Made by a program: the position numbers and the translations under genes
Notes under the pieces: model-generated
What the model was told of the DNA's origin: nothing
The model's database searches: none
What the model saw: the letters and a program-made list of their open reading frames with translations, nothing else
Source of the DNA: Marivirga sericea
Lineage (GTDB): Bacteria > Bacteroidota > Bacteroidia > Cytophagales > Cyclobacteriaceae
NCBI RefSeq assembly: GCF_900177665.1
Contig: NZ_FXAW01000007.1
Span: forward strand, 124,001-188,000
DNA length: 64,000 nucleotides
Direction: 5' to 3'
Shown here: one piece after another, positions 1 to 64,000 of the stretch
Layout of the letters: the number at the start of each line of letters is the position of its first letter
Numbering within the stretch: the stretch's first letter is position 1

Positions 1-1490
1 TAAATGGTCAGCATGAGGAGCAAGTACTCCTCAATAGCATCATCCCTTCTGATATCTTAAAAATCAGAAATGAAGAGATCATTCCAGCCGACAGCCTTTT
101 AATTTCAGATGAAGCGTCAATTGATTACAGTTTTGTAACGGGGGAATCCTTACCAGAAATTAAACAAAAGGAAGAACTGTTATATGCTGGTGGCAGATTG
201 AAAGGTGCTTCCATTTTAGTTCAAGTCAAGAAAAGCCCTTCTCAAAGTTACTTAGCTCAACTTTGGGATGATGAATCTATCCAAAAAGGCGCAAAAGCCC
301 AAGTCCAAAGTACTGCAGATAAAATCAGTAAATATTTCACTTCTGTTGTGGTAGCCATTGCATTCATTTCGCTGGCCAGCTGGATCTATTTAGGGGATTT
401 TGAAAGTGGTATCAGAGCATTCACCACTGTACTCATTGTGGCTTGTCCATGTGCATTGGCACTCGCAACTCCTGTCACTTTAGGTTATGCCATGCGCGTA
501 TTGAGCAAAGCGGGATTTTTCGTGAAAAGTACTCAATCAGTAGAAGACTTATCAAAAATTGACGCTATAGTTTTTGATAAAACAGGCACACTTACTTATT
601 CAGATAAAGCAGAGGTGGTTTTTGATGGAAACATGCCAGAACATAAAGTTCTAGCTGCAGTAAAAACACTTTTTAATCAGTCCAAACATCCGTTGAGTCA
701 GATTATATGCAACTGGCTTCCATACTATCCTTCGCAACAAATTGAAGATTATAAAGAAATCAGCGGGCAAGGTATTAGTGCTAAAGTAAATGGACAAATC
801 ATCAAATTAGGTAAGAAACAATTTGTGGATAATCAAGCGACTGATTTTGATAGGAAAGCCAACAGCTCTCAAGTATTTATCAATGTAGATGGCTTAACCT
901 ACGGCTGTTTTAATGTGAAACATGTCTTCAGAGAAAACATTGGTAACTTATTTAACAGCTTAAAGACTGATTATAAATTAAATCTTCTTTCAGGAGACCA
1001 AGCAGCTGAGAAAGAATATTTAAGCCAATGGTTAGCTGAAGAAAGTATGCATTTTGAACAACTTCCTGGAGACAAAAAGGAGTTCATTACCAAATGGCAA
1101 AATGCCCAACAGAAAGTCTTAATGGCAGGAGATGGCTTGAATGATTCAGCTGCTTTAAGAAAAAGTGATTTTGGCTTAGCTATTACAGAATCAACCCGTC
1201 AATTCAGTCCTGCATGTGACGGCATTCTTTTGGGTGAAAACTTAAAGCAATTACCTCATATCATGAAATTTTCAAAAGCTTCTTTCAAGTTAGTGATTGC
1301 GGGCTTTATACTCTCTTTTTTTTATAATGTGGTGGGCTTGAGTTTTGCCATTCAAGCACTTTTATCACCTGTAATTGCTGCTATACTAATGCCTATTAGT
1401 TCATTTTCAGTGGTGCTTTTAGCTACGCTAGGAACACGATACTTAGCAGGTAAATATCTAACTACAACGGAAAAGAGCAATAATTTATGA
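1..1490 (+). CDS. ccoI: CcoI/FixI-type copper-translocating P1B ATPase, 5' partial
   Basis: This is the 3' part of a heavy-metal P-type ATPase. The frame is open from base 3, so the gene begins upstream of the window and any ATG or TTG inside is not the real start. Seen in order: the actuator motif VTGESLP near base 140, a membrane segment with the metal-binding ACPCALALATP, the phosphorylation motif DKTGTLT, and the hinge motif MAGDGLNDSAAL, followed by two C-terminal membrane helices. The CPC motif marks Cu+ transport in this family. Its position directly before ccoS and ccoNO indicates the CcoI role of delivering copper for cbb3 oxidase assembly. The stop overlaps the ccoS start (ATGA), which suggests translational coupling. 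The N-terminal HMA domain lies outside the window. Confidence 0.93.
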   Translation, partial: NGQHEEQVLLNSIIPSDILKIRNEEIIPADSLLISDEASIDYSFVTGESLPEIKQKEELLYAGGRLKGASILVQVKKSPSQSYLAQLWDDESIQKGAKAQVQSTADKISKYFTSVVVAIAFISLASWIYLGDFESGIRAFTTVLIVACPCALALATPVTLGYAMRVLSKAGFFVKSTQSVEDLSKIDAIVFDKTGTLTYSDKAEVVFDGNMPEHKVLAAVKTLFNQSKHPLSQIICNWLPYYPSQQIEDYKEISGQGISAKVNGQIIKLGKKQFVDNQATDFDRKANSSQVFINVDGLTYGCFNVKHVFRENIGNLFNSLKTDYKLNLLSGDQAAEKEYLSQWLAEESMHFEQLPGDKKEFITKWQNAQQKVLMAGDGLNDSAALRKSDFGLAITESTRQFSPACDGILLGENLKQLPHIMKFSKASFKLVIAGFILSFFYNVVGLSFAIQALLSPVIAAILMPISSFSVVLLATLGTRYLAGKYLTTTEKSNNL

Positions 1491-1693
1491 ACATACTAGT
1501 AATTCTAATTATCGTGAGTTTGATAGTGGCAAGCGGCTTTTTGGTGGCTTTTATTTGGGCTGTTCGTTCTGGACAATTCGATGATGCATCAACGCCATCT
1601 TACCGCATGCTCTGGGATGACGACATCACTAAGAAAGAAAATAAATCGAGTAATCAATCAACAAATCATAAACAAAAATCACATGGAAATTGA
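1487..1693 (+). CDS. ccoS: CcoS, cbb3 oxidase assembly protein
   Basis: A 68-residue protein with one N-terminal membrane helix (about residues 3-26) followed by the CcoS hallmark FxWAVRSGQFDD and a short polar tail rich in K, N and S. CcoS proteins are needed for cofactor insertion into cbb3-type oxidases. The start overlaps the ccoI stop by 4 nt, and the tail overlaps the ccoNO start by 11 nt, so the three genes are tightly packed. Length and motif match the family well. Confidence 0.9.
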   Translation: MNILVILIIVSLIVASGFLVAFIWAVRSGQFDDASTPSYRMLWDDDITKKENKSSNQSTNHKQKSHGN

Positions 1694-3800
1694 AAAGTTT
1701 CATTATGACAACAAAGTCGTCAAATACTTTGCGATAGCAACAGTAGTTTGGGGCGCCATCGGGATGCTGGTAGGTCTTTTGGCCGCTACACAGCTATTTG
1801 CACCGGAGGCTAATTTAGGTTCGGAGTATACCACCTTCGGTAGAATAAGGCCTTTACACACGAATGCCGTAATATTTGCATTTGTTGGTAATGCCATCTT
1901 TGCCGGAGTATATTATTCCATGCAGAGACTATTGAAAACTAGAATGTTCAGCGATGCCCTCTCATGGATAAATATGTGGGGTTGGCAGATTATCATACTT
2001 TCTGCTGTTATTACCCTACCGATGGGATTCACTTCTTCTAAAGAATATGCCGAACTAGAATGGCCAATTGATATTGCTATTGCACTCATCTGGGTGGTAT
2101 TTGGTATTAATATGATTGGTACTATTATCAAAAGAAGAGAAAAACACATGTATGTAGCTATCTGGTTCTACATTGCTTCTTTTGTTACTGTAGCAGTTTT
2201 ACATATTGTAAATTCCTTTGCGATACCAGTTGACTTTATGAAGAGTTACTCTGCCTTCGCTGGTGTGCAAGATGCATTGGTTCAATGGTGGTATGGTCAT
2301 AATGCTGTGGCATTCTTCTTAACAACTCCATATTTAGGTTTGATGTATTACTTCTTGCCTAAAGCAGCTAATCGACCAATTTATTCTTATAAATTATCAA
2401 TTGTCCACTTCTGGGCATTAATCTTCTTGTATATATGGGCAGGTCCACACCACTTATTGTATACTTCTTTACCTGAATGGGCACAAGCCTTAGGTACAGC
2501 ATTCTCCATTATGTTGATAGCTCCGTCTTGGGGTGGTATGGTGAATGGATTATTAACTTTAAGAGGTGCTTGGGACAAAGTAAAAGAAGATCCCATCTTA
2601 AAATTCATGGTGGTTGCAATTACTGCCTACGGTATGGCGGTATTTGAAGGCCCGATGTTATCCTTAAAAAGTGTGAATGCGATTGCGCATTATACGGATT
2701 GGATTGTAGCACACGTTCATATTGGCGCTTTGGGCTGGAATGGATTCTTGACTTTCGGTATGCTATATTGGATGATCCCTCAAATGTGGAAAACTAAACT
2801 ATTCTCTAGAAAATTAGCGAATACACACTTCTGGTTGGGAACATTAGGTATTATATTCTATGCTTTGCCGATGTACGTTTCTGCTTTTACTCAATGGTTA
2901 ATGTGGAAAGAATTTACTCCAGAAGGAATTTTGCAGTACCCTAATTTCTTGTCTACTACCTTACAAATTATTCCAATGCATATGTTAAGAGCATTTGGTG
3001 GCTTACTTTACTTAGTAGGCGTTTTTGTGATGGTTTACAACTTAATCAAAACCGCTAAAGCAGGAAGTTTTGTAGCGAACGAAGCAGCTGAAGCTCCAGC
3101 TCTAGAAAAAGCAGTAAGTAAAGGTAAAGAGTACTGGCACCGAGTATGGGAAAGAAAACCTATTTTCTTCACTCTATTAACTACAGTAGCCATATTAATC
3201 GGTGGAATTTTCGAACTCATCCCATCATTTATGATGAAGGATAATGAAGCCACCAAAATTGAAGCGGTAAAACCTTATACCCCACTAGAGCTGGAAGGTC
3301 GAGATATCTATATCAGTGAGGGCTGTGTAGGTTGTCATTCGCAAATGATTCGCCCTTTCCGATATGAAACAGAACGATATGGTGAATACTCAAAAGCAGG
3401 TGAGTACGTCTACGATCATCCGTTCTTATGGGGATCGAAAAGGACCGGACCTGATCTGCATAGAGTGGGTAGCAAATATCCGGACTCTTGGCACTTCAAT
3501 CATATGTATGATCCAAGATCGATGTCTCCAGGTTCTACTATGCCTCCATACCCTTGGTTACTGGAACAAGCTTACGACTTAGAAGGACTACCGGATAAAA
3601 TTACGGTTATGAGACAATTAGGAGTACCGTATGAAGAAGGTTTTGAAGAAGATGTTCAGGCGAATGCTATGGCACAAGCCAAAAGTATTGTAAAAAGCTT
3701 AGAAGGAGACGGAATTGAAACGGTTCCTGAGGCCAAAATTGTGGCCTTAATTGCCTACTTACAGAGATTAGGTACTGATATAAAAGTTGCAGATAAATAA
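1683..3800 (+). CDS. ccoNO: Fused cbb3 cytochrome oxidase subunits I/II (CcoN-CcoO)
   Basis: One 705-residue chain carries catalytic subunit CcoN (about residues 1-470) and monohaem cytochrome c subunit CcoO (about 500-705). I chose the ATG at 1683 (MEIEKFHYDN), because the longer frame from 1581 runs through ccoS without family similarity. CcoN shows the haem and copper histidines in PLHTN, WWYGHNAVAFF, GPHHLLYT and VAHVHIGALGWNG, within about 12 helices. CcoO shows one membrane anchor, the haem site GCVGCH and the later SPGSTMPPYPW with its axial Met. Together they reduce O2 to water using cytochrome c electrons. The fusion is common in Bacteroidota, whereas Proteobacteria keep separate genes. 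No stop or frameshift separates the two halves. Confidence 0.96.
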   Translation: MEIEKFHYDNKVVKYFAIATVVWGAIGMLVGLLAATQLFAPEANLGSEYTTFGRIRPLHTNAVIFAFVGNAIFAGVYYSMQRLLKTRMFSDALSWINMWGWQIIILSAVITLPMGFTSSKEYAELEWPIDIAIALIWVVFGINMIGTIIKRREKHMYVAIWFYIASFVTVAVLHIVNSFAIPVDFMKSYSAFAGVQDALVQWWYGHNAVAFFLTTPYLGLMYYFLPKAANRPIYSYKLSIVHFWALIFLYIWAGPHHLLYTSLPEWAQALGTAFSIMLIAPSWGGMVNGLLTLRGAWDKVKEDPILKFMVVAITAYGMAVFEGPMLSLKSVNAIAHYTDWIVAHVHIGALGWNGFLTFGMLYWMIPQMWKTKLFSRKLANTHFWLGTLGIIFYALPMYVSAFTQWLMWKEFTPEGILQYPNFLSTTLQIIPMHMLRAFGGLLYLVGVFVMVYNLIKTAKAGSFVANEAAEAPALEKAVSKGKEYWHRVWERKPIFFTLLTTVAILIGGIFELIPSFMMKDNEATKIEAVKPYTPLELEGRDIYISEGCVGCHSQMIRPFRYETERYGEYSKAGEYVYDHPFLWGSKRTGPDLHRVGSKYPDSWHFNHMYDPRSMSPGSTMPPYPWLLEQAYDLEGLPDKITVMRQLGVPYEEGFEEDVQANAMAQAKSIVKSLEGDGIETVPEAKIVALIAYLQRLGTDIKVADK

Positions 3801-3812
3801 AATTGAAAAGAC

Positions 3813-4016
3813 ATGTTTAAGCACTATTTTGAAACAATTGATAATGTGGAAATTTTTCCCATCATCTCGCTGAGTATATTCTTTATTTTCTTTGTCGGCC
3901 TAATTTGGTGGGTGATAAGAGCTGATAAAAGCTATATCAATAAAATGAAATCCTTACCTATGGAAGAGGATGATGTTACATACAAAAATGATTCTAAAAA
4001 TGAAAAAAGTCACTAA
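3813..4016 (+). CDS. ccoQ: CcoQ/FixQ small subunit of cbb3 oxidase
   Basis: A 67-residue protein with one membrane helix (about residues 14-37, ending FFVGLIWWVIRADKS) and an acidic/basic polar tail. Size, topology and position between ccoNO and ccoP match CcoQ, which stabilises the cbb3 complex. It starts 12 nt after ccoNO and its last codons overlap the chosen start of ccoP. The family diverges strongly in sequence, so position carries much of the assignment. Confidence 0.82.
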   Translation: MFKHYFETIDNVEIFPIISLSIFFIFFVGLIWWVIRADKSYINKMKSLPMEEDDVTYKNDSKNEKSH

Positions 4017-4965
4017 AATGATATGGAGCAGCCTTTTCCTTTTTGGATTGGGTATAACGCCACTTTTTGCACAGGTTGAGGAAGCTGTGCAGGAGTTGGA
4101 AATTGAAAAAGTTACCATGTGGGAACAACTCATGCAAACAGAGCAAGGCCGCCTATTACTTTTAATAGGTGGGCTTCTACTTGTCTTGATTGTATTGATG
4201 GTTATTATGGCCGTGTTAATGGTAAAAACTGCTGAAATAATACTAGATAAGAAAGCAGCTCAAAAAGGTGTAGAGCGTATTTCTTTCTATCAGCAATTCA
4301 AACAGAGATGGATCACAGGTAAATTTAAACCAGTAGGACAGCAAGGCGATATGATGCTGGATCATAATTATGACGGCATCAAGGAAATGGATTATGGAAT
4401 GCCCCCTTGGTTGAAATACGTTTTCCTTGGAACCTTCATTTTCGCAGTATTTTATGTACCAGCCTTTTTGATTTTTGATATTATTCCAGATCAGCAAACG
4501 GAATATCAAGCATCTATTGAAGAAGCTGCCCTAAGAGCTGAAGCTCGTGCAAAAGCAGGAATGATTCAAATCACTGCTGAAACAGCTGAATTGCAAACAG
4601 ATGAAGCTGTAATGAAGGCCGGGCAGGTTCTATATAAAAAGAATTGCGCTGTTTGCCACAGTGATGATGGTGGCGGAGGCGTAGGCCCTAACTTAACAGA
4701 TGAATACTGGATACACGGAAATGATATTAAAGGAGTATTTACTACCGTTTCCGAAGGAGTTCCTGCTAAAGGAATGATTCCTTGGAAAGGTAATATGAGC
4801 CCAAAGCAGATTCAGGACGTATCCAATTATGTTTTGAGTTTGGTAGGAAGTACTCCTGCTAGTCCAAAAGAACCTCAAGGCGAAATTAGAAAGTTAGAAA
4901 AAGCAGAGGAACGAATTGAAGAGAATGTGGATGAATTGCCTGAAGTCAAGGAATTAGTAGAATAA
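4000..4965 (+). CDS. ccoP: cbb3 oxidase subunit III (CcoP-like), single haem
   Basis: I chose the ATG at 4000 because it gives a clean signal-type N-terminus (MKKVTKMIWSSLFLFGLG... ending LFAQ). The frame is open back to 3970 inside ccoQ. A second hydrophobic helix lies near residues 45-70. Then comes the FixP N-terminal signature (DHNYDGIKEMDYGMPPWL) with another helix, and a C-terminal cytochrome c domain with one CAVCH haem site and a distal Met (KGMIPWKGNMS). Proteobacterial CcoP carries two haems. This one carries a single CXXCH, as is common in Bacteroidota. The tail is glutamate-rich. The protein passes electrons to the CcoNO subunit at the membrane. Confidence 0.92.
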   Translation: MKKVTKMIWSSLFLFGLGITPLFAQVEEAVQELEIEKVTMWEQLMQTEQGRLLLLIGGLLLVLIVLMVIMAVLMVKTAEIILDKKAAQKGVERISFYQQFKQRWITGKFKPVGQQGDMMLDHNYDGIKEMDYGMPPWLKYVFLGTFIFAVFYVPAFLIFDIIPDQQTEYQASIEEAALRAEARAKAGMIQITAETAELQTDEAVMKAGQVLYKKNCAVCHSDDGGGGVGPNLTDEYWIHGNDIKGVFTTVSEGVPAKGMIPWKGNMSPKQIQDVSNYVLSLVGSTPASPKEPQGEIRKLEKAEERIEENVDELPEVKELVE

Positions 4966-5079
4966 GGTATTGTGAATTAACCTAACAGGTTTTATAAATA
5001 ATAGTATTTATGCATTGGACGCTAAGTAACCACCTACTATCAGGTATTTTGTCCAAAATCGTATGAATCAGATTAAAAT

Positions 5080-5112
5080 AGACCTGTGAGTTTTTGAAAA
5101 GCTCACAGGTCT
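5080..5112. repeat. 11-bp perfect inverted repeat before ccoG
   Basis: The arms AGACCTGTGAG (5080-5090) and CTCACAGGTCT (5102-5112) are exact reverse complements around an 11-nt loop. The hairpin sits in the 163-nt gap between ccoP and ccoG, 16 nt before the ccoG ATG. No T-run follows on the + strand, so a simple intrinsic terminator is not clear. A related half (CCTAACAGGTTTT) lies at 4980-4992. It may be a dispersed intergenic repeat, a weak terminator or an mRNA processing site. Confidence 0.6.
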
Positions 5113-5128
5113 CTAAACAAAGTGCAGT

Positions 5129-6538
5129 ATGGATAATTTAAATGAAGAGCAATTTAGAGGGCAGCTTGCCACAGTAGGCGAGCAAGGAAAGCGGAATTGG
5201 ATTTTTCCCAAAAAACCAAAGGGAATATTCCATAACTATAGACGAGTTTTGGCTTGGTTGCTATTAATTTTATTCTTCGCAGGTCCTTTTATTAAAATAG
5301 GAGGTCATCCTTTATTGCTGTTCAATATTTTTGATCGTCAGTTTGTAATCTTAGGAAGTGTTTTCTGGCCACAAGACACTCATTTGCTAATATTTTTGCT
5401 CCTTATTTTTGTAGTATTTATCCTACTCTTTACGGTGGTCTTTGGTCGGGTATGGTGCGGTTGGGCTTGTCCACAAACCGTATTTATGGAAATGGTTTTC
5501 CGGAAAATTGAATATTGGATTGAAGGAGATGCTAACCAACAAAGAAAACTTGCAAAAGCACCTTGGACATGGAACAAAATCTGGAAGAAAACCACTAAAC
5601 AAGGAGTATTCCTACTCATTAGCTTTTGGGTATCCCATACTTTTATGGCGTATCTCATTGGTATCGGAGAAATGACCGAAGTGATTCAAGCAGGGCCGGA
5701 AGCCAACTGGAGTGCCTTTACCGGATTATTGGTCTTTACAGGGATTTTCTATTTTGTCTTTTCTTACTTCCGAGAGCAGGCCTGTACTGTAATTTGTCCA
5801 TACGGACGATTACAAGGCGTTTTCCTCGATAAAAAATCCATTGTGGTGATTTATGACTGGTTAAGAGGTGAACCAAGAGGAAAATTAAAAAAGAACGAGC
5901 CTCAGGCAGATAAAGGAGACTGCATTGACTGTAACTTATGCGTTCAAGTTTGCCCAACAGGTATCGATATCCGCAACGGGACTCAAATGGAGTGTGTCAA
6001 TTGTACCGCATGCATTGATGCTTGCGATGAGGTAATGACTAAAATCGATAAACCGAAAGGTTTGATCCGATTTGACTCTGAAGAAGGTGTGGAGAGAAAA
6101 ACAAAGAAGTTAATTACACCGAGAGTATTAGCTTATTCAGTGGTATTAGCCATTTTAGTGGGTGCAATGGGCTTCTTACTTGTGGGAAGAGCGCCTATCG
6201 AAGTAACTATGACTAGGACGCCCGGATCCATTTATCAGATAAAAAATGATTCTATTATCAGTAATATGTATCAAATGGAGATGATTAATAAGTCTTTTGA
6301 TCCGATGAATTTAACTTATAAAGTGAAACCAAAATCTGCTAGCTTATTTTTTCCCTCAGGACCTATAGAAGTTTTGAGCGGGCAAGAAAAAGATGAAGTT
6401 TATGTTTTTGTGGAAATGACTAGAAAAGAATTTGCACAAATAGACGAAAAAATACAAGTTGAGATTTACAGGGATAATGAATTAATCCAAACCATTGATT
6501 CAAGATTTCCTGGACCTAACACATTTAGCAAGAAATAA
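5129..6538 (+). CDS. ccoG: CcoG/RdxA polyferredoxin, cbb3 oxidase maturation
   Basis: A membrane iron-sulfur protein of 469 residues. Membrane helices lie near residues 38-60, 80-105, 155-180, 190-215 and 330-355. Cysteine motifs are CGWACPQTVFME, CTVICPYGRLQ and a 2x[4Fe-4S] ferredoxin pair (CIDCNLCVQVCP and CVNCTACIDACD). The C-terminal periplasmic part is the IG-like domain typical of FixG/CcoG. In cbb3 systems CcoG acts in copper reduction during assembly. It heads a second block (ccoG, ccoH, TauE-like) after a 163-nt gap from ccoP and probably belongs to the same assembly programme. Confidence 0.95.
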   Translation: MDNLNEEQFRGQLATVGEQGKRNWIFPKKPKGIFHNYRRVLAWLLLILFFAGPFIKIGGHPLLLFNIFDRQFVILGSVFWPQDTHLLIFLLLIFVVFILLFTVVFGRVWCGWACPQTVFMEMVFRKIEYWIEGDANQQRKLAKAPWTWNKIWKKTTKQGVFLLISFWVSHTFMAYLIGIGEMTEVIQAGPEANWSAFTGLLVFTGIFYFVFSYFREQACTVICPYGRLQGVFLDKKSIVVIYDWLRGEPRGKLKKNEPQADKGDCIDCNLCVQVCPTGIDIRNGTQMECVNCTACIDACDEVMTKIDKPKGLIRFDSEEGVERKTKKLITPRVLAYSVVLAILVGAMGFLLVGRAPIEVTMTRTPGSIYQIKNDSIISNMYQMEMINKSFDPMNLTYKVKPKSASLFFPSGPIEVLSGQEKDEVYVFVEMTRKEFAQIDEKIQVEIYRDNELIQTIDSRFPGPNTFSKK

Positions 6539-6540
6539 TC

Positions 6541-6960
6541 ATGAACTGGGGAAATAAAATAACATTAGTATTCGTAGGTTTCGTAATCCTGATAATCACG
6601 ATGGTGATTTTTAGTATGAAGCAAGAATTCCATATGGTGGAAGAGAATTATTACGAGGAAGAGATTGCCTACCAAGGCAAAATGGATGAAATCCGAAATG
6701 GCAATGATTGGAAAGGGGTAGTCTCCGTGAAGCAGGAAGGCGGCAATTTGGCTTTGCAATTTGAAGGAGCTGCAAAGGTCAACGGAAAAATTCAATTTTA
6801 TAGACCATCTGATGCTGATTTAGACTTTTTTGTTCCAATCAGCGAGGAAATCAACATCCCTATTGAAAAATTCAAGGCAGGAAATTGGAAAGTTTCCTTT
6901 AATTGGGAAGCTGATGAAAAAAAATACTTTAAAGAAGAACAAATTTTCATTCAACGTTAA
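6541..6960 (+). CDS. ccoH: FixH/CcoH family protein
   Basis: A 139-residue protein with one N-terminal membrane helix (about residues 5-25) followed by an extracytoplasmic domain beginning MVEENYYEEEIAYQGKMDE, characteristic of the FixH family. CcoH is needed for stable cbb3 oxidase assembly. It starts 2 nt after ccoG ends and is followed 2 nt later by the TauE-like gene, so the three are almost certainly co-transcribed. Confidence 0.88.
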   Translation: MNWGNKITLVFVGFVILIITMVIFSMKQEFHMVEENYYEEEIAYQGKMDEIRNGNDWKGVVSVKQEGGNLALQFEGAAKVNGKIQFYRPSDADLDFFVPISEEINIPIEKFKAGNWKVSFNWEADEKKYFKEEQIFIQR

Positions 6961-6962
6961 AA

Positions 6963-7664
6963 ATGATTTGGGCAGCATTGAGCATAGGTCTATTAGGTGG
7001 GATTCATTGCACTTTTATGTGTGCGCCACTTATGCTGGGAGTATTTCGTAATCAATCGATGGCCTGGGGATTTGCTGCTTACCAAACTGGAAGAATCACT
7101 ACTTATATTATTCTGGGGCTAGCCTTAGCTTTTGTAGGAGAAAGTTTATCCATTCTAGGTTGGCAAAATAGCCTATCCATCATCATGGCCATTTTCATAG
7201 TTTATTTTTATGTATTGCCTGCTCGCTATCGATTTTTGAAATTTATCAATAAAATAGAGTCCGTTCCTTATCAAAAAGTAAAGAATGGATTTAAAAAGTA
7301 TATCGGGAAACAGGATATTTTATCTAGATTCTCAATAGGCCTGCTAAATGGGCTTTTGCCATGCGGTCTAGTCTATTTAGCACTTTTGAGTTCATTCGCT
7401 ACTGAAACTATAATGGATTCTGTGGTTTTTATGGCTGTGTTTGGATTAGGAACCTTACCCTGGCTGATAGGAAGCGTTTGGGCTGGAAAAATAACCTTCA
7501 GAAAACTAAATGGTATCACACAGAAATTAAGACCTGCATTAGCATTAACATTAGCCTTATTTCTTTTCTTAAGAGGATTGGAAGTGCAATTTATTCATAT
7601 ACCGCTTCCTGATTTGGGGCAAGCACAAACTACCATGGATATTCCCATTTGTGGAAAGCCTTGA
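6963..7664 (+). CDS. TauE/SafE (UreH-like) membrane protein of the cco locus
   Basis: A 233-residue polytopic protein with about six helices. The first helix carries the family motif GLLGGIHCTFMCAPLMLG, with paired small residues, His and Cys. A second related motif, GLLNGLLPCGLVYLAL, lies in the middle. These paired Cys/Pro-Cys helices resemble DsbD/CcdA and UreH-like transporters. Such proteins regularly follow ccoGH in Bacteroidota and may help copper handling or thiol transfer for oxidase assembly. The exact substrate is unknown. Sulfite export, the name often given to this superfamily, is not supported by anything visible here. Confidence 0.78.
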   Translation: MIWAALSIGLLGGIHCTFMCAPLMLGVFRNQSMAWGFAAYQTGRITTYIILGLALAFVGESLSILGWQNSLSIIMAIFIVYFYVLPARYRFLKFINKIESVPYQKVKNGFKKYIGKQDILSRFSIGLLNGLLPCGLVYLALLSSFATETIMDSVVFMAVFGLGTLPWLIGSVWAGKITFRKLNGITQKLRPALALTLALFLFLRGLEVQFIHIPLPDLGQAQTTMDIPICGKP

Positions 7665-7814
7665 AAAGGTATTTTTATAACTTACCAACTAGCCTTCCAA
7701 AATCCTATAAATTCCATACTTTTGTGGTACAACTGGATTTGATCCGTTTTTAAGATAATAAAGCCCATTTTTTAGCTATGCTATTGGCTTAAAACAACAG
7801 GAAACAAGACGACT

Positions 7815-8897
7815 ATGGAATTAAAAAAAGTACCTTTAAACGACATACACGAACAATTAGGTGCCAAAATGGTATCTTTCGCTGGTTATAATATGCCGGT
7901 TTCTTATACTTCATTACTGGAAGAGCATAAAACCGTACGAGAAGCCGTGGGTGTATTTGATGTATCCCACATGGGCGAATTTTTCATCAGTGGCCCTAAA
8001 GCACTTGATTTGATCCAAAAAGTAAGTAGTAATGACGCTTCAAAATTGGTAGTAGGCCAAGCTCAATATAGCTGTTTGCCTAATGCCACGGGAGGAATAG
8101 TAGATGATCTTTTGATCTATAAAATGTCAGAAGAAAAATATATGTTAGTTGTTAACGCTTCTAACATTGAAAAAGACTGGAATTGGATCAAATCACATAA
8201 CTCATTTGGCGCAGTGATGGAAGATCAATCCAATGACTATGCGCTTTTAGCAGTTCAAGGTCCTAAAGCTATGGATGCTATGCAGAAACTGACTGATGTC
8301 AATTTAGAAGGCCTAAAGTATTATACATTTGAGGTAGATGAATTTGCTGGCGAAAAAGATGTGATTATCTCGGCTACAGGTTATACAGGTTCTGGTGGTT
8401 TAGAATTGTATGTGCCGGCCAAATCAGCGGAGAATGTTTGGAGAAAAGTACTGGATGCTGGAGAAGAATTTGGCATTAAACCTATTGGATTAGGTGCAAG
8501 AGATACTTTAAGAATGGAGATGGGATTGTGCCTATATGGGAATGATATTGACGATACCACCTCTCCTATCGAAGCTAAATTAGGATGGATCACTAAGTTC
8601 ACGAAGGATTTCATCAATTCAGAAAATCTTAAAAAACAAAAAGAAGAAGGCGTTGATCGTAAATTAGTTGGCTTTCATATGATAGACAGGGGTATCCCTA
8701 GGAAAGGTTATGAAATTCTAGACATGGAAGGAAATACAGTGGGAGTTGTAACTTCAGGAACTCAATCACCTAATTTAGGTCATGGGATTGGTCTGGGCTA
8801 TGTAAAAACTGATCTATCAAAACCAGAAACACCTATTCAAATAGCTGTTAGAAAAAATCAAATTAAAGCAGTGGTTAAAAAATTACCGTTGATTTAA
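7815..8897 (+). CDS. gcvT: Glycine cleavage system T protein (aminomethyltransferase)
   Basis: A 360-residue protein of normal family length. The N-terminus carries the folate-domain motifs GAKMVSFAGYNMPVSYTS and VGVFDVSHMGEF. Further on are ATGYTGSGGLELYVP and GARDTLRMEMGLCLYGND, with the C-terminal GIGLGYV segment. The enzyme takes the aminomethyl group from lipoylated GcvH and, with tetrahydrofolate, gives methylene-THF and ammonia. The gene stands alone, with no gcvH or gcvP next to it. A 150-nt gap precedes it and a strong terminator follows. I saw no glycine riboswitch in that gap. Confidence 0.97.
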   Translation: MELKKVPLNDIHEQLGAKMVSFAGYNMPVSYTSLLEEHKTVREAVGVFDVSHMGEFFISGPKALDLIQKVSSNDASKLVVGQAQYSCLPNATGGIVDDLLIYKMSEEKYMLVVNASNIEKDWNWIKSHNSFGAVMEDQSNDYALLAVQGPKAMDAMQKLTDVNLEGLKYYTFEVDEFAGEKDVIISATGYTGSGGLELYVPAKSAENVWRKVLDAGEEFGIKPIGLGARDTLRMEMGLCLYGNDIDDTTSPIEAKLGWITKFTKDFINSENLKKQKEEGVDRKLVGFHMIDRGIPRKGYEILDMEGNTVGVVTSGTQSPNLGHGIGLGYVKTDLSKPETPIQIAVRKNQIKAVVKKLPLI

Positions 8898-8917
8898 GTA
8901 AGTAAAAAATATTTCAT

Positions 8918-8952
8918 AACCCCTATTCATTTTATTTGAGTAGGGGTTTTTT
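8918..8952 (+). terminator. Intrinsic terminator after gcvT
   Basis: A stem of about 11 bp (ACCCCTATTCA with TTTGAGTAGGGGT, one G-T wobble) with a short AT loop is followed by TTTTT. It lies 20 nt past the gcvT stop and separates gcvT from the next gene. Confidence 0.85.
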
Positions 8953-9003
8953 GTTTGTTTCTAAATAGGTTATATTCCGTCTGCAAAACTAAAAACGCAA
9001 CAT

Positions 9004-9732
9004 TTGGAAGTATTAGGCATTGACATCGGGGGCTCCGGAATGAAAGCAGCCATTGTAGATTTGAAAACTGGTGAATTTACTACTAAGCGTAAACGATTTA
9101 AGACTCCACAACCAGCTACTCCTGAGGCGATGATGGATACTGTTGTAAAACTTCAAAAACACTTTAACTGGTCGGGACCTATCGGCTGTGGCTTTCCGGC
9201 TGCAATTATAAATGGGACTGTGAAAACTGCTTCCAATATTGACAAAAGCTGGATAGACAAGCCGCTAGCTAATATGATTAGAAAAGCTACTGGTTGTGCC
9301 ACACGTGTTATGAATGATGTAGATGTTGCAGGCTTGGCGGAGATGAGATTTGGAGCTGGAAAAGGACATGATGGAACGGTTTTGGTCTTGGCCCTAGGGA
9401 CAGGGATTGGTTCTGCATTATTCCATAATCAACAAATCATGCCCAATACAGAATTGGGACACATTCAGTTTAAGGGAGATATTGCCGAGGCATATGCAGC
9501 CAATTCCATAAGAGAAAACGAAGACCTAAGCTGGGAAGTTTGGGGCAAACGATTGAATCAGTACTTGGTGGAAGTACATAAATTATTTTGGCCTGATTTA
9601 ATCATTATTGGTGGTGGAGTCAGCAAGAAATTTGAAAAGTATGACCGGTTTATTGATAAAAAGCTTAATGTGATTCCTGCCGAATTAAAAAATCAAGCGG
9701 GAATAGTAGGAGCTGCAAGTCAGTTTTTATAA
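9004..9732 (+). CDS. ppgK: ROK-family kinase, polyphosphate glucokinase-like
   Basis: A 242-residue sugar kinase. The N-terminal phosphate loop is LGIDIGGSGMKAAIVD. The second ATPase motif is VLALGTGIGSALF, followed by ELGHIQ (the ROK catalytic and substrate region). Near the C-terminus is LIIIGGGVSKKFEKY. This arrangement matches the short PpgK-type ROK enzymes, which phosphorylate glucose with polyphosphate and/or ATP. Phosphoryl donor choice cannot be read from sequence alone. No ATG gives the full loop motif, so I use the TTG at 9004. Downstream convergent gene ends lie 13 nt away. Confidence 0.82.
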   Translation: MEVLGIDIGGSGMKAAIVDLKTGEFTTKRKRFKTPQPATPEAMMDTVVKLQKHFNWSGPIGCGFPAAIINGTVKTASNIDKSWIDKPLANMIRKATGCATRVMNDVDVAGLAEMRFGAGKGHDGTVLVLALGTGIGSALFHNQQIMPNTELGHIQFKGDIAEAYAANSIRENEDLSWEVWGKRLNQYLVEVHKLFWPDLIIIGGGVSKKFEKYDRFIDKKLNVIPAELKNQAGIVGAASQFL

Positions 9733-9745
9733 GCACTCACTTAGC

Positions 9746-10798
9746 TTATTCTACAGGATAGCCGGTTAGTACATAATTATAATTTTCAAAGTCCTTTTTT
9801 AGATTCAAATATTCTTTATCTCCTGTTAATTCAAATAAAGTATAATACAGTAAAGAAGATAAGTGCTGTCCACCATCATTATTCCGAATATAGTCTAGCG
9901 CTTTTTTAACAATTTTGATTTTTTCAGACCGGATACCTTCGCCAAATTTTGATTTTTCAACGGCATTATAAGTTATTCCGTATTTTTTGAAGTAGATTTT
10001 GTCTGCTGCTATTAATTCTTGAATCAGTTCTGCAACTAACTCGCTCTCTTTATTTTTAGCTAAGTTGGATTCAATCAACAATTCATAAAATTTTAAATTA
10101 TTTGGATATAACCTATGAAGCATTCTAGCATACTTATAGGCTGAATCTGGCTTATTCTCTAGTCTTAAATTAATATGTGATAAATATATCAAGGCCTCGG
10201 TTTTTGCTATGCTCTCGCCTTTAGCCACCTCTTGCAACCACCTCAGGCCAACTACTTTATTCCCTTCCTTAAAAAACCACATCATGGGTTCATAAAGAGG
10301 ATTTTCAGACCGATAATAGTGATAAAAATAGTGATACAGACCAGATAGAAATAGCAACTCTTGTTGTTCCGGCTGCTCCTCTAAATTATTTTTAACAATA
10401 TTGTACACCTTTGCCCCTTGCTGAAACGCTTTATAATAGTTTCCTTGATTATAATTAAACTCTGCCTTCAGCAAAGCACTGTTAACATAAAGATGATTAA
10501 GCCCCTTCTTATCATTCTCGACATCTGTGGCTTCTAAATACTCATTGTAAGCATTTAAAATATCCTCTTCCTGCTGGTGCATTGGTAAATAGTACCATCG
10601 CATATAATGAGATTTCAGGAAATTGTACCGGCCGCTTTCTTCTGTGCTATCAATATTAGAAATAACTTTACTGGCTTCAAAGAATTGGAAATTGTAGAGA
10701 TAGTTGAAAAACTGCTGGTCCTCACTGTGATTAATCTGAGAAAATGAAGGCAATTGGAGGGTAAAAATTAGAAAAATGGAGAGCCAGTAAACTTTCAT
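9746..10798 (-). CDS. Exported TPR-like protein, function unknown
   Basis: I chose the ATG at 10798, which gives a Sec signal peptide (MKVYWLSIFLIFTLQLPSFSQ). The longer frame to 10855 adds a non-hydrophobic extension overlapping the neighbour. The mature 330 or so residues are alpha-helical with repeated aromatic and Leu spacing of TPR type (for example YNQGNYYKAFQQGAKVYN and KPDSAYKYARMLHRLYP). No catalytic motif is visible. It is the last gene of the five-gene minus-strand operon with the LolA-like and YidD-like proteins, starting 13 nt after the preceding stop. Its likely site is the periplasm or the outer-membrane face. Confidence 0.72.
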   Translation of the reverse strand: MKVYWLSIFLIFTLQLPSFSQINHSEDQQFFNYLYNFQFFEASKVISNIDSTEESGRYNFLKSHYMRWYYLPMHQQEEDILNAYNEYLEATDVENDKKGLNHLYVNSALLKAEFNYNQGNYYKAFQQGAKVYNIVKNNLEEQPEQQELLFLSGLYHYFYHYYRSENPLYEPMMWFFKEGNKVVGLRWLQEVAKGESIAKTEALIYLSHINLRLENKPDSAYKYARMLHRLYPNNLKFYELLIESNLAKNKESELVAELIQELIAADKIYFKKYGITYNAVEKSKFGEGIRSEKIKIVKKALDYIRNNDGGQHLSSLLYYTLFELTGDKEYLNLKKDFENYNYVLTGYPVE

Positions 10799-10811
10799 GT
10801 GTGACCAATTA

Positions 10812-11657
10812 TTAAAACAATGCAGGATGCAATTGAAGGATTTCACCATAAGCATTTGCTCTATATTCCCTTTGTTTTTCCAATGCAGTTTCCTTCGCTT
10901 TCATATACCCTCCTTTGTGGTATCGTTGAAACCAAGGTAACACTACTACATAACCTTCGACCAATGAAAACTGAACGATGTAATTAAAATATAAACCAAC
11001 TAATGATGCGGATAAAGCCAAAGAGTTTAGGCCATCTTTCCAATTGCCATATAAAATCTGGCCAGTTCCTGGCACGAAAACACTCATCCACATGGCTAAA
11101 TTAGGTTTAACCTTTTCTGCCTTTTGGTTATAGATTTCAATAGTAGAGTATCCTACATTTGAGGTCAAATTCATATCAATTATATATTCAGAAAAGATTT
11201 TGTCAAATTGCTCAAAATCTTCTTTGAGAAAATAAGCAATCGATTTATAATACTGTTTCTTGAATTTCGCCTCAGGTAAATTAAAGTCATTGATAGCAGT
11301 CAAAGAAATTATGGCTTGATTGAATTCTTTAATACTCAAATACGCCAGACATTTCTTAAAAATAATATCATTCCGTTTATTAATATCATTTTCCATAAAA
11401 CTGGCATTATCGTAAAATCTGATAGCTCTTTCAATATTGCCTTTCTTGAAATATGATTCTGCCAACTTCATATAAGTGTCTGAGGAAGTCTTCTCTTCGA
11501 AATAAATTGCTCTCTCATATGCTAATATACTATTAGTATAATTTCCAAGCTTAAACTGCTCTGCAGCAAACTGAAAGGTTTCGTCAATCGTTTGTGAATA
11601 CAAATGATGAAATGGACAAAAACTAATAACTAGAACGAATAATATCTTCTGCATCAT
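10812..11657 (-). CDS. Signal peptide-TPR-membrane protein with PGTGQ motif (paralogue 2)
   Basis: ATG codons at 11657 and 11654 both give a signal peptide (KILFVLVISFCPFHHLYSQ). The longer TTG start is unnecessary. Residues about 30-130 form TPR units (GNYTNSILAYERAIYFEE and KGNIERAIRFYDNASF). The C-terminus has the motif WMSVFVPGTGQILYGNWKDG followed by hydrophobic stretches, as in DUF5683-type membrane proteins. The upstream neighbour (11623-12444) has the same architecture and an equivalent PGSGKFYTGDYKDG motif, so the two are tandem paralogues. The genes overlap by 35 nt. Function is unknown. A scaffold for envelope assembly is only a guess. Confidence 0.75.
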   Translation of the reverse strand: MMQKILFVLVISFCPFHHLYSQTIDETFQFAAEQFKLGNYTNSILAYERAIYFEEKTSSDTYMKLAESYFKKGNIERAIRFYDNASFMENDINKRNDIIFKKCLAYLSIKEFNQAIISLTAINDFNLPEAKFKKQYYKSIAYFLKEDFEQFDKIFSEYIIDMNLTSNVGYSTIEIYNQKAEKVKPNLAMWMSVFVPGTGQILYGNWKDGLNSLALSASLVGLYFNYIVQFSLVEGYVVVLPWFQRYHKGGYMKAKETALEKQREYRANAYGEILQLHPALF

Positions 11658-12444
11658 TTTCAATTTCTAGCCAAAAATTTTGATTATAGACTTTTACGGC
11701 CTTTGCCGAGCCATAAATATTACCAGCATAAAACCCAGTAGATAAACCCGCGAATACCCATCCCACAGTAGATGAGGCACCATTCTTACTAAATCCTCTA
11801 TAAGATTGAAAGGCTGTACCTCCTACTACCAACAAACTAAAAATACCATCTTTATAATCACCTGTGTAAAATTTACCACTTCCTGGTAATACGGCAGACA
11901 TCAAGACAGATACCCAAGGTTTTTTAGGTTTGAATATGCTAACTTGTTTTGACAACCTATTTAAACCAGAAATTGAAGGTTGGTTGAAATTCAGTTGAGG
12001 AATCTTTACTTCTGCTTCCGCCCAATTCCCAGCCATAATATCTCGATGCAATTCATAAATATTTAATTTCTCTTTGTCTATTGGCAGATTTTCAGCGCTG
12101 CTGTCAAAACCTTCAAACCTTTTACCAAGAATGAGCATTTGAAGGTATAGTTCACCCATAGGATTGGGAAAATCACTTAATGAAGTATATAATGATTCTG
12201 TTCGTTTAATAGCTTTTTCTAATTCGCCATTCTCAAAATAGCTGCGAACCAACGCAATTTTTAATAAATCATTATTTTTCTCCATGAACAGCAACCTTTC
12301 ATATTCAACTGCTGATAGTTCATATTGCCCGCTCTTGAATAAATATGATGCAAATTCTTTACTTTTATTGACCGTATAAATGTCTTGAGAATAGCACAGG
12401 TTTGTAGTCCAAAGGAGTGTAAAAATTAAAAGAAATAATCTCAT
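11623..12444 (-). CDS. Signal peptide-TPR-membrane protein with PGSGK motif (paralogue 1)
   Basis: A 273-residue protein with signal peptide MRLFLLIFTLLWTTNLCYSQ. Helical repeats follow (SGQYELSAVEYERLLFMEKN and FENGELEKAIKRTESLYT). The C-terminal membrane region starts with VLMSAVLPGSGKFYTGDYKDGIFSLL and contains a second glycine-rich hydrophobic stretch. The start overlaps the YidD-like gene stop by 4 nt (ATGA) and the 3' end overlaps paralogue 2 by 35 nt. This points to coupled translation and probably to products made in fixed ratio. The P-G-x-G motif resembles DUF5683/TM2-like membrane hairpins. No enzyme function is visible. Confidence 0.76.
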   Translation of the reverse strand: MRLFLLIFTLLWTTNLCYSQDIYTVNKSKEFASYLFKSGQYELSAVEYERLLFMEKNNDLLKIALVRSYFENGELEKAIKRTESLYTSLSDFPNPMGELYLQMLILGKRFEGFDSSAENLPIDKEKLNIYELHRDIMAGNWAEAEVKIPQLNFNQPSISGLNRLSKQVSIFKPKKPWVSVLMSAVLPGSGKFYTGDYKDGIFSLLVVGGTAFQSYRGFSKNGASSTVGWVFAGLSTGFYAGNIYGSAKAVKVYNQNFWLEIENDAEDIIRSSY

Positions 12445-12857
12445 TGTACTTGTAGGGGATCTATCAAAAGACGAGTTTCAGGGTCAACCTCATATTTTTC
12501 TGGAGAAAGGGAATTACATCTTGACAATCTGTCGAAGCCGTTCATCATACCTTTTAATACCCCTTGTTTTTTCACTGCTTCTAAAGCATAAACGGAACAT
12601 GATGGGATGAAAGAGCAAGATTGCGCATCTTGAGAGGAAATAAATGATTTATAAAAAAGAAATAAGCCTGAAAAGACAAATTGGATTTCGTTAGTATTCA
12701 CATGAACGTGCTCATATTGATTTCGAACTTTTACTTTTTCGACCGTTGAATCATCATACTTAATTGCGCTTAAAACGGCTAATTCTTCTTCAACTTGAGA
12801 CCAGGACTGAAAGCCAAAGACACTAATCAATAAGGTCAACACGATACATCTCGTCAT
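12441..12857 (-). CDS. YidD-like protein with N-terminal signal peptide
   Basis: The YidD core is clear at the C-terminus: FYKSFISSQDAQSCSFIPSCSVYALEAV, then QGVLKGMMNGFDRLSRCN, with the three family cysteines. YidD family members are usually 70-90 residues, cytoplasmic, and encoded between rnpA and yidC. This one is 138 residues with an added signal peptide (MTRCIVLTLLISVFGFQSWSQ) and about 50 residues before the core. I chose the ATG at 12857. The longer frame to 12962 is inside the preceding gene and lacks a signal. It overlaps that gene by 35 nt and the next by 4 nt. Its role here is unknown. Confidence 0.8.
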   Translation of the reverse strand: MTRCIVLTLLISVFGFQSWSQVEEELAVLSAIKYDDSTVEKVKVRNQYEHVHVNTNEIQFVFSGLFLFYKSFISSQDAQSCSFIPSCSVYALEAVKKQGVLKGMMNGFDRLSRCNSLSPEKYEVDPETRLLIDPLQVQ

Positions 12858-13500
12858 TTTCAGACTCATCAATTTTGATATTACTAAAGGTTGTGATTTT
12901 ATAGTATTCTTCTCCGTAAAGGTAAGAAACTTGAATGATTTGTTGGGGAAATGGCAACCCATTTACACTTGTATAGTTTTTATAAAATCTTTTCCCCATT
13001 ATTTCACCATTAGGCTTAAATAAAACAATGCCGAACAATTGTTCATTTTTAAGCGATAAGATGGCTTTTCCCAACTTATCGCTTAATTCCTCTGGTGGTA
13101 GCCATTCAATGATAGTCTGGTCATCTGACTCTTCGATTGAATTTATGTAGTAACCCGCTTTATCTAACCCATAGTTTTTTAAATCCCCACTTAAAGCTAA
13201 ATTAAAGATGGTAAATTTGTTTGTATTGGGAGTGAAATTTTGACTCACAACTTTTTTATTTTCCAATACATACATTTGTGTGTCGGCCATCACTAATGTT
13301 TTACGTTCAGGAAAAGATACTTCATAAATCACTTTATTAATTACCTTATCAAAAAATACTTCCCCTTTGTAAAATTCCTTGCCATTGACTGTATTCTCTT
13401 TAATCGAGAAATCAGCCTCTACTCTAAAATAAGCTTGTGCATTTACGAACTGATTCAGTTGGAAAAAAATAATTGTCAAAATAAGAATTACTTTTCCCAT
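12823..13500 (-). CDS. LolA-like exported protein
   Basis: A 225-residue protein with signal peptide (MGKVILILTIIFFQLNQFVNAQ). ATG 13500 is preferred to the in-frame GTG three bases upstream. The body is rich in beta-strand patterns: FRVEADFSIKE, KVIYEVSFPERKTLVMADTQMYVLENK and KRFYKNYTSVNGLPFPQQII. This resembles the incomplete beta-barrel of LolA/LolB outer-membrane lipoprotein carriers. It is first in the operon with the YidD-like and TPR proteins. Sequence similarity to true LolA is weak by eye, so lipoprotein binding is an inference. Confidence 0.65.
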   Translation of the reverse strand: MGKVILILTIIFFQLNQFVNAQAYFRVEADFSIKENTVNGKEFYKGEVFFDKVINKVIYEVSFPERKTLVMADTQMYVLENKKVVSQNFTPNTNKFTIFNLALSGDLKNYGLDKAGYYINSIEESDDQTIIEWLPPEELSDKLGKAILSLKNEQLFGIVLFKPNGEIMGKRFYKNYTSVNGLPFPQQIIQVSYLYGEEYYKITTFSNIKIDESENDEMYRVDLID

Positions 13501-13544
13501 CACTTTTGTCCCTGCTTCATAGATAAAATACTTTCTAAAGCATC

Positions 13545-13970
13545 TTAGAAAAAGATACCAAAGCCACTACCTCCAAGTAACAAAAAGGAACCCACACCAA
13601 TTAAGTATGAAATTTTATGATCATTTCCTTTACTGTCATTTATCAAGACTGTAAAAATACCAACTGGCCAGCAACATAAACCCCAAGCAAAAGATCCCCA
13701 CTCGAAATTATCAATGGAAAATCCATTCTGACCCATCATCCCTTCTGGTCCGTAAGAAAGATTCATACCATTCACTAATCCAGCATTCTCCTCGTAAATG
13801 TTATGGATGGTAACATTTTCATTCATAGAAACATAGGTTTCCAATTCATTTAATTCTGCAAATTCTGCATTGATTTTTGATTCATCTAGTTCAAATAAAT
13901 CAGCATTCGTTCCGTAGCTTAAAGATGTGAATACAAAACAAGCCAGAACAGCAAGTAGTAATTTTTTCAT
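13545..13970 (-). CDS. Unknown small exported/membrane protein
   Basis: A 141-residue protein with signal peptide MKKLLLAVLACFVFTSLSYG. A short acidic region follows, then a hydrophobic, glycine-rich half: a helix with WGLCCWPVGIFTVL, a charged loop NDSKGNDHKIS, and a final helix ending LLLGGSGFGIFF. The two helices could form a membrane hairpin. I do not recognise a family, though small CCWP-type proteins of this kind recur in Bacteroidota. It stands 42 nt upstream of the LolA-like gene on the same strand and may share its transcript. The stop codon lies in a 7-bp inverted repeat (13532-13551). Confidence 0.6.
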   Translation of the reverse strand: MKKLLLAVLACFVFTSLSYGTNADLFELDESKINAEFAELNELETYVSMNENVTIHNIYEENAGLVNGMNLSYGPEGMMGQNGFSIDNFEWGSFAWGLCCWPVGIFTVLINDSKGNDHKISYLIGVGSFLLLGGSGFGIFF

Positions 13971-14075
13971 GTCAAATAGTTTTAGGTTTAATTATATTTT
14001 AAATAAATAAACGACTATTAAATTAAAATTGCAAAAAGGACTATTGTTTTTTAGCTAAAAGATTGAATTATTACA

Positions 14076-15260
14076 TTAAATAACTACCCCCCTTGGTATA
14101 TCAATCGGCAATCTGCTCAGTAACTCATAATTCAATTGATTACTTAGCTCCCCAAAACTTGCCACGGTCACCTTAACTTTGCCGGTGCTGCCAATTAGAA
14201 TTACTTCATCTCCTTTCCCTACATTTTTACATTCCGTTACGTTAATAATCATCAAGTTCATATTGACTGTACTAATTACAGCCACTCTCTTACCATTTAC
14301 GATTACTCTACCTTGGTTGCTCAATGAGCGAGCAAAACCGTAGGCATATCCAACCGGAACAGTAGCTATCTTCATTTTCTTCGGAGCTTGATAACTAGTG
14401 CCGTAGCCAATAAATTCTCCCACTGGCACTTCTTTAACTGACATAATTTTACTTCGCCAACTAATGACGCGCTTAAGGGGATGCCTTACTTTACGTACGC
14501 CCTCTTGTCCATAACCATTACTTCGTTGATACGCAATCAAGGTCTCTTGACTTGGCCAAAAACCATACAACAAAATACCGATCCGAACCATATCCATTTG
14601 AGTTTCCGGATAAGACATTGCAGCTGCAGAACAGGCGGTATGTTTCCTTTTTGGAATCAATTCGTTTTCTGTAAATTGCTTATAAATCTTTTTGTAAGTG
14701 TCAATTTGATCCATCACCCTTAAGTAATTTGTGATACTTTCTGCTCCAGCATAATGCGTACAAAGACCCTCCAAGGTAATATGATCTAAGTTATCCTTGA
14801 CCACTTTTATCACTTCTTCAAGATAATTCTCTTCAAATCCAGTACGATTCATTCCTGTTTCTACCTCAATATGAATTCTGGCTTTAATATTAAGAAGCTT
14901 GGCAAAATGAATTGCAGCTTTTAATCTCCCCATCTCAAAAACGTAAAACTCTATGCCATTCTTAATAGCCCACTCTGTCTCTTCATCTTCCATCCAGCCC
15001 ATTATCATGATATCCGTAGTTGGCTTCTTGACTTGGCAAACTTGCTGAGCTTCTTGAGTGGAGAACACTGACAGGTGCCTCACTCCTGCTGACTCAAATA
15101 AAGGAACCATGAATTCGATGCCGTGGCCATATGCATTACCTTTCAAAACAGCAGAAAGCAATACATTATCGGCTAACTTTTTTTTGACAAAACGCACATT
15201 TTGCCGAACAGCACTCTTACTTAAACTTATACTAGATGTACTAAATATGTTTTCGCTCAT
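14076..15260 (-). CDS. alr: Alanine racemase, fold-type III PLP
   Basis: A 394-residue protein of normal length. The PLP lysine motif VLKGNAYGHG lies near residue 38. Other family segments are VETGMNRTGF, the HTACSAAAMSYPETQMDMVRIGILLYG segment (positions about 210-236), and the second-base tyrosine segment EFIGYGTSYQAP. The enzyme interconverts L- and D-alanine. It is the last gene of a minus-strand run that also has an Orr-like racemase, an amidohydrolase, a GNAT and a symporter, but a 93-nt gap separates it from the amidohydrolase. It could therefore serve peptidoglycan synthesis, the neighbouring catabolic genes, or both. Confidence 0.93.
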   Translation of the reverse strand: MSENIFSTSSISLSKSAVRQNVRFVKKKLADNVLLSAVLKGNAYGHGIEFMVPLFESAGVRHLSVFSTQEAQQVCQVKKPTTDIMIMGWMEDEETEWAIKNGIEFYVFEMGRLKAAIHFAKLLNIKARIHIEVETGMNRTGFEENYLEEVIKVVKDNLDHITLEGLCTHYAGAESITNYLRVMDQIDTYKKIYKQFTENELIPKRKHTACSAAAMSYPETQMDMVRIGILLYGFWPSQETLIAYQRSNGYGQEGVRKVRHPLKRVISWRSKIMSVKEVPVGEFIGYGTSYQAPKKMKIATVPVGYAYGFARSLSNQGRVIVNGKRVAVISTVNMNLMIINVTECKNVGKGDEVILIGSTGKVKVTVASFGELSNQLNYELLSRLPIDIPRGVVI

Positions 15261-15353
15261 ATTCTTCTATTTAGATTTGAAGCAAACAGATATTTTACAA
15301 AAAAGGCAATGAATAATGATTATCAAATCAAACAGAAGGTGCTAACACAGATG

Positions 15354-16502
15354 CTAATCTATCAAATCAAAGTATTTCATTAATCCAGCATACATTTGAA
15401 CACCTGATTCAATTATACTGTCAGGAAAATCATAAAATTCATCATGCAGGTGAGGGCAATCGTCACCAGCACCAACCCCAAAGAAACCTGTTTTATATTG
15501 GAGCTTATACTGTCCAAAATCCTCACTCCATTTAAAAGGAGTAATCAATTCTTTAAAATTAAGATCTATACCTGTTGCTGCCTGCTGCATTATATCGAAA
15601 GATTCCTCGCTATTAATTGTGGCTGGGAAAACTTCCGTATAAGATATTTCACACCCCAATCCATCATCTTCACAATATTTGTGGACCAAGTTTTCAGCTT
15701 CATCAATGAGAAAGGACATATCCTCATCCCTCATTGCTCTTAGTGTGACTCTTATTTCGCCATAACCAGGGCTCGTTCCAAATGCGATTTCTCCCAGCTC
15801 GCTATGGATAACCGTTGCTAAGGTTAAATCTGAAAAATCAATTGTTCGATGAATATGTGTTATTTCAGTAGAAATCTTTGCCATTGCAAGTACTGGGCTT
15901 ATTCCAAATTCCGGCTCAGCAGCATGACTCGTTTTTCCAAATATTTTAACAACCATCCCTCTCGAAGCAGCTGCAAAAGTTCCCTTTTTAGAAACAATTT
16001 CACCTTTCGGAAAAGCAGGAAGGTTATGGAGTCCGAACAGGTAATCAAGTTGTATGTCAAGAGCTTTTAAGCCCTTATTTATTCTTTCAGCACCTTCACC
16101 TGTTTCTTCAGCTGGTTGAAAAATTAAATAGACATTCCCTCTCTTTAAAGCATATTGCTTTAGATATGAAGCTACTCCCGCCACCATAGTCATATGACCA
16201 TCATGTCCACATTTATGGGAAACATGTGGGGTTTTAGATTCATATTCTAAATGAATGGTTTCTTCTATATGCAAAGCATCTAAATCTGCCCGAAATCCTA
16301 TACTTTGACCGTCTTCTTTACCTTTAAACAAAGCGATTACGCCATGTCCTCCAACATTTTTCCAAATATGGTCAGCGTTATACTTTTCAAGAAAGTCTAC
16401 AATTATTTTTGCAGTCTTCTCCTCTTGATTGGCTACTTCTGCATGAGCATGCAAGTGATGTCGTAATGTGACTAGCTCATCTAAATTAAGCTTCAAATCC
16501 AT
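15354..16502 (-). CDS. M20-family amidohydrolase (N-acyl amino-acid hydrolase type)
   Basis: A 382-residue metallopeptidase-fold protein. Zinc-ligand motifs are HKCGHDGHMTMV with its upstream FRADLDALHIEE, PAEETGEGAERI for the catalytic Glu pair, and a C-terminal GAGDDCPHLHDEFYDFPD carrying the last His. The dimerisation lid domain sits in the middle. No signal peptide is visible, so it is cytoplasmic. Family members release amino acids from N-acyl, hippuryl or similar conjugates. It lies 16 nt downstream of the Orr-like racemase and so probably acts on the same imported compound. Confidence 0.87.
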   Translation of the reverse strand: MDLKLNLDELVTLRHHLHAHAEVANQEEKTAKIIVDFLEKYNADHIWKNVGGHGVIALFKGKEDGQSIGFRADLDALHIEETIHLEYESKTPHVSHKCGHDGHMTMVAGVASYLKQYALKRGNVYLIFQPAEETGEGAERINKGLKALDIQLDYLFGLHNLPAFPKGEIVSKKGTFAAASRGMVVKIFGKTSHAAEPEFGISPVLAMAKISTEITHIHRTIDFSDLTLATVIHSELGEIAFGTSPGYGEIRVTLRAMRDEDMSFLIDEAENLVHKYCEDDGLGCEISYTEVFPATINSEESFDIMQQAATGIDLNFKELITPFKWSEDFGQYKLQYKTGFFGVGAGDDCPHLHDEFYDFPDSIIESGVQMYAGLMKYFDLID

Positions 16503-16518
16503 ACCACAAACTTAAAAC

Positions 16519-17589
16519 TTATTCTACTGTTTTCTCAATATAATTGGAATTTAGAATCCCTAAAGCACCCATATATTTCACCTTGAAATTAATCAAATCC
16601 CCCACTTTCCTTTTCATATTATTATCTCCTAAGTCGATCACGATCATGTCTGAACTGGAACCTACAATTTCGAAATCATAGCCTTCCAAAATCAAATATT
16701 TTGGATCAATATCCAGTACTCCAATATCTAAAATCGCTCTAAAACTGGTTTCACCATACAATGACTCATCTATTTGAGTAGTTTCTCCTTGCGGATTTGC
16801 TGCCATTTCACCCATAGGGACTTTAGGCTTCTCAGTAATCTCAATGATTTCTGTAAATAGCTCAAGGCAATCATCATGCATTCCTTCTATGGTAGTCTCT
16901 TCAAAAAGATTTGCTCCAAAATAAAGTGTCTCTCCTATTCTAAAGTGATTAACACCTGCAGGGATTTGCTTATTCATGATTAAAGGAATAGTAACAGAAG
17001 TACCTCCTGAAACTAAAGGCAATTTCCTATTGAATTTCAGTTCAATTATCTGCTTATAAAGACTTAATTGTATAAGCTTGTCTTGAGAAGGTAAAACACC
17101 ATGCAGACAGTTTAAATTAGTCCCTATTCCTTCAATTTGAATATTTGGAAGCTCGAACACCTTCGCGTAAAAATCAATTAAATGATCTCCCATTACGCCT
17201 TCACGTAAATCACCAGTTTCCACCATAATAATTACCTTATGTGTCTTATTTTGACGAACTGCCTCATCTGAGAGAAGTTTGAGGGTATAATATTCGGTAT
17301 TCATGCTCATGTCAGCATAGCGTACAATATCAGGAATACTTCTTTTCGCTGGCGGCTTGATGTAGCAGGTTTTAACAGTGGAATCTATCTCTTTTACCTT
17401 CTGAAGGTTTTTTATACGAGAATCGTGAATTTCCCTGAACCCTAAATTTATGACTTCCTTTAAATAAAGTTCATTACCGCAAAACAGTTTAGTTACCGCT
17501 CCCCAATCTAGGTTGTTCTCTGTAAAAAGTTTATGTAAAAAATCAAAGTTATGTTTAAGTTTATCCTTGTATAATTTTAAAAATGCCAT
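16519..17589 (-). CDS. Orr-like PLP amino-acid racemase
   Basis: A 356-residue fold-type III PLP protein. The predicted PLP lysine is in WGAVTKLFCGN (about residue 33). Other motifs are IHDSRIKNLQK, MVETGDLREGVMGD, the phosphate-binding VSGGTSVTIPLI, and NHFRIGETLYFGANL. These match the ornithine racemase/YhfX group of the alanine-racemase N-domain superfamily rather than canonical Alr. It starts 2 nt after the GNAT gene. The amino acid racemised cannot be told from sequence. Ornithine, lysine or another imported D-amino acid are candidates. Confidence 0.82.
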   Translation of the reverse strand: MAFLKLYKDKLKHNFDFLHKLFTENNLDWGAVTKLFCGNELYLKEVINLGFREIHDSRIKNLQKVKEIDSTVKTCYIKPPAKRSIPDIVRYADMSMNTEYYTLKLLSDEAVRQNKTHKVIIMVETGDLREGVMGDHLIDFYAKVFELPNIQIEGIGTNLNCLHGVLPSQDKLIQLSLYKQIIELKFNRKLPLVSGGTSVTIPLIMNKQIPAGVNHFRIGETLYFGANLFEETTIEGMHDDCLELFTEIIEITEKPKVPMGEMAANPQGETTQIDESLYGETSFRAILDIGVLDIDPKYLILEGYDFEIVGSSSDMIVIDLGDNNMKRKVGDLINFKVKYMGALGILNSNYIEKTVE

Positions 17590-17591
17590 GT

Positions 17592-18029
17592 TTAGTTTTT
17601 TAACCTCATCTCCAAATATTTGTTGGTGAAGCCTAATTTCTCATATAAAAATTTGGCAGGATTTTCTGGTTCAACATGAAGGGCAATATCTCCTTTAGCT
17701 GTATTGATTGCTTTTTTCATCAGCTCTTTCCCAACTCCTTTACCCCTCTGGTCTGAATGAACAGCGATGTACACCAATATGTTTTCAGGAATGTAACCTG
17801 ACATACCTGTTTGATTAACCACAACTGCTCCTTTTATACTTCCACTTTCCCTCGCTAAAACTACAAAACCACCCTGATGACCAAATGAACTAAGTGCGTA
17901 ATCCAGACATTTCATAATGTCATCTTTGGAATCACCAAATTCATCAAGATGAGTATGCAGAAAATCTGCAATCTCGTTTTTCTGTAAAGTTGTTGCTGAG
18001 TCTATTGAAGTTAAAGTTTGAAATTCCAT
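17592..18029 (-). CDS. GNAT-family N-acetyltransferase
   Basis: A 145-residue single-domain GNAT. The acetyl-CoA motif is VYIAVHSDQRGKGVGKELMKKAI, preceded by the beta-strands GGFVVLARESGSIKGAVVVN and followed by FLYEKLGFTNKYLEMRL. It sits between the symporter (4 nt) and the Orr-like racemase (2 nt) in a compact operon. The neighbouring amidohydrolase suggests an acylation/deacylation pair for the same substrate, but that is inference. Confidence 0.85.
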   Translation of the reverse strand: MEFQTLTSIDSATTLQKNEIADFLHTHLDEFGDSKDDIMKCLDYALSSFGHQGGFVVLARESGSIKGAVVVNQTGMSGYIPENILVYIAVHSDQRGKGVGKELMKKAINTAKGDIALHVEPENPAKFLYEKLGFTNKYLEMRLKN

Positions 18030-18033
18030 GTAA

Positions 18034-19635
18034 TTATTTGTTTTTAGGATAAATTAGAGAGTAAGTTACAAAAATTATTGCTGAAAATAAGATACCAAAC
18101 ACGTTGGGATCTAATCCTGCGGGTAATTTAAATAAAATATCAGAAAATGGAATACCTATAATCTGCATTTTGTTGATTGATTCTACCGCTTGACCCGGTG
18201 TCATACTTTCTAAGTCTATCCCGATAAATTCTATATATGTTGTAGCCTCCCTTATAAATAATCGTAAATCAGGCATTTTAGTTGCAGTACCAAAGGTGAT
18301 TTTATTGGCCTGAAGCAATGCGGTGGTCAATCCACCTACTATCATGGCCAAAAATGCTGCATTATTATTACTCTTTTTCCAGAACAATCCACCTAAAATT
18401 GGGATAAAAAGACCCGATACCATAAAAGCGTAGCTGTATAGCATCAGACTTAAAACATTCTCCATAGCGCTGGCAAGTAATAGTGCCACTGCTCCAACAA
18501 TCAATGTCACAATTTGAGATAATTGAAGTTCTTTTTTATCAGAATTAAATCGAGTGGTAAATTTTTTAATAAAATCTGAAACGAAATTCCCTGAAGATGC
18601 CATTAAGCAACTATCGGCAGTAGATAGGATAGCTGAAAAATATGCTGACATCATTATTCCTAGGAGTCCTACGGGTAAAACAGTCGCCAACATCATAGGT
18701 AATCCTTTTTCTGGATCTGCCTGCGCAATATTTGCAGGCCCCAGTTCTGCAAACATCCCTTGATCAGCTGCTACTCTGGCCAAAACGCCCAATGCAACAC
18801 CCATAAAAGCCATGATAGGCCATTCGAAAATTCCAGCAATAAACCATGCTTTTTTAGCGGTTTTCACATCTCTGCTGGCATAAATTCTTTGATACAAAGT
18901 CATTCCCACAAACCATATAGGAATAATGGTTACTACCCAATAAACTATATCCTGCCAGCTAATATTAGTGAAGGAAAGCATTTCAGGATCTAAGGTTTCC
19001 TTTATAGCAGACCATCCTCCTACAGCATTATAAGAAAGTGGAATTCCAATGAAAATCAGTCCAGTTAATAAGAGAATCCACTGAATGGTATCTGTATAAA
19101 TTACAGCTTTAATTCCACCCATTACTGTATAAACCACCGCTATAATGCCCATAATAATCAAGGCTTGATTCAAGCCCAAATCTGGAAAGGTCCCAGAAGC
19201 TAATTTTGCGCCAGCCAAAATTTGAGAACTTGTAAAACCCAAGTAACCAATAGCTGAAATTAAGGCTGCTAATAATGCTGTTTTCTTATCAAAAAAATAG
19301 GCAAATAATTGCGGCATAGTATGAAATTTCTCAAATGCCTTATTACCTCTCACAACTGGGATTAAAAAAACAGCTGCTAACCAAGCACCTATTAAGCCGG
19401 TGAAAAGCATCCATGAACCTGATATCCCAATAGTGAAGCCCAGTCCTCCTAGTCCAATAGAAAAGCCACCACCTACATCTGTAGCCACCACACTCAAACC
19501 AATATGCCAGCTGGTCATTTTCCTTCCGCCCACATAGTAGTCATCCATTCCCTTATTAGATCTGAGGAAATAGTATCCAACTCCCAGCATGGCAATCATA
19601 TACGCAATAAAAATACAAATATCAATGATATGCAT
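18034..19635 (-). CDS. Sodium:solute symporter (SSS family)
   Basis: A 533-residue polytopic protein with about 13 helices. Family features include YYVGGRKMTSWHIGLSVVATDVGGGFSIGLGGLGF near the N-terminus (positions about 34-68), GFTSSQILAGAKLASG, and YFSAILSTADSCLMASSGNFVSDF in the helix 8 region that carries Na+-site Ser/Thr residues. It uses the sodium gradient to import a small solute. As first gene of the operon with racemase, amidohydrolase and GNAT, its likely cargo is an amino acid or N-acyl amino acid. The start is the ATG at 19635. The sdh terminator lies 120 nt upstream. Confidence 0.92.
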   Translation of the reverse strand: MHIIDICIFIAYMIAMLGVGYYFLRSNKGMDDYYVGGRKMTSWHIGLSVVATDVGGGFSIGLGGLGFTIGISGSWMLFTGLIGAWLAAVFLIPVVRGNKAFEKFHTMPQLFAYFFDKKTALLAALISAIGYLGFTSSQILAGAKLASGTFPDLGLNQALIIMGIIAVVYTVMGGIKAVIYTDTIQWILLLTGLIFIGIPLSYNAVGGWSAIKETLDPEMLSFTNISWQDIVYWVVTIIPIWFVGMTLYQRIYASRDVKTAKKAWFIAGIFEWPIMAFMGVALGVLARVAADQGMFAELGPANIAQADPEKGLPMMLATVLPVGLLGIMMSAYFSAILSTADSCLMASSGNFVSDFIKKFTTRFNSDKKELQLSQIVTLIVGAVALLLASAMENVLSLMLYSYAFMVSGLFIPILGGLFWKKSNNNAAFLAMIVGGLTTALLQANKITFGTATKMPDLRLFIREATTYIEFIGIDLESMTPGQAVESINKMQIIGIPFSDILFKLPAGLDPNVFGILFSAIIFVTYSLIYPKNK

Positions 19636-19756
19636 ATTCTACAGGTTAAAGTTAATAATTGTAATATATAAGGATGGATTAAAACTTAAACTACGAAAAA
19701 TTTGCCAATCATTAAAATATATGGGGCATTCCTTCCTTTTATGGGTCTTTGAGAAT

Positions 19757-19779
19757 AAAAAAAGGGCCGAAGCCCTTTT
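19757..19779 (-). terminator. Intrinsic terminator after sdhB
   Basis: Read on the minus strand, the stem AAAAGGGC pairs with GCCCTTTT around a TTCG loop (C-UUCG-G, an extra-stable tetraloop) and is followed by a T-run. It lies about 22 nt past the sdhB stop and insulates sdhCAB from the symporter operon. Confidence 0.92.
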
Positions 19780-19801
19780 AAATTGATTTATATTATTGAG
19801 A

Positions 19802-20551
19802 TTAACTTTGAGATCCCACTTTGGCACCCAAATATTCCCGATTCATTCTTGCAATATTTGATAAGTCAATTCCTTTAGGACATTCAGCAGAGCATGCACC
19901 TGTGTTAGTACAAGCACCAAAGCCTTCTTCATCCATTTGAGCTACCATTTTTTCAGCTCTTTCTGAACGTTCAACTTGCCCTTGAGGTAACATTGATAAC
20001 TGAGATACCTTCGCACTTACAAAAAGCATAGCTGATGCGTTTTTACAAGCAGCTACACAGGCTCCACAACCAATACAAGTAGCGGCATTAAATGCCTCAT
20101 CCGCTACTGACTTAGGAATAGGAATTTCGTTAGCATCTGGCGTTCCTCCAGTATTCACACTCACGTATCCACCCGCTTGAATCACTCTATCAAATGCACT
20201 TCGATCAACTGCCAAATCTTTGACAATCGGAAAAGCCTTTGCTCTCCATGGTTCAATAGTGATAGTTTCACCATCCTGGAAACTTCTCATATGAAGTTGG
20301 CAAGTAGTCACTCCTCTTAAAGGACCGTGCGGCTCACCATTAATATACATACTGCACATACCACAAATACCTTCTCTACAGTCGTGATCAAAATGCACAG
20401 GATCCTCATCTTTATCTATTAATTGCTCATTTAAAACATCAATCATTTCCAAAAATGACATATCGGAAGATACTCCATCCAACTCATACGTTTTAAATGC
20501 TCCTTTATCTTGATTGTTCTTCTGTCTCCAGATTTTTAATTTAAATTTCAT
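19802..20551 (-). CDS. sdhB: Succinate dehydrogenase/fumarate reductase iron-sulfur subunit
   Basis: A 249-residue protein with the expected three clusters. The [2Fe-2S] site is [16 protein letters not shown] plus a later Cys, the [4Fe-4S] site is [11 protein letters not shown], and the third is [16 protein letters not shown]. It carries electrons from SdhA to the membrane cytochrome b. It is the third gene of sdhCAB, 28 nt after sdhA, and ends just before a strong terminator. Proteins of this length and motif spacing belong to the Bacteroidota type with a single large SdhC anchor. Confidence 0.96.
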
Positions 20552-20579
20552 AATTAAAATATTTTAGATGACCTAAAGC

Positions 20580-22514
20580 TTACTTATAGCTTCTTTGTGT
20601 CAGTTTTACATTTTCAAATATCAACTGTTCTTTGTGAAGTGTTTCTGGCTTTTCAGGACCATTATATTCCCAAGCCGCTACATAAGCGAAATCTTCGTCA
20701 TTACGTTTTGCTTCACCTTCTGGTGTTTGATGTTCTTCTCTAAAGTGACCACCACAAGACTCTTCTCTGTGCAGCGCATCATCAATCATCAATTCCCCTA
20801 ATTCCAAGAAATCTGATACTCTTGAAGCTTTTTCCAAAGAACTATTAAATTCCTCATTTGAACCTAAAACTTTCACATTCTTCCAGAAGTCAGCTCTAAG
20901 TTCCTTCACCATGTCTTTAGCTTTATTTAAACCTTCAGCTGTTCTTGACATTCCACAATAATCCCAGATCACTTTACCTAATTCTTTGTGGTAATGATCA
21001 ACGGATTTTGTTCCTTTAATGGAGAGCAGTTTTTCAATATTATCTTTTACTGCTTTTTCAGCTTCTTTAAAAGCTTCGTGATCTGTTCCGATCGTCTCGT
21101 ATTTCTCACCAGCAAGATAATTACCAATTGTATAAGGTATCACAAAATAACCGTCCGCTAAACCTTGCATCAATGCACTAGCTCCTAATCTATTCGCTCC
21201 ATGATCTGAGAAATTCGATTCACCGGTTGCGTATAATCCATCAATATTGGTTTTTAAATTGTAATCAACCCATAGACCTCCCATTGTATAGTGTACAGCT
21301 GGGTAAATTGTCATGGGTTCTTTATATGGATTACTTCCAGTAATTTGTCTGTACATATCAAACAAGTTACCATACTTACCTGCAATCGTATCTTCGCCAT
21401 CTCTATTAATAGCATCTCTGAAGTCCAAATAAACCGCTTTTCCAGATTCATTCACTCCTCGTCCTTCATCACATACGTACTTAGCATTTCTTGAAGCCAC
21501 ATCACGCGGTACCAAATTACCAAAAGCCGGATATTTCGTTTCTAGATAGTAATCTCTTTCATCCTCGCTTAAATCGTTAGGATGAATTTCTTTCTTTCTA
21601 ATTTTCTCTGCTAATTCCTTCGTTGCAGGCACCCATACTCGACCATCATTTCTTAATGACTCTGACATCAATGTCAGCTTCGATTGGTGGTCTCCACTAA
21701 CTGGAATACAAGTTGGGTGTATTTGGGTATAGCATGGATTTGCCATCAAAGCACCCTTCTTGTGCGCTCTCCATGCTGCGGTAACATTAGAACCCATTGC
21801 ATTAGTCGAAAGGTAAAATACGTTTCCATATCCACCAGTAGCTAATACGACAGCGTGTGCCGAGTGAGATTCAATTTTCCCAGTTACTAAATTTCTTGTT
21901 ACGATTCCTTTCGCTTTACCATCGACCATTACTAGGTCTAGCATTTCCGTTCTTGGGAACAACTCTACTTTACCGTTTGCAACTTGTCTACTTAGAGCAC
22001 TGTAAGCACCTAATAACAGCTGTTGTCCCGTTTGACCTCTTGCGTAAAAGGTTCTCGATACTTGAGCACCACCAAATGATCGATTTGCTAATAATCCTCC
22101 ATATTCTCTTGCGAATGGAACACCTTGCGCTACACATTGATCGATGATATTCACACTGACTTCAGCTAGTCGGTAAACATTGGCTTCTCGTGAACGATAA
22201 TCACCACCTTTAATGGTATCATAGAAAAGACGGAAAACACTATCTCCATCATTTTGATAATTCTTGGCTGCGTTGATACCGCCTTGAGCTGCTATAGAAT
22301 GCGCCCTTCTAGGACTATCTTGAAAGCAAAATGCTTTTACATTGTAGCCAAGCTCAGCTAATGAGGCAGATGCAGAAGCTCCGGCTAGACCAGTACCAAC
22401 TACAATTACATCATATTTACGTTTGTTTGCCGGATTTACCAGCTTCACATTAAATTTATGATTTGTCCATTTCTCTGCCAACGGACCTTCAGGTATTTTT
22501 GATTCTAAATTCAT
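20580..22514 (-). CDS. sdhA: Succinate dehydrogenase/fumarate reductase flavoprotein subunit
   Basis: A 644-residue flavoprotein. The Rossmann FAD site is [20 protein letters not shown]. The covalent-FAD histidine region is [21 protein letters not shown]. Substrate-site motifs include [34 protein letters not shown] and [30 protein letters not shown] (split by Gly-rich loops). The C-terminal [19 protein letters not shown] is normal for the family. It oxidises succinate to fumarate in the TCA cycle, or runs in reverse with menaquinol. Confidence 0.97.
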
Positions 22515-22531
22515 AGTACAGTAATTAATCC

Positions 22532-23203
22532 TTAACTATTGAAAAACATGATTACAGGAATACTAGCAAATGCTGCCGGAATAAGGATAGCATAAACAAT
22601 TCCTAATTTTTTAATGAATGGTGTATATTTACTATGGTTGACTCCAAGTGTTTGAAAAGCACTAGAAAAACCGTGTGAAAGGTGAAAAGCTAATCCCACC
22701 ATGCATGCTACGTAAATTGCCACATACCACCATTCAGCGAATGCTGCATTAACAACTGCATATAGGTCTTTGTTTCCAGCTTCATCCATTGGGATTGAAC
22801 CCCAATGCATTTCGTACCAAAAATTTCTCAAATGAATTACTAAAAAAACAAAAATGATGAATCCTAGAATACCCATATTCCTTGAGGAAAACGAACTATT
22901 CGCAGATCCTTTCACCTTGTCATAACCCACTGGCCTTGCATTTTTATTCTTAACTGCCAAGGCAATAGACATAATAATGTGGATTAAAATAAATGCATAT
23001 AGACCATAAGAAGTGAATTTGATAATGGGATTCGATGTCATGAATTTAGCATATGCATTAAATGCCAAACCACCATCGTCAGCTAACAACTGAAAATTTC
23101 CCGCCAAATGGACAACCAAAAAAATGATTAAAAAAAGACCAGTAAGTGACATCACCAATTTCCTACCGATTGTACTTGTTAAAGTGTCAGAAAGCCAACT
23201 CAT
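22532..23203 (-). CDS. sdhC: Succinate dehydrogenase cytochrome b558 subunit
   Basis: A 223-residue protein with five hydrophobic helices. Conserved haem-ligating histidines fall in [41 protein letters not shown] and [19 protein letters not shown]. This is the B-type diheme cytochrome b (one subunit, no SdhD) found in menaquinone users such as Bacillus, Wolinella and Bacteroidota. It is the first gene of sdhCAB. A full promoter lies 44-74 nt upstream. Confidence 0.95.
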
Positions 23204-23246
23204 ATATTTTACTTTAATTAATAGGTTTATAATAAAATGTTTGTCT

Positions 23247-23277
23247 CAAAGTTACATTTGGAACACTTAGAAAACAA
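23247..23277 (-). promoter_or_regulatory. Promoter of sdhCAB
   Basis: On the minus strand TTG (23277-23275), a 20-nt spacer and TAACTTTG (23254-23247) match the Bacteroidota -33/-7 consensus (TTG/TTTG and TAnnTTTG). Predicted transcription starts a few bases below 23247, giving a leader of about 40 nt before the sdhC ATG at 23203. Confidence 0.75.
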
Positions 23278-23288
23278 TTGTGTTTTCT
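23269..23288. promoter_or_regulatory. Candidate operator overlapping the sdh -33 box
   Basis: AGAAAACA (23269-23276) and TGTTTTCT (23281-23288) form a perfect inverted repeat with a 4-nt spacer. The left arm covers the -33 TTG of the sdh promoter. This is the usual spacing for a dimeric regulator site. It also lies in the divergent region before the 23421 gene. The regulator is unknown. Confidence 0.5.
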
Positions 23289-23420
23289 ATTTTAAACAAT
23301 TCTAAATAATATCACTTACATTAAAAGAAAAATAACTTTTAATGAAATCTCAATGTTTCGATGTTTTGAGAACATTATTTTTTAAATTAACGTTTTAAAT
23401 ATCTCACCAATAGTTGACCA

Positions 23421-26210
23421 GTGAAAAAAATTAGCTTATTCATCATATTGATTTTCTGCACCTTAGGTGAAGCATTTGCTACTCACATACGAGCAGGAGA
23501 AATCACAGCCCGAAGAGTTGGATGTAGTGGTCTTCGCTATGAATTTACATTAACTGCTTACAGAGATACTGGTTCCGATATTCTATTTGGTAATGGTGAA
23601 TTCAAATTCGGGGATGGTGAATCTATTATGTTAAACCCAGATGGTTTTAGCAGAAAAGAAATTATTGATGATGAGATAGAATTAGTTGAGTTTAAAATAC
23701 CACATAATTATGATTCTCGTGGAGATTATGTCGTATCATATGTTGAAGATTTTCGAAATGTAGGTATCGTGAATATGAGTAATTCCGGTTCTGTTTCATT
23801 TTACGTGGAAACTTTAATAAGGCCAGATGTATTTTTTGGTTGTAATGACACACCGGTTTTTCTAATACCTCCTGTTGATAAAGCAGCCGTAGGAGTTTTG
23901 TTCTATCATAACCCTGGCGCATTTGATATTAATGGGGATAGTATATCTTTTGTGATGGTTACCCCGCAGAGTAGAGAAGGAGTGAATGTACCTAATTTTA
24001 GATCTCCAGAGATTGCTGCAGGTGGCCAAACCAGTCAGCAAACAGGCCCAGCTACCCTTACTCTTGATAAAGTACTAGGAGACTTAATTTGGGATGCTCC
24101 TGGAATGAAGGGTGAATTCAATGTAGCCTTCATTGCTGAGGAATGGAGGAAAATCGCAGGTGAATGGCGCTTTCTGGGCAGTGTTACGCGAGATATGCAA
24201 ATTATTGTAGATGAAACTGATAACGATCCTCCTGAATTACAAATTCCTCTTGATACTTGCGTAGAAGCAGGAACCTTGCTAGAAGCTGAAATCATTGCTA
24301 CCGATCCTAATCCAGAATCTCTAGTTCGTATCGAAGGATTTGGAGGACCATTTATTTTATCCCCACCTGCTATTTTAACTCCGGAAAGCGATGACTTTTT
24401 TGAGTCACCTACCTCTTCAAGTTTCTCTTGGCAAACGGATTGTTCACACATTAGAGAAGATCCGTATTTGGTAAGATTTAAAGCTACTGATAATGGGCCA
24501 GGATTACGACTGACTGCTTTTGAGACATGGAGCGTGACAGTAGTACCTCCGTCACCTAAAAATGTTGTTGCTGAAAGTAGACCGCAGCGTTCAATTGAGG
24601 TAACTTGGGACGAATACAATTGTGGTGATGCAGAAGTAATTCAAGTTTACAGACGAGTGGATAGCTATGAATTCGAACCTGAGAATTGTGAGATTGGTAT
24701 TCCTGAGAATGGAGGCTATGAGCTCATTGGAGCAGTACCTGTGGGTCAAAATTCATTTGTTGATAACAATGAAGGTCAGGGACTGGCTTTTGGAGCTACT
24801 TATTGCTACCGACTAGTGGCTGTATTTGAACTGCCAAAGGGTGGTGTTAGTTATGCCTCAGAAGAAGTATGTCAAAAAATAGATGCAACTGGGCCAATAA
24901 TTACAAATGTGACAGTTGATGAAACCGATTCTAATAATGGTGAAGTAACGGTGAGTTGGTTACCACCTTTAGATATTGATACCGAAATATATCCTGCACC
25001 ATACAAATATCAAATTCTGAGAAGCAATGGTGGTAGTTTTGATCCTGTAGCTGTGGTGGAAGATGACACTACTTTTACTGATACTGGTTTGAACACCACA
25101 TCGGGATCTTTTAGGTATCAGTTAGAATTATATCTTTTAAATGATGAAGTAAGCCAAGAAAATATAATTGAATTTTCCGCTACTGCTTCAACTGTGCGTT
25201 TGTCATCTGTCGGATTATTTGAATCGATTGCATTAGATTGGATTGCTATTGTACCTTGGTCAAACACCAATCAAGATAATCCCTATCATTATATTTACAG
25301 AAATAAAGTGAATTCAAATCCTGACCAACTGGTTCTAATTGATTCAGTTGATGTAACGCAGCTTGGTTTCAATTATATAGACAGCGGTCAATTCAACAAT
25401 CAAAATCTATCCAATACGGAGGAATATTGTTATTATGTAACTACTTCTGGAGGATATGGAAATGAAGAGGTTTTTGAACCACTTCTTAATGATTCCCAGA
25501 TTTTATGTGCTCGACCTGATGATCAGATTGACCCTTGTCCGCCATTCGATGTTGGTTTTCAGATTGATTCTCCAGACAAATGCCTAGAATTCTTGGCTGA
25601 CAAAGACTGTGAATTCAATCAGTTCCAAAATGAGCTTTTCTGGGAGGCAGATTTAGCCGACAGCTGTGACAGTCAAATTAGCTACTATGAAGTCTTCTTC
25701 CAAAACGATTTAGGCAACGAATTTGAATTGGTTGGTGTAACTACTGATTCTTTCTTTATTCATGATAATCTTTCTGAATTTGCAGGATGCTATAAGATCA
25801 GGGCAGTAGATCAGTCTGAAAACAGAAGTGATTTTTCTGAAGTTTTCTGCAAAGAAAATTGTCCGAACCTAGCGTTCCCTAATGTGTTTACTCCTAACGG
25901 TGATGGGAAAAATGATTTCTTTACACCTTTCTATCAAAAGCTAAATGAGCCTGGCTCAATTGCTTTAGGCCGATGCCCTAGATTTTTGGAAAAAATTGAG
26001 TTTAAAGTATTCAATAGATATGGAAAGCAGGTATATGCTTATGAAAGTGGGGGCGAAAATGGATTATATATCGAGTGGGATGGAACAAACTTTGGAGGCG
26101 AACCACTTCCTTCAGCTACATACTTCTTTGAAGCAATTGCTATATTTGATATGCTTAGACCCGAAAACAAAGAAAGAAGGTATAAAGGATATGTTCAAAT
26201 CATAAGATAA
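23421..26210 (+). CDS. Secreted T9SS type-B cargo with gliding-motility C-terminal domain
   Basis: A 929-residue secreted protein. A GTG start at 23421 gives signal peptide KKISLFIILIFCTLGEAFA. The next 350 residues are beta-rich and resemble the N-terminal region of other Bacteroidota surface proteins (ATHIRAGEITARR). Fibronectin type III-like modules follow around residues 380-490 (PPSPKNVVAESRPQRSIEVTW) and 490-600. The C-terminus has PNVFTPNGDGKNDFF and FKVFNRYGKQVYA, the CHU_C/type-B type IX secretion signal, ending in KGYVQIIR. It should be secreted through the outer membrane and retained at the surface. Many cysteines suggest disulfides. The binding target is unknown. Confidence 0.9.
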   Translation: MKKISLFIILIFCTLGEAFATHIRAGEITARRVGCSGLRYEFTLTAYRDTGSDILFGNGEFKFGDGESIMLNPDGFSRKEIIDDEIELVEFKIPHNYDSRGDYVVSYVEDFRNVGIVNMSNSGSVSFYVETLIRPDVFFGCNDTPVFLIPPVDKAAVGVLFYHNPGAFDINGDSISFVMVTPQSREGVNVPNFRSPEIAAGGQTSQQTGPATLTLDKVLGDLIWDAPGMKGEFNVAFIAEEWRKIAGEWRFLGSVTRDMQIIVDETDNDPPELQIPLDTCVEAGTLLEAEIIATDPNPESLVRIEGFGGPFILSPPAILTPESDDFFESPTSSSFSWQTDCSHIREDPYLVRFKATDNGPGLRLTAFETWSVTVVPPSPKNVVAESRPQRSIEVTWDEYNCGDAEVIQVYRRVDSYEFEPENCEIGIPENGGYELIGAVPVGQNSFVDNNEGQGLAFGATYCYRLVAVFELPKGGVSYASEEVCQKIDATGPIITNVTVDETDSNNGEVTVSWLPPLDIDTEIYPAPYKYQILRSNGGSFDPVAVVEDDTTFTDTGLNTTSGSFRYQLELYLLNDEVSQENIIEFSATASTVRLSSVGLFESIALDWIAIVPWSNTNQDNPYHYIYRNKVNSNPDQLVLIDSVDVTQLGFNYIDSGQFNNQNLSNTEEYCYYVTTSGGYGNEEVFEPLLNDSQILCARPDDQIDPCPPFDVGFQIDSPDKCLEFLADKDCEFNQFQNELFWEADLADSCDSQISYYEVFFQNDLGNEFELVGVTTDSFFIHDNLSEFAGCYKIRAVDQSENRSDFSEVFCKENCPNLAFPNVFTPNGDGKNDFFTPFYQKLNEPGSIALGRCPRFLEKIEFKVFNRYGKQVYAYESGGENGLYIEWDGTNFGGEPLPSATYFFEAIAIFDMLRPENKERRYKGYVQIIR

Positions 26211-26615
26211 TTGAAAGAAGAAAAACCTATCATATTCTTCGATGGAGTTTGTAATTTATGTAATGGAGCCATAAACTTCATCATTGATCATGACAAAACT
26301 GCTTACTTTAAATTTGCACCCTTACAATCCAGAGTTGCTGATGAATACCTCCCCACTTCATTAACAAAAAATACAGACAGTATTATTTTATGGGAATCAG
26401 AAAAAATCTATTCAAGAAGCACGGCCGCCTTAAGAATTGCTAAAAAATTAAACGGGCTATGGAAACTGTTTTACGTTTTTATGATATTCCCGAAATTTGC
26501 TAGAGATTCAGTATATAAACTAATAGCAAAAAACCGCTATAAATGGTTTGGAAAAAGAGAAACTTGCAGGTTGCCAACAGAAGATATAAAAAATAGATTT
26601 TTAGAAATGGATTAA
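26211..26615 (+). CDS. DCC-family thiol-disulfide oxidoreductase
   Basis: A 134-residue protein with the family's N-terminal motif IIFFDGVCNLCNGAINFIIDHD, which holds the DxxCxxC thioredoxin-like site. Conserved SRSTAALRIAKKLNGLWKL and YKWFGKRETCRLP follow. These proteins (DUF393) are small thioredoxin-fold relatives of unknown substrate. The TTG start follows the preceding stop with no gap, so translation is probably coupled, although the two proteins seem functionally unrelated. A weak hairpin (26616-26629) lies just past its stop. Confidence 0.87.
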   Translation: MKEEKPIIFFDGVCNLCNGAINFIIDHDKTAYFKFAPLQSRVADEYLPTSLTKNTDSIILWESEKIYSRSTAALRIAKKLNGLWKLFYVFMIFPKFARDSVYKLIAKNRYKWFGKRETCRLPTEDIKNRFLEMD

Positions 26616-26795
26616 GCCTATTAAGGCTATTTTGATTTTCTAAAAGTTTATATCTTGCCGAAAAATTCACATATTGATTACAATCAAAATTAACATTCTA
26701 TGAAATTCGTACAAACCTTAGAACTTTAACTATATAAATAAAGACTTCTAAAGCTTGTGCAGTATTCCATAGTCCAACTTAAAAATAACTGTAGC

Positions 26796-27674
26796 ATGAA
26801 AGCATATGTATTTCCGGGCCAGGGAGCCCAATATCCGGGAATGGGAAAAGAATTATATGACAACAGCAAAGAAGCTAAAAAACTATTCGACCAAGCCAAT
26901 GAAATATTGGGCTTTGAAATCACAAAAGTAATGTTTGAAGGAACTGCGGAAGAACTGAAAGAAACTAAAGTCACTCAACCTGCTGTTTTTCTGCATTCAG
27001 TAATAAATGCTCTAGTTCATCCAGATTTCAAGCCCGAAATGGTTGCTGGTCACTCTTTAGGGGAATTCTCTGCATTGGTAGCAAACGGTACTTTAACCTT
27101 TGAGGATGGTCTAAAATTGGTATATAAAAGAGCCTTGGCAATGCAAAAAGCATGTGAAATTAACCCTTCAACCATGGCAGCAGTTTTAGGCTTAGAAGAT
27201 GAAGTAGTAGAAAAAATATGTGATCAAATAACAGGAGAAATTGTAGTACCAGCTAATTACAATTGTCCAGGTCAATTAGTAATCAGCGGTTCCAACAAAG
27301 GAATTGAAATCGCATGTGAAAAAATGAAAGAAGCTGGAGCCAAGAGGGCTCTCCCACTCCCTGTTGGAGGTGCGTTTCATTCACCATTAATGGAACCTGC
27401 AAGAACAGAACTAGCCAAAGCGATACAAGAAACAGCATTCAGCAAACCAAACTGCCCGGTTTACCAAAATGTTAATGCTCAAGGCTCTATTAATGTTGAA
27501 ACTATTAAAGAAAATTTGATTTCACAATTGACCGCTCCGGTACGATGGACTCAATCAGTGCACCAAATGGTGCAAGATGGAGCTTCCATTTTTATTGAAA
27601 GTGGACCAGGTAAAGTACTTCAAGGATTAGTCAAAAAGATTAATAGAGAATCCGAAGTGGCACAATTGTCGTAG
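26796..27674 (+). CDS. fabD: Malonyl-CoA:ACP transacylase
   Basis: I chose the ATG at 26796 (MKAYVFPGQGAQYPGMGKEL), the standard family start. The longer frame to 26757 adds an unrelated extension. The 292-residue protein shows the catalytic serine in VAGHSLGEFSALV, the substrate Arg in VYKRALAMQKAC, and the catalytic His in GGAFHSPLM. It loads malonyl groups on acyl carrier protein for fatty-acid synthesis. No other fab genes are adjacent. Confidence 0.95.
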   Translation: MKAYVFPGQGAQYPGMGKELYDNSKEAKKLFDQANEILGFEITKVMFEGTAEELKETKVTQPAVFLHSVINALVHPDFKPEMVAGHSLGEFSALVANGTLTFEDGLKLVYKRALAMQKACEINPSTMAAVLGLEDEVVEKICDQITGEIVVPANYNCPGQLVISGSNKGIEIACEKMKEAGAKRALPLPVGGAFHSPLMEPARTELAKAIQETAFSKPNCPVYQNVNAQGSINVETIKENLISQLTAPVRWTQSVHQMVQDGASIFIESGPGKVLQGLVKKINRESEVAQLS

Positions 27675-27755
27675 GTTTAGCAAATAAATAATTGCAATAA
27701 GTGGGTATTTCATCAAAAAACGCTCAACTTCAATTGTTTACTGAAAATTTAAACG

Positions 27756-28964
27756 ATGCAAAAGCCCGAAATTCCACAAAATGAAAAAGACCGGTTAAGT
27801 GAGCTCCGCAGGTTAGATATTCTTGATTCTGAGCGGGAAAAAGAATTTGACGATCTTGTAGAGCTCGCTTCTATTATTTGCAAAGTACCCATCTCATTGG
27901 TGACACTAGTAGATACCGATAGACAATGGTTTAAGTCTAAAAAGGGCTTAGATCCAGATTCAACGGGACGTGATGTCTCCTTTTGTGGTCATGCTATTAA
28001 TCAGGAAGAAATATTCATCATTGAAAATGCTATAGCTGACGAAAGGTTTTTTGATAATCCTTTAGTCACTGGTGATCCTAATATCAGATTCTATGCAGGG
28101 ATGCCAATCAAATCTGAGAATGGCTATAATTTAGGTACCTTATGTGTCATTGATTCTAAACCGAAAAAGCTCAATGAGCTGCAAATTAAAGCTTTAAAAG
28201 TATTAGGTGCGCAGGCTTCTAAGTTGATTGAGCTAAGAGATAAAAAAAATGAATTAGAAATTAAGAATGAAAAGTTAGAATCTTTAAACCAACTGAATAA
28301 TCGGATAACCAGCATTATATCGCATGATCTAAAAGGACCAATTACAAGTCTAAGGGCATATTTGAATTCAAATTACGTAAATGCGAATGATGCAAAGGAT
28401 TTGGCTAAGTTATTCCCCCTAGTAAAAAATAATCTCAATAGCCTCCACGAATTAGTCGAAAACCTTTTGGACTGGTCAAGGAACACCAACGATGTTAATT
28501 TTACTGAAGTGAAATTAAAAGATGTAGTGCTTGAAACATTCTACTTATTTGAAGGAAATGCTTTAGAAAAAAGTATTACACTTGACTATGAGATCGATGA
28601 AGATGGCAAGGTGATAGCAGATGTCGGTATGCTTAAGTTTATCTTGAGAAATCTGATAAATAATGCAATCAAGTTTACTGAAGACGGTAAAGTGAGTGTT
28701 AAAACTGAAAAGATTGGAGATGATAAAATGCAGATACAGATTATAGACACTGGGGTTGGAATACCAAAAGATTTGTTGGGTAGAATCAAACTAGTGGACA
28801 AGAAAGTGTCAACAAAAGGAACAAGAGGTGAAAAGGGAACGGGATTGGGCCTTCAGCTTGTGCGTGAGTTCTTATCTATACATAAATCTGAATTACATAT
28901 TGAATCAGAAGAAAAAAAAGGAAGTACATTTTATTTTATACTTCCTTTTAGTCAAAACATATAG
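27756..28964 (+). CDS. Cytosolic GAF-domain sensor histidine kinase
   Basis: A 402-residue protein without membrane segments. Residues about 20-165 are a GAF domain (KVPISLVTLVDTDRQWFKSKKGLD, VSFCGHAI and FYAGMPIKSENGYNLGTLCVID). A coiled linker follows, then the HisKA phosphoacceptor in TSIISHDLKGPITSLRAYL, and the HATPase domain with NLINNAIKFTEDG (N box), DTGVGIPKD (G1) and GTGLGLQLV (G2). The final GSTFYFILPF is normal. No response regulator is adjacent, so it is an orphan kinase. The GAF motif resembles GAF domains of redox/light sensor kinases, but no ligand can be assigned. Confidence 0.9.
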   Translation: MQKPEIPQNEKDRLSELRRLDILDSEREKEFDDLVELASIICKVPISLVTLVDTDRQWFKSKKGLDPDSTGRDVSFCGHAINQEEIFIIENAIADERFFDNPLVTGDPNIRFYAGMPIKSENGYNLGTLCVIDSKPKKLNELQIKALKVLGAQASKLIELRDKKNELEIKNEKLESLNQLNNRITSIISHDLKGPITSLRAYLNSNYVNANDAKDLAKLFPLVKNNLNSLHELVENLLDWSRNTNDVNFTEVKLKDVVLETFYLFEGNALEKSITLDYEIDEDGKVIADVGMLKFILRNLINNAIKFTEDGKVSVKTEKIGDDKMQIQIIDTGVGIPKDLLGRIKLVDKKVSTKGTRGEKGTGLGLQLVREFLSIHKSELHIESEEKKGSTFYFILPFSQNI

Positions 28965-29011
28965 GGTAATTAATTCTCCCATTAAAATACACAGTTACTA
29001 AAATGGTATTA

Positions 29012-29542
29012 TTACAAAGGCATTATTAAACGATCTATTTTATATATTATCACTTCATTAGTTTCATCATATTTGCCCTCTATAGTAGCATTTTCAACTT
29101 TTAATTCATTACCATGAAAAATTTGAATAGGCTGGTTTTGAAGTGTTGTTAATTTTTCAGATCCTTTAAACTCTTCTATTAGTACTTTTTTAGGAATTAC
29201 ATGATAACTTAACAATTCAACTAAAGCATCTTTATTATCTTCATCCATAAAGTTTTCCCAAACATCTTCAGGTAATAACCTAAACGCCTTATTCGTAGGA
29301 ATCATTAAAGTCATATTAGATAACTCAGCTACTTTTTCTGATAGTGATGCTTTGTTAATAGCCTCATAAAACATGGAAAACTCCGGATTATTTTCGATAG
29401 TTTTTATTATCCTATCTACTTCTTCAATACTTAATGTCTCAGTATCGGGTTTAATTTCTAATCTTAAATGAGCAAACGATTTTGTTCCTATAATTGAAGC
29501 AACGATTATGCCTATACATAAGATAATATTTCTTCTTTTCAT
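29012..29542 (-). CDS. Fasciclin-domain exported protein
   Basis: The ATG at 29542 is preferred to the in-frame TTG three bases before. The 176-residue protein has an N-terminal signal or anchor (NIILCIGIIVASIIGTKSFA) and one fasciclin (FAS1) domain. FAS1 signs are LMIPTNKAFRLLPEDVWENF, LVELLSYHVIPKKVL and LTTLQNQPIQIFHGNELKVENATI. FAS1 domains mediate adhesion or carbohydrate/protein contacts at the cell surface. The H1 segment normally reads TVFAPTNxAF, while here it is TLMIPTNKAF, which is an acceptable variant. Confidence 0.85.
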   Translation of the reverse strand: MKRRNIILCIGIIVASIIGTKSFAHLRLEIKPDTETLSIEEVDRIIKTIENNPEFSMFYEAINKASLSEKVAELSNMTLMIPTNKAFRLLPEDVWENFMDEDNKDALVELLSYHVIPKKVLIEEFKGSEKLTTLQNQPIQIFHGNELKVENATIEGKYDETNEVIIYKIDRLIMPL

Positions 29543-29646
29543 CAACTTAAAATTTAAAAACTCTGTGTAAAAATTATAACTGCTTTATTAACACAGGTCT
29601 TTAAATTTTGTTTAACTATTTACATCATTTAATTAAACAAAATTGA

Positions 29647-30030
29647 TTACTCGAATTCTGATCGCTTTTCAGGGTCGTACTTTACAAAGAGATTTATATA
29701 CGCTGCTCTAGATAAGCGAAAGGTTATCGGAATCATCACTAACGACAAGGAGACCGACAAAGTAATTATCAACCAAAGTTTAGCAAAACCCAAAATATTC
29801 AAAGCAACAAAGACTGTAATGATTAAGGCTACTTGCATAGCATAACTTATATACATTGCACCATCAAAGAAAGAAGGCTCTGACATATATCGCAAGCCAC
29901 AATGAGCACAATGTTTAGGCATTTTTTGAAAGTTCCTTAAATCATATGCTTTCGTTTCAAACAAATCACCTTCATGACACCTTGGACATTTATAGTTGAA
30001 TATGCTATATAATTTACTTCCTTTTTTCAT
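29647..30030 (-). CDS. DUF983 zinc-ribbon membrane protein
   Basis: Start at ATG 30030 (MKKGSKLYSIFNYKCPRCHEGDLF). The 127-residue protein has a zinc-ribbon-like pair CPRC and CAHCG, then MSEPSFFDGAMYISYAMQ and two helices, as in DUF983. The family often lies near oxidase genes in Proteobacteria but here it stands by the IF2-N-like gene. Function is unknown. The longer frame to 30117 adds residues with no family match. Confidence 0.83.
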   Translation of the reverse strand: MKKGSKLYSIFNYKCPRCHEGDLFETKAYDLRNFQKMPKHCAHCGLRYMSEPSFFDGAMYISYAMQVALIITVFVALNILGFAKLWLIITLSVSLSLVMIPITFRLSRAAYINLFVKYDPEKRSEFE

Positions 30031-30117
30031 AGGCTCTTTTAAACTCGGGTTCAAACATTTGTTTACAAGCTGCAAATAAAGATAAATATAATATCCTGTA
30101 TGTGACCTAAGTAGCAC

Positions 30118-30954
30118 TTAGGTATTTAGCCATCTCCAAAATTTACCTAAAGCTGTTTTAGGTTTTGGTTTCTTATTAAGATTTATCTGTTCTACGGATG
30201 ATTTCTTTTTCTTAGGTCTGTTTTTTTGTTCGATCTGTTTCGGCTTCAAGACCTTTTCTTTATAGAATTCTTTCCGCTTTTTCTTCTTTTCTTTAGTAAC
30301 TCTCTCACGCTTCCTAGCTTCCCTATCCTGTTCTCGCTTTCTGATCTCTGATGGGCTTAACTCTCGCTTTTGTTTCTTATTTTTTGACCTCTTGCTTACA
30401 ATCTTAGAATCAGGCTTCCTCGGTTTACGATTTACTTCTTTCTTTTCTTCAGGATCCGATTTTGGTTTTGGTTCAGGTAACTCAATTTTACCTACCACAT
30501 TCAAGCCTTTTAATTCTACTTTTGGTGCTTTAATAACAAAATCTTCATTTGAATTATCATCCTCTCCTTCTAATAAATCATGTACAGTTTTAAATGATTT
30601 CCGAGTTGAAATTTCTTCATCCTCGATTCTCGCCTTAGCTTCTTCTGAAGAATCAACTTTTTCGTTCTCATCGATGTCTATTTGTTCAGACTGATCTAGT
30701 GCTACCTTATGATCTTGCTCTTCATAATCATCCTGGACATGTTCAGGTGGACCTTCCAGATGTTTTTCATTATTTTGATCCAATACTTCCTCGCCTTCCT
30801 CTTCAATTTCGAAATACTTGTAAAGTAGATCTACAGCTTTTTCATCCAATTTTGTATTTGAATCTCTCTCAATAGAAATACCTCTGATCTCAAGGAAATC
30901 TACAATATCTTCTGTAGTAATCGAAAGTTTTCTCGCTGCCTGGGCAAGTCTCAT
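30118..30954 (-). CDS. Basic protein with IF2 N-terminal-like domain
   Basis: A 278-residue protein. The first 50 residues (MRLAQAARKLSITTEDIVDF, then ISIERDSNTKLDEKAVDLLYKYF) look like the small winged-helix found at the N-terminus of bacterial IF-2. The middle (about 55-170) is very acidic, with many E and D. The last 110 residues are very basic, with repeated KKKRK and KPKQIEQKNRPKKKK clusters, which suggests RNA or ribosome contact. There is no GTPase domain, so it is not IF-2 itself. It lies upstream of DUF983 on the same strand. Cytophagales appear to keep proteins of this type, but no function is known to me. Confidence 0.72.
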   Translation of the reverse strand: MRLAQAARKLSITTEDIVDFLEIRGISIERDSNTKLDEKAVDLLYKYFEIEEEGEEVLDQNNEKHLEGPPEHVQDDYEEQDHKVALDQSEQIDIDENEKVDSSEEAKARIEDEEISTRKSFKTVHDLLEGEDDNSNEDFVIKAPKVELKGLNVVGKIELPEPKPKSDPEEKKEVNRKPRKPDSKIVSKRSKNKKQKRELSPSEIRKREQDREARKRERVTKEKKKKRKEFYKEKVLKPKQIEQKNRPKKKKSSVEQINLNKKPKPKTALGKFWRWLNT

Positions 30955-30984
30955 GGTTGTTTTTGGTTATTAGCTGCTTAGTTG

Positions 30985-30992
30985 CAAATATA
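30985..30992 (-). promoter_or_regulatory. Candidate -7 element before the IF2-N-like gene
   Basis: Minus-strand TATATTTG fits TAnnTTTG and lies 31 nt upstream of the start codon at 30954. No TTG sits at the right distance for a -33 box, so this is only half of a consensus promoter. Confidence 0.4.
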
Positions 30993-31129
30993 TCATTTTA
31001 AGGAGACATATGAATAAGTGTTCAACAATTTAATGATGACGCACTAAGATCAGCTATTTGAATTATAAAGAATGGAAGCTGAATAGTCTACTTCAAAAAG
31101 AGATCTACTTTAGAATATTTGAACAAATA

Positions 31130-31159
31130 AGTGCGGAAGTCATAGGGCACTTCCGCACT
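31130..31159 (-). terminator. Terminator hairpin after icd
   Basis: AGTGCGGAAGT (31130-31140) pairs with ACTTCCGCACT (31149-31159) as a perfect 11-bp stem with 8-nt loop, 12 nt past the icd stop at 31171. On the minus strand the trailing sequence is AT-rich (TATTTGTTC) but not a full T-run. Confidence 0.7.
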
Positions 31160-31170
31160 AATTTAATGAG

Positions 31171-32682
31171 TTATTCTCCCTGACCTAAGGAAAACCCTAA
31201 TTTCCCATCAAAGGTGTATAGGTTTTCAGTTTTAATAATATCATAACCTGCTTGATTTAAAGCACTCATCAAATCCAACACTTCCTTATAATCAATAGTC
31301 TTATAATCTGGCTTTCCTTCAATTGCTGTCGCATTCTTTGAAATAAATCTACATCTCCAATGATCAGTACAGAAAGTAGAATCCATTCCCTGAGGATAAA
31401 CTTTTACTCCTCTATTGGTAACCATCTTAAGTTTTAAGAAATCCTTGGAGTCATTAGTCAATGAATCACCAAACTTATTGGCATTTCTGTCTCTATGATC
31501 TATGAATACATCTACACCTACTAATTTCTTATCTTTTGGAGTATGAGCTTTTTCCTCGATGTTAATTCTGAAATCCTCTCCCTCTTTAACTTCAATTTTC
31601 TTAAAATGAGAAGGGATTTCACCTAACCTTTCAATTACAGCATCAGCAAATTCCATAGTGCCCACTTTCTTTTTGCTGTGACCTTCCTTATAGATTTCTC
31701 CAGTGTGAATACCATCTTCCAAAGTAGTCAACCAAGCATTATGGATTAAAGCGGCCTTTTCTACTTCGCCAAAGTACTGCAACATTTGGATAGCACCGTG
31801 CAATAATCCAGACGGATTAGCAATTTTCTTTCCTGCAATATCAGGAGCTGATCCATGAATGGCTTCAAACATTGCATAGTCCTTTCCAATATTGGAAGAG
31901 CCTGCTAAACCTACCGAACCAGAAATTTCAGCTGTTACATCTGAAACTATATCACCATATAGGTTTAAGGTCACAATCACATCATAATCTTCTGGACGGT
32001 TTGCAACTCTGGCAGTGGCAATATCAATTATCTGACTTTCTGCTTGAATATCTGGATATTCTTTTGCCACTTCTTTGAAAACACTGTGAAATAAACCATC
32101 AGTTATTTTCATAATATTATCTTTTACCAGGCAAGTAACTTTCTTCCGATTATACTTTTTAGCGTATTCAAACGCATAGCGAATGATCTTCTCTGAACCT
32201 GGTCTTGAAATCAATTTCAAACATTGAACTACTTCATCAGTCTGCTGATGCTCAATTCCTGCATATAAATCCTCCTCATTCTCTCTAACCACAATCAAAT
32301 CCATCACGGGGTGCTTGCTTTCTACTATAGGATGATAGGAAACTGCTGGCCGAACATTAGAAAATAAGCCTAAGGATTTTCTGATCGTAACATTTAAACT
32401 TTTATAACCTGACCCCTGCGGTGTTGTAATAGGAGCTTTCAAAATCACCTTCTTTTTATGAATGGCTTCCCAAGCACTTTCAGGAATCCCTGAAGTATTG
32501 CCTGATAAATAAGCCTGCTCACCTATTTCAATATGATCAGCATCTAAGCTCACATTAGCCGCTTCCAAAATCTTTAAAGTAGCGTCCATGATTTCCGGAC
32601 CAATTCCATCTCCTTTTGCAACGACCACGGGAAGTGGTTTGGTAGTTTTTTTCAAATAATCTGCATTAACAGAATCTTTCAT
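31171..32682 (-). CDS. icd: NADP-dependent isocitrate dehydrogenase (Thermus-like)
   Basis: A 503-residue protein. The isopropylmalate/isocitrate dehydrogenase core (about residues 18-345) shows VVVAKGDGIGPEIMDATLKI, the substrate/phospho-serine loop GSGYKSLNVTIRK, VRENEEDLYAGIEH, KDNIMKITDGLF and NLYGDIVSDVTAEISG. The extra 140-residue C-terminal domain is like the long Thermus-type enzyme (about 496 residues), not the E. coli enzyme. It oxidises isocitrate to 2-oxoglutarate in the TCA cycle. A well-formed promoter and a downstream hairpin show that it is transcribed alone. Confidence 0.93.
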   Translation of the reverse strand: MKDSVNADYLKKTTKPLPVVVAKGDGIGPEIMDATLKILEAANVSLDADHIEIGEQAYLSGNTSGIPESAWEAIHKKKVILKAPITTPQGSGYKSLNVTIRKSLGLFSNVRPAVSYHPIVESKHPVMDLIVVRENEEDLYAGIEHQQTDEVVQCLKLISRPGSEKIIRYAFEYAKKYNRKKVTCLVKDNIMKITDGLFHSVFKEVAKEYPDIQAESQIIDIATARVANRPEDYDVIVTLNLYGDIVSDVTAEISGSVGLAGSSNIGKDYAMFEAIHGSAPDIAGKKIANPSGLLHGAIQMLQYFGEVEKAALIHNAWLTTLEDGIHTGEIYKEGHSKKKVGTMEFADAVIERLGEIPSHFKKIEVKEGEDFRINIEEKAHTPKDKKLVGVDVFIDHRDRNANKFGDSLTNDSKDFLKLKMVTNRGVKVYPQGMDSTFCTDHWRCRFISKNATAIEGKPDYKTIDYKEVLDLMSALNQAGYDIIKTENLYTFDGKLGFSLGQGE

Positions 32683-32794
32683 GACTGGATTTTTAAGTTC
32701 AATAAAATTATATTTTCGATTGAAGGGTAATTTTGGTAATGAGGATATACACGATATAAATGCATTATAGTTGATATAGCCCCTATAATTGTTG

Positions 32795-32825
32795 CAAAAA
32801 TAGTGCAGAAGGCATTGGAATCAAA
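32795..32825 (-). promoter_or_regulatory. Promoter of icd
   Basis: On the minus strand TTTG (32825-32822), exactly 19 nt, and TATTTTTG (32802-32795) form a textbook Bacteroidota promoter. The leader to the ATG at 32682 would be roughly 105 nt. Confidence 0.8.
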
Positions 32826-32858
32826 GCCGTTGTAAGTTTTAAACTGAAGTAATAATAT

Positions 32859-33098
32859 TCAAGCAGTTAATTCGGGTTCAGGTTTATCTTTAGGTAAGCA
32901 AACACCAGGTGGTAAATCCAATACTGGATCATCATCATTTTCATTAGATCCACCACCACCTCCGCCATCTTCATCGTCTGAATTATTACCGTTTTTGAGT
33001 ACCCATCTTATAAAATATGATACCAAAAAAGCACAGCTTGCTACCAAAATAAGGTAGTCAGGATTCTGAATGATATAGCGCAAGAAAGTTTCTGACAT
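32859..33098 (-). CDS. Small single-span membrane protein, unknown
   Basis: A 79-residue protein from ATG 33098 (MSETFLRYIIQNPDYLILVA). An in-frame TTG at 33134 would add 12 residues. It has one membrane helix near residues 13-35, then a low-complexity acidic, asparagine and glycine stretch (six glycines in a row) and a short proline-rich tail. No family recognised. It lies alone between icd and an epimerase gene. The hydrophobic helix and plausible start favour a real gene, but evidence is modest. Confidence 0.5.
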   Translation of the reverse strand: MSETFLRYIIQNPDYLILVASCAFLVSYFIRWVLKNGNNSDDEDGGGGGGSNENDDDPVLDLPPGVCLPKDKPEPELTA

Positions 33099-33319
33099 TT
33101 CTTCTAATACAATATTTATGCTAAAAGCATTCAAAAGTTAATCAATTTCTTACGAAAATGTTAAATGAATCTCAAAGAAATTTAAGTATTGCTGTACTGC
33201 AATTGATCATTTAACATTAGAATCCGATCAGATTTCTCATTGTAGTTATTAATGCCAAATCGTAAATTTATTATGATGCATCATCAGAGAAATGCACCTA
33301 AAATTTCGACTGAAGGAAA

Positions 33320-34282
33320 TTAAAAATTCATGCTCTTGTACCACTCATACACCTTTCCCAGACCTTCTGTAAATCTAACTTGGGGTTTATAACCTAATAG
33401 GTTTTCTATCTTCGAAATATCTGCCTTGGAATGCTTCACATCTCCAGGTCTTTCAGGCCCATAAGTTGGTTTAATATCCTTTCCACTAATATCTTTCAAC
33501 AAGCCAATCATATCATTCAAACTCATTTGATCTCCGCAAGCCACATTGTAGATTTGATTTAGGGCATCTTTATTTTCTGTAAAAAGGGCTAAATCATTTG
33601 CATGAACAGCATTTTCAACAAAGGTAAAATCTCTACTCGTTTCTCCATCTCCATTTATGGTCGGCTCTTGACCATGAATAAATGCTTTACAAAAAATTGG
33701 AATAACTGCAGCATAAGGATTATCAGGATTTTGTCTAGGACCGAATATATTAAAGTAGCGAAGCCCTACAAAATCTAATCCGTAGGTCTTTTGGAAAACT
33801 TCTGCATATAATTCAACTGCATATTTTGTGACCGCATAAGGACTTAAAGGATTACCAATAACATCTTCCCTTTTAGGTAGATTGGGGCTATCGCCATAGG
33901 TACTGGAGGAACAAGCTAAAACTACTCTGTCAATTTTATTTTGAACAGCTGCATTTAAAATATTCACTGTTCCATCTATGTTGACTCTAGTGCTCTGCAT
34001 AGGGTTTTCTATAGAGCGTGGTACTGATCCTAAAGCTGCCTGATGACTTATTAGATCAAAGCCTTGTGTAAGCTCTAGCATTTTCTCATAATCGCAAATA
34101 TCCTCATTGAAAAACTGAAATTTAGGATGACTTTCAAATTCTTCTATATTACTATAATAACCATTTGAAAGATTATCAATCACTCTCACCGTCTCTACAC
34201 GATCATCACTCAGATACTTTTGAACTAAATTTGACCCAATGAATCCTGCGCCTCCCGTAATAATGATTTTCTTTTTTGACAT
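33320..34282 (-). CDS. UDP-sugar 4-epimerase, SDR family (WbpP/Gne-like)
   Basis: A 320-residue extended SDR. The NAD site is TGGAGFIGSNLVQKYL, the catalytic Ser region is ACSSSTYGDS, and the YxxxK is in SPYAVTKYAVELY. Conserved LRYFNIFGPRQNP and DGETSRDFTFVENAV bind substrate. Length and motifs match UDP-N-acetylglucosamine/UDP-glucose 4-epimerases such as WbpP, which supply surface polysaccharides. It is monocistronic. A -7-like TATCTTTG lies about 25-32 nt upstream (34307-34314). Confidence 0.87.
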   Translation of the reverse strand: MSKKKIIITGGAGFIGSNLVQKYLSDDRVETVRVIDNLSNGYYSNIEEFESHPKFQFFNEDICDYEKMLELTQGFDLISHQAALGSVPRSIENPMQSTRVNIDGTVNILNAAVQNKIDRVVLACSSSTYGDSPNLPKREDVIGNPLSPYAVTKYAVELYAEVFQKTYGLDFVGLRYFNIFGPRQNPDNPYAAVIPIFCKAFIHGQEPTINGDGETSRDFTFVENAVHANDLALFTENKDALNQIYNVACGDQMSLNDMIGLLKDISGKDIKPTYGPERPGDVKHSKADISKIENLLGYKPQVRFTEGLGKVYEWYKSMNF

Positions 34283-34306
34283 ACTAAAACTTTAACAAAT
34301 TAAAAG

Positions 34307-34314
34307 CAAAGATA
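34307..34314 (-). promoter_or_regulatory. Candidate -7 element before the epimerase
   Basis: Minus-strand TATCTTTG fits TAnnTTTG and is placed 25 nt before the ATG at 34282. No good -33 TTG is seen. Nothing else is recognisable in the 207-nt gap 34283-34489. Confidence 0.4.
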
Positions 34315-34489
34315 GGGACTCTACTCTTTTAGACTTGAGAATTCTAGAAAAATTCACTAAACCACATGCTTGACAAGAATCAAATAGACGCCAATAAACC
34401 AGTTTTCATTAACAATGAATTCGTCCCGTCAAAAAGGAGAAGGAAGGAATTCATTCTGACTAAATTATGATATATTTAAGCGTATTAAA

Positions 34490-35878
34490 TTAGTAGCCCA
34501 AAATATTCAACATACTTTCGCTTGTTTGCTCCTCGGCAAACAGCTTAGTGGTTATATTTCCCTCTTCATCCTTATTCACCAACACATGCTTAGGGGCAGG
34601 AATCAAACAGTGCTGGATACCACCGTATCCACCTAATGATTCTTGATAAGCACCTGTGTGGAAAAACCCAACATATTGCTTATCATTTCTTTCTACTTTT
34701 GGCAAGAACACTTCAAAAGAATGTGCTTCAGAATTATAATAATCCATAGAATCACAAGTTAAACCGCCCAATTTCACCTTATGAAATGGTTCGTTCCAAT
34801 TGTTGATCGCCATTAATATGAATTTTTGGTTTAAACCCCAAACATCTGGCAAATGCGTAATAAAAGAGCCATCGATCATATACCAAAGCTCCTTATCATT
34901 TTGCAATTTTTGGTCTAATATGGAATAAATAGTGGCGCCACTTTCCCCTACAGTGTAACTACCAAATTCTGTCATAATGTGAGGAGTATCTACATTATTT
35001 TTTTCACAAATCCATTGGATATTTTCCACAATCTGGTCTACCATGTATTGGTAGTCATATTCAAAACCTAAAGAGGTTTTAATCGGGAAGCCACCGCCTA
35101 TGTCAATAGTATCTAATTCAGGAGCTATTTTCTTTAACTCACAATATTTATCGACAAAACGACCTAATTCACTCCAGTAGTAAGCAGTGTCTTTAATGCC
35201 TGTATTGATGAAGAAGTGCAACATTTTCAACTTTGCTTTCTCACTTTTGGCAATTTTATTTTGATACAAATCAAGCACATCATTGTAGCGAATTCCTAAC
35301 CGACTTGTATAAAATTCGAAAGTAGGCTCTTCATCTGAAGCAATTCTAATTCCCACTTTGTAGGGTTTTTTAGCTTCTGCCTCATAGCTGTCAATCTCAT
35401 TTAAGTCATCCAATACAGGAACAACATTTTCAAAACCATCATTAATTAGTTCATTAATATATTGCCTATAAAGTGGCCTTTTGAAGCCATTACAAACTAC
35501 ATAATGTTGCTTAGTCAACAATCCCTTTTCATGTAATTTCTTTACAATTGGAATATCGAAGGAAGAAGAGGTCTCCATATGTACTCCTGCTTTTAGGGCT
35601 TCTTCCATTACAAAAGAGAAATGAGAAGACTTAGTGCAATAGCAGTAAGTATATTCTCCTTTGTAATTTAATTTTTTAAAAGCATTAGCAAAATATTCTC
35701 TTGCTTGATTAATATTTTGACTAATCTTAGGCAGATAAGTCAATTTTAAAGGAGTGCCATATTTTTCGATGATGTCCATCAACGGAACGTCATGAAATTT
35801 TAAGGCATTATCCTCTACGTTAAATTCTTTTTGAGGCCAATAAAAGGTCTGCTCTATTAAATCGATGTAACTCTTCAT
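34490..35878 (-). CDS. speA: Arginine decarboxylase (PLP, fold type III)
   Basis: A 462-residue protein. The N-terminal GTPLKLTYLPKISQNINQAR begins the PLP barrel. The PLP lysine is expected in YTYCYCTKSSHFSFV. The DTIDIGGGFPIKTS loop binds phosphate, and C-terminal CDSMDYYNSEA holds the active-site Cys/Asp. Bacteroidota arginine decarboxylases of this shorter type make agmatine from arginine for polyamine synthesis. It is transcribed divergently from two amidinotransferase-fold genes and argS, so the locus is centred on arginine. Confidence 0.88.
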   Translation of the reverse strand: MKSYIDLIEQTFYWPQKEFNVEDNALKFHDVPLMDIIEKYGTPLKLTYLPKISQNINQAREYFANAFKKLNYKGEYTYCYCTKSSHFSFVMEEALKAGVHMETSSSFDIPIVKKLHEKGLLTKQHYVVCNGFKRPLYRQYINELINDGFENVVPVLDDLNEIDSYEAEAKKPYKVGIRIASDEEPTFEFYTSRLGIRYNDVLDLYQNKIAKSEKAKLKMLHFFINTGIKDTAYYWSELGRFVDKYCELKKIAPELDTIDIGGGFPIKTSLGFEYDYQYMVDQIVENIQWICEKNNVDTPHIMTEFGSYTVGESGATIYSILDQKLQNDKELWYMIDGSFITHLPDVWGLNQKFILMAINNWNEPFHKVKLGGLTCDSMDYYNSEAHSFEVFLPKVERNDKQYVGFFHTGAYQESLGGYGGIQHCLIPAPKHVLVNKDEEGNITTKLFAEEQTSESMLNILGY

Positions 35879-35900
35879 TCAACTAAAGTTTAGTACGCTG

Positions 35901-35927
35901 TTGAAATGCAATATTGAATTATATTTG
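35901..35927 (+). promoter_or_regulatory. Promoter of the amidinotransferase-argS operon
   Basis: TTG (35901-35903) is followed after 16 nt by TATATTTG (35920-35927), near the Bacteroidota consensus although the spacer is a little short. The start would be about 65 nt before the ATG at 35999. A minus-strand TAGTTTTG (35944-35937) may serve speA in the other direction but lacks a -33 box. Confidence 0.6.
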
Positions 35928-35998
35928 CAATCTTTGCAAAACTAAAATTTTACCGCAGAAACATTCGGTTTTTTCTATTAAATAATTCAATATTTTTT

Positions 35999-36916
35999 AT
36001 GATTAATGTATTTGTAAATGATGAGACTTCCCCTTTGAGGGCAGTGATATTAGGGACTGCCAAGGGCATTGGAGATGTGCCCAATTTGGATGATGCTTAT
36101 GACCCTAAATCTAAAGAACATATTGCTGCAGGAACTTACCCCAAAGAAGCCGATATGGTAAAGGAAATGGAAGCATTTGCAAAGGTTTTAGAAAAGCATG
36201 ATGTTAAAGTATACCGTCCTGAAATCATTAACGACTATAATCAAATTTTTTCTAGAGATATCGGATTTGTAATTGAAGATAAGTTCATCAAACCTCGAAT
36301 CTTGAAAGACAGAAAAGAGGAGATTAAAGGAATTCAATATGTTCTAGATGAAATCAATCCTGACCAAATTGTATCAGTTCCAGACGATGTTCGCGTTGAA
36401 GGTGGCGATGTAATGCCATGGAAGGAGCACATTTTCGTAGGTTATTCAGAAAACCAGGACTTTGACAAATACATAGTTTCCAGAACCAATAAAGCAGGTG
36501 TAGAATTTTTAGCAAAAGAGTTCCCTCACAAAACAGTGAAAGGTTTCCAACTGAATAAGTCAGATGAAGTAGCTAAAGATAATGCTTTGCATCTTGATTG
36601 TTGTTTTCAGCCAATTGGAGTAAATCAGGCTATTATATACAAAGATGGATTTAAGATAGAGGAAGAATACCAATACCTAGTAGATTATTTCGGAGAGGAA
36701 AATTTAATACACATCACAAGAGATGAAATGTACGAAATGAACTCTAATGTTTTTTCCATAAGTACGAAAGTGGTGGTCTTGGAAGAAAACTTTAGTCGAC
36801 TAGCTGGAATTTTGGAGGATAGAGGATTCACTGTAGAAAAAGTACCTTATGCTGAAATTTCCAAAATGGAAGGTTTGTTAAGATGTTCAACATTACCGCT
36901 CGAAAGAGCTCACTAA
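35999..36916 (+). CDS. Amidinotransferase/dimethylargininase-like enzyme
   Basis: A 305-residue guanidine-modifying-fold protein. It has the paired acidic motif VEGGDVMPW, the histidine motif NALHLDCCF, and the C-terminal catalytic cysteine in MEGLLRCSTLPLER. These are the Glu/Asp-His-Cys arrangement of arginine deiminase, DDAH and amidinotransferases. The exact reaction (hydrolysis or amidino transfer) cannot be told by eye. The LHLD context resembles amidinotransferases. It is first in the + strand operon before ctlX-like and argS genes, which supports an arginine or agmatine-related substrate. Confidence 0.78.
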   Translation: MINVFVNDETSPLRAVILGTAKGIGDVPNLDDAYDPKSKEHIAAGTYPKEADMVKEMEAFAKVLEKHDVKVYRPEIINDYNQIFSRDIGFVIEDKFIKPRILKDRKEEIKGIQYVLDEINPDQIVSVPDDVRVEGGDVMPWKEHIFVGYSENQDFDKYIVSRTNKAGVEFLAKEFPHKTVKGFQLNKSDEVAKDNALHLDCCFQPIGVNQAIIYKDGFKIEEEYQYLVDYFGEENLIHITRDEMYEMNSNVFSISTKVVVLEENFSRLAGILEDRGFTVEKVPYAEISKMEGLLRCSTLPLERAH

Positions 36917-36947
36917 ATATTTTTTATCTTTTTGAAATTTTAATCAA

Positions 36948-37892
36948 ATGGAAAATAAACAAAGTACGGACACCATCATGATGATTCGACCAGTTCAGTT
37001 CAGATTTAATGAACAAACAGCTGTCAATAATTATTATCAAAAGTCAATAGAAGGATTAAGCGCATCCGAAATACAACTAAAAGCTGCTCAGGAATTTGAC
37101 GGCTTTGTTGAAAAATTGCGTAGCAAAAAAATTAATGTGATCGTTGTAGAGGATACTCCCGAACCGAGTACTCCCGATTCCATATTTCCCAACAATTGGG
37201 TCTCCTTTCATGCAGATGGAAAAGTAGGATTGTACCCAATGTATGCGGAAAATAGAAGATTAGAAAGACGAGCTGATATCCTAGAAAGTTTCCAATCAAA
37301 AGAAGGGTTCAAAATCACTGAAATCGCAGATTTTTCAAGCCACGAATCAGAGAATCGCTTTTTGGAAGGGACTGGTAGTATGATTTTAGATAGGCCTAAT
37401 AGAATTGTCTACATAGCCATTTCTCTTCGGACTGACGAAATGGTTCTAGATGAGTTTTGTGAGAAATTTGATTATACAGCAGTAAAATTTATTGCTAATC
37501 AAACAGTTGATGGGAAAAGATTACCTATTTATCACACAAATGTGATGATGTGTATAGCAGATGAACTAGCAATTTTATGTGCCGATTCAATAGATAATAT
37601 AGAAGAAAGAAAAGCAGTCATTGAAAGTCTCGAGAAGACAGGAAAAGAGGTGATTGAGATAAGCGAAGAACAAAAACATCATTTTGCAGGTAATATGCTG
37701 CAAGTGAATGGCACGGACGGAAAACCTTATTTAGTAATGTCAGCAGCTGCTCATCAAGCATTAAATGAAGAACAGATCAAAAGAATTGAAAAGCATTGTG
37801 AAATTTTGAGCAGCTCATTAGATACAATTGAAGCTCTTGGTGGTGGAAGTGCTAGGTGCATGATGGCAGAAGTGTTTTTACCTAAAGCTTAA
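36948..37892 (+). CDS. ctlX: CtlX-type citrulline/arginine deiminase-related hydrolase
   Basis: A 314-residue second guanidine-modifying-fold protein. It begins MMIRPVQFRFNEQTAVNNYY, with PDSIFPNNWVSFH, FLEGTGSMILDR, LPIYHTNVMMCIADELAILC, FAGNMLQV, and a cysteine in ALGGGSARCMMAEVFLP. This set of motifs matches the CtlX (citrulline utilization hydrolase) group. It is only distantly like its neighbour, so they are not a recent duplication. Spacing is 31 nt from the previous gene and 36 nt to argS. Confidence 0.8.
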   Translation: MENKQSTDTIMMIRPVQFRFNEQTAVNNYYQKSIEGLSASEIQLKAAQEFDGFVEKLRSKKINVIVVEDTPEPSTPDSIFPNNWVSFHADGKVGLYPMYAENRRLERRADILESFQSKEGFKITEIADFSSHESENRFLEGTGSMILDRPNRIVYIAISLRTDEMVLDEFCEKFDYTAVKFIANQTVDGKRLPIYHTNVMMCIADELAILCADSIDNIEERKAVIESLEKTGKEVIEISEEQKHHFAGNMLQVNGTDGKPYLVMSAAAHQALNEEQIKRIEKHCEILSSSLDTIEALGGGSARCMMAEVFLPKA

Positions 37893-37928
37893 TCATTCAA
37901 TTCATCATTTATTAAATAATTCTCTATT

Positions 37929-39719
37929 ATGTTAAATTTAACAGAAGAACTTAAAGCATTATCCCTAAAAGCATTCAAAGCTTTATTTGATCAAGATTTG
38001 GATGAGTCACATATTCAAATTCAGCCTACCAGGAAAGAATTCGAAGGTAGTCACACTCTAGTATGCTTTCCACTAGGACGATTTTCAAAATTAAGCCCTG
38101 AACAGACCGCTAAAGCGATAGGTGAATTCATGCAAGAGAATTCTGCATTGGTAAGTGGGTTTAATGTGGTGAAAGGTTTTTTAAATATTGTATTTGCTGA
38201 TAAGGTATGGTTGCAAATTGCTTCTGATATTTTGACTACTCCCAATTTCGGCTACAAAGCAGAAACTGGAAGAGAAGTCATGGTAGAATATTCGTCTCCT
38301 AACACCAATAAACCTTTGCACTTGGGGCATTTGAGAAATAATTTCTTGGGTTATTCTGTTGCACAAATTCTAAAGGCCAACGGGAACAAGGTGCATAAAG
38401 TGCAAATTATCAACGATAGAGGGATTCATATCTGTAAATCTATGGTGGCTTGGCAGAAATTTGGTGAAGGCGAAACGCCCGATTCAAGTGGCTTGAAAGG
38501 TGATAAACTGGTAGGAAAATACTATGTCATTTTCGACCAAAAGTATAAAGGGCAGATTGCTGAGCTAATAGAAGCAGGTAAGACAAAAGAGGAAGCCGAG
38601 AAAGAAGCTCCCATCATAAAAGAAGCACAGGATATGTTGCTGAAATGGGAACTAAAGGATCCTGAGACCTACGCCTTATGGGAGAAAATGAATGGATGGG
38701 TTTATAAGGGGTTTGAAAATACTTATAAAACCATGGGAGTGGATTTTGATAAGCTGTATTATGAATCTCAAACTTTTTCATTAGGCAAAGAAGAAGTACT
38801 TCGTGCGGTTGAAGAAGGCTTGGCTTATAAAAAGGAAGATGGTTCTGTCTGGATCGATCTGACTGAAGATGGACTGGATGAGAAATTATTACTCCGAAAA
38901 GATGGAACTTCTGTTTATATGACGCAAGATATCGGAACCGCTATTCTACGTTACAGAGACTTCCCGAAAATTGAACAACAAATTTATACAGTAGGCAACG
39001 AACAAGAATATCATTTTAAAGTATTATTTATAATTTTAGCTAAACTTGGCTACAAATGGGCAGAGAATTGCTACCACCTGTCCTACGGCATGGTAGACTT
39101 GCCAACGGGTAAAATGAAATCCAGAGAAGGTACTGTGGTAGATGCAGATGATTTGATGGAAGATATGTTTGCCACTGCTAAAAGCAGAACAGATGAATTG
39201 GGCAAAATTGATGGTTTCAATGAAGCAGAAGCTCAAGAACTATATCGTCAGTTGGGATTAGGTGCATTGAAATACTATTTGTTAAAAGTGGATCCTGTAA
39301 AACGAATGATGTTTAATCCTGAAGAATCTATTGATTTTCAGGGAAATACAGGACCTTTTATTCAGTATGTGCATGCTAGAATATGTGCTATTTTAAGAAA
39401 AGCAGAGCAATTAGGAATTGAGCCTAAAGTCAGTGACACACTAAGTTCACTAGAACCAACAGAAGGAAATGTTCTTCAATTAATAGTGGATTTTCCAAGC
39501 AAAATAGAAGAGGCCGCACGAGAATATGCCCCTTCTATAATTGCTAATTATGTTTATGAAGTAGCAAAAGCTTACAATAAATTTTACTCTGAGGTTTCTA
39601 TTTTCAACGAATCAGACCAAGATGCACTGGCATTTCGAATAGGATTCTCCAGAATAGTAGCTGAAACGATTGAAAAATCAATGAATTTATTGGGAGCAGA
39701 AGCTCCTACGAAGATGTAG
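37929..39719 (+). CDS. argS: Arginyl-tRNA synthetase
   Basis: A 596-residue class I tRNA synthetase. The HIGH-type motif is SSPNTNKPLHLGHLRNNFLG, the KMSKS-type motif is KMKSREGTVVDADDL, and the C-terminal DALR anticodon-binding domain ends LGAEAPTKM. Residues 1-100 form the Arg-specific N-terminal domain. It charges tRNA-Arg. Its place behind two arginine-modifying enzymes suggests shared response to arginine supply. Confidence 0.97.
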   Translation: MLNLTEELKALSLKAFKALFDQDLDESHIQIQPTRKEFEGSHTLVCFPLGRFSKLSPEQTAKAIGEFMQENSALVSGFNVVKGFLNIVFADKVWLQIASDILTTPNFGYKAETGREVMVEYSSPNTNKPLHLGHLRNNFLGYSVAQILKANGNKVHKVQIINDRGIHICKSMVAWQKFGEGETPDSSGLKGDKLVGKYYVIFDQKYKGQIAELIEAGKTKEEAEKEAPIIKEAQDMLLKWELKDPETYALWEKMNGWVYKGFENTYKTMGVDFDKLYYESQTFSLGKEEVLRAVEEGLAYKKEDGSVWIDLTEDGLDEKLLLRKDGTSVYMTQDIGTAILRYRDFPKIEQQIYTVGNEQEYHFKVLFIILAKLGYKWAENCYHLSYGMVDLPTGKMKSREGTVVDADDLMEDMFATAKSRTDELGKIDGFNEAEAQELYRQLGLGALKYYLLKVDPVKRMMFNPEESIDFQGNTGPFIQYVHARICAILRKAEQLGIEPKVSDTLSSLEPTEGNVLQLIVDFPSKIEEAAREYAPSIIANYVYEVAKAYNKFYSEVSIFNESDQDALAFRIGFSRIVAETIEKSMNLLGAEAPTKM

Positions 39720-39809
39720 GGTAAACAGATAGTTAACAAAAAAAATAGGTCAGTGCGCCAAAGCTAAGATCAAAAAGTATAACCTTAATCACTTCTAAAA
39801 TCGAAAATC

Positions 39810-40334
39810 ATGAACATTCACATCCAAATTCTGTTTCTTCTGCTGAATTTATCTATTTTCACAAACTCAAATGAAACCGAAAAAGCAATGAGTATATACG
39901 ATTTTCAAATACGATCTTTAGATAGCGAAATGGTAGATTTCTCAGATTATAAAGGCAAGAATTTATTAATAGTGAATACGGCTAGTGAATGTGGTTACAC
40001 TCCTCAATATGCTGATTTACAGCAATTACATAAAGAATTTGGTGACCAAATCACAGTACTAGGCTTTCCAGCAAATAATTTCGGAGGACAAGAACCTGGT
40101 TCGGATCAGCAAATAGCTAGCTTTTGCGAAAAGAACTATGGTGTTACTTTTCCAATGTTCTCCAAAATGGAAGTAGTAGGCAAAAATCAACACCCACTAT
40201 TCAAATTCCTCAAAGATAAAACAGGAAAGGAACCCACTTGGAATTTTTGTAAGTATTTAGTTTCTGAAGATGGCGAGGAAATTACTTTTTATCCTTCATC
40301 TGTAAATCCTGGTGAGATAGCCGAAAAACTGTAA
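39810..40334 (+). CDS. Glutathione peroxidase family thiol peroxidase
   Basis: A 174-residue protein. A hydrophobic N-terminus (IQILFLLLNLSIFTNS) may be a signal peptide. An internal ATG gives the usual cytosolic length (MSIYDFQIRSL). The catalytic Cys is in NTASECGYTPQY (Cys, not selenocysteine), with the Gln in GFPANNFGGQEPG and the Trp/Asn in TWNFCKYLV. Like most bacterial family members it probably uses thioredoxin. The spacing of 2 nt to menA suggests one transcript. Confidence 0.9.
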   Translation: MNIHIQILFLLLNLSIFTNSNETEKAMSIYDFQIRSLDSEMVDFSDYKGKNLLIVNTASECGYTPQYADLQQLHKEFGDQITVLGFPANNFGGQEPGSDQQIASFCEKNYGVTFPMFSKMEVVGKNQHPLFKFLKDKTGKEPTWNFCKYLVSEDGEEITFYPSSVNPGEIAEKL

Positions 40335-40336
40335 GT

Positions 40337-41233
40337 ATGCTTAAAAATTGGTTGGAAGCCTTTAGGCTAAGGACTTTACCATTAGCTTTATCATGTATCG
40401 GAATGGGCAGTTTCTTGGCTGCTTTTTATGGGTATTTCAGCTTAGCTGTTTGTATATTAAGCCTAACTACGACTCTATTTCTTCAAATTCTTTCCAATTT
40501 GGCTAATGATTATGGAGACAGCATTCATGGTGCTGATAGTGTAGACAGGGAAGGACCAAAGAGAAGTGTGCAACAGGGCAGCATTTCATCTAAGGCCATG
40601 TTCAATTCAATCATAGTTTTCGCAGTATTATCCTTTGTGAGCGGAATACTACTATTGCATTATTCAGTAGGGCTTGGAAGTATTACATTTTATGTTTTCC
40701 TAGCACTAGGTTTAGCAGCCATTGCAGCAGCTATAGCCTACACAAATGGGAAAAGACCCTATGGTTACAGCGGACTAGGAGATATTTCCGTTTTTATATT
40801 TTTTGGCTTGTTGGGTGTTTGCGGGACGTACTTTCTCCACGCTCAAAGTTTCGAGCCTTTTATTTTACTTCCAGCTGCCAGTTGCGGTCTGTTTGCCACT
40901 GGGGTTTTGAATGTGAATAATATACGAGATATTAAGTCTGATCAATTAGCTGGAAAGAATAGTATACCTGTTAGAATAGGCGTGCATAAAGCTAAAATTT
41001 ATCATACAACTATTATCATCACAGCAATAGTAACATCAATCGTGTTTTTGCTTTTAACAAGCAATTACAGAGCTGTATTGTATCTAGTTTTTTGCTATTT
41101 CCTATTTGCAAAGCATTTATCGAATATGAATAAAGCAGAAAGTTCAAAAGAATTTGATCCTCAACTAAAAATTTTAGCCTTATCAACACTTCTATTTGTA
41201 ATCTTATTTGGCATTTCAATTTTAGCACTGTAA
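40337..41233 (+). CDS. menA: 1,4-dihydroxy-2-naphthoate polyprenyltransferase
   Basis: A 298-residue UbiA-superfamily membrane enzyme with about nine helices. The first Asp-rich motif is LSNLANDYGDSIHGAD followed by GPKRSVQQGSIS, the second is NVNNIRDIKSDQLAGK followed by SIPVRIG. It attaches the isoprenoid chain to DHNA in menaquinone synthesis. Menaquinone is the quinone expected for the single-anchor SdhC type found in this window. It begins 2 nt after the peroxidase gene. Confidence 0.94.
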   Translation: MLKNWLEAFRLRTLPLALSCIGMGSFLAAFYGYFSLAVCILSLTTTLFLQILSNLANDYGDSIHGADSVDREGPKRSVQQGSISSKAMFNSIIVFAVLSFVSGILLLHYSVGLGSITFYVFLALGLAAIAAAIAYTNGKRPYGYSGLGDISVFIFFGLLGVCGTYFLHAQSFEPFILLPAASCGLFATGVLNVNNIRDIKSDQLAGKNSIPVRIGVHKAKIYHTTIIITAIVTSIVFLLLTSNYRAVLYLVFCYFLFAKHLSNMNKAESSKEFDPQLKILALSTLLFVILFGISILAL

Positions 41234-41256
41234 AGGATAATTTGTAGTCCTTTTTT
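41232..41256 (+). terminator. Terminator after menA
   Basis: A 6-bp stem (AAAGGA with TCCTTT) with a 10-nt loop is followed by TTT. It begins in the menA stop codon. The stem is short, so termination may be partial before the UspA gene. Confidence 0.5.
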
Positions 41257-41315
41257 AATCATTTTGATATAAGATTCGTATATTCAAATGAACAACTAAA
41301 GAAAACTATAACACT

Positions 41316-42161
41316 ATGAAAAAAATATTGGTCCCAACCGACTTTTCAGATCAAGCTAAATACGCATTGAAATTAGCTGTAGAAATTGCAAAAAAAACAG
41401 ATGCTGAATTAACAGTCTTGCATGTAGTAGAAATCCCTGGTCAAACATCCTTTAATACGATGGGGGAAGCTACAAATATTGATGGAATGGAAGGTGTTTT
41501 TGTAATGAAAATGATTGAGCAAGGCAAAAAGAAACTCAAAGCGCTAAAAGAGGACGACTTATTAGAAGATGTTAATCTCAAAACTGAATTAAAAGCAGGT
41601 AATACATATTATAATATCTCTAGCATAGTAAATGAATACGAACCAGAGATGATTATCATGGGAACCAGTGGCAGCAGCGGGGTAGACGAAATCCTTATTG
41701 GTTCTAATGCTGAAAAAGTTGTGAGAAATGCTAAATGCCCAGTTCTGACATTGAAAAAAGAAATTAGCTTAGCAAATATTGATAATATAGTATTCGCTAC
41801 TTCACTAAAGAATGATGATAAGGAATTAGCAGCTAAAATGAAGGAGATTGCACATTTATCCTATGCTAAGATTCATTTATTAAAAATAAATACCCCAAAT
41901 AACTTTGAGTCTTCAACTACCACCTACAACCGAATGGATGAATACATGAAGAACAATGGTTTAGAGGCTGAAAAGCATATTCATAATGGGATCAATGAAG
42001 AAGAAGGAATCTTAGAATTTGCTAAAGAGAATAAAATTGATTTAATAGCAATGGGAACTCACGGTAGAAAAGGCTTAATGCATTTGCTAAGTGGTAGTAT
42101 CGCAGAAGATGTAGTGAATCATTCTAAAAGACCAGTACTTACATTGAAGATAGGAGATTAA
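41316..42161 (+). CDS. Tandem universal stress protein (UspA x2)
   Basis: A 281-residue protein with two Usp domains. Domain 1 (about 1-145) starts KKILVPTDFSDQAKYALKLA and contains MGTSGSSGVDEILIGSNAEK near the ATP-binding GxxGxxG(S) site. Domain 2 (about 150-281) contains MGTHGRKGLMHLLSGSIAED. Both end in PVLTL. The tandem form is common in Bacteroidota. It binds nucleotide and has a stress role, with no more precise function from sequence. Confidence 0.92.
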   Translation: MKKILVPTDFSDQAKYALKLAVEIAKKTDAELTVLHVVEIPGQTSFNTMGEATNIDGMEGVFVMKMIEQGKKKLKALKEDDLLEDVNLKTELKAGNTYYNISSIVNEYEPEMIIMGTSGSSGVDEILIGSNAEKVVRNAKCPVLTLKKEISLANIDNIVFATSLKNDDKELAAKMKEIAHLSYAKIHLLKINTPNNFESSTTTYNRMDEYMKNNGLEAEKHIHNGINEEEGILEFAKENKIDLIAMGTHGRKGLMHLLSGSIAEDVVNHSKRPVLTLKIGD

Positions 42162-42182
42162 ATTTTTTTATTGATTAAAGTT

Positions 42183-42219
42183 AAAAAGGCTTAAGCATTG
42201 GATTGCTTAAGCCTTTTTT
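42183..42219. terminator. Strong bidirectional terminator after the UspA gene
   Basis: A perfect 15-bp stem (AAAAAGGCTTAAGCA at 42183-42197 with TGCTTAAGCCTTTTT at 42204-42218) and a 6-nt loop, flanked by A- and T-runs. It sits between convergent genes and should end transcripts from both sides. Confidence 0.93.
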
Positions 42220-42247
42220 CATCTTCAAAATCTGAGGCACCCTTGAA

Positions 42248-43384
42248 CTAGGGACTTACAAAGCTAATAGACAAATTAAAATAAGGCGCTGGTCCGAGCG
42301 AATTCCTCATGGAAAAAGGGGCATCTCCTAAAATTCCAAAAACTCTTAAAGTTTCATCTCCATTATCCAAATAATCCGCATCATATGAATAATCTATTCG
42401 AACACCCGCTTGCACTGACCACCAGAAAAAACCAACCAGTTGTCTCTGATATTCAACTCTTGCCTTAATCTCCCCTCTACGTATTTCAAAACTACTAATT
42501 TCTCCATCAGTAGGGTTAGATAATTCTCCTATTCTATAACTTGCTCCTTCCAATGCAAAGCCTGCCAATATCAAACTAGTTTGATTGATATTATATCTGT
42601 AAGCTGCTCTTGCTGGTAGCAATGCTTCAATACCCCATTTACGATTCTCTGATGTATAATTATACATAGCAACTGGAATATAATTCGGAGCACCTACTCT
42701 GTAGGTTCTACTCAGACCAACTGCCCATTGTAAGCGATCATGTGGGCGCTTTCCAAATAAAACAGCTGCAGAATACCTCAAGTACTGATCTCCTAGATTA
42801 TCTAAAGTATAGTCGCCACTCATATCAGCCTGCGCCTGCAAAAGCAAAAAGTTAGTCTCATTTAGGGGCTTATATAAAGTAGTGAATAGACCAGTGGTAT
42901 GTAAGCTTCTACCATCTAATTGTTCCTTCAAGCCACCTTCCACAGCACCGCCTTCACTGAATCGATAAGCAGTTTGCATATAATTAAAACCCATCTGCCA
43001 AATAAAGGAATTAGTGGATATGACAGGTATATTGGCATTAATTCTCAATCCTCCTGTGTACGTAACCTCCCCTTCTTCTCCAAGATTATTATCGATAGCA
43101 TCTTGTCTATCTTGGTCAAAACTATAACCATCTTTTTGAATAGTAGAGTATTGAACCGTATAAGGCATCTGTTGCTCATATCCAATAGTTACAAACCTAG
43201 CAGGGCTTAAACCTACAATTTTAGCATTCGCGAAGGTTTTCGATTCTCCTCCTGCATACTCTACTTCTCCATATGCATCCCAATCGATTTCCTCCTCTTG
43301 ACCTTCTTCTTGGGCGAAAACTTGAGCAAAAGAAAACCCTGTTATAAAGAATGTGGCTATTGCAATACGATTTATCTGTCTCAT
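42248..43384 (-). CDS. Outer-membrane beta-barrel-like protein (DUF6268-like)
   Basis: I chose the ATG at 43384 (MRQINRIAIATFFITGFSFAQ), which gives a signal peptide and leaves 8 nt after the preceding gene. The 378-residue mature body has alternating hydrophobic and aromatic strands (for example PVISTNSFIWQMGFNYMQTAYRF and SLILAGFALEGASYRIGEL). It ends in an outer-membrane-type strand with aromatic residues (YFNLSISFVSP). It looks like the DUF6268 beta-barrel family. Function is unknown. It lies downstream of a DUF2147 protein and a lipoprotein. Confidence 0.65.
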   Translation of the reverse strand: MRQINRIAIATFFITGFSFAQVFAQEEGQEEEIDWDAYGEVEYAGGESKTFANAKIVGLSPARFVTIGYEQQMPYTVQYSTIQKDGYSFDQDRQDAIDNNLGEEGEVTYTGGLRINANIPVISTNSFIWQMGFNYMQTAYRFSEGGAVEGGLKEQLDGRSLHTTGLFTTLYKPLNETNFLLLQAQADMSGDYTLDNLGDQYLRYSAAVLFGKRPHDRLQWAVGLSRTYRVGAPNYIPVAMYNYTSENRKWGIEALLPARAAYRYNINQTSLILAGFALEGASYRIGELSNPTDGEISSFEIRRGEIKARVEYQRQLVGFFWWSVQAGVRIDYSYDADYLDNGDETLRVFGILGDAPFSMRNSLGPAPYFNLSISFVSP

Positions 43385-43392
43385 ATCACAAA

Positions 43393-43860
43393 TCACCTTT
43401 TAATTTTAAGCCTCTTCCAAACATCAGAACGCCCAAAAGTCTTCATGCCAATGTAGCCGCGAATATCAAGTGTGTTTTCATCCTTTAACTTGATAACAGA
43501 ACTATAAGTATTGCCATTTTCCGGATCATAGATTGTTCCTTCTGACCATTCTCCATCCCCTTGATATTCAAAGTCTTTCAACATTCTGTAACCTCTTAAT
43601 GGAGCAGAATGCATAGATTCGTCAGGATTGTTTTTATCCAATTTTGGCTCTCCAGTAACAGGATCATTTGGCTCTTTCAACCAGACGATTCTTCCATAAT
43701 ACTTATCTGCAATCTTATCGATTTTAATTCTTGCTTTTCCATGGCTAGGTTCCCAAATTCCTATCAAAGCATCTGCCCCTTCTTTGTCTTGAGCTTTTAC
43801 TGGAGTAGCAAAATAAGTAGTAGCTGCTACTGCCAAAAATATCAATATTAACCGTTTCAT
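43393..43860 (-). CDS. DUF2147-domain exported protein
   Basis: A 155-residue protein with signal peptide (MKRLILIFLAVAATTYFATPVKAQ). The DUF2147 pattern is GIWEPSHGKARIKIDKIADKYYGRIVWLKEPND, then LRGYRMLKDFEYQGDGEWSEGTIYDPENGNTYSSVI, and the end IGMKTFGRSDVWKRL (fragments quoted from residues about 31-155, not contiguous). The family has a calycin-like barrel and unknown ligand. Gene spacing to neighbours is 8-10 nt, so a three-gene transcript is likely. Confidence 0.85.
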   Translation of the reverse strand: MKRLILIFLAVAATTYFATPVKAQDKEGADALIGIWEPSHGKARIKIDKIADKYYGRIVWLKEPNDPVTGEPKLDKNNPDESMHSAPLRGYRMLKDFEYQGDGEWSEGTIYDPENGNTYSSVIKLKDENTLDIRGYIGMKTFGRSDVWKRLKIKR

Positions 43861-43870
43861 AGTCTCTTTT

Positions 43871-44362
43871 TTATTGTTTAACTTCTAATTCAAATTCTAT
43901 AACTGTTGTAATCGAAATTGTACCCTTAGGATCCTCTTTCAAATTAACATCTGCCACAAAAGTGACTTCCTTTTGTTTTAGGAGGTCTACCAGATTTTCT
44001 TGCTCTTCGGCTATTGATAAATCAATTGAGGAGCTGTTCTCAGGAACAGGGTTTAACAATGCTACTCTTTGCATATTAGTGCCAGATGCCGCAAGTTGCA
44101 TAATTATTTCAGCCAAAATATCTGATTTTTCAGGCTCTACCATCTCCATTTTGATGCTTGTGACCTTTGCAGATTCAATATTATCAATATTTATGCCAGC
44201 TAAGTCAACCTCCCAAACTCCGGTTAGGGTATTGGATCCTTCCATAGCATACTCTTCAATCATTGCAACACTAGTTGAGGTGATTGTTTTTTTCTCTGTT
44301 TCACTACAAGAAATTAGGAAACATAATAAAACAACTAAACTTACGGTAAGTGATTTCTTCAT
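43871..44362 (-). CDS. Lipoprotein of unknown function
   Basis: A 163-residue protein with a lipobox: hydrophobic stretch then LISC followed by SETEKKT, so it is lipid-anchored, probably at the outer membrane. The mature part has beta-strand patterns and a C-terminal segment TISITTVIEFELEVKQ. No family recognised. It precedes the DUF2147 gene by 10 nt and shares its strand. The 215 nt upstream (44363-44577) are AT-rich and show no clear element. Confidence 0.7.
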   Translation of the reverse strand: MKKSLTVSLVVLLCFLISCSETEKKTITSTSVAMIEEYAMEGSNTLTGVWEVDLAGINIDNIESAKVTSIKMEMVEPEKSDILAEIIMQLAASGTNMQRVALLNPVPENSSSIDLSIAEEQENLVDLLKQKEVTFVADVNLKEDPKGTISITTVIEFELEVKQ

Positions 44363-44577
44363 ATATTATTTCGTTATAAACCTAAAAAATAAATTATTAA
44401 TCAAACCAAAATCGAAAATAATATAATATTCTTCTACAAATCACGATTTAACGTTATGAAATTTTGTTATGACAATTATAAAGAATTATTATAAACTACA
44501 ATTGAATGCTTTGCGACTTGCCCGAGGTAAAAACGTTTTGATTGCAGAAGTAATAACTTATTTGAATGGGATAGAAT

Positions 44578-45780
44578 TTATTTAAAATAAGTTCCGAATG
44601 CATTTTCATCCTCGAAAGTTTGAATGATTTCTTCTTCTTCGGATGTTAATTTAATTATAGGATTATCCTTCCAAAATCGTTTTTTATATCTGACGTTTGA
44701 GACGGACTTTAAATCTTCAAGTTCTAGAGAAGGCTCTCTCAGACCTCTAAATCTCTTCGTATTTTTTTCAAAAAGCACTGCCCTCGAATTCACAGTTGCT
44801 TTTAGGACTTCTTCATTGACTTGTAAATCAAAAGTGTAGTCAACTTCGATATAATTCAGATCGTGATTAGCTTGTTCTGAAAAGCTGTAATACCATGAAT
44901 GCCGGGGATTACTAGCCGAAAGAAAAACAGAATCTACCGTTAACGGAATCAAATTATCTGCGCCTAAACCATGAGAAAGATTAGCAGAGTAGTCAAGTAA
45001 ATATTCTTGGGTTACATTAAACGTAAATACGGCATTAAGCCATACTTCATTTGAATCAGATGGAATCGTTTTGACAGGGGGAATGCACTTCACCTTTACA
45101 ATTTCTTCATTATTCTTCCTATATTTTTCCTCTACTACAAATCGATACTCATCAAAAACAGTAGAAAACGGCATCTTGATTTCAGAAGAATCTTTTAAAT
45201 AGAGCGGAAAAAAGCTTAGAAACGGGAAATTTGTGAAAATAAAATCTCCTTCTTTTTTCCTAGCATATCGTGCCTGTTTAATTTTCAATTTACTAATGCC
45301 TGATTTGCTGTAAGCTATATTGTAGAAAGATTCTACAAATTCAGTAGATATGGTATCTGTAGTGGTAAACTGGCGGTAAAATACTCTACCATATTTCTCT
45401 TCCTTACTCGACAAAATTTCTTTTACTTTTTCGGCTATAATCCTCGCTCTTGCGTCTACTACCACTTCTTCTAAAATGATATTGTTACTCTCTAACTGAA
45501 CAATGACAGATTGCTTTGGATCATTCACAATCATCGCTTTACTTTCATAGGAAATATGTGAAATGACTAATTCAAGTGGGAACTGGGCTTTGGGAAGTGA
45601 AATGGAAAACTCCCCGTTTTCATTACTAATGGTACCTATTCCGTACCTTTCTGAATAGATATGTGCAGAGGGAATAGAATCTGAATTCTTTTTATCAAGA
45701 ATACGACCTTCGATTGTTTGCGCATCAGTATGTAGCACAAATAAAATTTTCAACATGCAAAAGAGTACTGTAGTGCGCAT
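44578..45780 (-). CDS. CarboxypepD_reg-like exported protein
   Basis: A 400-residue protein with signal peptide (MRTTVLFCMLKILFVLHTDAQ). A carboxypeptidase regulatory-like beta-sandwich follows (TIEGRILDKKNSDSIPSAHI, then GTISNENGEFSISLP, then ESNNIILEEVVVDA). This is the N-terminal plug-like module of TonB-dependent receptors, but no receptor barrel follows. The remaining 280 residues are beta-rich and unknown. Its role may be at the outer membrane. Confidence 0.75.
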   Translation of the reverse strand: MRTTVLFCMLKILFVLHTDAQTIEGRILDKKNSDSIPSAHIYSERYGIGTISNENGEFSISLPKAQFPLELVISHISYESKAMIVNDPKQSVIVQLESNNIILEEVVVDARARIIAEKVKEILSSKEEKYGRVFYRQFTTTDTISTEFVESFYNIAYSKSGISKLKIKQARYARKKEGDFIFTNFPFLSFFPLYLKDSSEIKMPFSTVFDEYRFVVEEKYRKNNEEIVKVKCIPPVKTIPSDSNEVWLNAVFTFNVTQEYLLDYSANLSHGLGADNLIPLTVDSVFLSASNPRHSWYYSFSEQANHDLNYIEVDYTFDLQVNEEVLKATVNSRAVLFEKNTKRFRGLREPSLELEDLKSVSNVRYKKRFWKDNPIIKLTSEEEEIIQTFEDENAFGTYFK

Positions 45781-45806
45781 TGGAATTTTTTTGCACTAAA
45801 ATAGTA

Positions 45807-46102
45807 GAAAAAAAAATAGCCTTAGTTTTTACTAAAGCTATTTTTATTTTTTTTTACTGAGCTAATTTCTCTTTCACACTTTTAATATTGTCCTTAAAGA
45901 CTCTGTCAATCAACAAGTGTCTGGGGTCAATTCCAGCTTTAGCAAGAATGGTGTCCACCACAAAAGTGAAATCCATTTCTTCTTGATCGATTTTAACTCT
46001 CTTTTGGAACATTAAATCTTCTTCTTCGGCATCAGCAAATAAACCAATATCAATCCAGTCATTAATGGGAACATTAGTTTCATTACCCAAACTATCAGCT
46101 TT
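45807..46102. repeat. Direct repeat copy A (of 47694-47986)
   Basis: These 296 bases match 47694-47986 with two substitutions (an internal T/C, and A/G changing Leu to Pro) and two homopolymer length differences (A9 versus A7, T9 versus T8). The repeat holds the 3' end of the ABC/M1 gene plus its terminator. Both copies face the same way. Confidence 0.95.
45810..45846 (-). terminator. Terminator, copy A
   Basis: On the minus strand AATAGCTTTAGT and ACTAAGGCTATT pair (one mismatch) around AAAA and run into TTTTTTTTT. It is the duplicated terminator of the M1 gene, now behind the remnant. Confidence 0.75.
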
Positions 46103-46290
46103 CATTTTTAGACTTTACACTCTCAAATTGACTTCATCAACACCATCTTCTAATATCTCATAAGTGGCATCCGTCAATCGGTTATCGTATAAAGTTATTT
46201 CCTTAAAACCAATCAATCTTCAGTTGAAGTTATTCGAAGAATCTGGTGCTTTTGATTCAATCAATATCTAGCCTTTATAATTCTTCAATG
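45854..46290 (-). pseudogene. Broken remnant of an ABC/M1 peptidase paralogue
   Basis: The last 82 codons are almost the same as the end of the protein encoded at 47738-51325. Upstream of 46102 the match continues but is much weaker (protein-level KEITLYDNRLTDATYEILEDGV against the intact KEITLYDNRMTDASYRKIEDGV). Here there is an in-frame TAA at 46115-46117 in place of a Glu codon, and one extra base near 46205 shifts the frame. Past about 46260 the similarity becomes ragged and deleted. It has no start or catalytic part, so it is not functional. The upper limit is approximate. Confidence 0.85.
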
Positions 46291-46371
46291 CAAATGATAC
46301 CACAGTCGCCTCGTCTTTCCATCCCTATTTCAAGACAAGGCAGGTTTCATATCTTAAAAAGTGAATCAAAT

Positions 46372-47634
46372 TTATTGCATAGTAAAACTTATATCACCAG
46401 CTGGTTTTAATTGATATTTCCTGTCGTCAGTGTATATTAAAAGTTGGTGTGCACCGATTGATAACCCTTGAGAAAAGGTTGGCTTTTTTAGTTTATAACC
46501 GTGGTTGATACCTGAAGAAGTATTGTACTCTTCAGCTGACAAATAATCCAACAACAAAGTATCTTTTTCGGAAGTGACAATTGCGTAATTTAAAAATTGT
46601 GTTCTGTAATATACATTTGTTTCAATTTTTATGTATCCCTGTTCTTCTTCAACAATTCGGTATTTACCTTCTACAAACTCTAAATAATTATGAGAATTAT
46701 CAACATTTAAATAACCACTTTCCTTAGGAAGTACCATTTCAAATTTATCACCATCACTAAATGGAATAGTAGTAGGCATAACAACACCAATTTCTCCCGG
46801 CCAATCATAACCTTTACGTGCAGGATAACCTCCCACTTTAGCTTCTGAGAAGGTACTGATCTTATTTGTATGCTCGCCTGTAATTAACATGAATGAGCCT
46901 GGGGCATAAGGCTGATCCGTAGGCAGATTATAGGCATAATGCATTTTCATACTTCTGCTAGTTTCCAATTTATGTGTTCTGGTTATAGACCCGTCTTCTG
47001 AATAAATATTAAATTCTAAAATTACTGGTGCCGCCTGACCGACTTTATGAATTCTAATAATATCATTACCGATTATTTCAGAATCTACAGAAAAGTAATC
47101 AGGATTAGATCCATCAGGGTGCTGAAGAATACGTAGCATAAATTCATAACCTTTATTAAAATTATCTAATACTATATCAACAGGCTGCGACTCGCTGAGT
47201 GTATTTTCCGAAACAGATCTTATGGTTGGGAGGGATACTTCAATTTTTTTCCCACTTTCATATTTATTGTATAATCCCCCATCAGAAATATTTTCCTTAA
47301 AGTCGAGAATTATCTCAACAGTACTACCTAGTAATTGTGAATAAAAGGGCACATATAGAAGTAATTCATTTTCCTTCCAATCTCTTGAATCACCTTTACC
47401 AGCTGCATTGAGTAAATTAAGGTGATTTGCTTCAATATCTATCCCCGCACCTGAAAGAAATACGAAAGATACTTTATGTAAATTTTCTCCTTTTAACAAT
47501 ATTGAATCACCGAGCATGATCTCTTCCTTATCAGTAACTATCTCATCAAGACTAACTAGAAGACCGTCATCTGTATTGCAACTCAAAAAGAGAATTGATA
47601 AAATTAAATATCCTAAGTAACTAAGCTTTTTCAT
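46372..47634 (-). CDS. Lipoprotein with IPT/TIG-like N-terminal module
   Basis: A 420-residue protein with lipobox (SILFLSC followed by NTDDG). Residues about 30-130 look like an IPT/TIG immunoglobulin-like module (ITxKEEIMLGDSILLKGENL type pattern). The remainder is beta-rich and unassigned. It is likely surface or periplasmic. It sits exactly between the two direct repeats. A TATCTTTG promoter-like element is placed 25-32 nt before its start. Transcription would be independent of the ABC/M1 gene because a terminator copy intervenes. Confidence 0.72.
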   Translation of the reverse strand: MKKLSYLGYLILSILFLSCNTDDGLLVSLDEIVTDKEEIMLGDSILLKGENLHKVSFVFLSGAGIDIEANHLNLLNAAGKGDSRDWKENELLLYVPFYSQLLGSTVEIILDFKENISDGGLYNKYESGKKIEVSLPTIRSVSENTLSESQPVDIVLDNFNKGYEFMLRILQHPDGSNPDYFSVDSEIIGNDIIRIHKVGQAAPVILEFNIYSEDGSITRTHKLETSRSMKMHYAYNLPTDQPYAPGSFMLITGEHTNKISTFSEAKVGGYPARKGYDWPGEIGVVMPTTIPFSDGDKFEMVLPKESGYLNVDNSHNYLEFVEGKYRIVEEEQGYIKIETNVYYRTQFLNYAIVTSEKDTLLLDYLSAEEYNTSSGINHGYKLKKPTFSQGLSIGAHQLLIYTDDRKYQLKPAGDISFTMQ

Positions 47635-47658
47635 TTATGGCACCTTTCATTTAGGCAG

Positions 47659-47666
47659 CAAAGATA
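47659..47666 (-). promoter_or_regulatory. Candidate -7 element before the TIG-like lipoprotein
   Basis: Minus-strand TATCTTTG, preceded by a T-rich run, is 25 nt before the start at 47634. No -33 TTG is visible at 19-20 nt. Confidence 0.5.
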
Positions 47667-47693
47667 AAAAAAAGAATTTCTGATCCTATGGTT

Positions 47694-47986
47694 GAAAAAA
47701 ATAGCCTTAGTTTTCACTAAAGCTATTTTTATTTTTTTTACTGAGCTAATTTCTCTTTCACACTTTTAATATTGTCCTTAAAGACTCTGTCAATCAACAA
47801 GTGTCTGGGGTCAATTCCAGCTTTAGCAGGAATGGTGTCCACCACAAAAGTGAAATCCATTTCTTCTTGATCGATTTTAACTCTCTTTTGGAACATTAAA
47901 TCTTCTTCTTCGGCATCAGCAAATAAACCAATATCAATCCAGTCATTAATGGGAACATTAGTTTCATTACCCAAACTATCAGCTTT
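47694..47986. repeat. Direct repeat copy B (of 45807-46102)
   Basis: These 293 bases are the 3' end and terminator of the intact ABC/M1 gene and match copy A as described there. The unit between the copies holds the TIG-like lipoprotein gene, so recombination between the copies could remove about 1.9 kb. Confidence 0.95.
47696..47731 (-). terminator. Terminator of the ABC/M1 gene, copy B
   Basis: On the minus strand the near-perfect stem AATAGCTTTAGT/ACTAAGGCTATT is followed by a T-run, starting 7 nt past the stop at 47738. Confidence 0.8.
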
Positions 47987-50900
47987 TATTTTCTTGCTTT
48001 CTACTTTTAAGTTGACCTCGTAAACGCCATCCTCTATTTTTCGATAGCTAGCATCTGTCATTCTATTGTCGTACAAAGTGATTTCCTTAAACCAGTCATC
48101 AATTAAATATTTCATGGAATCTGGAACCTGAGGCTCTAAATACTCGAGAAAATCAAGAGAGGTCGGATATGGGGGACCTTTATAGCGATACTCCTCTAGG
48201 AAAGCTCGCATAGCTTTGTTCACATTCTCTTCTCCTATGTAATCCTGTAAAGCAAAAAGGACAACGCTCCCTTTCCCATAATGAATATAACCTTGATTCT
48301 CTACCCTATACAGCGGTAATTCTTTTTCCAATTCACCACTTCTTCCTCTTAAATAACGATTATGATTGTATTTATTAAACTCTCGCATTTTCATAGGATC
48401 ATCGGTTTCATTTTTCATAGTCATTAAAGATGAATATTCAGAAAAGCCTTCACTAAACATAGTGCTTCCTTGCATTGCCGCTCCAATCACTTGATGCGCC
48501 CAATATTGGTGAGCAATTTCATGAGCAATAACCGCGTCTATCACATTATTCTCCGTTTCATCTTCTAAATCAATTACAAATCCAAAAGATTCTGAATAGG
48601 GCATCGTACCCGGGAAGGCTTGGGCAAATGTAGAATATCTGGGAAACTCAATTATTCTACTTTGCTTGTGATAATAAGGACCAAAGTTATCCGTATAATA
48701 TTGAAGTGATTTTCTGATAGCTGATTGCATTTTAGGCACATTTACCTCATGCTTTTTATCATAGTAAACTTCAATATCTACATCATTCCACTTTTCTCTG
48801 GAAACCTCAAATCGTGCAGAAATGAACGAATAAAAATTCATAGACGGATGATCTACTTTGTAATGAAAATACTTTCTACCATCTTCTTCCCATTCTCTCA
48901 ATAAACTTCCTGGGGCTATGGCAATTTGATCTGACGCTGTAGAAATCACAGTTTCTACCTCAATGAAGTCTGACAAGCCATTCGTTAAATAGTTTTTATC
49001 GCAAGCAGGTCCACAATTTTCTTCTAAAGCAGGCATCCGCTCTTTTTCAGGCAAATCATATTTTTTACGAGTATTATTGTCGCTTATCTCAGCTCTTGAA
49101 TTGTAGCCTAGAGAAGGTAACACTTCAAAATTATTCAAAAAGGTTCCATTTTCCACTATCGAAGTATTGCTCACCTGATTTTCAAAGCCTTTGGTAATAT
49201 AATTATTCAAAATAGTAGCTCTCATGCTATCTCCGGGCTGAAAGGGCTGAGCCAATTTGTAAATTCGATAATCAAATTCCTCATCTTCAAAAACCAATTC
49301 TGCTCCTTCTATCAAGATCTCTGTGTCCCATGCAGGATTACAGCTGAAATGAAGAGAATCGATCGCTACATCCGTTTCATTTGTAAATAAGACTTCCGCT
49401 TTTACCTTCACATCCCTTTGGTATGGAAAAATATCAATAAAATAGTCAATTTCCCCGATTTTTGGCATGGCCATGTCTTCATACTTTTTATAGGTCTTTT
49501 CATACTCTACTGCTTGCAGTTCTCTTTCATCTGAAGTATCATAAGTATTTATCATTTGAGTATTGTAGAACACAAAGCCCGATAAGGATAACCATAAAGC
49601 AATCACCAAGAAAAAACTAATCTTAAAGGACTTAGGCATGCTCTTTCTCATCAGCTGCACTTTTTCTTTAAAATTGGCTTGAGTTCCTCTTTTCCAAATC
49701 ATAGTTGCCAAAAACAAACAAATCAGTGCAAAGGAAATCCAATAGAAATTGAACCAAATTGAGCTAATTAAAGCTGGCCCAAAGGCATTCATATCGGAAT
49801 AGATGATTCTTGGAGTAGCCCCTAACGAAATCATATTACTTTGAACATCTACAATTAATAGTAAAATATCTAAAGCAAAAATTAAGATTATAGAAATGAA
49901 ATACCCAATATATTTATTACTGACCATGGCGTGAATCAGCACCATCACCATACTGTAAATTATATAATAGCCTAGGTAGCTGATGAAAAAGTCGCTGAAG
50001 TATAAACCTAATTCAATTCTGCTATACCCTGATCCTAATTGATAAATCACAGCACTTAATACAAAGAAGGCATACAGTACAACGGTGATAGCCACCAAAC
50101 TACTCACTTTTGCTATTAATGAAGTAAAAGACTGATGCGGAGTGGCATCTATCACTTCATTGATGTTATTATCCTTATCTCGCCAAATCAATTCCCCACT
50201 GAAGAAAACCACAATGATAATGGTGAACAGACCGGAAACACTAGAAATAACATCCAGCATTTTATAGGTGACCGGATAAGACTGCAATCCGAAATATTCA
50301 AATCCTCCAGCTAAATTTGAAATCAGCATTAACAAACTGAAAATGATCAAAATCTTAAAAGTGGTGCTTTTGATGATACTTAGGAAATTAATATAGAAAA
50401 AGCTTCGAAACTGCTTCAATGATGTTGCCGAAGAAAAGTTTATGGACACTTTTGGCAAAATAAATGGCTCTCTTTTGATTGCCTTCTCCTTCTTTTCTGC
50501 TTTTACTTTTTTATTTTTTTGTTGGAAGCTAAAACTAAAATAAGAGGCTAGAAGAATAATCAAGCCTACTCCAAACCAAAGCAACCTATTGTAAAGTAGA
50601 ATGGGAGTCAACTGCAATCCTAATGAATTCTTCTCCACTGGCGTATAATACTTCGACATAAAGGAATAAGTCCTGATGCCAAACGTATCTAAAAGTGCTG
50701 CCATGCTCTCGTTTTCAATGTCTGACATTAAGGTTCCGGATATAATATAGGCAACTATAACCGCCAATGCTCCCACAAATGAGATCACCGTGTTTTTCCA
50801 AATATTCGCAAAAGCAAAAATGATGGCCCCTGCAAAAAACATATTGGGCAAGACTATGAAAAAGTAGTTATTGATAAAGGAAGAAAGATAAAAAGCCCCA

Positions 50901-51325
50901 AAACGATCGGCTTCAATCCAGCCAAAAATAGGCGCTAATGCAGAGCCAATCAAGATACCAAGAAACACACCCAACATGGGGACAGTAGCTAGAATTAGTG
51001 CACCAAAGAAGCGACCAAAAAAATAGCCTGCTTTTTTGATGGGCGTACTAAACAATATTTCATTGAATTGATTTTGATAGTCTCGCAAAGCCGCATTATT
51101 AAAAAAGGCAGTAGCTATAATCAGACCAAATATGGTCATCACTCCAGTGTAAACCGCAATGATATGAGGTGCATTCCTGTACACATTACCTATTGAGCCT
51201 CCAATGGTCACGTTGTCGCTGACCACCGCAAAAAAGACCAATAGACCTAACAAAGCCGTGAATATATAAATCATCGGCTGCTTAAAAGTGTACTTTAATT
51301 CTGTTGTAAAAAAGTGTTTAAACAT
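47738..51325 (-). CDS. ABC-2 permease fused to M1-family metallopeptidase
   Basis: A 1195-residue fusion. Residues about 1-600 have two blocks of six helices with ABC-2 permease style loops. Residues about 600-1195 form an M1 aminopeptidase-like domain with the zinc motif HEIAHQYWAHQ near residue 935, then SEGFSE for the third ligand. The spacing from HEIAH to Glu is 19, one more than the usual 18. The peptidase part would face the periplasm. The partner ATPase starts 11 nt upstream. Proteins of this architecture occur in Bacteroidota, and the substrate is unknown. A paralogous remnant lies at 45854. Confidence 0.88.
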   Translation of the reverse strand: MFKHFFTTELKYTFKQPMIYIFTALLGLLVFFAVVSDNVTIGGSIGNVYRNAPHIIAVYTGVMTIFGLIIATAFFNNAALRDYQNQFNEILFSTPIKKAGYFFGRFFGALILATVPMLGVFLGILIGSALAPIFGWIEADRFGAFYLSSFINNYFFIVLPNMFFAGAIIFAFANIWKNTVISFVGALAVIVAYIISGTLMSDIENESMAALLDTFGIRTYSFMSKYYTPVEKNSLGLQLTPILLYNRLLWFGVGLIILLASYFSFSFQQKNKKVKAEKKEKAIKREPFILPKVSINFSSATSLKQFRSFFYINFLSIIKSTTFKILIIFSLLMLISNLAGGFEYFGLQSYPVTYKMLDVISSVSGLFTIIIVVFFSGELIWRDKDNNINEVIDATPHQSFTSLIAKVSSLVAITVVLYAFFVLSAVIYQLGSGYSRIELGLYFSDFFISYLGYYIIYSMVMVLIHAMVSNKYIGYFISIILIFALDILLLIVDVQSNMISLGATPRIIYSDMNAFGPALISSIWFNFYWISFALICLFLATMIWKRGTQANFKEKVQLMRKSMPKSFKISFFLVIALWLSLSGFVFYNTQMINTYDTSDERELQAVEYEKTYKKYEDMAMPKIGEIDYFIDIFPYQRDVKVKAEVLFTNETDVAIDSLHFSCNPAWDTEILIEGAELVFEDEEFDYRIYKLAQPFQPGDSMRATILNNYITKGFENQVSNTSIVENGTFLNNFEVLPSLGYNSRAEISDNNTRKKYDLPEKERMPALEENCGPACDKNYLTNGLSDFIEVETVISTASDQIAIAPGSLLREWEEDGRKYFHYKVDHPSMNFYSFISARFEVSREKWNDVDIEVYYDKKHEVNVPKMQSAIRKSLQYYTDNFGPYYHKQSRIIEFPRYSTFAQAFPGTMPYSESFGFVIDLEDETENNVIDAVIAHEIAHQYWAHQVIGAAMQGSTMFSEGFSEYSSLMTMKNETDDPMKMREFNKYNHNRYLRGRSGELEKELPLYRVENQGYIHYGKGSVVLFALQDYIGEENVNKAMRAFLEEYRYKGPPYPTSLDFLEYLEPQVPDSMKYLIDDWFKEITLYDNRMTDASYRKIEDGVYEVNLKVESKKIKADSLGNETNVPINDWIDIGLFADAEEEDLMFQKRVKIDQEEMDFTFVVDTIPAKAGIDPRHLLIDRVFKDNIKSVKEKLAQ

Positions 51326-51336
51326 GACTGATGAGT

Positions 51337-52221
51337 TTATACTAAAATGTTAGAAGTATTGATTTTGGAGAAGAATACATCTTCTAAATTTGGCTGAACC
51401 TGCTCAAAGCCATCGCCTGGATTACTTTCACTGAACACGTGAATGAGAGGTCTACCACCCACCATTTTATTAGATATAATTGAATATTCTTTAGCATATC
51501 CATCTAATTCTTCTCGCTTCACTATTTTTTGATAAACTTTTCCCGTTAAATCTTCAATAGCCTTTTGTGGCGCGCCTTGGAAAACGATTTCTCCCAGGTT
51601 CATAATAGCCATATTGGTACATAGTTCTCGAACATCATCGACAATATGGGTAGATAAAATCACTACTACTTTCTCTCCAACATCAGCCAGCAAATTATAA
51701 AATCTATTTCTTTCACTTGGATCTAAGCCTGCAGTTGGCTCATCTACTATTATCAATTTTGGATCTCCAATCAAAGCCTGAGCAATGCCGACTCTTTGTT
51801 TCATTCCTCCTGAAAACCCTTTGATCGCTTTACTTCTTTTATCATAAAGATTCACTTTATCCAAAAGGTATTTCACCATTTCCTTGCGCTCGGACTTTTT
51901 AGAGATGCCTTTCAAAATCGCCATATGATCCAGCAGTTGTTCAGCTGTTATCCTAGGATACACCCCAAATTCCTGTGGCAAATAGCCCAAGACTTTACGT
52001 AGTTCATCGGGCTGGTTTAAAATATCAATTCCATCTAAATGGGCACTGCCTGTATCTGCTTCTTGTAAAGTAGCTAGAGTTCTCATTAAAGAAGATTTTC
52101 CTGCACCGTTAGGCCCTAATAGACCAAACATGCCGTTATCAATTTCTAAATTGATATTATCTAATGCTTTTACGCCATTCGGATAGGTTTTCGAAAGTTG
52201 GCTGATAGTAAGTTTACTCAT
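51337..52221 (-). CDS. ABC transporter ATP-binding protein
   Basis: A 294-residue ATPase with Walker A GLLGPNGAGKSSLMRTL, Q-loop LGYLPQEFGVYP, signature FSGGMKQRVGIAQAL, Walker B LIIVDEPTAGLDP and H-loop STHIVDD. It should power the adjacent permease-peptidase fusion. The gene begins the operon. Upstream lies a 6-bp inverted repeat (52260-52277) that may be an operator. The start ATG at 52221 gives a normal N-terminus (MSKLTISQLSKTYPNG). Confidence 0.94.
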   Translation of the reverse strand: MSKLTISQLSKTYPNGVKALDNINLEIDNGMFGLLGPNGAGKSSLMRTLATLQEADTGSAHLDGIDILNQPDELRKVLGYLPQEFGVYPRITAEQLLDHMAILKGISKKSERKEMVKYLLDKVNLYDKRSKAIKGFSGGMKQRVGIAQALIGDPKLIIVDEPTAGLDPSERNRFYNLLADVGEKVVVILSTHIVDDVRELCTNMAIMNLGEIVFQGAPQKAIEDLTGKVYQKIVKREELDGYAKEYSIISNKMVGGRPLIHVFSESNPGDGFEQVQPNLEDVFFSKINTSNILV

Positions 52222-52259
52222 GTTCCTTTTTTTAAATTTAAATCTCAGTATATAGATGC

Positions 52260-52277
52260 ACTAATCGATACATTAGT
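52260..52277. promoter_or_regulatory. Candidate operator before the ABC operon
   Basis: ACTAAT and ATTAGT are separated by six bases (perfect inverted repeat) 39-56 nt upstream of the ATPase start. Comparable short dyads control GntR- or TetR-type ABC operons, but no regulator gene is adjacent. The rest of the 279-nt gap is AT-rich. Confidence 0.4.
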
Positions 52278-52447
52278 AACTCGAAAAATAATATTTATTA
52301 CGAAACTTACATCTACCTTTCATATAAAAGATTAAAGGAAATTAAATAGGATAAATGGTTAAGGCTTAAAATGAAGTATTTTTGAGCTAAGACCAAGCAA
52401 ACCATTTTTCTTTTTATTAAAAACTATTTAAAAAGATACATAATATA

Positions 52448-52478
52448 AATACTCACTTTTAGTTTATAGGTGAGTATT
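52448..52478. repeat. 9-bp inverted repeat before the CarboxypepD_reg-like gene
   Basis: AATACTCAC (52448-52456) and GTGAGTATT (52470-52478) pair perfectly around a 13-nt AT-rich loop. It ends 22 nt before the ATG at 52501. It could be an operator, or a 5' UTR hairpin. Confidence 0.55.
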
Positions 52479-52500
52479 CAATAAAAATGCCTGCTAATAC

Positions 52501-53259
52501 ATGAAATCAGCTTTTTACCTTCTACTATCTTTTTTAACAATCCAATCAGCTTATAATCAAACTTTAACAGGTATTGTACAATCATCCGAGGATGGTTTAA
52601 GTATAGAAGGCGCACATATTGTGAATATTTCTAAGAATAAAATGGCCATTTCCTCAGAGATGGGGAATTTCAGAGTAGAGGGCGATATAGGTGACACCTT
52701 GGTAGTGAGCAATATTAATTATATAACCAAGCGATTTATTATCAACACAACAAGCAGAATATCAATCTTACTGAAACCAAATCTAATTCAGCTTGAAGAA
52801 GTGATCGTAAGCAACCTCCCAAAGACTGCAAATGACTTTCGTAAAAAACTGATAGCAATGCCGATGCAGGATAATGGCAAACTGGTACCCTTCGGTGTAA
52901 CACCTGGTAAAATCATGCCAAATATTCCAGTAATTTATGATAAAAGAGTAATTAATGGCTTAGGTTATGCAATTTCAAATCCACTGAAATATACCGCGTC
53001 CAAACTAAATGGAAAGTTTCAAGAAAAAGTCAAATATTGGGCAATTCAAGCGGATTTAGATAACTCTTTGATTAGAGATAAAAAATATAATAGAACATTA
53101 GTAGCTTCCCTTACCAAATTAGAAAGCGATGAACTAACAAACTTTATCCATTTCATGGATCTAGCTGATTCATTTATTAATAGCGCTTCAGAATATGAAA
53201 TTGCGGAGAGAATTAAGGAAGAGTTTAAGGAATATCAACTACTAAATAAAGAAAACTAA
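52501..53259 (+). CDS. CarboxypepD_reg-like exported protein
   Basis: A 252-residue protein with signal peptide (MKSAFYLLLSFLTIQSAYNQ). The module GIVQSSEDGLSIEGAHIVNISKNK (about residues 24-47) with GNFRVEGDIGDTLVVSN and LEEVIVSNLP is the CarboxypepD_reg fold. The last 150 residues are unassigned, helical and charged. It resembles the 44578-45780 protein only in its first module. Convergent ilvA ends 49 nt away. Confidence 0.74.
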   Translation: MKSAFYLLLSFLTIQSAYNQTLTGIVQSSEDGLSIEGAHIVNISKNKMAISSEMGNFRVEGDIGDTLVVSNINYITKRFIINTTSRISILLKPNLIQLEEVIVSNLPKTANDFRKKLIAMPMQDNGKLVPFGVTPGKIMPNIPVIYDKRVINGLGYAISNPLKYTASKLNGKFQEKVKYWAIQADLDNSLIRDKKYNRTLVASLTKLESDELTNFIHFMDLADSFINSASEYEIAERIKEEFKEYQLLNKEN

Positions 53260-53308
53260 ATTCTATAAAACCTGAAAATCATAACTCCTTTTCTTCATTC
53301 GACTAAAA

Positions 53309-54574
53309 TTAAACCACCAAATCCAATAAATACTGTTTATCATTCAAGTAATCCCCATAAAAGCCTAAGCGCTTCATATTTTCTAACAACTGCGAGAAGT
53401 CAGCAGAGTTTTTTAATTCTATCCCCACTACTGCCGAGCCCGTTTCTCTTGAATTCTTTTTGGTATATTCAAAATGACTGATGTCATCATCAGGACCTAA
53501 CACCTCCACTACAAATTGCTTTAATGCTCCAGCTCTTTGCGGAAATTTTACTACAAAATAATGCTTTAAGCCTTTGTAGAGCAGGGCTCTTTCTTTAATT
53601 TCTTCAGTTCTGGTAATGTCATTATTACTGCCGCTCAAAACACAAACCACATTTTTGCCTTTGATTTCATCTGCATAATGATCCAATGCAGAAATGGATA
53701 ATGCTCCGGCTGGTTCGGCAACAATGGCGTCCTTATTATACAATTGCAAAATGACATCGCATACTTTTCCTTCCTCCACGGTGATGACTTCAGTTAAATT
53801 TTGCCTGCAGATTTCAAAATTCAAATCCCCCACTTTTTTAACCGCTGCACCATCCACAAATTTTTCAATATGCTTCAAAGTCGTATTCGATCCTTTTTCA
53901 ATAGAAGTTTTCATAGCTGGCGCTCCTGCTGGCTCCACTCCTATGATTTTGGTTTGAGGTGACAATGCCTTAAAAACACTGCTCACCCCAGCTGATAGTC
54001 CCCCCCCACCGACTGGCATAAAGAGATAATCAATAGGATTTTCTGCTTGTTGCAAGATTTCCAGACCCACTGTTCCCTGTCCTTCAACTACTTTAGGATC
54101 ATCAAAAGGATGAATGAAAACAGCCCCAGATTTTTCTTGGAATTGCTGAGCGGCATGAAAAGCATCATCAAAGGTATCGCCCACCAATTCTATCTCCACG
54201 AAATCCTCGCCAAACATTTCTACTTGCGCAATTTTTTGTTTTGGAGTTGGTGCGGGCATGAAAATCCTGCCTTTCACTTCCAATTTTTTGCAAGAAAAAG
54301 CCACTCCTTGTGCATGATTACCAGCACTAGCGCAAACAATGCCTTTATCTAATTCTTCCCGACTAAGGCTACTAATCTTATTATAGGAACCTCTAATTTT
54401 GTAGGAACGCACGGGTTGCAAATCCTCTCGTTTGAATTGAATATTAGCAGCAAACTCTTTCGACAAACCCAAATTGGGAGTTAAAGGAGTTAAAAGTGCC
54501 ACGCCTTTCAGTTTTTGCGCGGCACTTTGTATAGCTTCTATTTTTGGGTAGTATGCTTTTAAAGTAGTTGGCAT
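53309..54574 (-). CDS. ilvA: Threonine dehydratase (biosynthetic)
   Basis: A 421-residue PLP enzyme. The PLP lysine is in SYKIRGSYNKI, the phosphate loop is PVGGGGLSAGV, and SAGNHAQGVAFSCKK is a conserved active-site segment. The C-terminal 90 residues form one ACT-like regulatory domain (LKQFVVEVLGPDDDISHFEYTKKN), shorter than the two-domain E. coli IlvA. It makes 2-oxobutanoate, the first step of isoleucine synthesis. It is the last gene of the ilv/leu cluster. A 334-nt gap with a large palindrome separates it from ilvC, so it may have its own transcript. Confidence 0.93.
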   Translation of the reverse strand: MPTTLKAYYPKIEAIQSAAQKLKGVALLTPLTPNLGLSKEFAANIQFKREDLQPVRSYKIRGSYNKISSLSREELDKGIVCASAGNHAQGVAFSCKKLEVKGRIFMPAPTPKQKIAQVEMFGEDFVEIELVGDTFDDAFHAAQQFQEKSGAVFIHPFDDPKVVEGQGTVGLEILQQAENPIDYLFMPVGGGGLSAGVSSVFKALSPQTKIIGVEPAGAPAMKTSIEKGSNTTLKHIEKFVDGAAVKKVGDLNFEICRQNLTEVITVEEGKVCDVILQLYNKDAIVAEPAGALSISALDHYADEIKGKNVVCVLSGSNNDITRTEEIKERALLYKGLKHYFVVKFPQRAGALKQFVVEVLGPDDDISHFEYTKKNSRETGSAVVGIELKNSADFSQLLENMKRLGFYGDYLNDKQYLLDLVV

Positions 54575-54708
54575 TTCTTAAATTCTTAATTGAGAAACAG
54601 TTTAACTCATTAATTTAAATAATATAATTCGCTCAAACCGAAATTATATATATGACAATAAGTTCTTCTTATACCCATCTATTGACACCTTTAATGATCT
54701 TCCTTTTT

Positions 54709-54873
54709 CTTTTGTCTTGAAACAAAAGAAACAAAAATTCAAGGCTGTATTCATTTCTTAACGCTATTTTCATTTTGTAATTGGGAAACAAAAAAACTCC
54801 CTGCGGTCAAACAGTTTTTGTTTCTTAACCAATTACAAAATGAAAATACCTAAAATGAATAAGGCCGTCCTAA
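54709..54873. repeat. Palindromic intergenic repeat element between ilvC and ilvA
   Basis: The gap 54575-54908 has no gene. Its core is an inverted repeat with 19-bp perfect arms (54766-54784 with 54829-54847) around a GC-richer loop. Weaker outward pairing extends it (GGCTGTATTCATTT, 54743-54756, against AAATGAATAAGGCC, 54853-54866). A small hairpin CTTTTGT/ACAAAAG (54709-54728) lies to its left. The layout looks like a dispersed, non-coding repeat of a kind I recall from Bacteroidota. It could also act as the terminator of ilvC. Confidence 0.7.
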
Positions 54874-54908
54874 ACATGAGACCGTATAAAATGGCTGAAT
54901 TTACACTC

Positions 54909-55955
54909 TTATGCATTTTCCGGTCTTAACTTTCTGACTGCAGCACCTGCTTGCCACATTTCAGAATTTTTCAATTCATTCAATTCTTTTTCTAATTCTA
55001 CTCTGTAATCGGCTTTTTCGTTGGCGGTTATGGTCAGCTTTGCTTCATTCCCTGTCTCAACCGAATCATATAACTCTTCAAAAACAGGTTTTACTGCATC
55101 TCTGAATTTTTTCCACCAATCCAATGCACCTCGTTGCGCTGTAGTGGAGCAATTAGCATACATCCAGTCCATACCGTTTTCAGCAACCAATGGATATAAA
55201 GATTGCGTTGCTTCCTCCACTGTCTCATTAAAAGCTTCAGAAGGAGAATGACCTTTTTTACGCAGTAAATCATATTGTGCTGCAAATAAGCCTTGGATAG
55301 CTCCCATTAAACTACCTCTTTCTCCCGTCAAATCACTATAAACTTCTTTTCGGAAATCGGTTTGAAATAAATAGCCTGAACCTACTCCTATTCCCAAGGC
55401 TACACATCTTTCCCAGGCTTTTCCGGTAGCATCCTGATGGATGGCAAAACTGGAATTCAAACCTCTTCCCTCTACAAATAATCTTCTTAAGCTAGTGCCC
55501 GAACCTTTTGGAGCTACCAAAATCACATCTACATCTTTGGGAGGAACTATACCAGTTTGATCTTTATAGGTCACCCCAAATCCATGAGAAAAATACAATG
55601 CTTTACCTGGAGTAAGATGCTTTTTCACCATTTCCCATTGTGCTATTTGTCCTGCATCTGATAATAAGTATTGCAGAATTGTACCCTTTTCAGCAGCTTC
55701 TTCTAATTCAAAGAGTGTTTTGCCTGGTTCCCAGCCATCAGCTACAGCTTTGTCCCAACTTTTAGAGCCTTTTCTTTGTCCGACAATCACATTAAAGCCA
55801 TTGTCTTTAAGGTTTAATGCCTGTCCTGGGCCTTGCACTCCGTAGCCCAAAACCGTTATAGTTTCGTCTTTTAATACTTCCTGAGCTTTTGCTAAAGGAA
55901 ATTCCTGTCGTGTTACGACTTCTTCTTCTACTGTTCCAAATTTTAGTTTTGCCAT
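54909..55955 (-). CDS. ilvC: Ketol-acid reductoisomerase
   Basis: A 348-residue protein. The NADPH site is VLGYGVQGPGQALNLKDNG, and GQRKGSKSWDKA binds phosphate. Later motifs include LVAPKGSGTSLRRLF, RGSLMGAIQGLFAAQYDLL (with the conserved acidic residue E in DLTGERGSLMG) and the C-terminal KARI domain. It converts acetolactate and acetohydroxybutyrate to dihydroxy-acids in valine and isoleucine synthesis. It is 214 nt downstream of ilvN, with repeats in the gap, so read-through is likely but not certain. Confidence 0.96.
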   Translation of the reverse strand: MAKLKFGTVEEEVVTRQEFPLAKAQEVLKDETITVLGYGVQGPGQALNLKDNGFNVIVGQRKGSKSWDKAVADGWEPGKTLFELEEAAEKGTILQYLLSDAGQIAQWEMVKKHLTPGKALYFSHGFGVTYKDQTGIVPPKDVDVILVAPKGSGTSLRRLFVEGRGLNSSFAIHQDATGKAWERCVALGIGVGSGYLFQTDFRKEVYSDLTGERGSLMGAIQGLFAAQYDLLRKKGHSPSEAFNETVEEATQSLYPLVAENGMDWMYANCSTTAQRGALDWWKKFRDAVKPVFEELYDSVETGNEAKLTITANEKADYRVELEKELNELKNSEMWQAGAAVRKLRPENA

Positions 55956-56169
55956 TATTTTAGATTTTAGAGTCTAGATTTTAGAACCTAGACGGTTGAT
56001 TTAATTCTTATTTTTATACATCTTCTACTGTTCTATTTTTTAAATCACCGGTCAGACGCTTTATGCGTCAGACCGAGATTCTTACCCATTCCCCCTTTGG
56101 GGGTTAGGGGGCTTACAGTTCGACCTTTGGTGTCGTCCCCGTTATTAATTATCAATTCGTAATTATTAA
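55956..56169. repeat. Repeat-rich spacer between ilvN and ilvC
   Basis: It holds GTCTAG/CTAGAC inverted pairs (55973-55994), a hairpin with 11-bp arms and one mismatch (56049-56075, CGGTCAGACGC with GCGTCAGACCG), and a G/C run CCCCCTTTGGGGG with TTAGGGGGC. The pieces look like fragments of dispersed intergenic repeats. No gene is seen. Confidence 0.6.
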
Positions 56170-56703
56170 TTACAGTCTCGAAGCTTGCTCCACTTCCGTA
56201 AAATAGTCTTGAAATTCCTTCATCGGTTTAGAAATTGAAATTCTACCAGATCGAACAAATTCGAGAATACCATGTGGCTTTAATTGCTCAAATAATTCCT
56301 GTGTTTCTTCCTTGAAACCTGTTTTTTCAATAATGGTGAAGTCAGGTTCCACTGCCAGCAAACGAGCATGATGTTTCCGCACAATATTTTCCACTTCTTT
56401 TGTTTGTGACAATTGCTTAGTCGGCATTTTATATAATGCCATTTCTTGATACACTATGCCATCATTCTTATGATAAAAAGCTTTGAAAACATCCACTTGC
56501 TTTTCAATCTGCTTCACAATTTTTTTTATTTTATCCTCCTCAGAACTTACCACAATAGTATAGCGATGAATATCTTTCACTTCACTTTCTGAAGCGGTTA
56601 TGCTCTCAATATTGATATGCCTACGGGTGAAAATGGTAGTCACCCGGTGCAGAATTCCAATAAGGTTTTCTGTATAGATTGATAAAGTGAATTGTTCTTT
56701 CAT
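56170..56703 (-). CDS. ilvN: Acetolactate synthase small (regulatory) subunit
   Basis: A 177-residue protein with an N-terminal ACT domain: FTLSIYTENLIGILHRVTTIFTRRHINIESITAS (residues about 4-37), the valine-binding region. A C-terminal ALS small-subunit domain follows (VEPDFTIIEKTGF, then FVRSGRISISKP). It stimulates IlvB and brings valine feedback. It lies 102 nt after ilvB, in a spacer with CTAGA repeats. Confidence 0.92.
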   Translation of the reverse strand: MKEQFTLSIYTENLIGILHRVTTIFTRRHINIESITASESEVKDIHRYTIVVSSEEDKIKKIVKQIEKQVDVFKAFYHKNDGIVYQEMALYKMPTKQLSQTKEVENIVRKHHARLLAVEPDFTIIEKTGFKEETQELFEQLKPHGILEFVRSGRISISKPMKEFQDYFTEVEQASRL

Positions 56704-56805
56704 ACTTAAGATATTTAGATAGTAGAGTCTAGAATCTAGACTATGACCTCTTAATTTCAGATTCTTATTTCTAGACTCTAGGTTCTAGTCTCTAGGTTCT
56801 ATTTT
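56704..56805. repeat. CTAGA-repeat spacer between ilvB and ilvN
   Basis: A 17-base palindrome AGTCTAGA-A-TCTAGACT (56726-56742) and the repeated words CTAGGTTCTA and TCTAGACTCTA (56771-56800). The same motif family appears in the ilvN-ilvC spacer. No gene is seen. Confidence 0.65.
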
Positions 56806-58533
56806 TTATTCCAGTCTTATTTCAGAAACTGAAGCACCTGTCGGAATCATTGGGAAAATATTATTCTCTTTCCCCACCATTACTTCAAGTAAAAAGCTTC
56901 CTTCATGCGATAAAAAGCGATGAATACTATCTTCTAATTTGTCTCTTTCCGTTACTTTCTCTGACTCAATCCCGTATCCTTTTGCAATCATCTGAAAATC
57001 AGGGTTTACCATGTCTACTGAAGAATATCGCTTCTCAAAAAACATATGCTGCCACTGCCGCACCATTCCTAGATACTCATTATTTAATAGCAAGATTTTC
57101 ACATCAACCTTGGTTTCGAAAATAACACCCAGTTCCTGTATGGTCATTTGAAAACCACCATCTCCTATCACGGCAATTACTTGACGGTTTGGAGCAGCAA
57201 ACTTAGCCCCGATTGCAGCGGGCAGGGCAAAACCCATGGTACCCAAACCGCCTGAAGTCACATTACTTTTCCAATTCGCATATTGATAATAGCGCTGTGC
57301 TACCATCTGATGTTGGCCCACATCCGTCACGATGATGGCATTGCCCCTAGAAATATTAGAAATATGTTTGATGACTTCCCCCATGCTCATGGGCTCATCT
57401 GCTTGAGGATTTAATTCATCTTTGATTACTTTTTCATCCTCCTGAGCATTCAGTTCATTAAATCTAGCCAACCATTCACCATGTTGATTCTCATTTGCTT
57501 TTTCTAATAAAGCCGTCAGTGATTCTTTGCAGTTCCCTAATACAGGCACATTTGCCTCCACATTTTTATTGATTTCAGCAGGATCAATTTCTAAGTGAAT
57601 GACCTTTGCTTGCTTTGCATATCTGCTTACATCACCTGTTACTCTATCATCAAAGCGCATTCCCACGGCAATCAATACATCACATTCATTTGTTAGAATA
57701 TTGGGCGCATAATTTCCATGCATACCCAACATTCCCACATTTAAAGGATGTGAAGTGGGCAATGCAGATAAGCCCATGATAGTCCAGGCTGCAGGAATGC
57801 CTGTTTTCTCTACAAAATCCTGAAATTCTTTTTTAGCATTGGATAAAAGCACTCCATGCCCGAAAAGAATCAGAGGCTTTTTCGCTGAATTGATTAATTC
57901 TGCCGCTTGATCTAATGCTTTTTCGCTTAATTTAGGATTAGGCACATAGCTCCTTATTTGATCGCAAGTTTGATAATCTTCAAATTCAGCCTTTTCAAAT
58001 TGCGCATCTTTTGTAATATCGACCAACACAGGTCCAGGTTTTCCACTTTTGGCTATATAAAATGCTTTTGCCACTGCTGCAGGTATATCTTCAGCTTTTG
58101 TTACTTGGATATTCCATTTAGTTACCGCCATCGAAATACTTACAATATCGGTTTCCTGGAAAGCATCCGAACCTATCATTTTACCCGGCACTTGCCCCGT
58201 TATGCAAACCATCGGGGTAGAATCCAACTGAGCATCTGCTAAGCCGGTTATTAGATTTGTAGCCCCCGGACCAGAAGTAGCCAAACAAACACCTACTTTT
58301 CCGGAGATTCTTGCAAACCCTTGGGCAGCATGTGTTGCACCTTGCTCATGACGCGTCATGATGTGCCTGATTTTTTCTTTTTGATCAAATAAAGCATCAT
58401 AAACCGGCATGATGGCACCGCCAGGATAACCGAAAAGTGTTTCCACTCCTTCACGGATTAGGCAATTCACCAGAGCCGCTGCACCGCTCATGGTTGTTTT
58501 CGTTTTTTGTGATTTAGTGGCTACTGTTTCCAT
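56806..58533 (-). CDS. ilvB: Acetolactate synthase large (catalytic) subunit
   Basis: A 575-residue ThDP enzyme. The catalytic Glu lies in IMTRHEQGATHAAQGFAR. The ThDP/Mg motif is VIGDGGFQMTIQELGVIFETKVDVKILLLNN (split here by position, about 450-480). FAD-site and substrate segments are LIAVGMRFDDRVTGD and GGLGTMGFALPAAIG. It forms acetolactate from pyruvate and acetohydroxybutyrate with 2-oxobutanoate. It starts 1 nt after ilvD ends and is followed by ilvN. Confidence 0.96.
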   Translation of the reverse strand: METVATKSQKTKTTMSGAAALVNCLIREGVETLFGYPGGAIMPVYDALFDQKEKIRHIMTRHEQGATHAAQGFARISGKVGVCLATSGPGATNLITGLADAQLDSTPMVCITGQVPGKMIGSDAFQETDIVSISMAVTKWNIQVTKAEDIPAAVAKAFYIAKSGKPGPVLVDITKDAQFEKAEFEDYQTCDQIRSYVPNPKLSEKALDQAAELINSAKKPLILFGHGVLLSNAKKEFQDFVEKTGIPAAWTIMGLSALPTSHPLNVGMLGMHGNYAPNILTNECDVLIAVGMRFDDRVTGDVSRYAKQAKVIHLEIDPAEINKNVEANVPVLGNCKESLTALLEKANENQHGEWLARFNELNAQEDEKVIKDELNPQADEPMSMGEVIKHISNISRGNAIIVTDVGQHQMVAQRYYQYANWKSNVTSGGLGTMGFALPAAIGAKFAAPNRQVIAVIGDGGFQMTIQELGVIFETKVDVKILLLNNEYLGMVRQWQHMFFEKRYSSVDMVNPDFQMIAKGYGIESEKVTERDKLEDSIHRFLSHEGSFLLEVMVGKENNIFPMIPTGASVSEIRLE

Positions 58534-58534
58534 T

Positions 58535-60214
58535 TTATAAATCGGTTATACATCCCAAAGATGCTGATGATACCAGCTTGCTATACTTCCTTAAGCTTCC
58601 GCTCACATTTCGCTCAGGCTTTGCAGGAGATTTGTCCTTTCGTTTTTCCCATTCCTTTTCATTCATCAATACACTTATGGAATTTTCCACGGCATCAATT
58701 CTAATGCGGTCTCCATTCTCCACATAAGCCAATGGACCATTATCAAATGCTTCCGGGGAAATATGCCCTACCACAAAACCGTGGGTTCCTCCAGAAAATC
58801 TACCATCTGTAATAAGCGCTACTTTCTTCCCTAAACCTGCTCCCATAATAGCAGCAGTCGGCTTTAACATTTCAGGCATGCCGGGGCCTCCTTTTGGACC
58901 TTCATAGCGAATGACCACTACATCGCCCTCTTTTATTTCACCTTTGGCAATTCCATCATTCGCCAAAAATTCTCCATCATAAACTCTAGCAGTTCCTTCG
59001 AAAATCTCTCCTTCTTTCCCTGTGATTTTAGCTACAGCTCCTTCAGGTGCTAAATTGCCTTTCAAAATCCTGAGGTGACCTGAGCTTTTGATAGGATTTT
59101 TCACTGAATGAATGATGTCTTGCTGCTCTCCTAAACCTTGAACATCTTTATAATTTTCAGCTAAAGTTTTACCTGTTATAGTCATGCAATCTCCGTGAAG
59201 AAGCCCTTCCTCCAACATCATTTTCATCACTGCAGGAATCCCACCACTTTTATGAAGATCTTCCATCAGGTATTTGCCGGAAGGTTTTAAGTCTGCCAGA
59301 TAAGGAGTTTCTGCACTGATTCGAGCGAAATCTTCCAATGTTAAATCGATTTCAAAAGCATTAGCTACTGCTAATAAATGTAAAACCGCATTGGTAGATC
59401 CGCCCAAAACTGTAATCAACCGTATGGCATTTTCAAATGATTTCTTAGTGACTATATCCCGTGGCTTCAAATCCTTTTCAATCAAATTCTTTATGGCTAA
59501 CCCTGCCTCTGCACACTCTTCCCTCTTGTCCTCACTTTGAGCAGGATTGGATGCCCCATAAGGCAAACACAATCCCAAAGCTTCAATAGCCGAAGCCATG
59601 GTATTGGCTGTGTACATTCCTCCGCAGGCTCCAGGCCCAGGGCAAGCATTCGCTACTACTCCTTTAAAATCTTCTTCTGAAATAGTATTGGCTTGCTTCT
59701 TCCCCAAAGCTTCAAAAGCCGAAACCACATCTAATTTTTCTCCATTATGACAACCTGGTGCAATAGTACCTCCATAAATAATCATCGAGGGACGATTCAA
59801 TCTACCCATGGCTAACAATGCACCCGGCATATTTTTATCGCATCCTGTAATCGCTATCATAGCATCATAAGCTTGCGCATTTACCACTGTTTCCATGGAA
59901 TCAGCTATGATATCACGTGAAGGAAGAGAATAACGCATGCCATTGGTTCCCATTGAAATGCCATCGCTGACTCCAATTGTGTTGAAAATCAATCCTACCC
60001 ACTCATAAGATTTGATGCTTTTCTTGACCTCCAAGGCCAAATCATTCAAATGCATATTACAGGGATTACCTTCAAAACCAGTGCTTGCAATGCCTATTTG
60101 GGGTTTTTCTAAGTCTTTATCAGACAAACCAATGGCATGTAACATGGCCTGAGCTGCCGGCTGCGTTGGGTCTTGGGTTACTGCTTTGCTATATGGATTT
60201 AATTCCTTCGCCAT
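58535..60214 (-). CDS. ilvD: Dihydroxy-acid dehydratase
   Basis: A 559-residue Fe-S dehydratase. Cluster cysteines are in [32 protein letters not shown] and [17 protein letters not shown]. Other motifs are [19 protein letters not shown], with the catalytic serine, and a C-terminal [15 protein letters not shown]. It turns dihydroxy-acids into 2-oxo-acids for valine and isoleucine. It overlaps ilvE by 1 nt, and ilvB follows at once. Confidence 0.96.
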
Positions 60215-61104
60215 TATATGATGGTTTGATTTTGTAAATCGTTAAATAATACTTTTTGTCGGTAGATATGATAGATGCTCTGACCTATAGAATCTTCCCA
60301 ACTCAATGGAAAGATCGTATCATTTACTTGAGCGATTGGCGCAATTTCAGCTGCAGTTCCAGTAAAGAAAGCTGTATCAGCTTCCAATAATTGTGCTTTA
60401 GAAATAGGCTTCTCCGTCACCTTGATTTCATGCTCTTTGCAGATCTCCAAAACAGTTTGACGAGTAATTCCTGGCAAAATAGTCCCTCTGGAAGGCGTGA
60501 AAAGCTCTCCATTTTTCTCTATAAATATATTAGCTCCAGAACCTTCTGCAACATGCTGTGTGTAATCCAATAAAATAGCTTCATCAAAACCTAACTTTTT
60601 AGCTTCAGTAGTGGCCAGAATTGAGTTGGTATAATGACCTACAACTTTAGCTTCCATATGCTGGGAAGCTGGATGTATACGTTGATATGATGAAATTTTA
60701 GCCTTGATGGGATCATGACCCAAATATTTCTCCCATTTCCAAGCGCATATGAACACATTCACCTCTTCTGTAGGCTGCAGCGCCATATTAGCACCTAAAT
60801 AAACCAACGGTCGGATATAGGCATCGGTCAAATTATTGCGATCTAATAATTCATAGCTTATGCTGACTAATTCCTCTACTGAATACGGCATTTTGATATG
60901 CATTAAGTCAGCCGATTTGTGTAAACGCTCATAATGCTCATGGGCTTTAAAGATGTTAAAACCTACATCATTTTTATACGCGCGGATACCTTCAAACACC
61001 CCATTTCCGTAGTGCAGGGTTTGTCCATACAAGCTCGTTTGCGCATCTTTGGCATGTTGCCATTCTCCATTGAGGAATGCCAGGGTTTTATCATTATAAT
61101 ACAT
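60214..61104 (-). CDS. ilvE: Branched-chain amino-acid aminotransferase
   Basis: A 296-residue fold-type IV PLP enzyme. Motifs are [19 protein letters not shown], the PLP lysine region [23 protein letters not shown], and [16 protein letters not shown], then GTAAEIAPI. It exchanges amino groups between glutamate and the branched 2-oxo-acids. It is the first gene behind the attenuator and overlaps the ilvD start by one base (TAATG), so translation of the two is coupled. Confidence 0.95.
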
Positions 61105-61146
61105 AGCCGTTTCGATTTAGATTTCCATTTATTTTTTTTAAAGAAA

Positions 61147-61176
61147 AAGCCATCCTGTTTTAGCAAGATGGCTTTC
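61147..61176 (-). terminator. Attenuator terminator before ilvE
   Basis: On the minus strand AAAGCCATC (61176-61168) pairs with GATGGCTTT (61155-61147), a 9-bp stem with a 12-nt loop, then TTCTTT. It ends about 43 nt before the ilvE start and 25 nt after the leader ORF. It is the terminator half of the attenuator. Confidence 0.88.
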
Positions 61177-61209
61177 TATCATTTCATTTTTGATAAAAGC
61201 TCATCTTGC
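61164..61209 (-). promoter_or_regulatory. Antiterminator pairing of the ilv attenuator
   Basis: The minus-strand word GCAAGATG (61209-61202, the last codons and stop of the leader ORF) is exactly complementary to CATCTTGC (61171-61164). The latter shares bases 61168-61171 with the 5' arm of the terminator stem, so the two pairings exclude each other. A ribosome stalled at the Ile codons leaves the first word free and favours read-through. A ribosome reaching the stop covers it and favours termination. Confidence 0.83.
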
Positions 61210-61272
61210 CATTTTGAAAAAAATGACGCTGATGTTAATAATGACAATATTTATGATTTCGAATTTTCTCAT
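61201..61272 (-). CDS. Leader peptide of the ilvEDBNC attenuator
   Basis: A 23-codon ORF too short for usual gene calls. It starts ATG with its A in the last base of the leuB stop codon (TAATG) and begins MRKFEIINIVII. The middle has 7 isoleucine codons (ATC, ATA, ATT, ATT, ATT, ATC, ATT) and 2 valine codons (GTC, GTC) and no leucine. The last codons GCA AGA TGA make one arm of the antiterminator. The bias to Ile/Val, the absence of Leu, and the following terminator and ilvE gene make it a regulatory leader. The peptide itself needs no function. Ribosomes finishing leuB can restart here, so its translation is probably coupled to leuB. Confidence 0.87.
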   Translation of the reverse strand: MRKFEIINIVIINISVIFFKMAR

Positions 61273-62354
61273 TACGCACTTACTGTTACCAGCTTTTTAA
61301 TTTCTTTTACTACAAAATCACCTACTTCTTTGGTGTTTTTTGGATTTTCCTTTTGGATGTCTTCAGTAGCAAATCCTGCTTTTAATGAATTCGCTACTGC
61401 ATCTTTTATAATTTGACTTTCTTCTTTCAATTCAAAAGCATATTCCAATAACATGGCAGCTGATAATATTGCACCTAGTGGATTCGCAATCCCTTTTCCT
61501 GCCGCTTGAGGATAAGAACCATGAATTGGCTCAAACAAACTGCTTTTAGTTCCTAAAGAGGCAGAAGGCAATAAGCCTAAGGACCCGGAAATAACAGAAG
61601 CTTCATCCGTGATGATGTCCCCAAACATATTTTCAGTCAAGACCACGTCAAAATCTTTCGGATTCTGAATGATTTTCATGGCAGCATTGTCCACAAACAT
61701 AAAATCAAGTTCAACCTTCGGATACTGACTTGATATTTCTTTTACCGTTTCTCTCCACAGACGTGAAGTAGCTAAAACGTTCGCTTTATCCACTAAAGTC
61801 AGTTTCTTCCTTCTGTTCTCCGCAGCCTTAAATGCCAGATGAGAAATCCGTTCAATTTCAGTTTTGGAATAAACACAGCTATCAAAGGCAGTGTTTCCAT
61901 CTTCTGATCTACCTCTTGGCTCACCAAAATAGATGCCTCCAGTTAATTCCCTGAATACCACAAAATCGGTTCCTTTAATGATGTGTTCTTTCAAAGGAGA
62001 TATGGGCAAAAGGGCATCATAACTACTCACAGGTCGCACATTGGCAAAAAGTCCTAAATTTTTACGCATCTTCAATAATCCCTGCTCAGGTCGAACTTTT
62101 GCGTTTGGATCATTATCATATTTAGGATCGCCTATGGCACCAAATAAAATAGCATCTGCTGATTTGCAACTTTCCTCCGTAGCTTCCGGAAAAGGATTCC
62201 CTGTAGCATCAATTGCTGCAGCCCCAATTAATGATTCAGCATATTTAAACTGATGACCAAAAGTTTCAGCAACTGCATTCAAGGCTTTCACTGCCTCAGC
62301 TGTTACTTCAGGACCAATTCCGTCTCCGGCCAATATTGCTATGTTTTTATTCAT
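61272..62354 (-). CDS. leuB: 3-Isopropylmalate dehydrogenase
   Basis: A 360-residue enzyme of the isocitrate/isopropylmalate dehydrogenase family. It shows IAILAGDGIGPEVTAEAVK, the substrate loop LRKNLGLFANVRPV-type segment (RKNLGLFANVRP), RELTGGIYFGEPRG, KANVLATSRLWRE, and TENMFGDIITDEASVISGSLG (residues about 237-257). It oxidises 3-isopropylmalate in leucine synthesis. The stop codon overlaps the leader peptide start. Downstream transcription passes the ilv attenuator. Confidence 0.95.
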   Translation of the reverse strand: MNKNIAILAGDGIGPEVTAEAVKALNAVAETFGHQFKYAESLIGAAAIDATGNPFPEATEESCKSADAILFGAIGDPKYDNDPNAKVRPEQGLLKMRKNLGLFANVRPVSSYDALLPISPLKEHIIKGTDFVVFRELTGGIYFGEPRGRSEDGNTAFDSCVYSKTEIERISHLAFKAAENRRKKLTLVDKANVLATSRLWRETVKEISSQYPKVELDFMFVDNAAMKIIQNPKDFDVVLTENMFGDIITDEASVISGSLGLLPSASLGTKSSLFEPIHGSYPQAAGKGIANPLGAILSAAMLLEYAFELKEESQIIKDAVANSLKAGFATEDIQKENPKNTKEVGDFVVKEIKKLVTVSA

Positions 62355-62367
62355 ATAACTTATTCCT

Positions 62368-62955
62368 TTAAGCTAGCGATTGCTCGTAAGCTTCGATTTC
62401 ATTCTTTTTATTCAACAGAAAATCTATATCATCAAAGCCATTTTGCAGGCAATATTTCTTATAGGAGTTGATTTCAAAGCTTTCGGTTAAAGATGAACCC
62501 ACCAAGCTGATTTCTTGCTCATTTAAATCAATTTGCAATTTGGCTTCCGGCCTATTCTTTAAAATTTGAAAAACTTGTGCTAAGAAATCATCTGTTACTT
62601 GCACAGGCAAAAGACCATTATTTAACGCATTATTTTTAAAAATATCTGCAAAGAAACTGGATACGACTGCTTTAAAGCCATAATCCACTAGTGCCCAAGC
62701 TGCATGTTCCCTGCTGGATCCACAGCCAAAGTTCCTTCCTGCCACTAAAACATCTCCTTTATTACCAGCCTGATTCAATACAAATTCAGGATTGGGAGAA
62801 CCATCTTCAAAATACCGCCAGTCGCGGAAGAGGTTCTCACCGAACCCTTCGCGGCTGACGGATTTCAGGAAACGAGCGGGAATAATCTGGTCGGTATCTA
62901 CATCCTCATAAGGAAGCAGTACAGCCTGACTATTTAATGTGTTAAACTTTTCCAT
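62368..62955 (-). CDS. leuD: 3-Isopropylmalate dehydratase small subunit
   Basis: A 195-residue aconitase-swivel protein. It has [20 protein letters not shown] at the N-terminus and the substrate motif [18 protein letters not shown], with [17 protein letters not shown] later. It forms isopropylmalate isomerase with LeuC. It ends 13 nt before leuB starts. Confidence 0.95.
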
Positions 62956-63030
62956 ACTATGTTATGCTTCTACTTTCATGTGTTTAATGTTTGTTTTTAA
63001 CTGCCACATGGAATTCCCATAAATCTATTC

Positions 63031-63055
63031 ATCCCTAGGTTGGTAAATTAGGGAT
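63031..63055. repeat. 7-bp inverted repeat in the leuC-leuD gap
   Basis: ATCCCTA and TAGGGAT flank an 11-nt loop in the 113-nt gap. There is no T-run on either strand, so it is not a clear terminator. It may affect mRNA stability. Confidence 0.4.
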
Positions 63056-63068
63056 TCTAAATTTATGT

Positions 63069-64000
63069 TCATTTCATTAATTCCCTCACATCCGAAATTT
63101 TACCTGAAAGTGCAGACGCTGCCGCAGTCAAAGGACTCGCCAATAAAGTTCTGGCACCTTGTCCTTGTCTTCCTTCAAAATTCCTATTAGATGTACTTAC
63201 ACAATATTTTCCTTTCGGCACTTTATCCTCATTCATGCCCAAGCAGGCCGAACAGCCCGGTTGTCTTAATTCGAACCCTGCTGCTTCCAATATTTTATCT
63301 AAGCCCTCAGCTCTGGCTTGTTTTTCTACTTGTCTTGAGCCCGGTACAATCATCGCTTGCACATGATCTGCCTTCTTCTTGCCTTTTACCAAATCAGCTA
63401 CTAAACGCAAATCTTCAATTCTACTGTTCGTGCAACTTCCGATGAAAACGTAATCTACATGATGACCTAGTAATTGCTTTCCGCCTTCCAAATCCATGTA
63501 TTTCAGTGATTTTTCAAGACCGGAAGTGGTTTTTCCATTTGGAGCAGGAATATCTTTAGTAATACCGATTCCCATTCCAGGATTAGTACCATAAGTAATC
63601 ATTGGCTCAATTTCTTCCGCATTGAAATAATATTCCAAATCAAACTGAGCATCATCATCTGATTTCAAAGATTTCCATTCGGCTACTTTTCTATCCCATT
63701 TTTCGCCCTTAGGTACAAAAGGCCTTGATTTCAAATATTCAAAAGTGGTTTCATCCGGAGCAATTAATCCTCCTCTAGCTCCCATTTCAATGCTCATATT
63801 GCAAATTGTCATGCGGGCTTCCATTGATAGTTTTTCAATGGTAGAACCACAAAATTCAATAAAATGTCCTGTTCCGCCTGCTGCCGTTAGCTTTGAAATG
63901 ATATGTAAAACGATATCTTTAGAAACTACTCCAGGATTTAATTCACCATCCACTTGAATTTTTAATGTTTTAGGCTTTTTCTGCAATACGCATTGTGTCG
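63069..64000 (-). CDS. leuC: 3-Isopropylmalate dehydratase large subunit, 5' partial
   Basis: The C-terminal two-thirds of LeuC. The frame runs past the window edge (residues [14 protein letters not shown] at the border match an internal family segment), so the TTG near 63986 is not a start. Visible motifs include [21 protein letters not shown], the first cluster cysteine in [14 protein letters not shown], and the other two in [13 protein letters not shown]. The family end [13 protein letters not shown]-type is present ([19 protein letters not shown]). It works with LeuD. Confidence 0.95.

Follow-up and report, generated by a model that had tools for sequence, protein, structure and literature searches.

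Predicted Ile/Val transcription attenuator between leuB and ilvE of Marivirga sericea, with related leader elements before the ilv genes of its family

The stretch between leuB and ilvE of Marivirga sericea very probably acts as a ribosome-mediated transcription attenuator responding to isoleucine and valine. It combines a leader enriched in codons for the amino acids of the operon, an intrinsic terminator sequence and an antiterminator that excludes this terminator and whose 5' arm a ribosome halted at the leader stop would cover. We analysed a 64-kb piece of the genome (hereafter the window) and the regions upstream of ilvD or ilvE in related genomes, where 78 of 87 loci of the family carried an Ile/Val/Leu-rich leader together with two helices, A:B and B:C, that share arm B. 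Judged by sequence, Ile/Val/Leu leader-peptide attenuation is the common arrangement before the ilv genes of this large Bacteroidota family.

The leader and its alternative helices in the window

The element lies inside a leuACDB-ilvEDBNC(A) run on the minus strand. Upstream of it are leuB (3-isopropylmalate dehydrogenase, 61272..62354; TIGR00169, 479.8 bits, cut-off 353.2) and leuD (62368..62955; TIGR00171, 203.6 bits, cut-off 116.25), the latter placed by its position outside control by the predicted switch. These are preceded by leuC (63069..63998), whose in-window part scored 441.2 bits, below the TIGR00170 cut-off of 560.25, because the gene is truncated at the window edge; its whole frame is present on the contig. 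As leuA also stands upstream of leuC, outside the window (contig C24, 188479-189639), the leu part reads leuACDB. The first gene after the attenuator is ilvE (branched-chain amino acid transaminase, 60214..61104; NF005146, 303.6 bits, cut-off 279), separated by 40 nt from the terminator stem. The genes of the regulated run would further include ilvD (dihydroxy-acid dehydratase, 58535..60214; TIGR00110, 748.2 bits, cut-off 618.15), ilvB (acetolactate synthase large subunit, 56806..58533; TIGR00118, 714 bits, cut-off 538.35), ilvN/ilvH (acetolactate synthase small subunit, 56170..56703; TIGR00119, 110.3 bits, cut-off 56.9) and ilvC (ketol-acid reductoisomerase, 54909..55955; TIGR00465, 314.7 bits, cut-off 226.15). 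Downstream, ilvA (threonine ammonia-lyase, 53309..54574; TIGR02079, 617.3 bits, cut-off 440.55) has the same direction with a 334-nt gap in front, and its place in the transcript is uncertain.

The leuB frame ends in GCG TAA, and the last base of this stop, at 61272, is also the first base of the ATG of a 23-codon ORF on the minus strand (61201..61272; MRKFEIINIVIINISVIFFKMAR followed by TGA). Seven Ile codons, two Val codons and no Leu codon were found in it, exactly as the original prediction had stated. Among the 373 ORFs of 15-35 codons that start with ATG in the six frames of the window, it is the only one in which Ile and Val together reach a share of 9/23 or more.

Arm A (61195..61211, minus strand), the 5' arm of the antiterminator, includes the leader stop codon (61203-61201) and can form a duplex of -22.0 kcal/mol with arm B (61161..61176, minus strand); none of 200 dinucleotide shuffles of arm A paired as well. 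Two words previously singled out, GCAAGATG (61209-61202) and CATCTTGC (61170-61163), proved to be exact complements 31 nt apart, and the pairing at the leader end exists as proposed, but it comprises 16 pairs and a single bulged A (61211-61195 with 61176-61161) instead of eight pairs. Through positions 61164-61176, arm B can pair alternatively with arm C (61145..61157, minus strand), the 3' arm of the terminator, in a hairpin of -17.5 kcal/mol with a 6-nt loop. This terminator overlaps the second word and has a T-rich tail, in line with the original prediction, which had given its stem nine pairs rather than the 13 that we found (61176-61164 with 61157-61145). The stem runs into GCTTTTTCTTT, and the T-rich tract TTTTTCTTT (61140..61148, minus strand) overlaps the end of arm C and marks where the attenuated RNA would be expected to have its 3' end.

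In the whole 4.74-Mb genome, a single site shows the exact A..B pattern. Both strands of the window hold 19 terminator-like hairpins. In three cases, an arm further upstream pairs with an energy of -12 kcal/mol or lower, and among these three only the leuB-ilvE hairpin follows a leader with an I/V/L fraction above 0.32. A simple consensus terminator scan of the window returned 10 sites (8.4 expected from shuffles) without the leuB-ilvE hairpin, probably because its stem uses part of the T tract.

Distribution and joint evolution in the family

Both leuB and ilvD are kept in 7 of 10 Marivirga genomes, and all seven loci have the leader, in frame, with A:B and B:C. The original prediction would have been refuted had close relatives lost the Ile-rich ORF or both pairings, and this did not occur. 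A:B was weakest among them in L008 (p 0.06 against shuffles). In the family as a whole, 72 of the 78 positive loci were recovered by automatic thresholds, including L071 and L106, which were re-anchored by hand after the first detector took a wrong or second hairpin, and six were recognized by eye. Seven of the 87 loci had no leader/A:B/B:C element, and two (L077, L094) end at contig borders. A fixed detector that required a T-rich tail found 72 of 87 real regions, none of 87 reverse complements and one of 87 shuffles; after removal of the A:B condition, the counts were 72, 4 and 2 (n = 87 each). Detector candidates, as detector output only, were also present at 17 of 37 loci sampled outside the family, in its order and class, and at 12 of a further 16 loci, four of these 12 being places already counted; A:B was weaker than -9 in L059, L161, L188 and L190.

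Comparisons between loci used a set of 83, comprising seven Marivirga and 76 other loci. L066 and L067 were excluded as copies of L002 and L005, genomes G038 and G097 were omitted since their main ilvD match lacked a start, and L003, L004, L007, L105, L111, L120, L149, L150 and L152 were added by eye. Leader calls relied on ATG as the start codon (for L152 also on TTG), the pick among several ATGs being arbitrary. Ile, Val and Leu made up 50% of the 1778 leader residues in this set and were densest at about codons -5 to -16. Arm A overlaps the leader stop in 62 loci and is touched by the footprint of a ribosome at the stop in 82; in 10 of the 83 it lies entirely ahead of the stop codon.

These leaders bear on the possibility that the ORF is the gene of a small hydrophobic protein with an independent function. 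The Marivirga peptide is indeed hydrophobic and keeps its frame in all seven loci, but leaders of different genera share little apart from their I/V/L runs, and so frequent an overlap of the stop with arm A argues further against a functional peptide, which we rejected as very improbable. Nor does the distribution favour a leader peptide that governs translation of ilvE, by hiding or freeing its start, instead of transcription. A leader combined with alternative helices is used in this manner in other systems; here B:C runs into a T tract, and the detector succeeded at 72 of 87 loci while demanding a T-rich tail. Moreover, some genomes have the element before ilvE and others have it directly in front of ilvD, which indicates that it is independent of the start of any one gene. 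Translational control was rejected on these grounds and seems an improbable reading.

We then compared pairing within loci with pairing between arms swapped among loci. The mean A:B value was -16.66 for arms of the same locus and -10.69 for swapped loci (83 loci), and a restriction to the 53 loci with distinct B 10-mers gave -16.08 and -10.51, respectively, with none of 2000 permutations as low. For B:C in the 83 loci, the corresponding means were -17.78 and -8.80, again with 0 of 2000 permutations as low. The two helices compete for a median of nine B bases, and A-B-C triples covary at single B positions, indicating that the three arms have evolved jointly. At the level of single loci, 16 of 83 miss p 0.05 against shuffles of A; A finds its top-ranked partner in its own B at 10 of 83 loci, and the own B is within the best three at 34 of 83, because relatives carry similar B arms.

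Riboswitches, too, typically present alternative helices in front of a biosynthetic operon, and the RNA might bind a metabolite or a tRNA, as a T-box does, with the ORF having no part in sensing. However, arm B is represented by 53 different 10-mers across the 83 loci, no conserved aptamer was seen, and it is Ile/Val/Leu coding that recurs. A search of the 64-kb window at Rfam gathering scores, T-box and metabolite riboswitch families included, gave no match. This explanation was likewise rejected and is, in our estimate, highly unlikely.

Folding, proposed switch and known attenuators

When the window RNA was folded with a simulated ribosome, the probability of the terminator ranged from 0.02 to 0.34 for A-site positions from codon -14 to codon -7 and was 0.97 for a ribosome with its A-site on the stop; a ribosome on the Val/Ile codons thus abolished the terminator, and one on the leader stop brought it back. 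For the full-length RNA at equilibrium, switching to upstream-paired B under any stall was seen in only 26 of 83 loci, and such folding is weak as a general proof of switching outside the nearest relatives of the window. We therefore also folded the RNA as it would be before C exists, since the case for the remaining loci depends on A:B forming ahead of C transcription. Under this condition, 80 of 83 loci had at least one stall position with P(A:B) above 0.5, and in 63 of 83 it also fell below 0.2 at the stop; shuffled A arms paired with B to some extent as well (mean 0.42-0.44, versus 0.72 for real arms). With no ribosome, the terminator won at equilibrium in 82 of 83 loci (window 0.84; the exception, L003, 0.00), and before C exists A:B exceeded 0.5 in 56 of 83 (window 0.94).

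A switch of the following kind would fit the three arms. Polymerase passing leuB would transcribe the leader ORF, followed by arms A, B and C in turn. If Ile- or Val-tRNA were scarce, a ribosome translating the leader would stall on the Ile/Val codons and leave A free to pair with B once B emerges; C would remain partnerless, the terminator would not form, and ilvE and the following genes would be transcribed. With plentiful Ile and Val, the ribosome would reach the leader stop inside A and cover this arm, allowing B:C to form and transcription to end in the cell about 40 nt before ilvE. The leu genes would be unaffected because they precede the switch, which in the window would act as a valve on read-through from leu and not behind a promoter of its own.

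The enterobacterial ilvGMEDA, ilvBN and leuABCD leaders likewise carry codons for the product amino acids and mutually exclusive antiterminator and terminator structures before biosynthetic genes. The logic that the original prediction borrowed from them is appropriate, with a short codon-rich leader and two helices that exclude each other, but the family as a whole lends no support to a conserved 1:2 protector hairpin. Such a trp-type hairpin is possible in a single-sequence fold of the window RNA; in locus swapping, 181 of 2000 permutations were as low. Unlike the enterobacterial leaders, the family element is three-armed, with the leader stop in or near A, and the window copy stands inside a leu-ilv run at the leuB stop, the likeness being one of design. 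Attenuators in many bacteria are the subject of Lopatovskaya 2010 and Vitreschak 2004. Among the papers listed in literature searches, no title or displayed abstract describes the element; ilv attenuators may nevertheless have been predicted earlier in the phylum.

In a permissive Rfam search, the lowest E-value belonged to Thr_leader (RF00506; 27.9 bits, E 0.0016, full length, same strand), also an attenuator of an amino-acid operon. The window element stays below the gathering score of 55 and is thus a non-member; similar codons together with a terminator may account for the match. Bacteroid-trp RNA (RF01692), a candidate cis-regulatory RNA of Bacteroidetes (PMC2864571), had no match in the window at gathering score and was absent from the permissive Rfam list for the region. 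For Flavobacterium psychrophilum, a member of the same phylum, 'strong clues' are reported to point to attenuation by leader peptides upstream of amino-acid operons; the main text of that report contains no occurrence of ilv, and an internal, gene-coupled leader was not found there (PMC9723704). A predicted trp attenuator of Chlamydia, with a Trp-rich trpL between trpR and the next trp gene, shares with the window an in-operon location between two genes but differs in amino acid and phylum; conflicting claims about it are reported, and the source as seen in part does not state that the leader starts on the upstream stop (PMC3937554).

Placement at the leuB stop and leader composition

In six of seven Marivirga loci, the leader ATG lies at -4 to +5 nt of the leuB stop, the overlapping or near-contiguous spacing expected of a coupled pair and kept in relatives; the exception is L006, at 67 nt. 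The predicted attachment of the leader to the end of leuB therefore holds for the window and for five of the six other Marivirga loci (L008 with a 5-nt gap), but not for L006. At all 12 other loci with leuB in front, the gap is 21-99 nt, and some of these gaps contain a promoter-like motif. On a tree of LeuB, at least two changes of the coupled state are forced and a single origin is not shown, L006 falling within a starred clade with four coupled loci and L007 and L008 being placed weakly.

Relative to the leader ATG, 20 of 83 loci had the promoter motif TAnnTTTG at -75 to -12, compared with 3 in a control interval and a mean of 4.1 after shuffling. None was found within 200 nt before the leader in the six closely spaced Marivirga loci, window included, and L006 is the Marivirga version with a promoter-like motif. 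A promoter matrix trained on 20 of the loci and scored on 57 other non-coupled loci gave a median best score of 5.4, with 24 loci above the shuffled 90th percentile (6.2) and 49 above the shuffled median (0.4). Eight of the 57 scored only -7.6 to -0.3, and hence a low score does not prove that a promoter is missing.

Promoters in this gap would also suit a plain terminator that ends the leu operon, with ilvE transcribed from its own promoter and the Ile-rich ORF incidental. The hairpin and its T tract could terminate alone, some relatives have the motif in the same gap, and the leader itself contains a weak sigma-70-like site (61238-61211; 9 of 12 matches, in a scan that gave 22 in total and 28.4 in shuffles). 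However, the motif of the relatives precedes the leader, and the 40 nt between terminator and ilvE were inspected by eye only; a plain terminator would also leave unexplained why arm A tracks changes in B and why I/V/L-rich leaders recur in 78 of 87 loci. Although the most plausible of the rejected explanations, it remains improbable.

Under the attenuator reading, a leader whose first base is also the last of the leuB stop, and which lacks a TAnnTTTG motif, is probably read by ribosomes finishing leuB, making the switch an internal valve; on this placement, we consider translational coupling of the leader to leuB somewhat more likely than not. A broader and more tentative proposal is that the Marivirga attenuator, fused to the leuB stop without a promoter, was once a stand-alone switch and became an internal valve supplied by leuB ribosomes, while versions in relatives stand apart from leuB, partly with their own promoter. 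Its leader would sense Ile/Val alone, and one element might read both leuB translation and Ile/Val supply. If so, a sensor peptide would be started by termination of an upstream biosynthetic gene. A single genus has promoterless versions at the leuB stop and one with a promoter-like motif, which makes the effect of an upstream gene feeding a sensor ORF directly measurable.

The element also offers a case in which leader codon make-up may follow the genes behind the switch. Leaders averaged 3.07 Leu codons where leuB is downstream of ilvD (30 loci) and 1.95 where it is upstream (19 loci; Mann-Whitney p 0.0098, kinship ignored). The remaining 34 loci compared with the leuB-downstream group gave p 0.051, and many leaders of that group look alike; we regard this as only a hint that Leu content follows gene order. 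A Marivirga leader sensing Ile/Val alone fits, because the leu genes stand in front of the switch; the leaders of L002-L005 have 0, 0, 1 and 0 Leu codons, that of L007 one and that of L008 four.

The leader and its two pairings in the leuB-ilvE gap

On the minus strand of the window, leuC-leuD-leuB is followed after a 167-nt gap by ilvE-ilvD-ilvB-ilvN-ilvC and, after another gap of 334 nt, by ilvA (names from NCBIfam matches; leuC is truncated by the window edge and scores below the cut-off there). The same contig carries leuA directly upstream of leuC, and inspection by eye revealed no leader-terminator unit before leuA. The last base of the leuB stop, TAA, is also the first of the ATG of a 23-codon ORF, MRKFEIINIVIINISVIFFKMAR, ending in TGA at 61203-61201 (minus strand). 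Arm A (61211-61195, minus strand), which includes this leader stop, pairs with arm B (61176-61161, minus strand) in a helix of 16 pairs with one bulged A. Arm B can instead form a 13-bp stem with arm C (61157-61145, minus strand), with a 6-nt loop and TTTTTCTTT behind it. Since 13 B bases are common to both helices, antiterminator (A:B) and terminator (B:C) are mutually exclusive. The window sequence confirmed the leader and two pairings of the original prediction, which had the helix cores right (8 and 9 pairs) and their full extent (16 and 13 pairs) too short.

The exact A/B word pair occurs once in the genome, and this leader alone, among the window's 373 ORFs that start with ATG and span 15-35 codons, has at least 9/23 Ile and Val codons. 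An upstream sequence pairing strongly with arm B was found for 3 of 19 terminator-like hairpins on both strands of the window, and only one of the three, that between leuB and ilvE, has a leader rich in Ile, Val or Leu. The fold of the 145-nt region gave z = -3.3 against shuffles. A terminator consensus scan of the window did not return the leuB-ilvE hairpin, whose stem occupies part of the T tract.

Elsewhere on the minus strand, at 50894-50936, a further hairpin with a T tract has an upstream arm that pairs at -16.3 kcal/mol and is preceded by a short ORF (MRLCETIKINSMKYCLVRPSKKQAIFLVASLVH); this combination is probably due to chance. The ilvB-ilvN (56704-56805) and ilvN-ilvC (55956-56169) gaps, also on the minus strand, contain a degenerate repeat, in which short words resembling ACCTAGAGACTAGA / AATCTAGACTCTA occur in runs.

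Occurrence and joint evolution of the arms

As a conserved attenuator would lead one to expect, the Ile-rich leader and its pairings recur in close relatives: the element occupies the leuB-ilvE gap in 7/7 Marivirga genomes with leuB and ilvD, the same seven of ten having both orthologues. The other three (G001, G002, G007) lack ilvD and have only a 35-36% paralogue of leuB; they appear to have lost the synthesis of branched-chain amino acids (completeness of G007, 86%). In the family sample, ilvD was present in 88/96 genomes, 86 of which supplied 87 loci for examination. Leader, A:B pairing and terminator were found in 78 of these, 72 by automatic thresholds and 6 recognised by eye; seven lacked the element (L074, L080, L081, L090, L110, L119, L129) and two were cut off (L077, L094). 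Two loci, L071 and L106, had passed the thresholds on a second or wrong hairpin and were re-anchored by hand. A single fixed detector free of hand corrections recovered 72/87 real regions, 0/87 reverse complements and 1/87 dinucleotide shuffles; dropping its A:B condition gave 72, 4 and 2, respectively.

Further comparisons used 83 loci (7 from Marivirga and 76 others). Arm A paired with its own B at a mean of -16.66 kcal/mol versus -10.69 with the B of other loci (permuted means: standard deviation 0.37, lowest of 2000 -12.04), and in the 53 loci differing in the last ten B bases the values were -16.08 and -10.51, with 0/2000 permutations as low. The corresponding B:C means were -17.78 and -8.80 (83 loci; again 0/2000), and single B positions showed the A-B-C triples G-C-G, A-T-A, T-A-T and C-G-C. 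Against A shuffled in place, p was ≤0.01 in 41/83 loci and ≤0.05 in 67/83, the latter level being missed by 16; own B was the best partner of A in 10/83 and among the top three in 34/83.

Two loci carry additional structures. In the leuB-ilvE gap of G023, L071 (the same place as L020) holds two consecutive leader-terminator units, MKNIEIISLVIITVILMIAR with its own hairpin and MVNQVVMIAVIDIMYPLIIISG followed by a second strong hairpin (-25.5 kcal/mol) with a T tract; together they may form a tandem attenuator. L005 has extra DNA between terminator and ilvE with hairpin-forming stretches CTGGTTTGTG...CACAAACCAG and AGCCTGTG...CACAGGCT.

Outside the family, five loci (L054, L055, L058, L059 and L064; Flavobacteriales, Kordia, Aureitalea) have Ile-rich leaders, such as MKQVIINIIVIIMNST and MTKLINIIIISIITIQ, and terminators before ilvE-ilvD. 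The element may therefore extend beyond the window's family; A:B pairing is weak in some of these loci (L059).

Leader codons and folding with a ribosome in place

The 83 leaders (1778 residues) contain 22% Ile, 16% Val and 12% Leu, with the excess roughly 5 to 16 codons ahead of the stop and scarcely any at the last two codons; a ribosome stalled in this rich zone would leave arm A free. In 62/83 loci A and the leader stop overlap, whereas A lies entirely past the stop in 11 and entirely ahead of it in 10. With an assumed footprint of -15 to +12, a ribosome positioned on the stop would contact A in 82/83. In the window, where the leu genes precede the switch, few Leu codons in the coupled leaders (those with ATG at or within 5 nt of the leuB stop; 0, 0, 1 and 0 in L002-L005 and 1 in L007) suggest that Ile and Val would be sensed and Leu would not, with which the 4 Leu codons of L008 are at odds. 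Leaders averaged 3.07 Leu codons with leuB behind ilvD versus 1.95 with leuB in front (p = 0.0098, uncorrected for kinship), a hint that leader content follows the genes under its control.

Placing the A-site in turn on each of codons -14 to -7 of the window leader, 6/8 of which are Ile or Val, gave computed terminator probabilities of 0.17, 0.07, 0.34 and thereafter ≤0.03, compared with 0.97 at the stop and 0.84 without a ribosome. At equilibrium, the complete RNA formed the terminator in 83/83 loci with a ribosome on the stop and in 82/83 without, and B was upstream-paired under stall in only 26/83. When folding was computed before C is made, A:B exceeded 0.5 under some stall in 80 of 83 loci and without a ribosome in 56, and A was released (<0.2) at the stop in 63; for codons -16 to -10, means were 0.72-0.73 for real and 0.42-0.44 for shuffled A. 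Switching as modelled is thus clear for the window and plausible elsewhere with help from transcription order. Together, leader codons, exclusive helices, joint evolution and window folding support the proposed Ile/Val attenuator.

Known attenuators and placement at the leuB stop

Classical leader-peptide attenuators work in the same way as proposed here. No Rfam family matched at its gathering score, and a permissive search of 4227 families ranked Thr_leader first by E-value (27.9 bits versus a gathering score of 55), a telling neighbour rather than a family including the window element. Leader-peptide attenuation has been suspected in the phylum before: PMC9723704 mentions strong clues for it before amino-acid operons of Flavobacterium psychrophilum, with conserved 5' elements including pheA and hisG, and PMC7366714 notes short ORFs resembling leaders in Bacteroides thetaiotaomicron. 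An intra-operon attenuator is predicted behind trpR in Chlamydia, according to PMC3937554. Our literature search found nothing on Cytophagales ilv attenuators or on the coupling of a leader to a biosynthetic gene upstream of it; Lopatovskaya 2010 may list such elements.

In Marivirga, the leader ATG overlaps the leuB stop in L002, L003, L004, L005 and L007 and lies 5 nt past it in L008, compared with a distance of 21-99 nt in the 12 loci outside Marivirga that have leuB upstream. The Bacteroidetes -7 box, given as TAnnTTTG in PMC9723704, occurs in 20/83 loci at a distance of 12-75 nt upstream of the leader ATG, compared with 3 in an equal-width control interval and a mean of 4.1 after shuffling. 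Three of the 12 have it exactly (L068, L071, L083) and in five more the best-scoring site is TAnnTTTA; in all six coupled loci TAnnTTTG is absent within 200 nt. When scored with a family-derived promoter matrix (training set, 20 of the loci), the coupled loci had best values of -9.9 to -2.1, below the shuffled median of 0.4. Of the 57 other non-coupled loci, 49 exceeded 0.4 but 8 fell short of it, which makes a low score no more than suggestive of a promoterless state. Judged from sequence, the window copy would be an internal version of a known attenuator type, with no visible promoter and its leader probably coupled to leuB, built on a family-wide element.

The close Marivirga relative L006 has a different leader, 67 nt past leuB, with promoter-like TATATTTG at -24. 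In the LeuB tree it falls, together with four coupled loci, within a starred clade, and at least two state changes are forced; the coupled state was therefore lost, or gained again, within the genus, and L006 represents either replacement by the promoter version or its regain.
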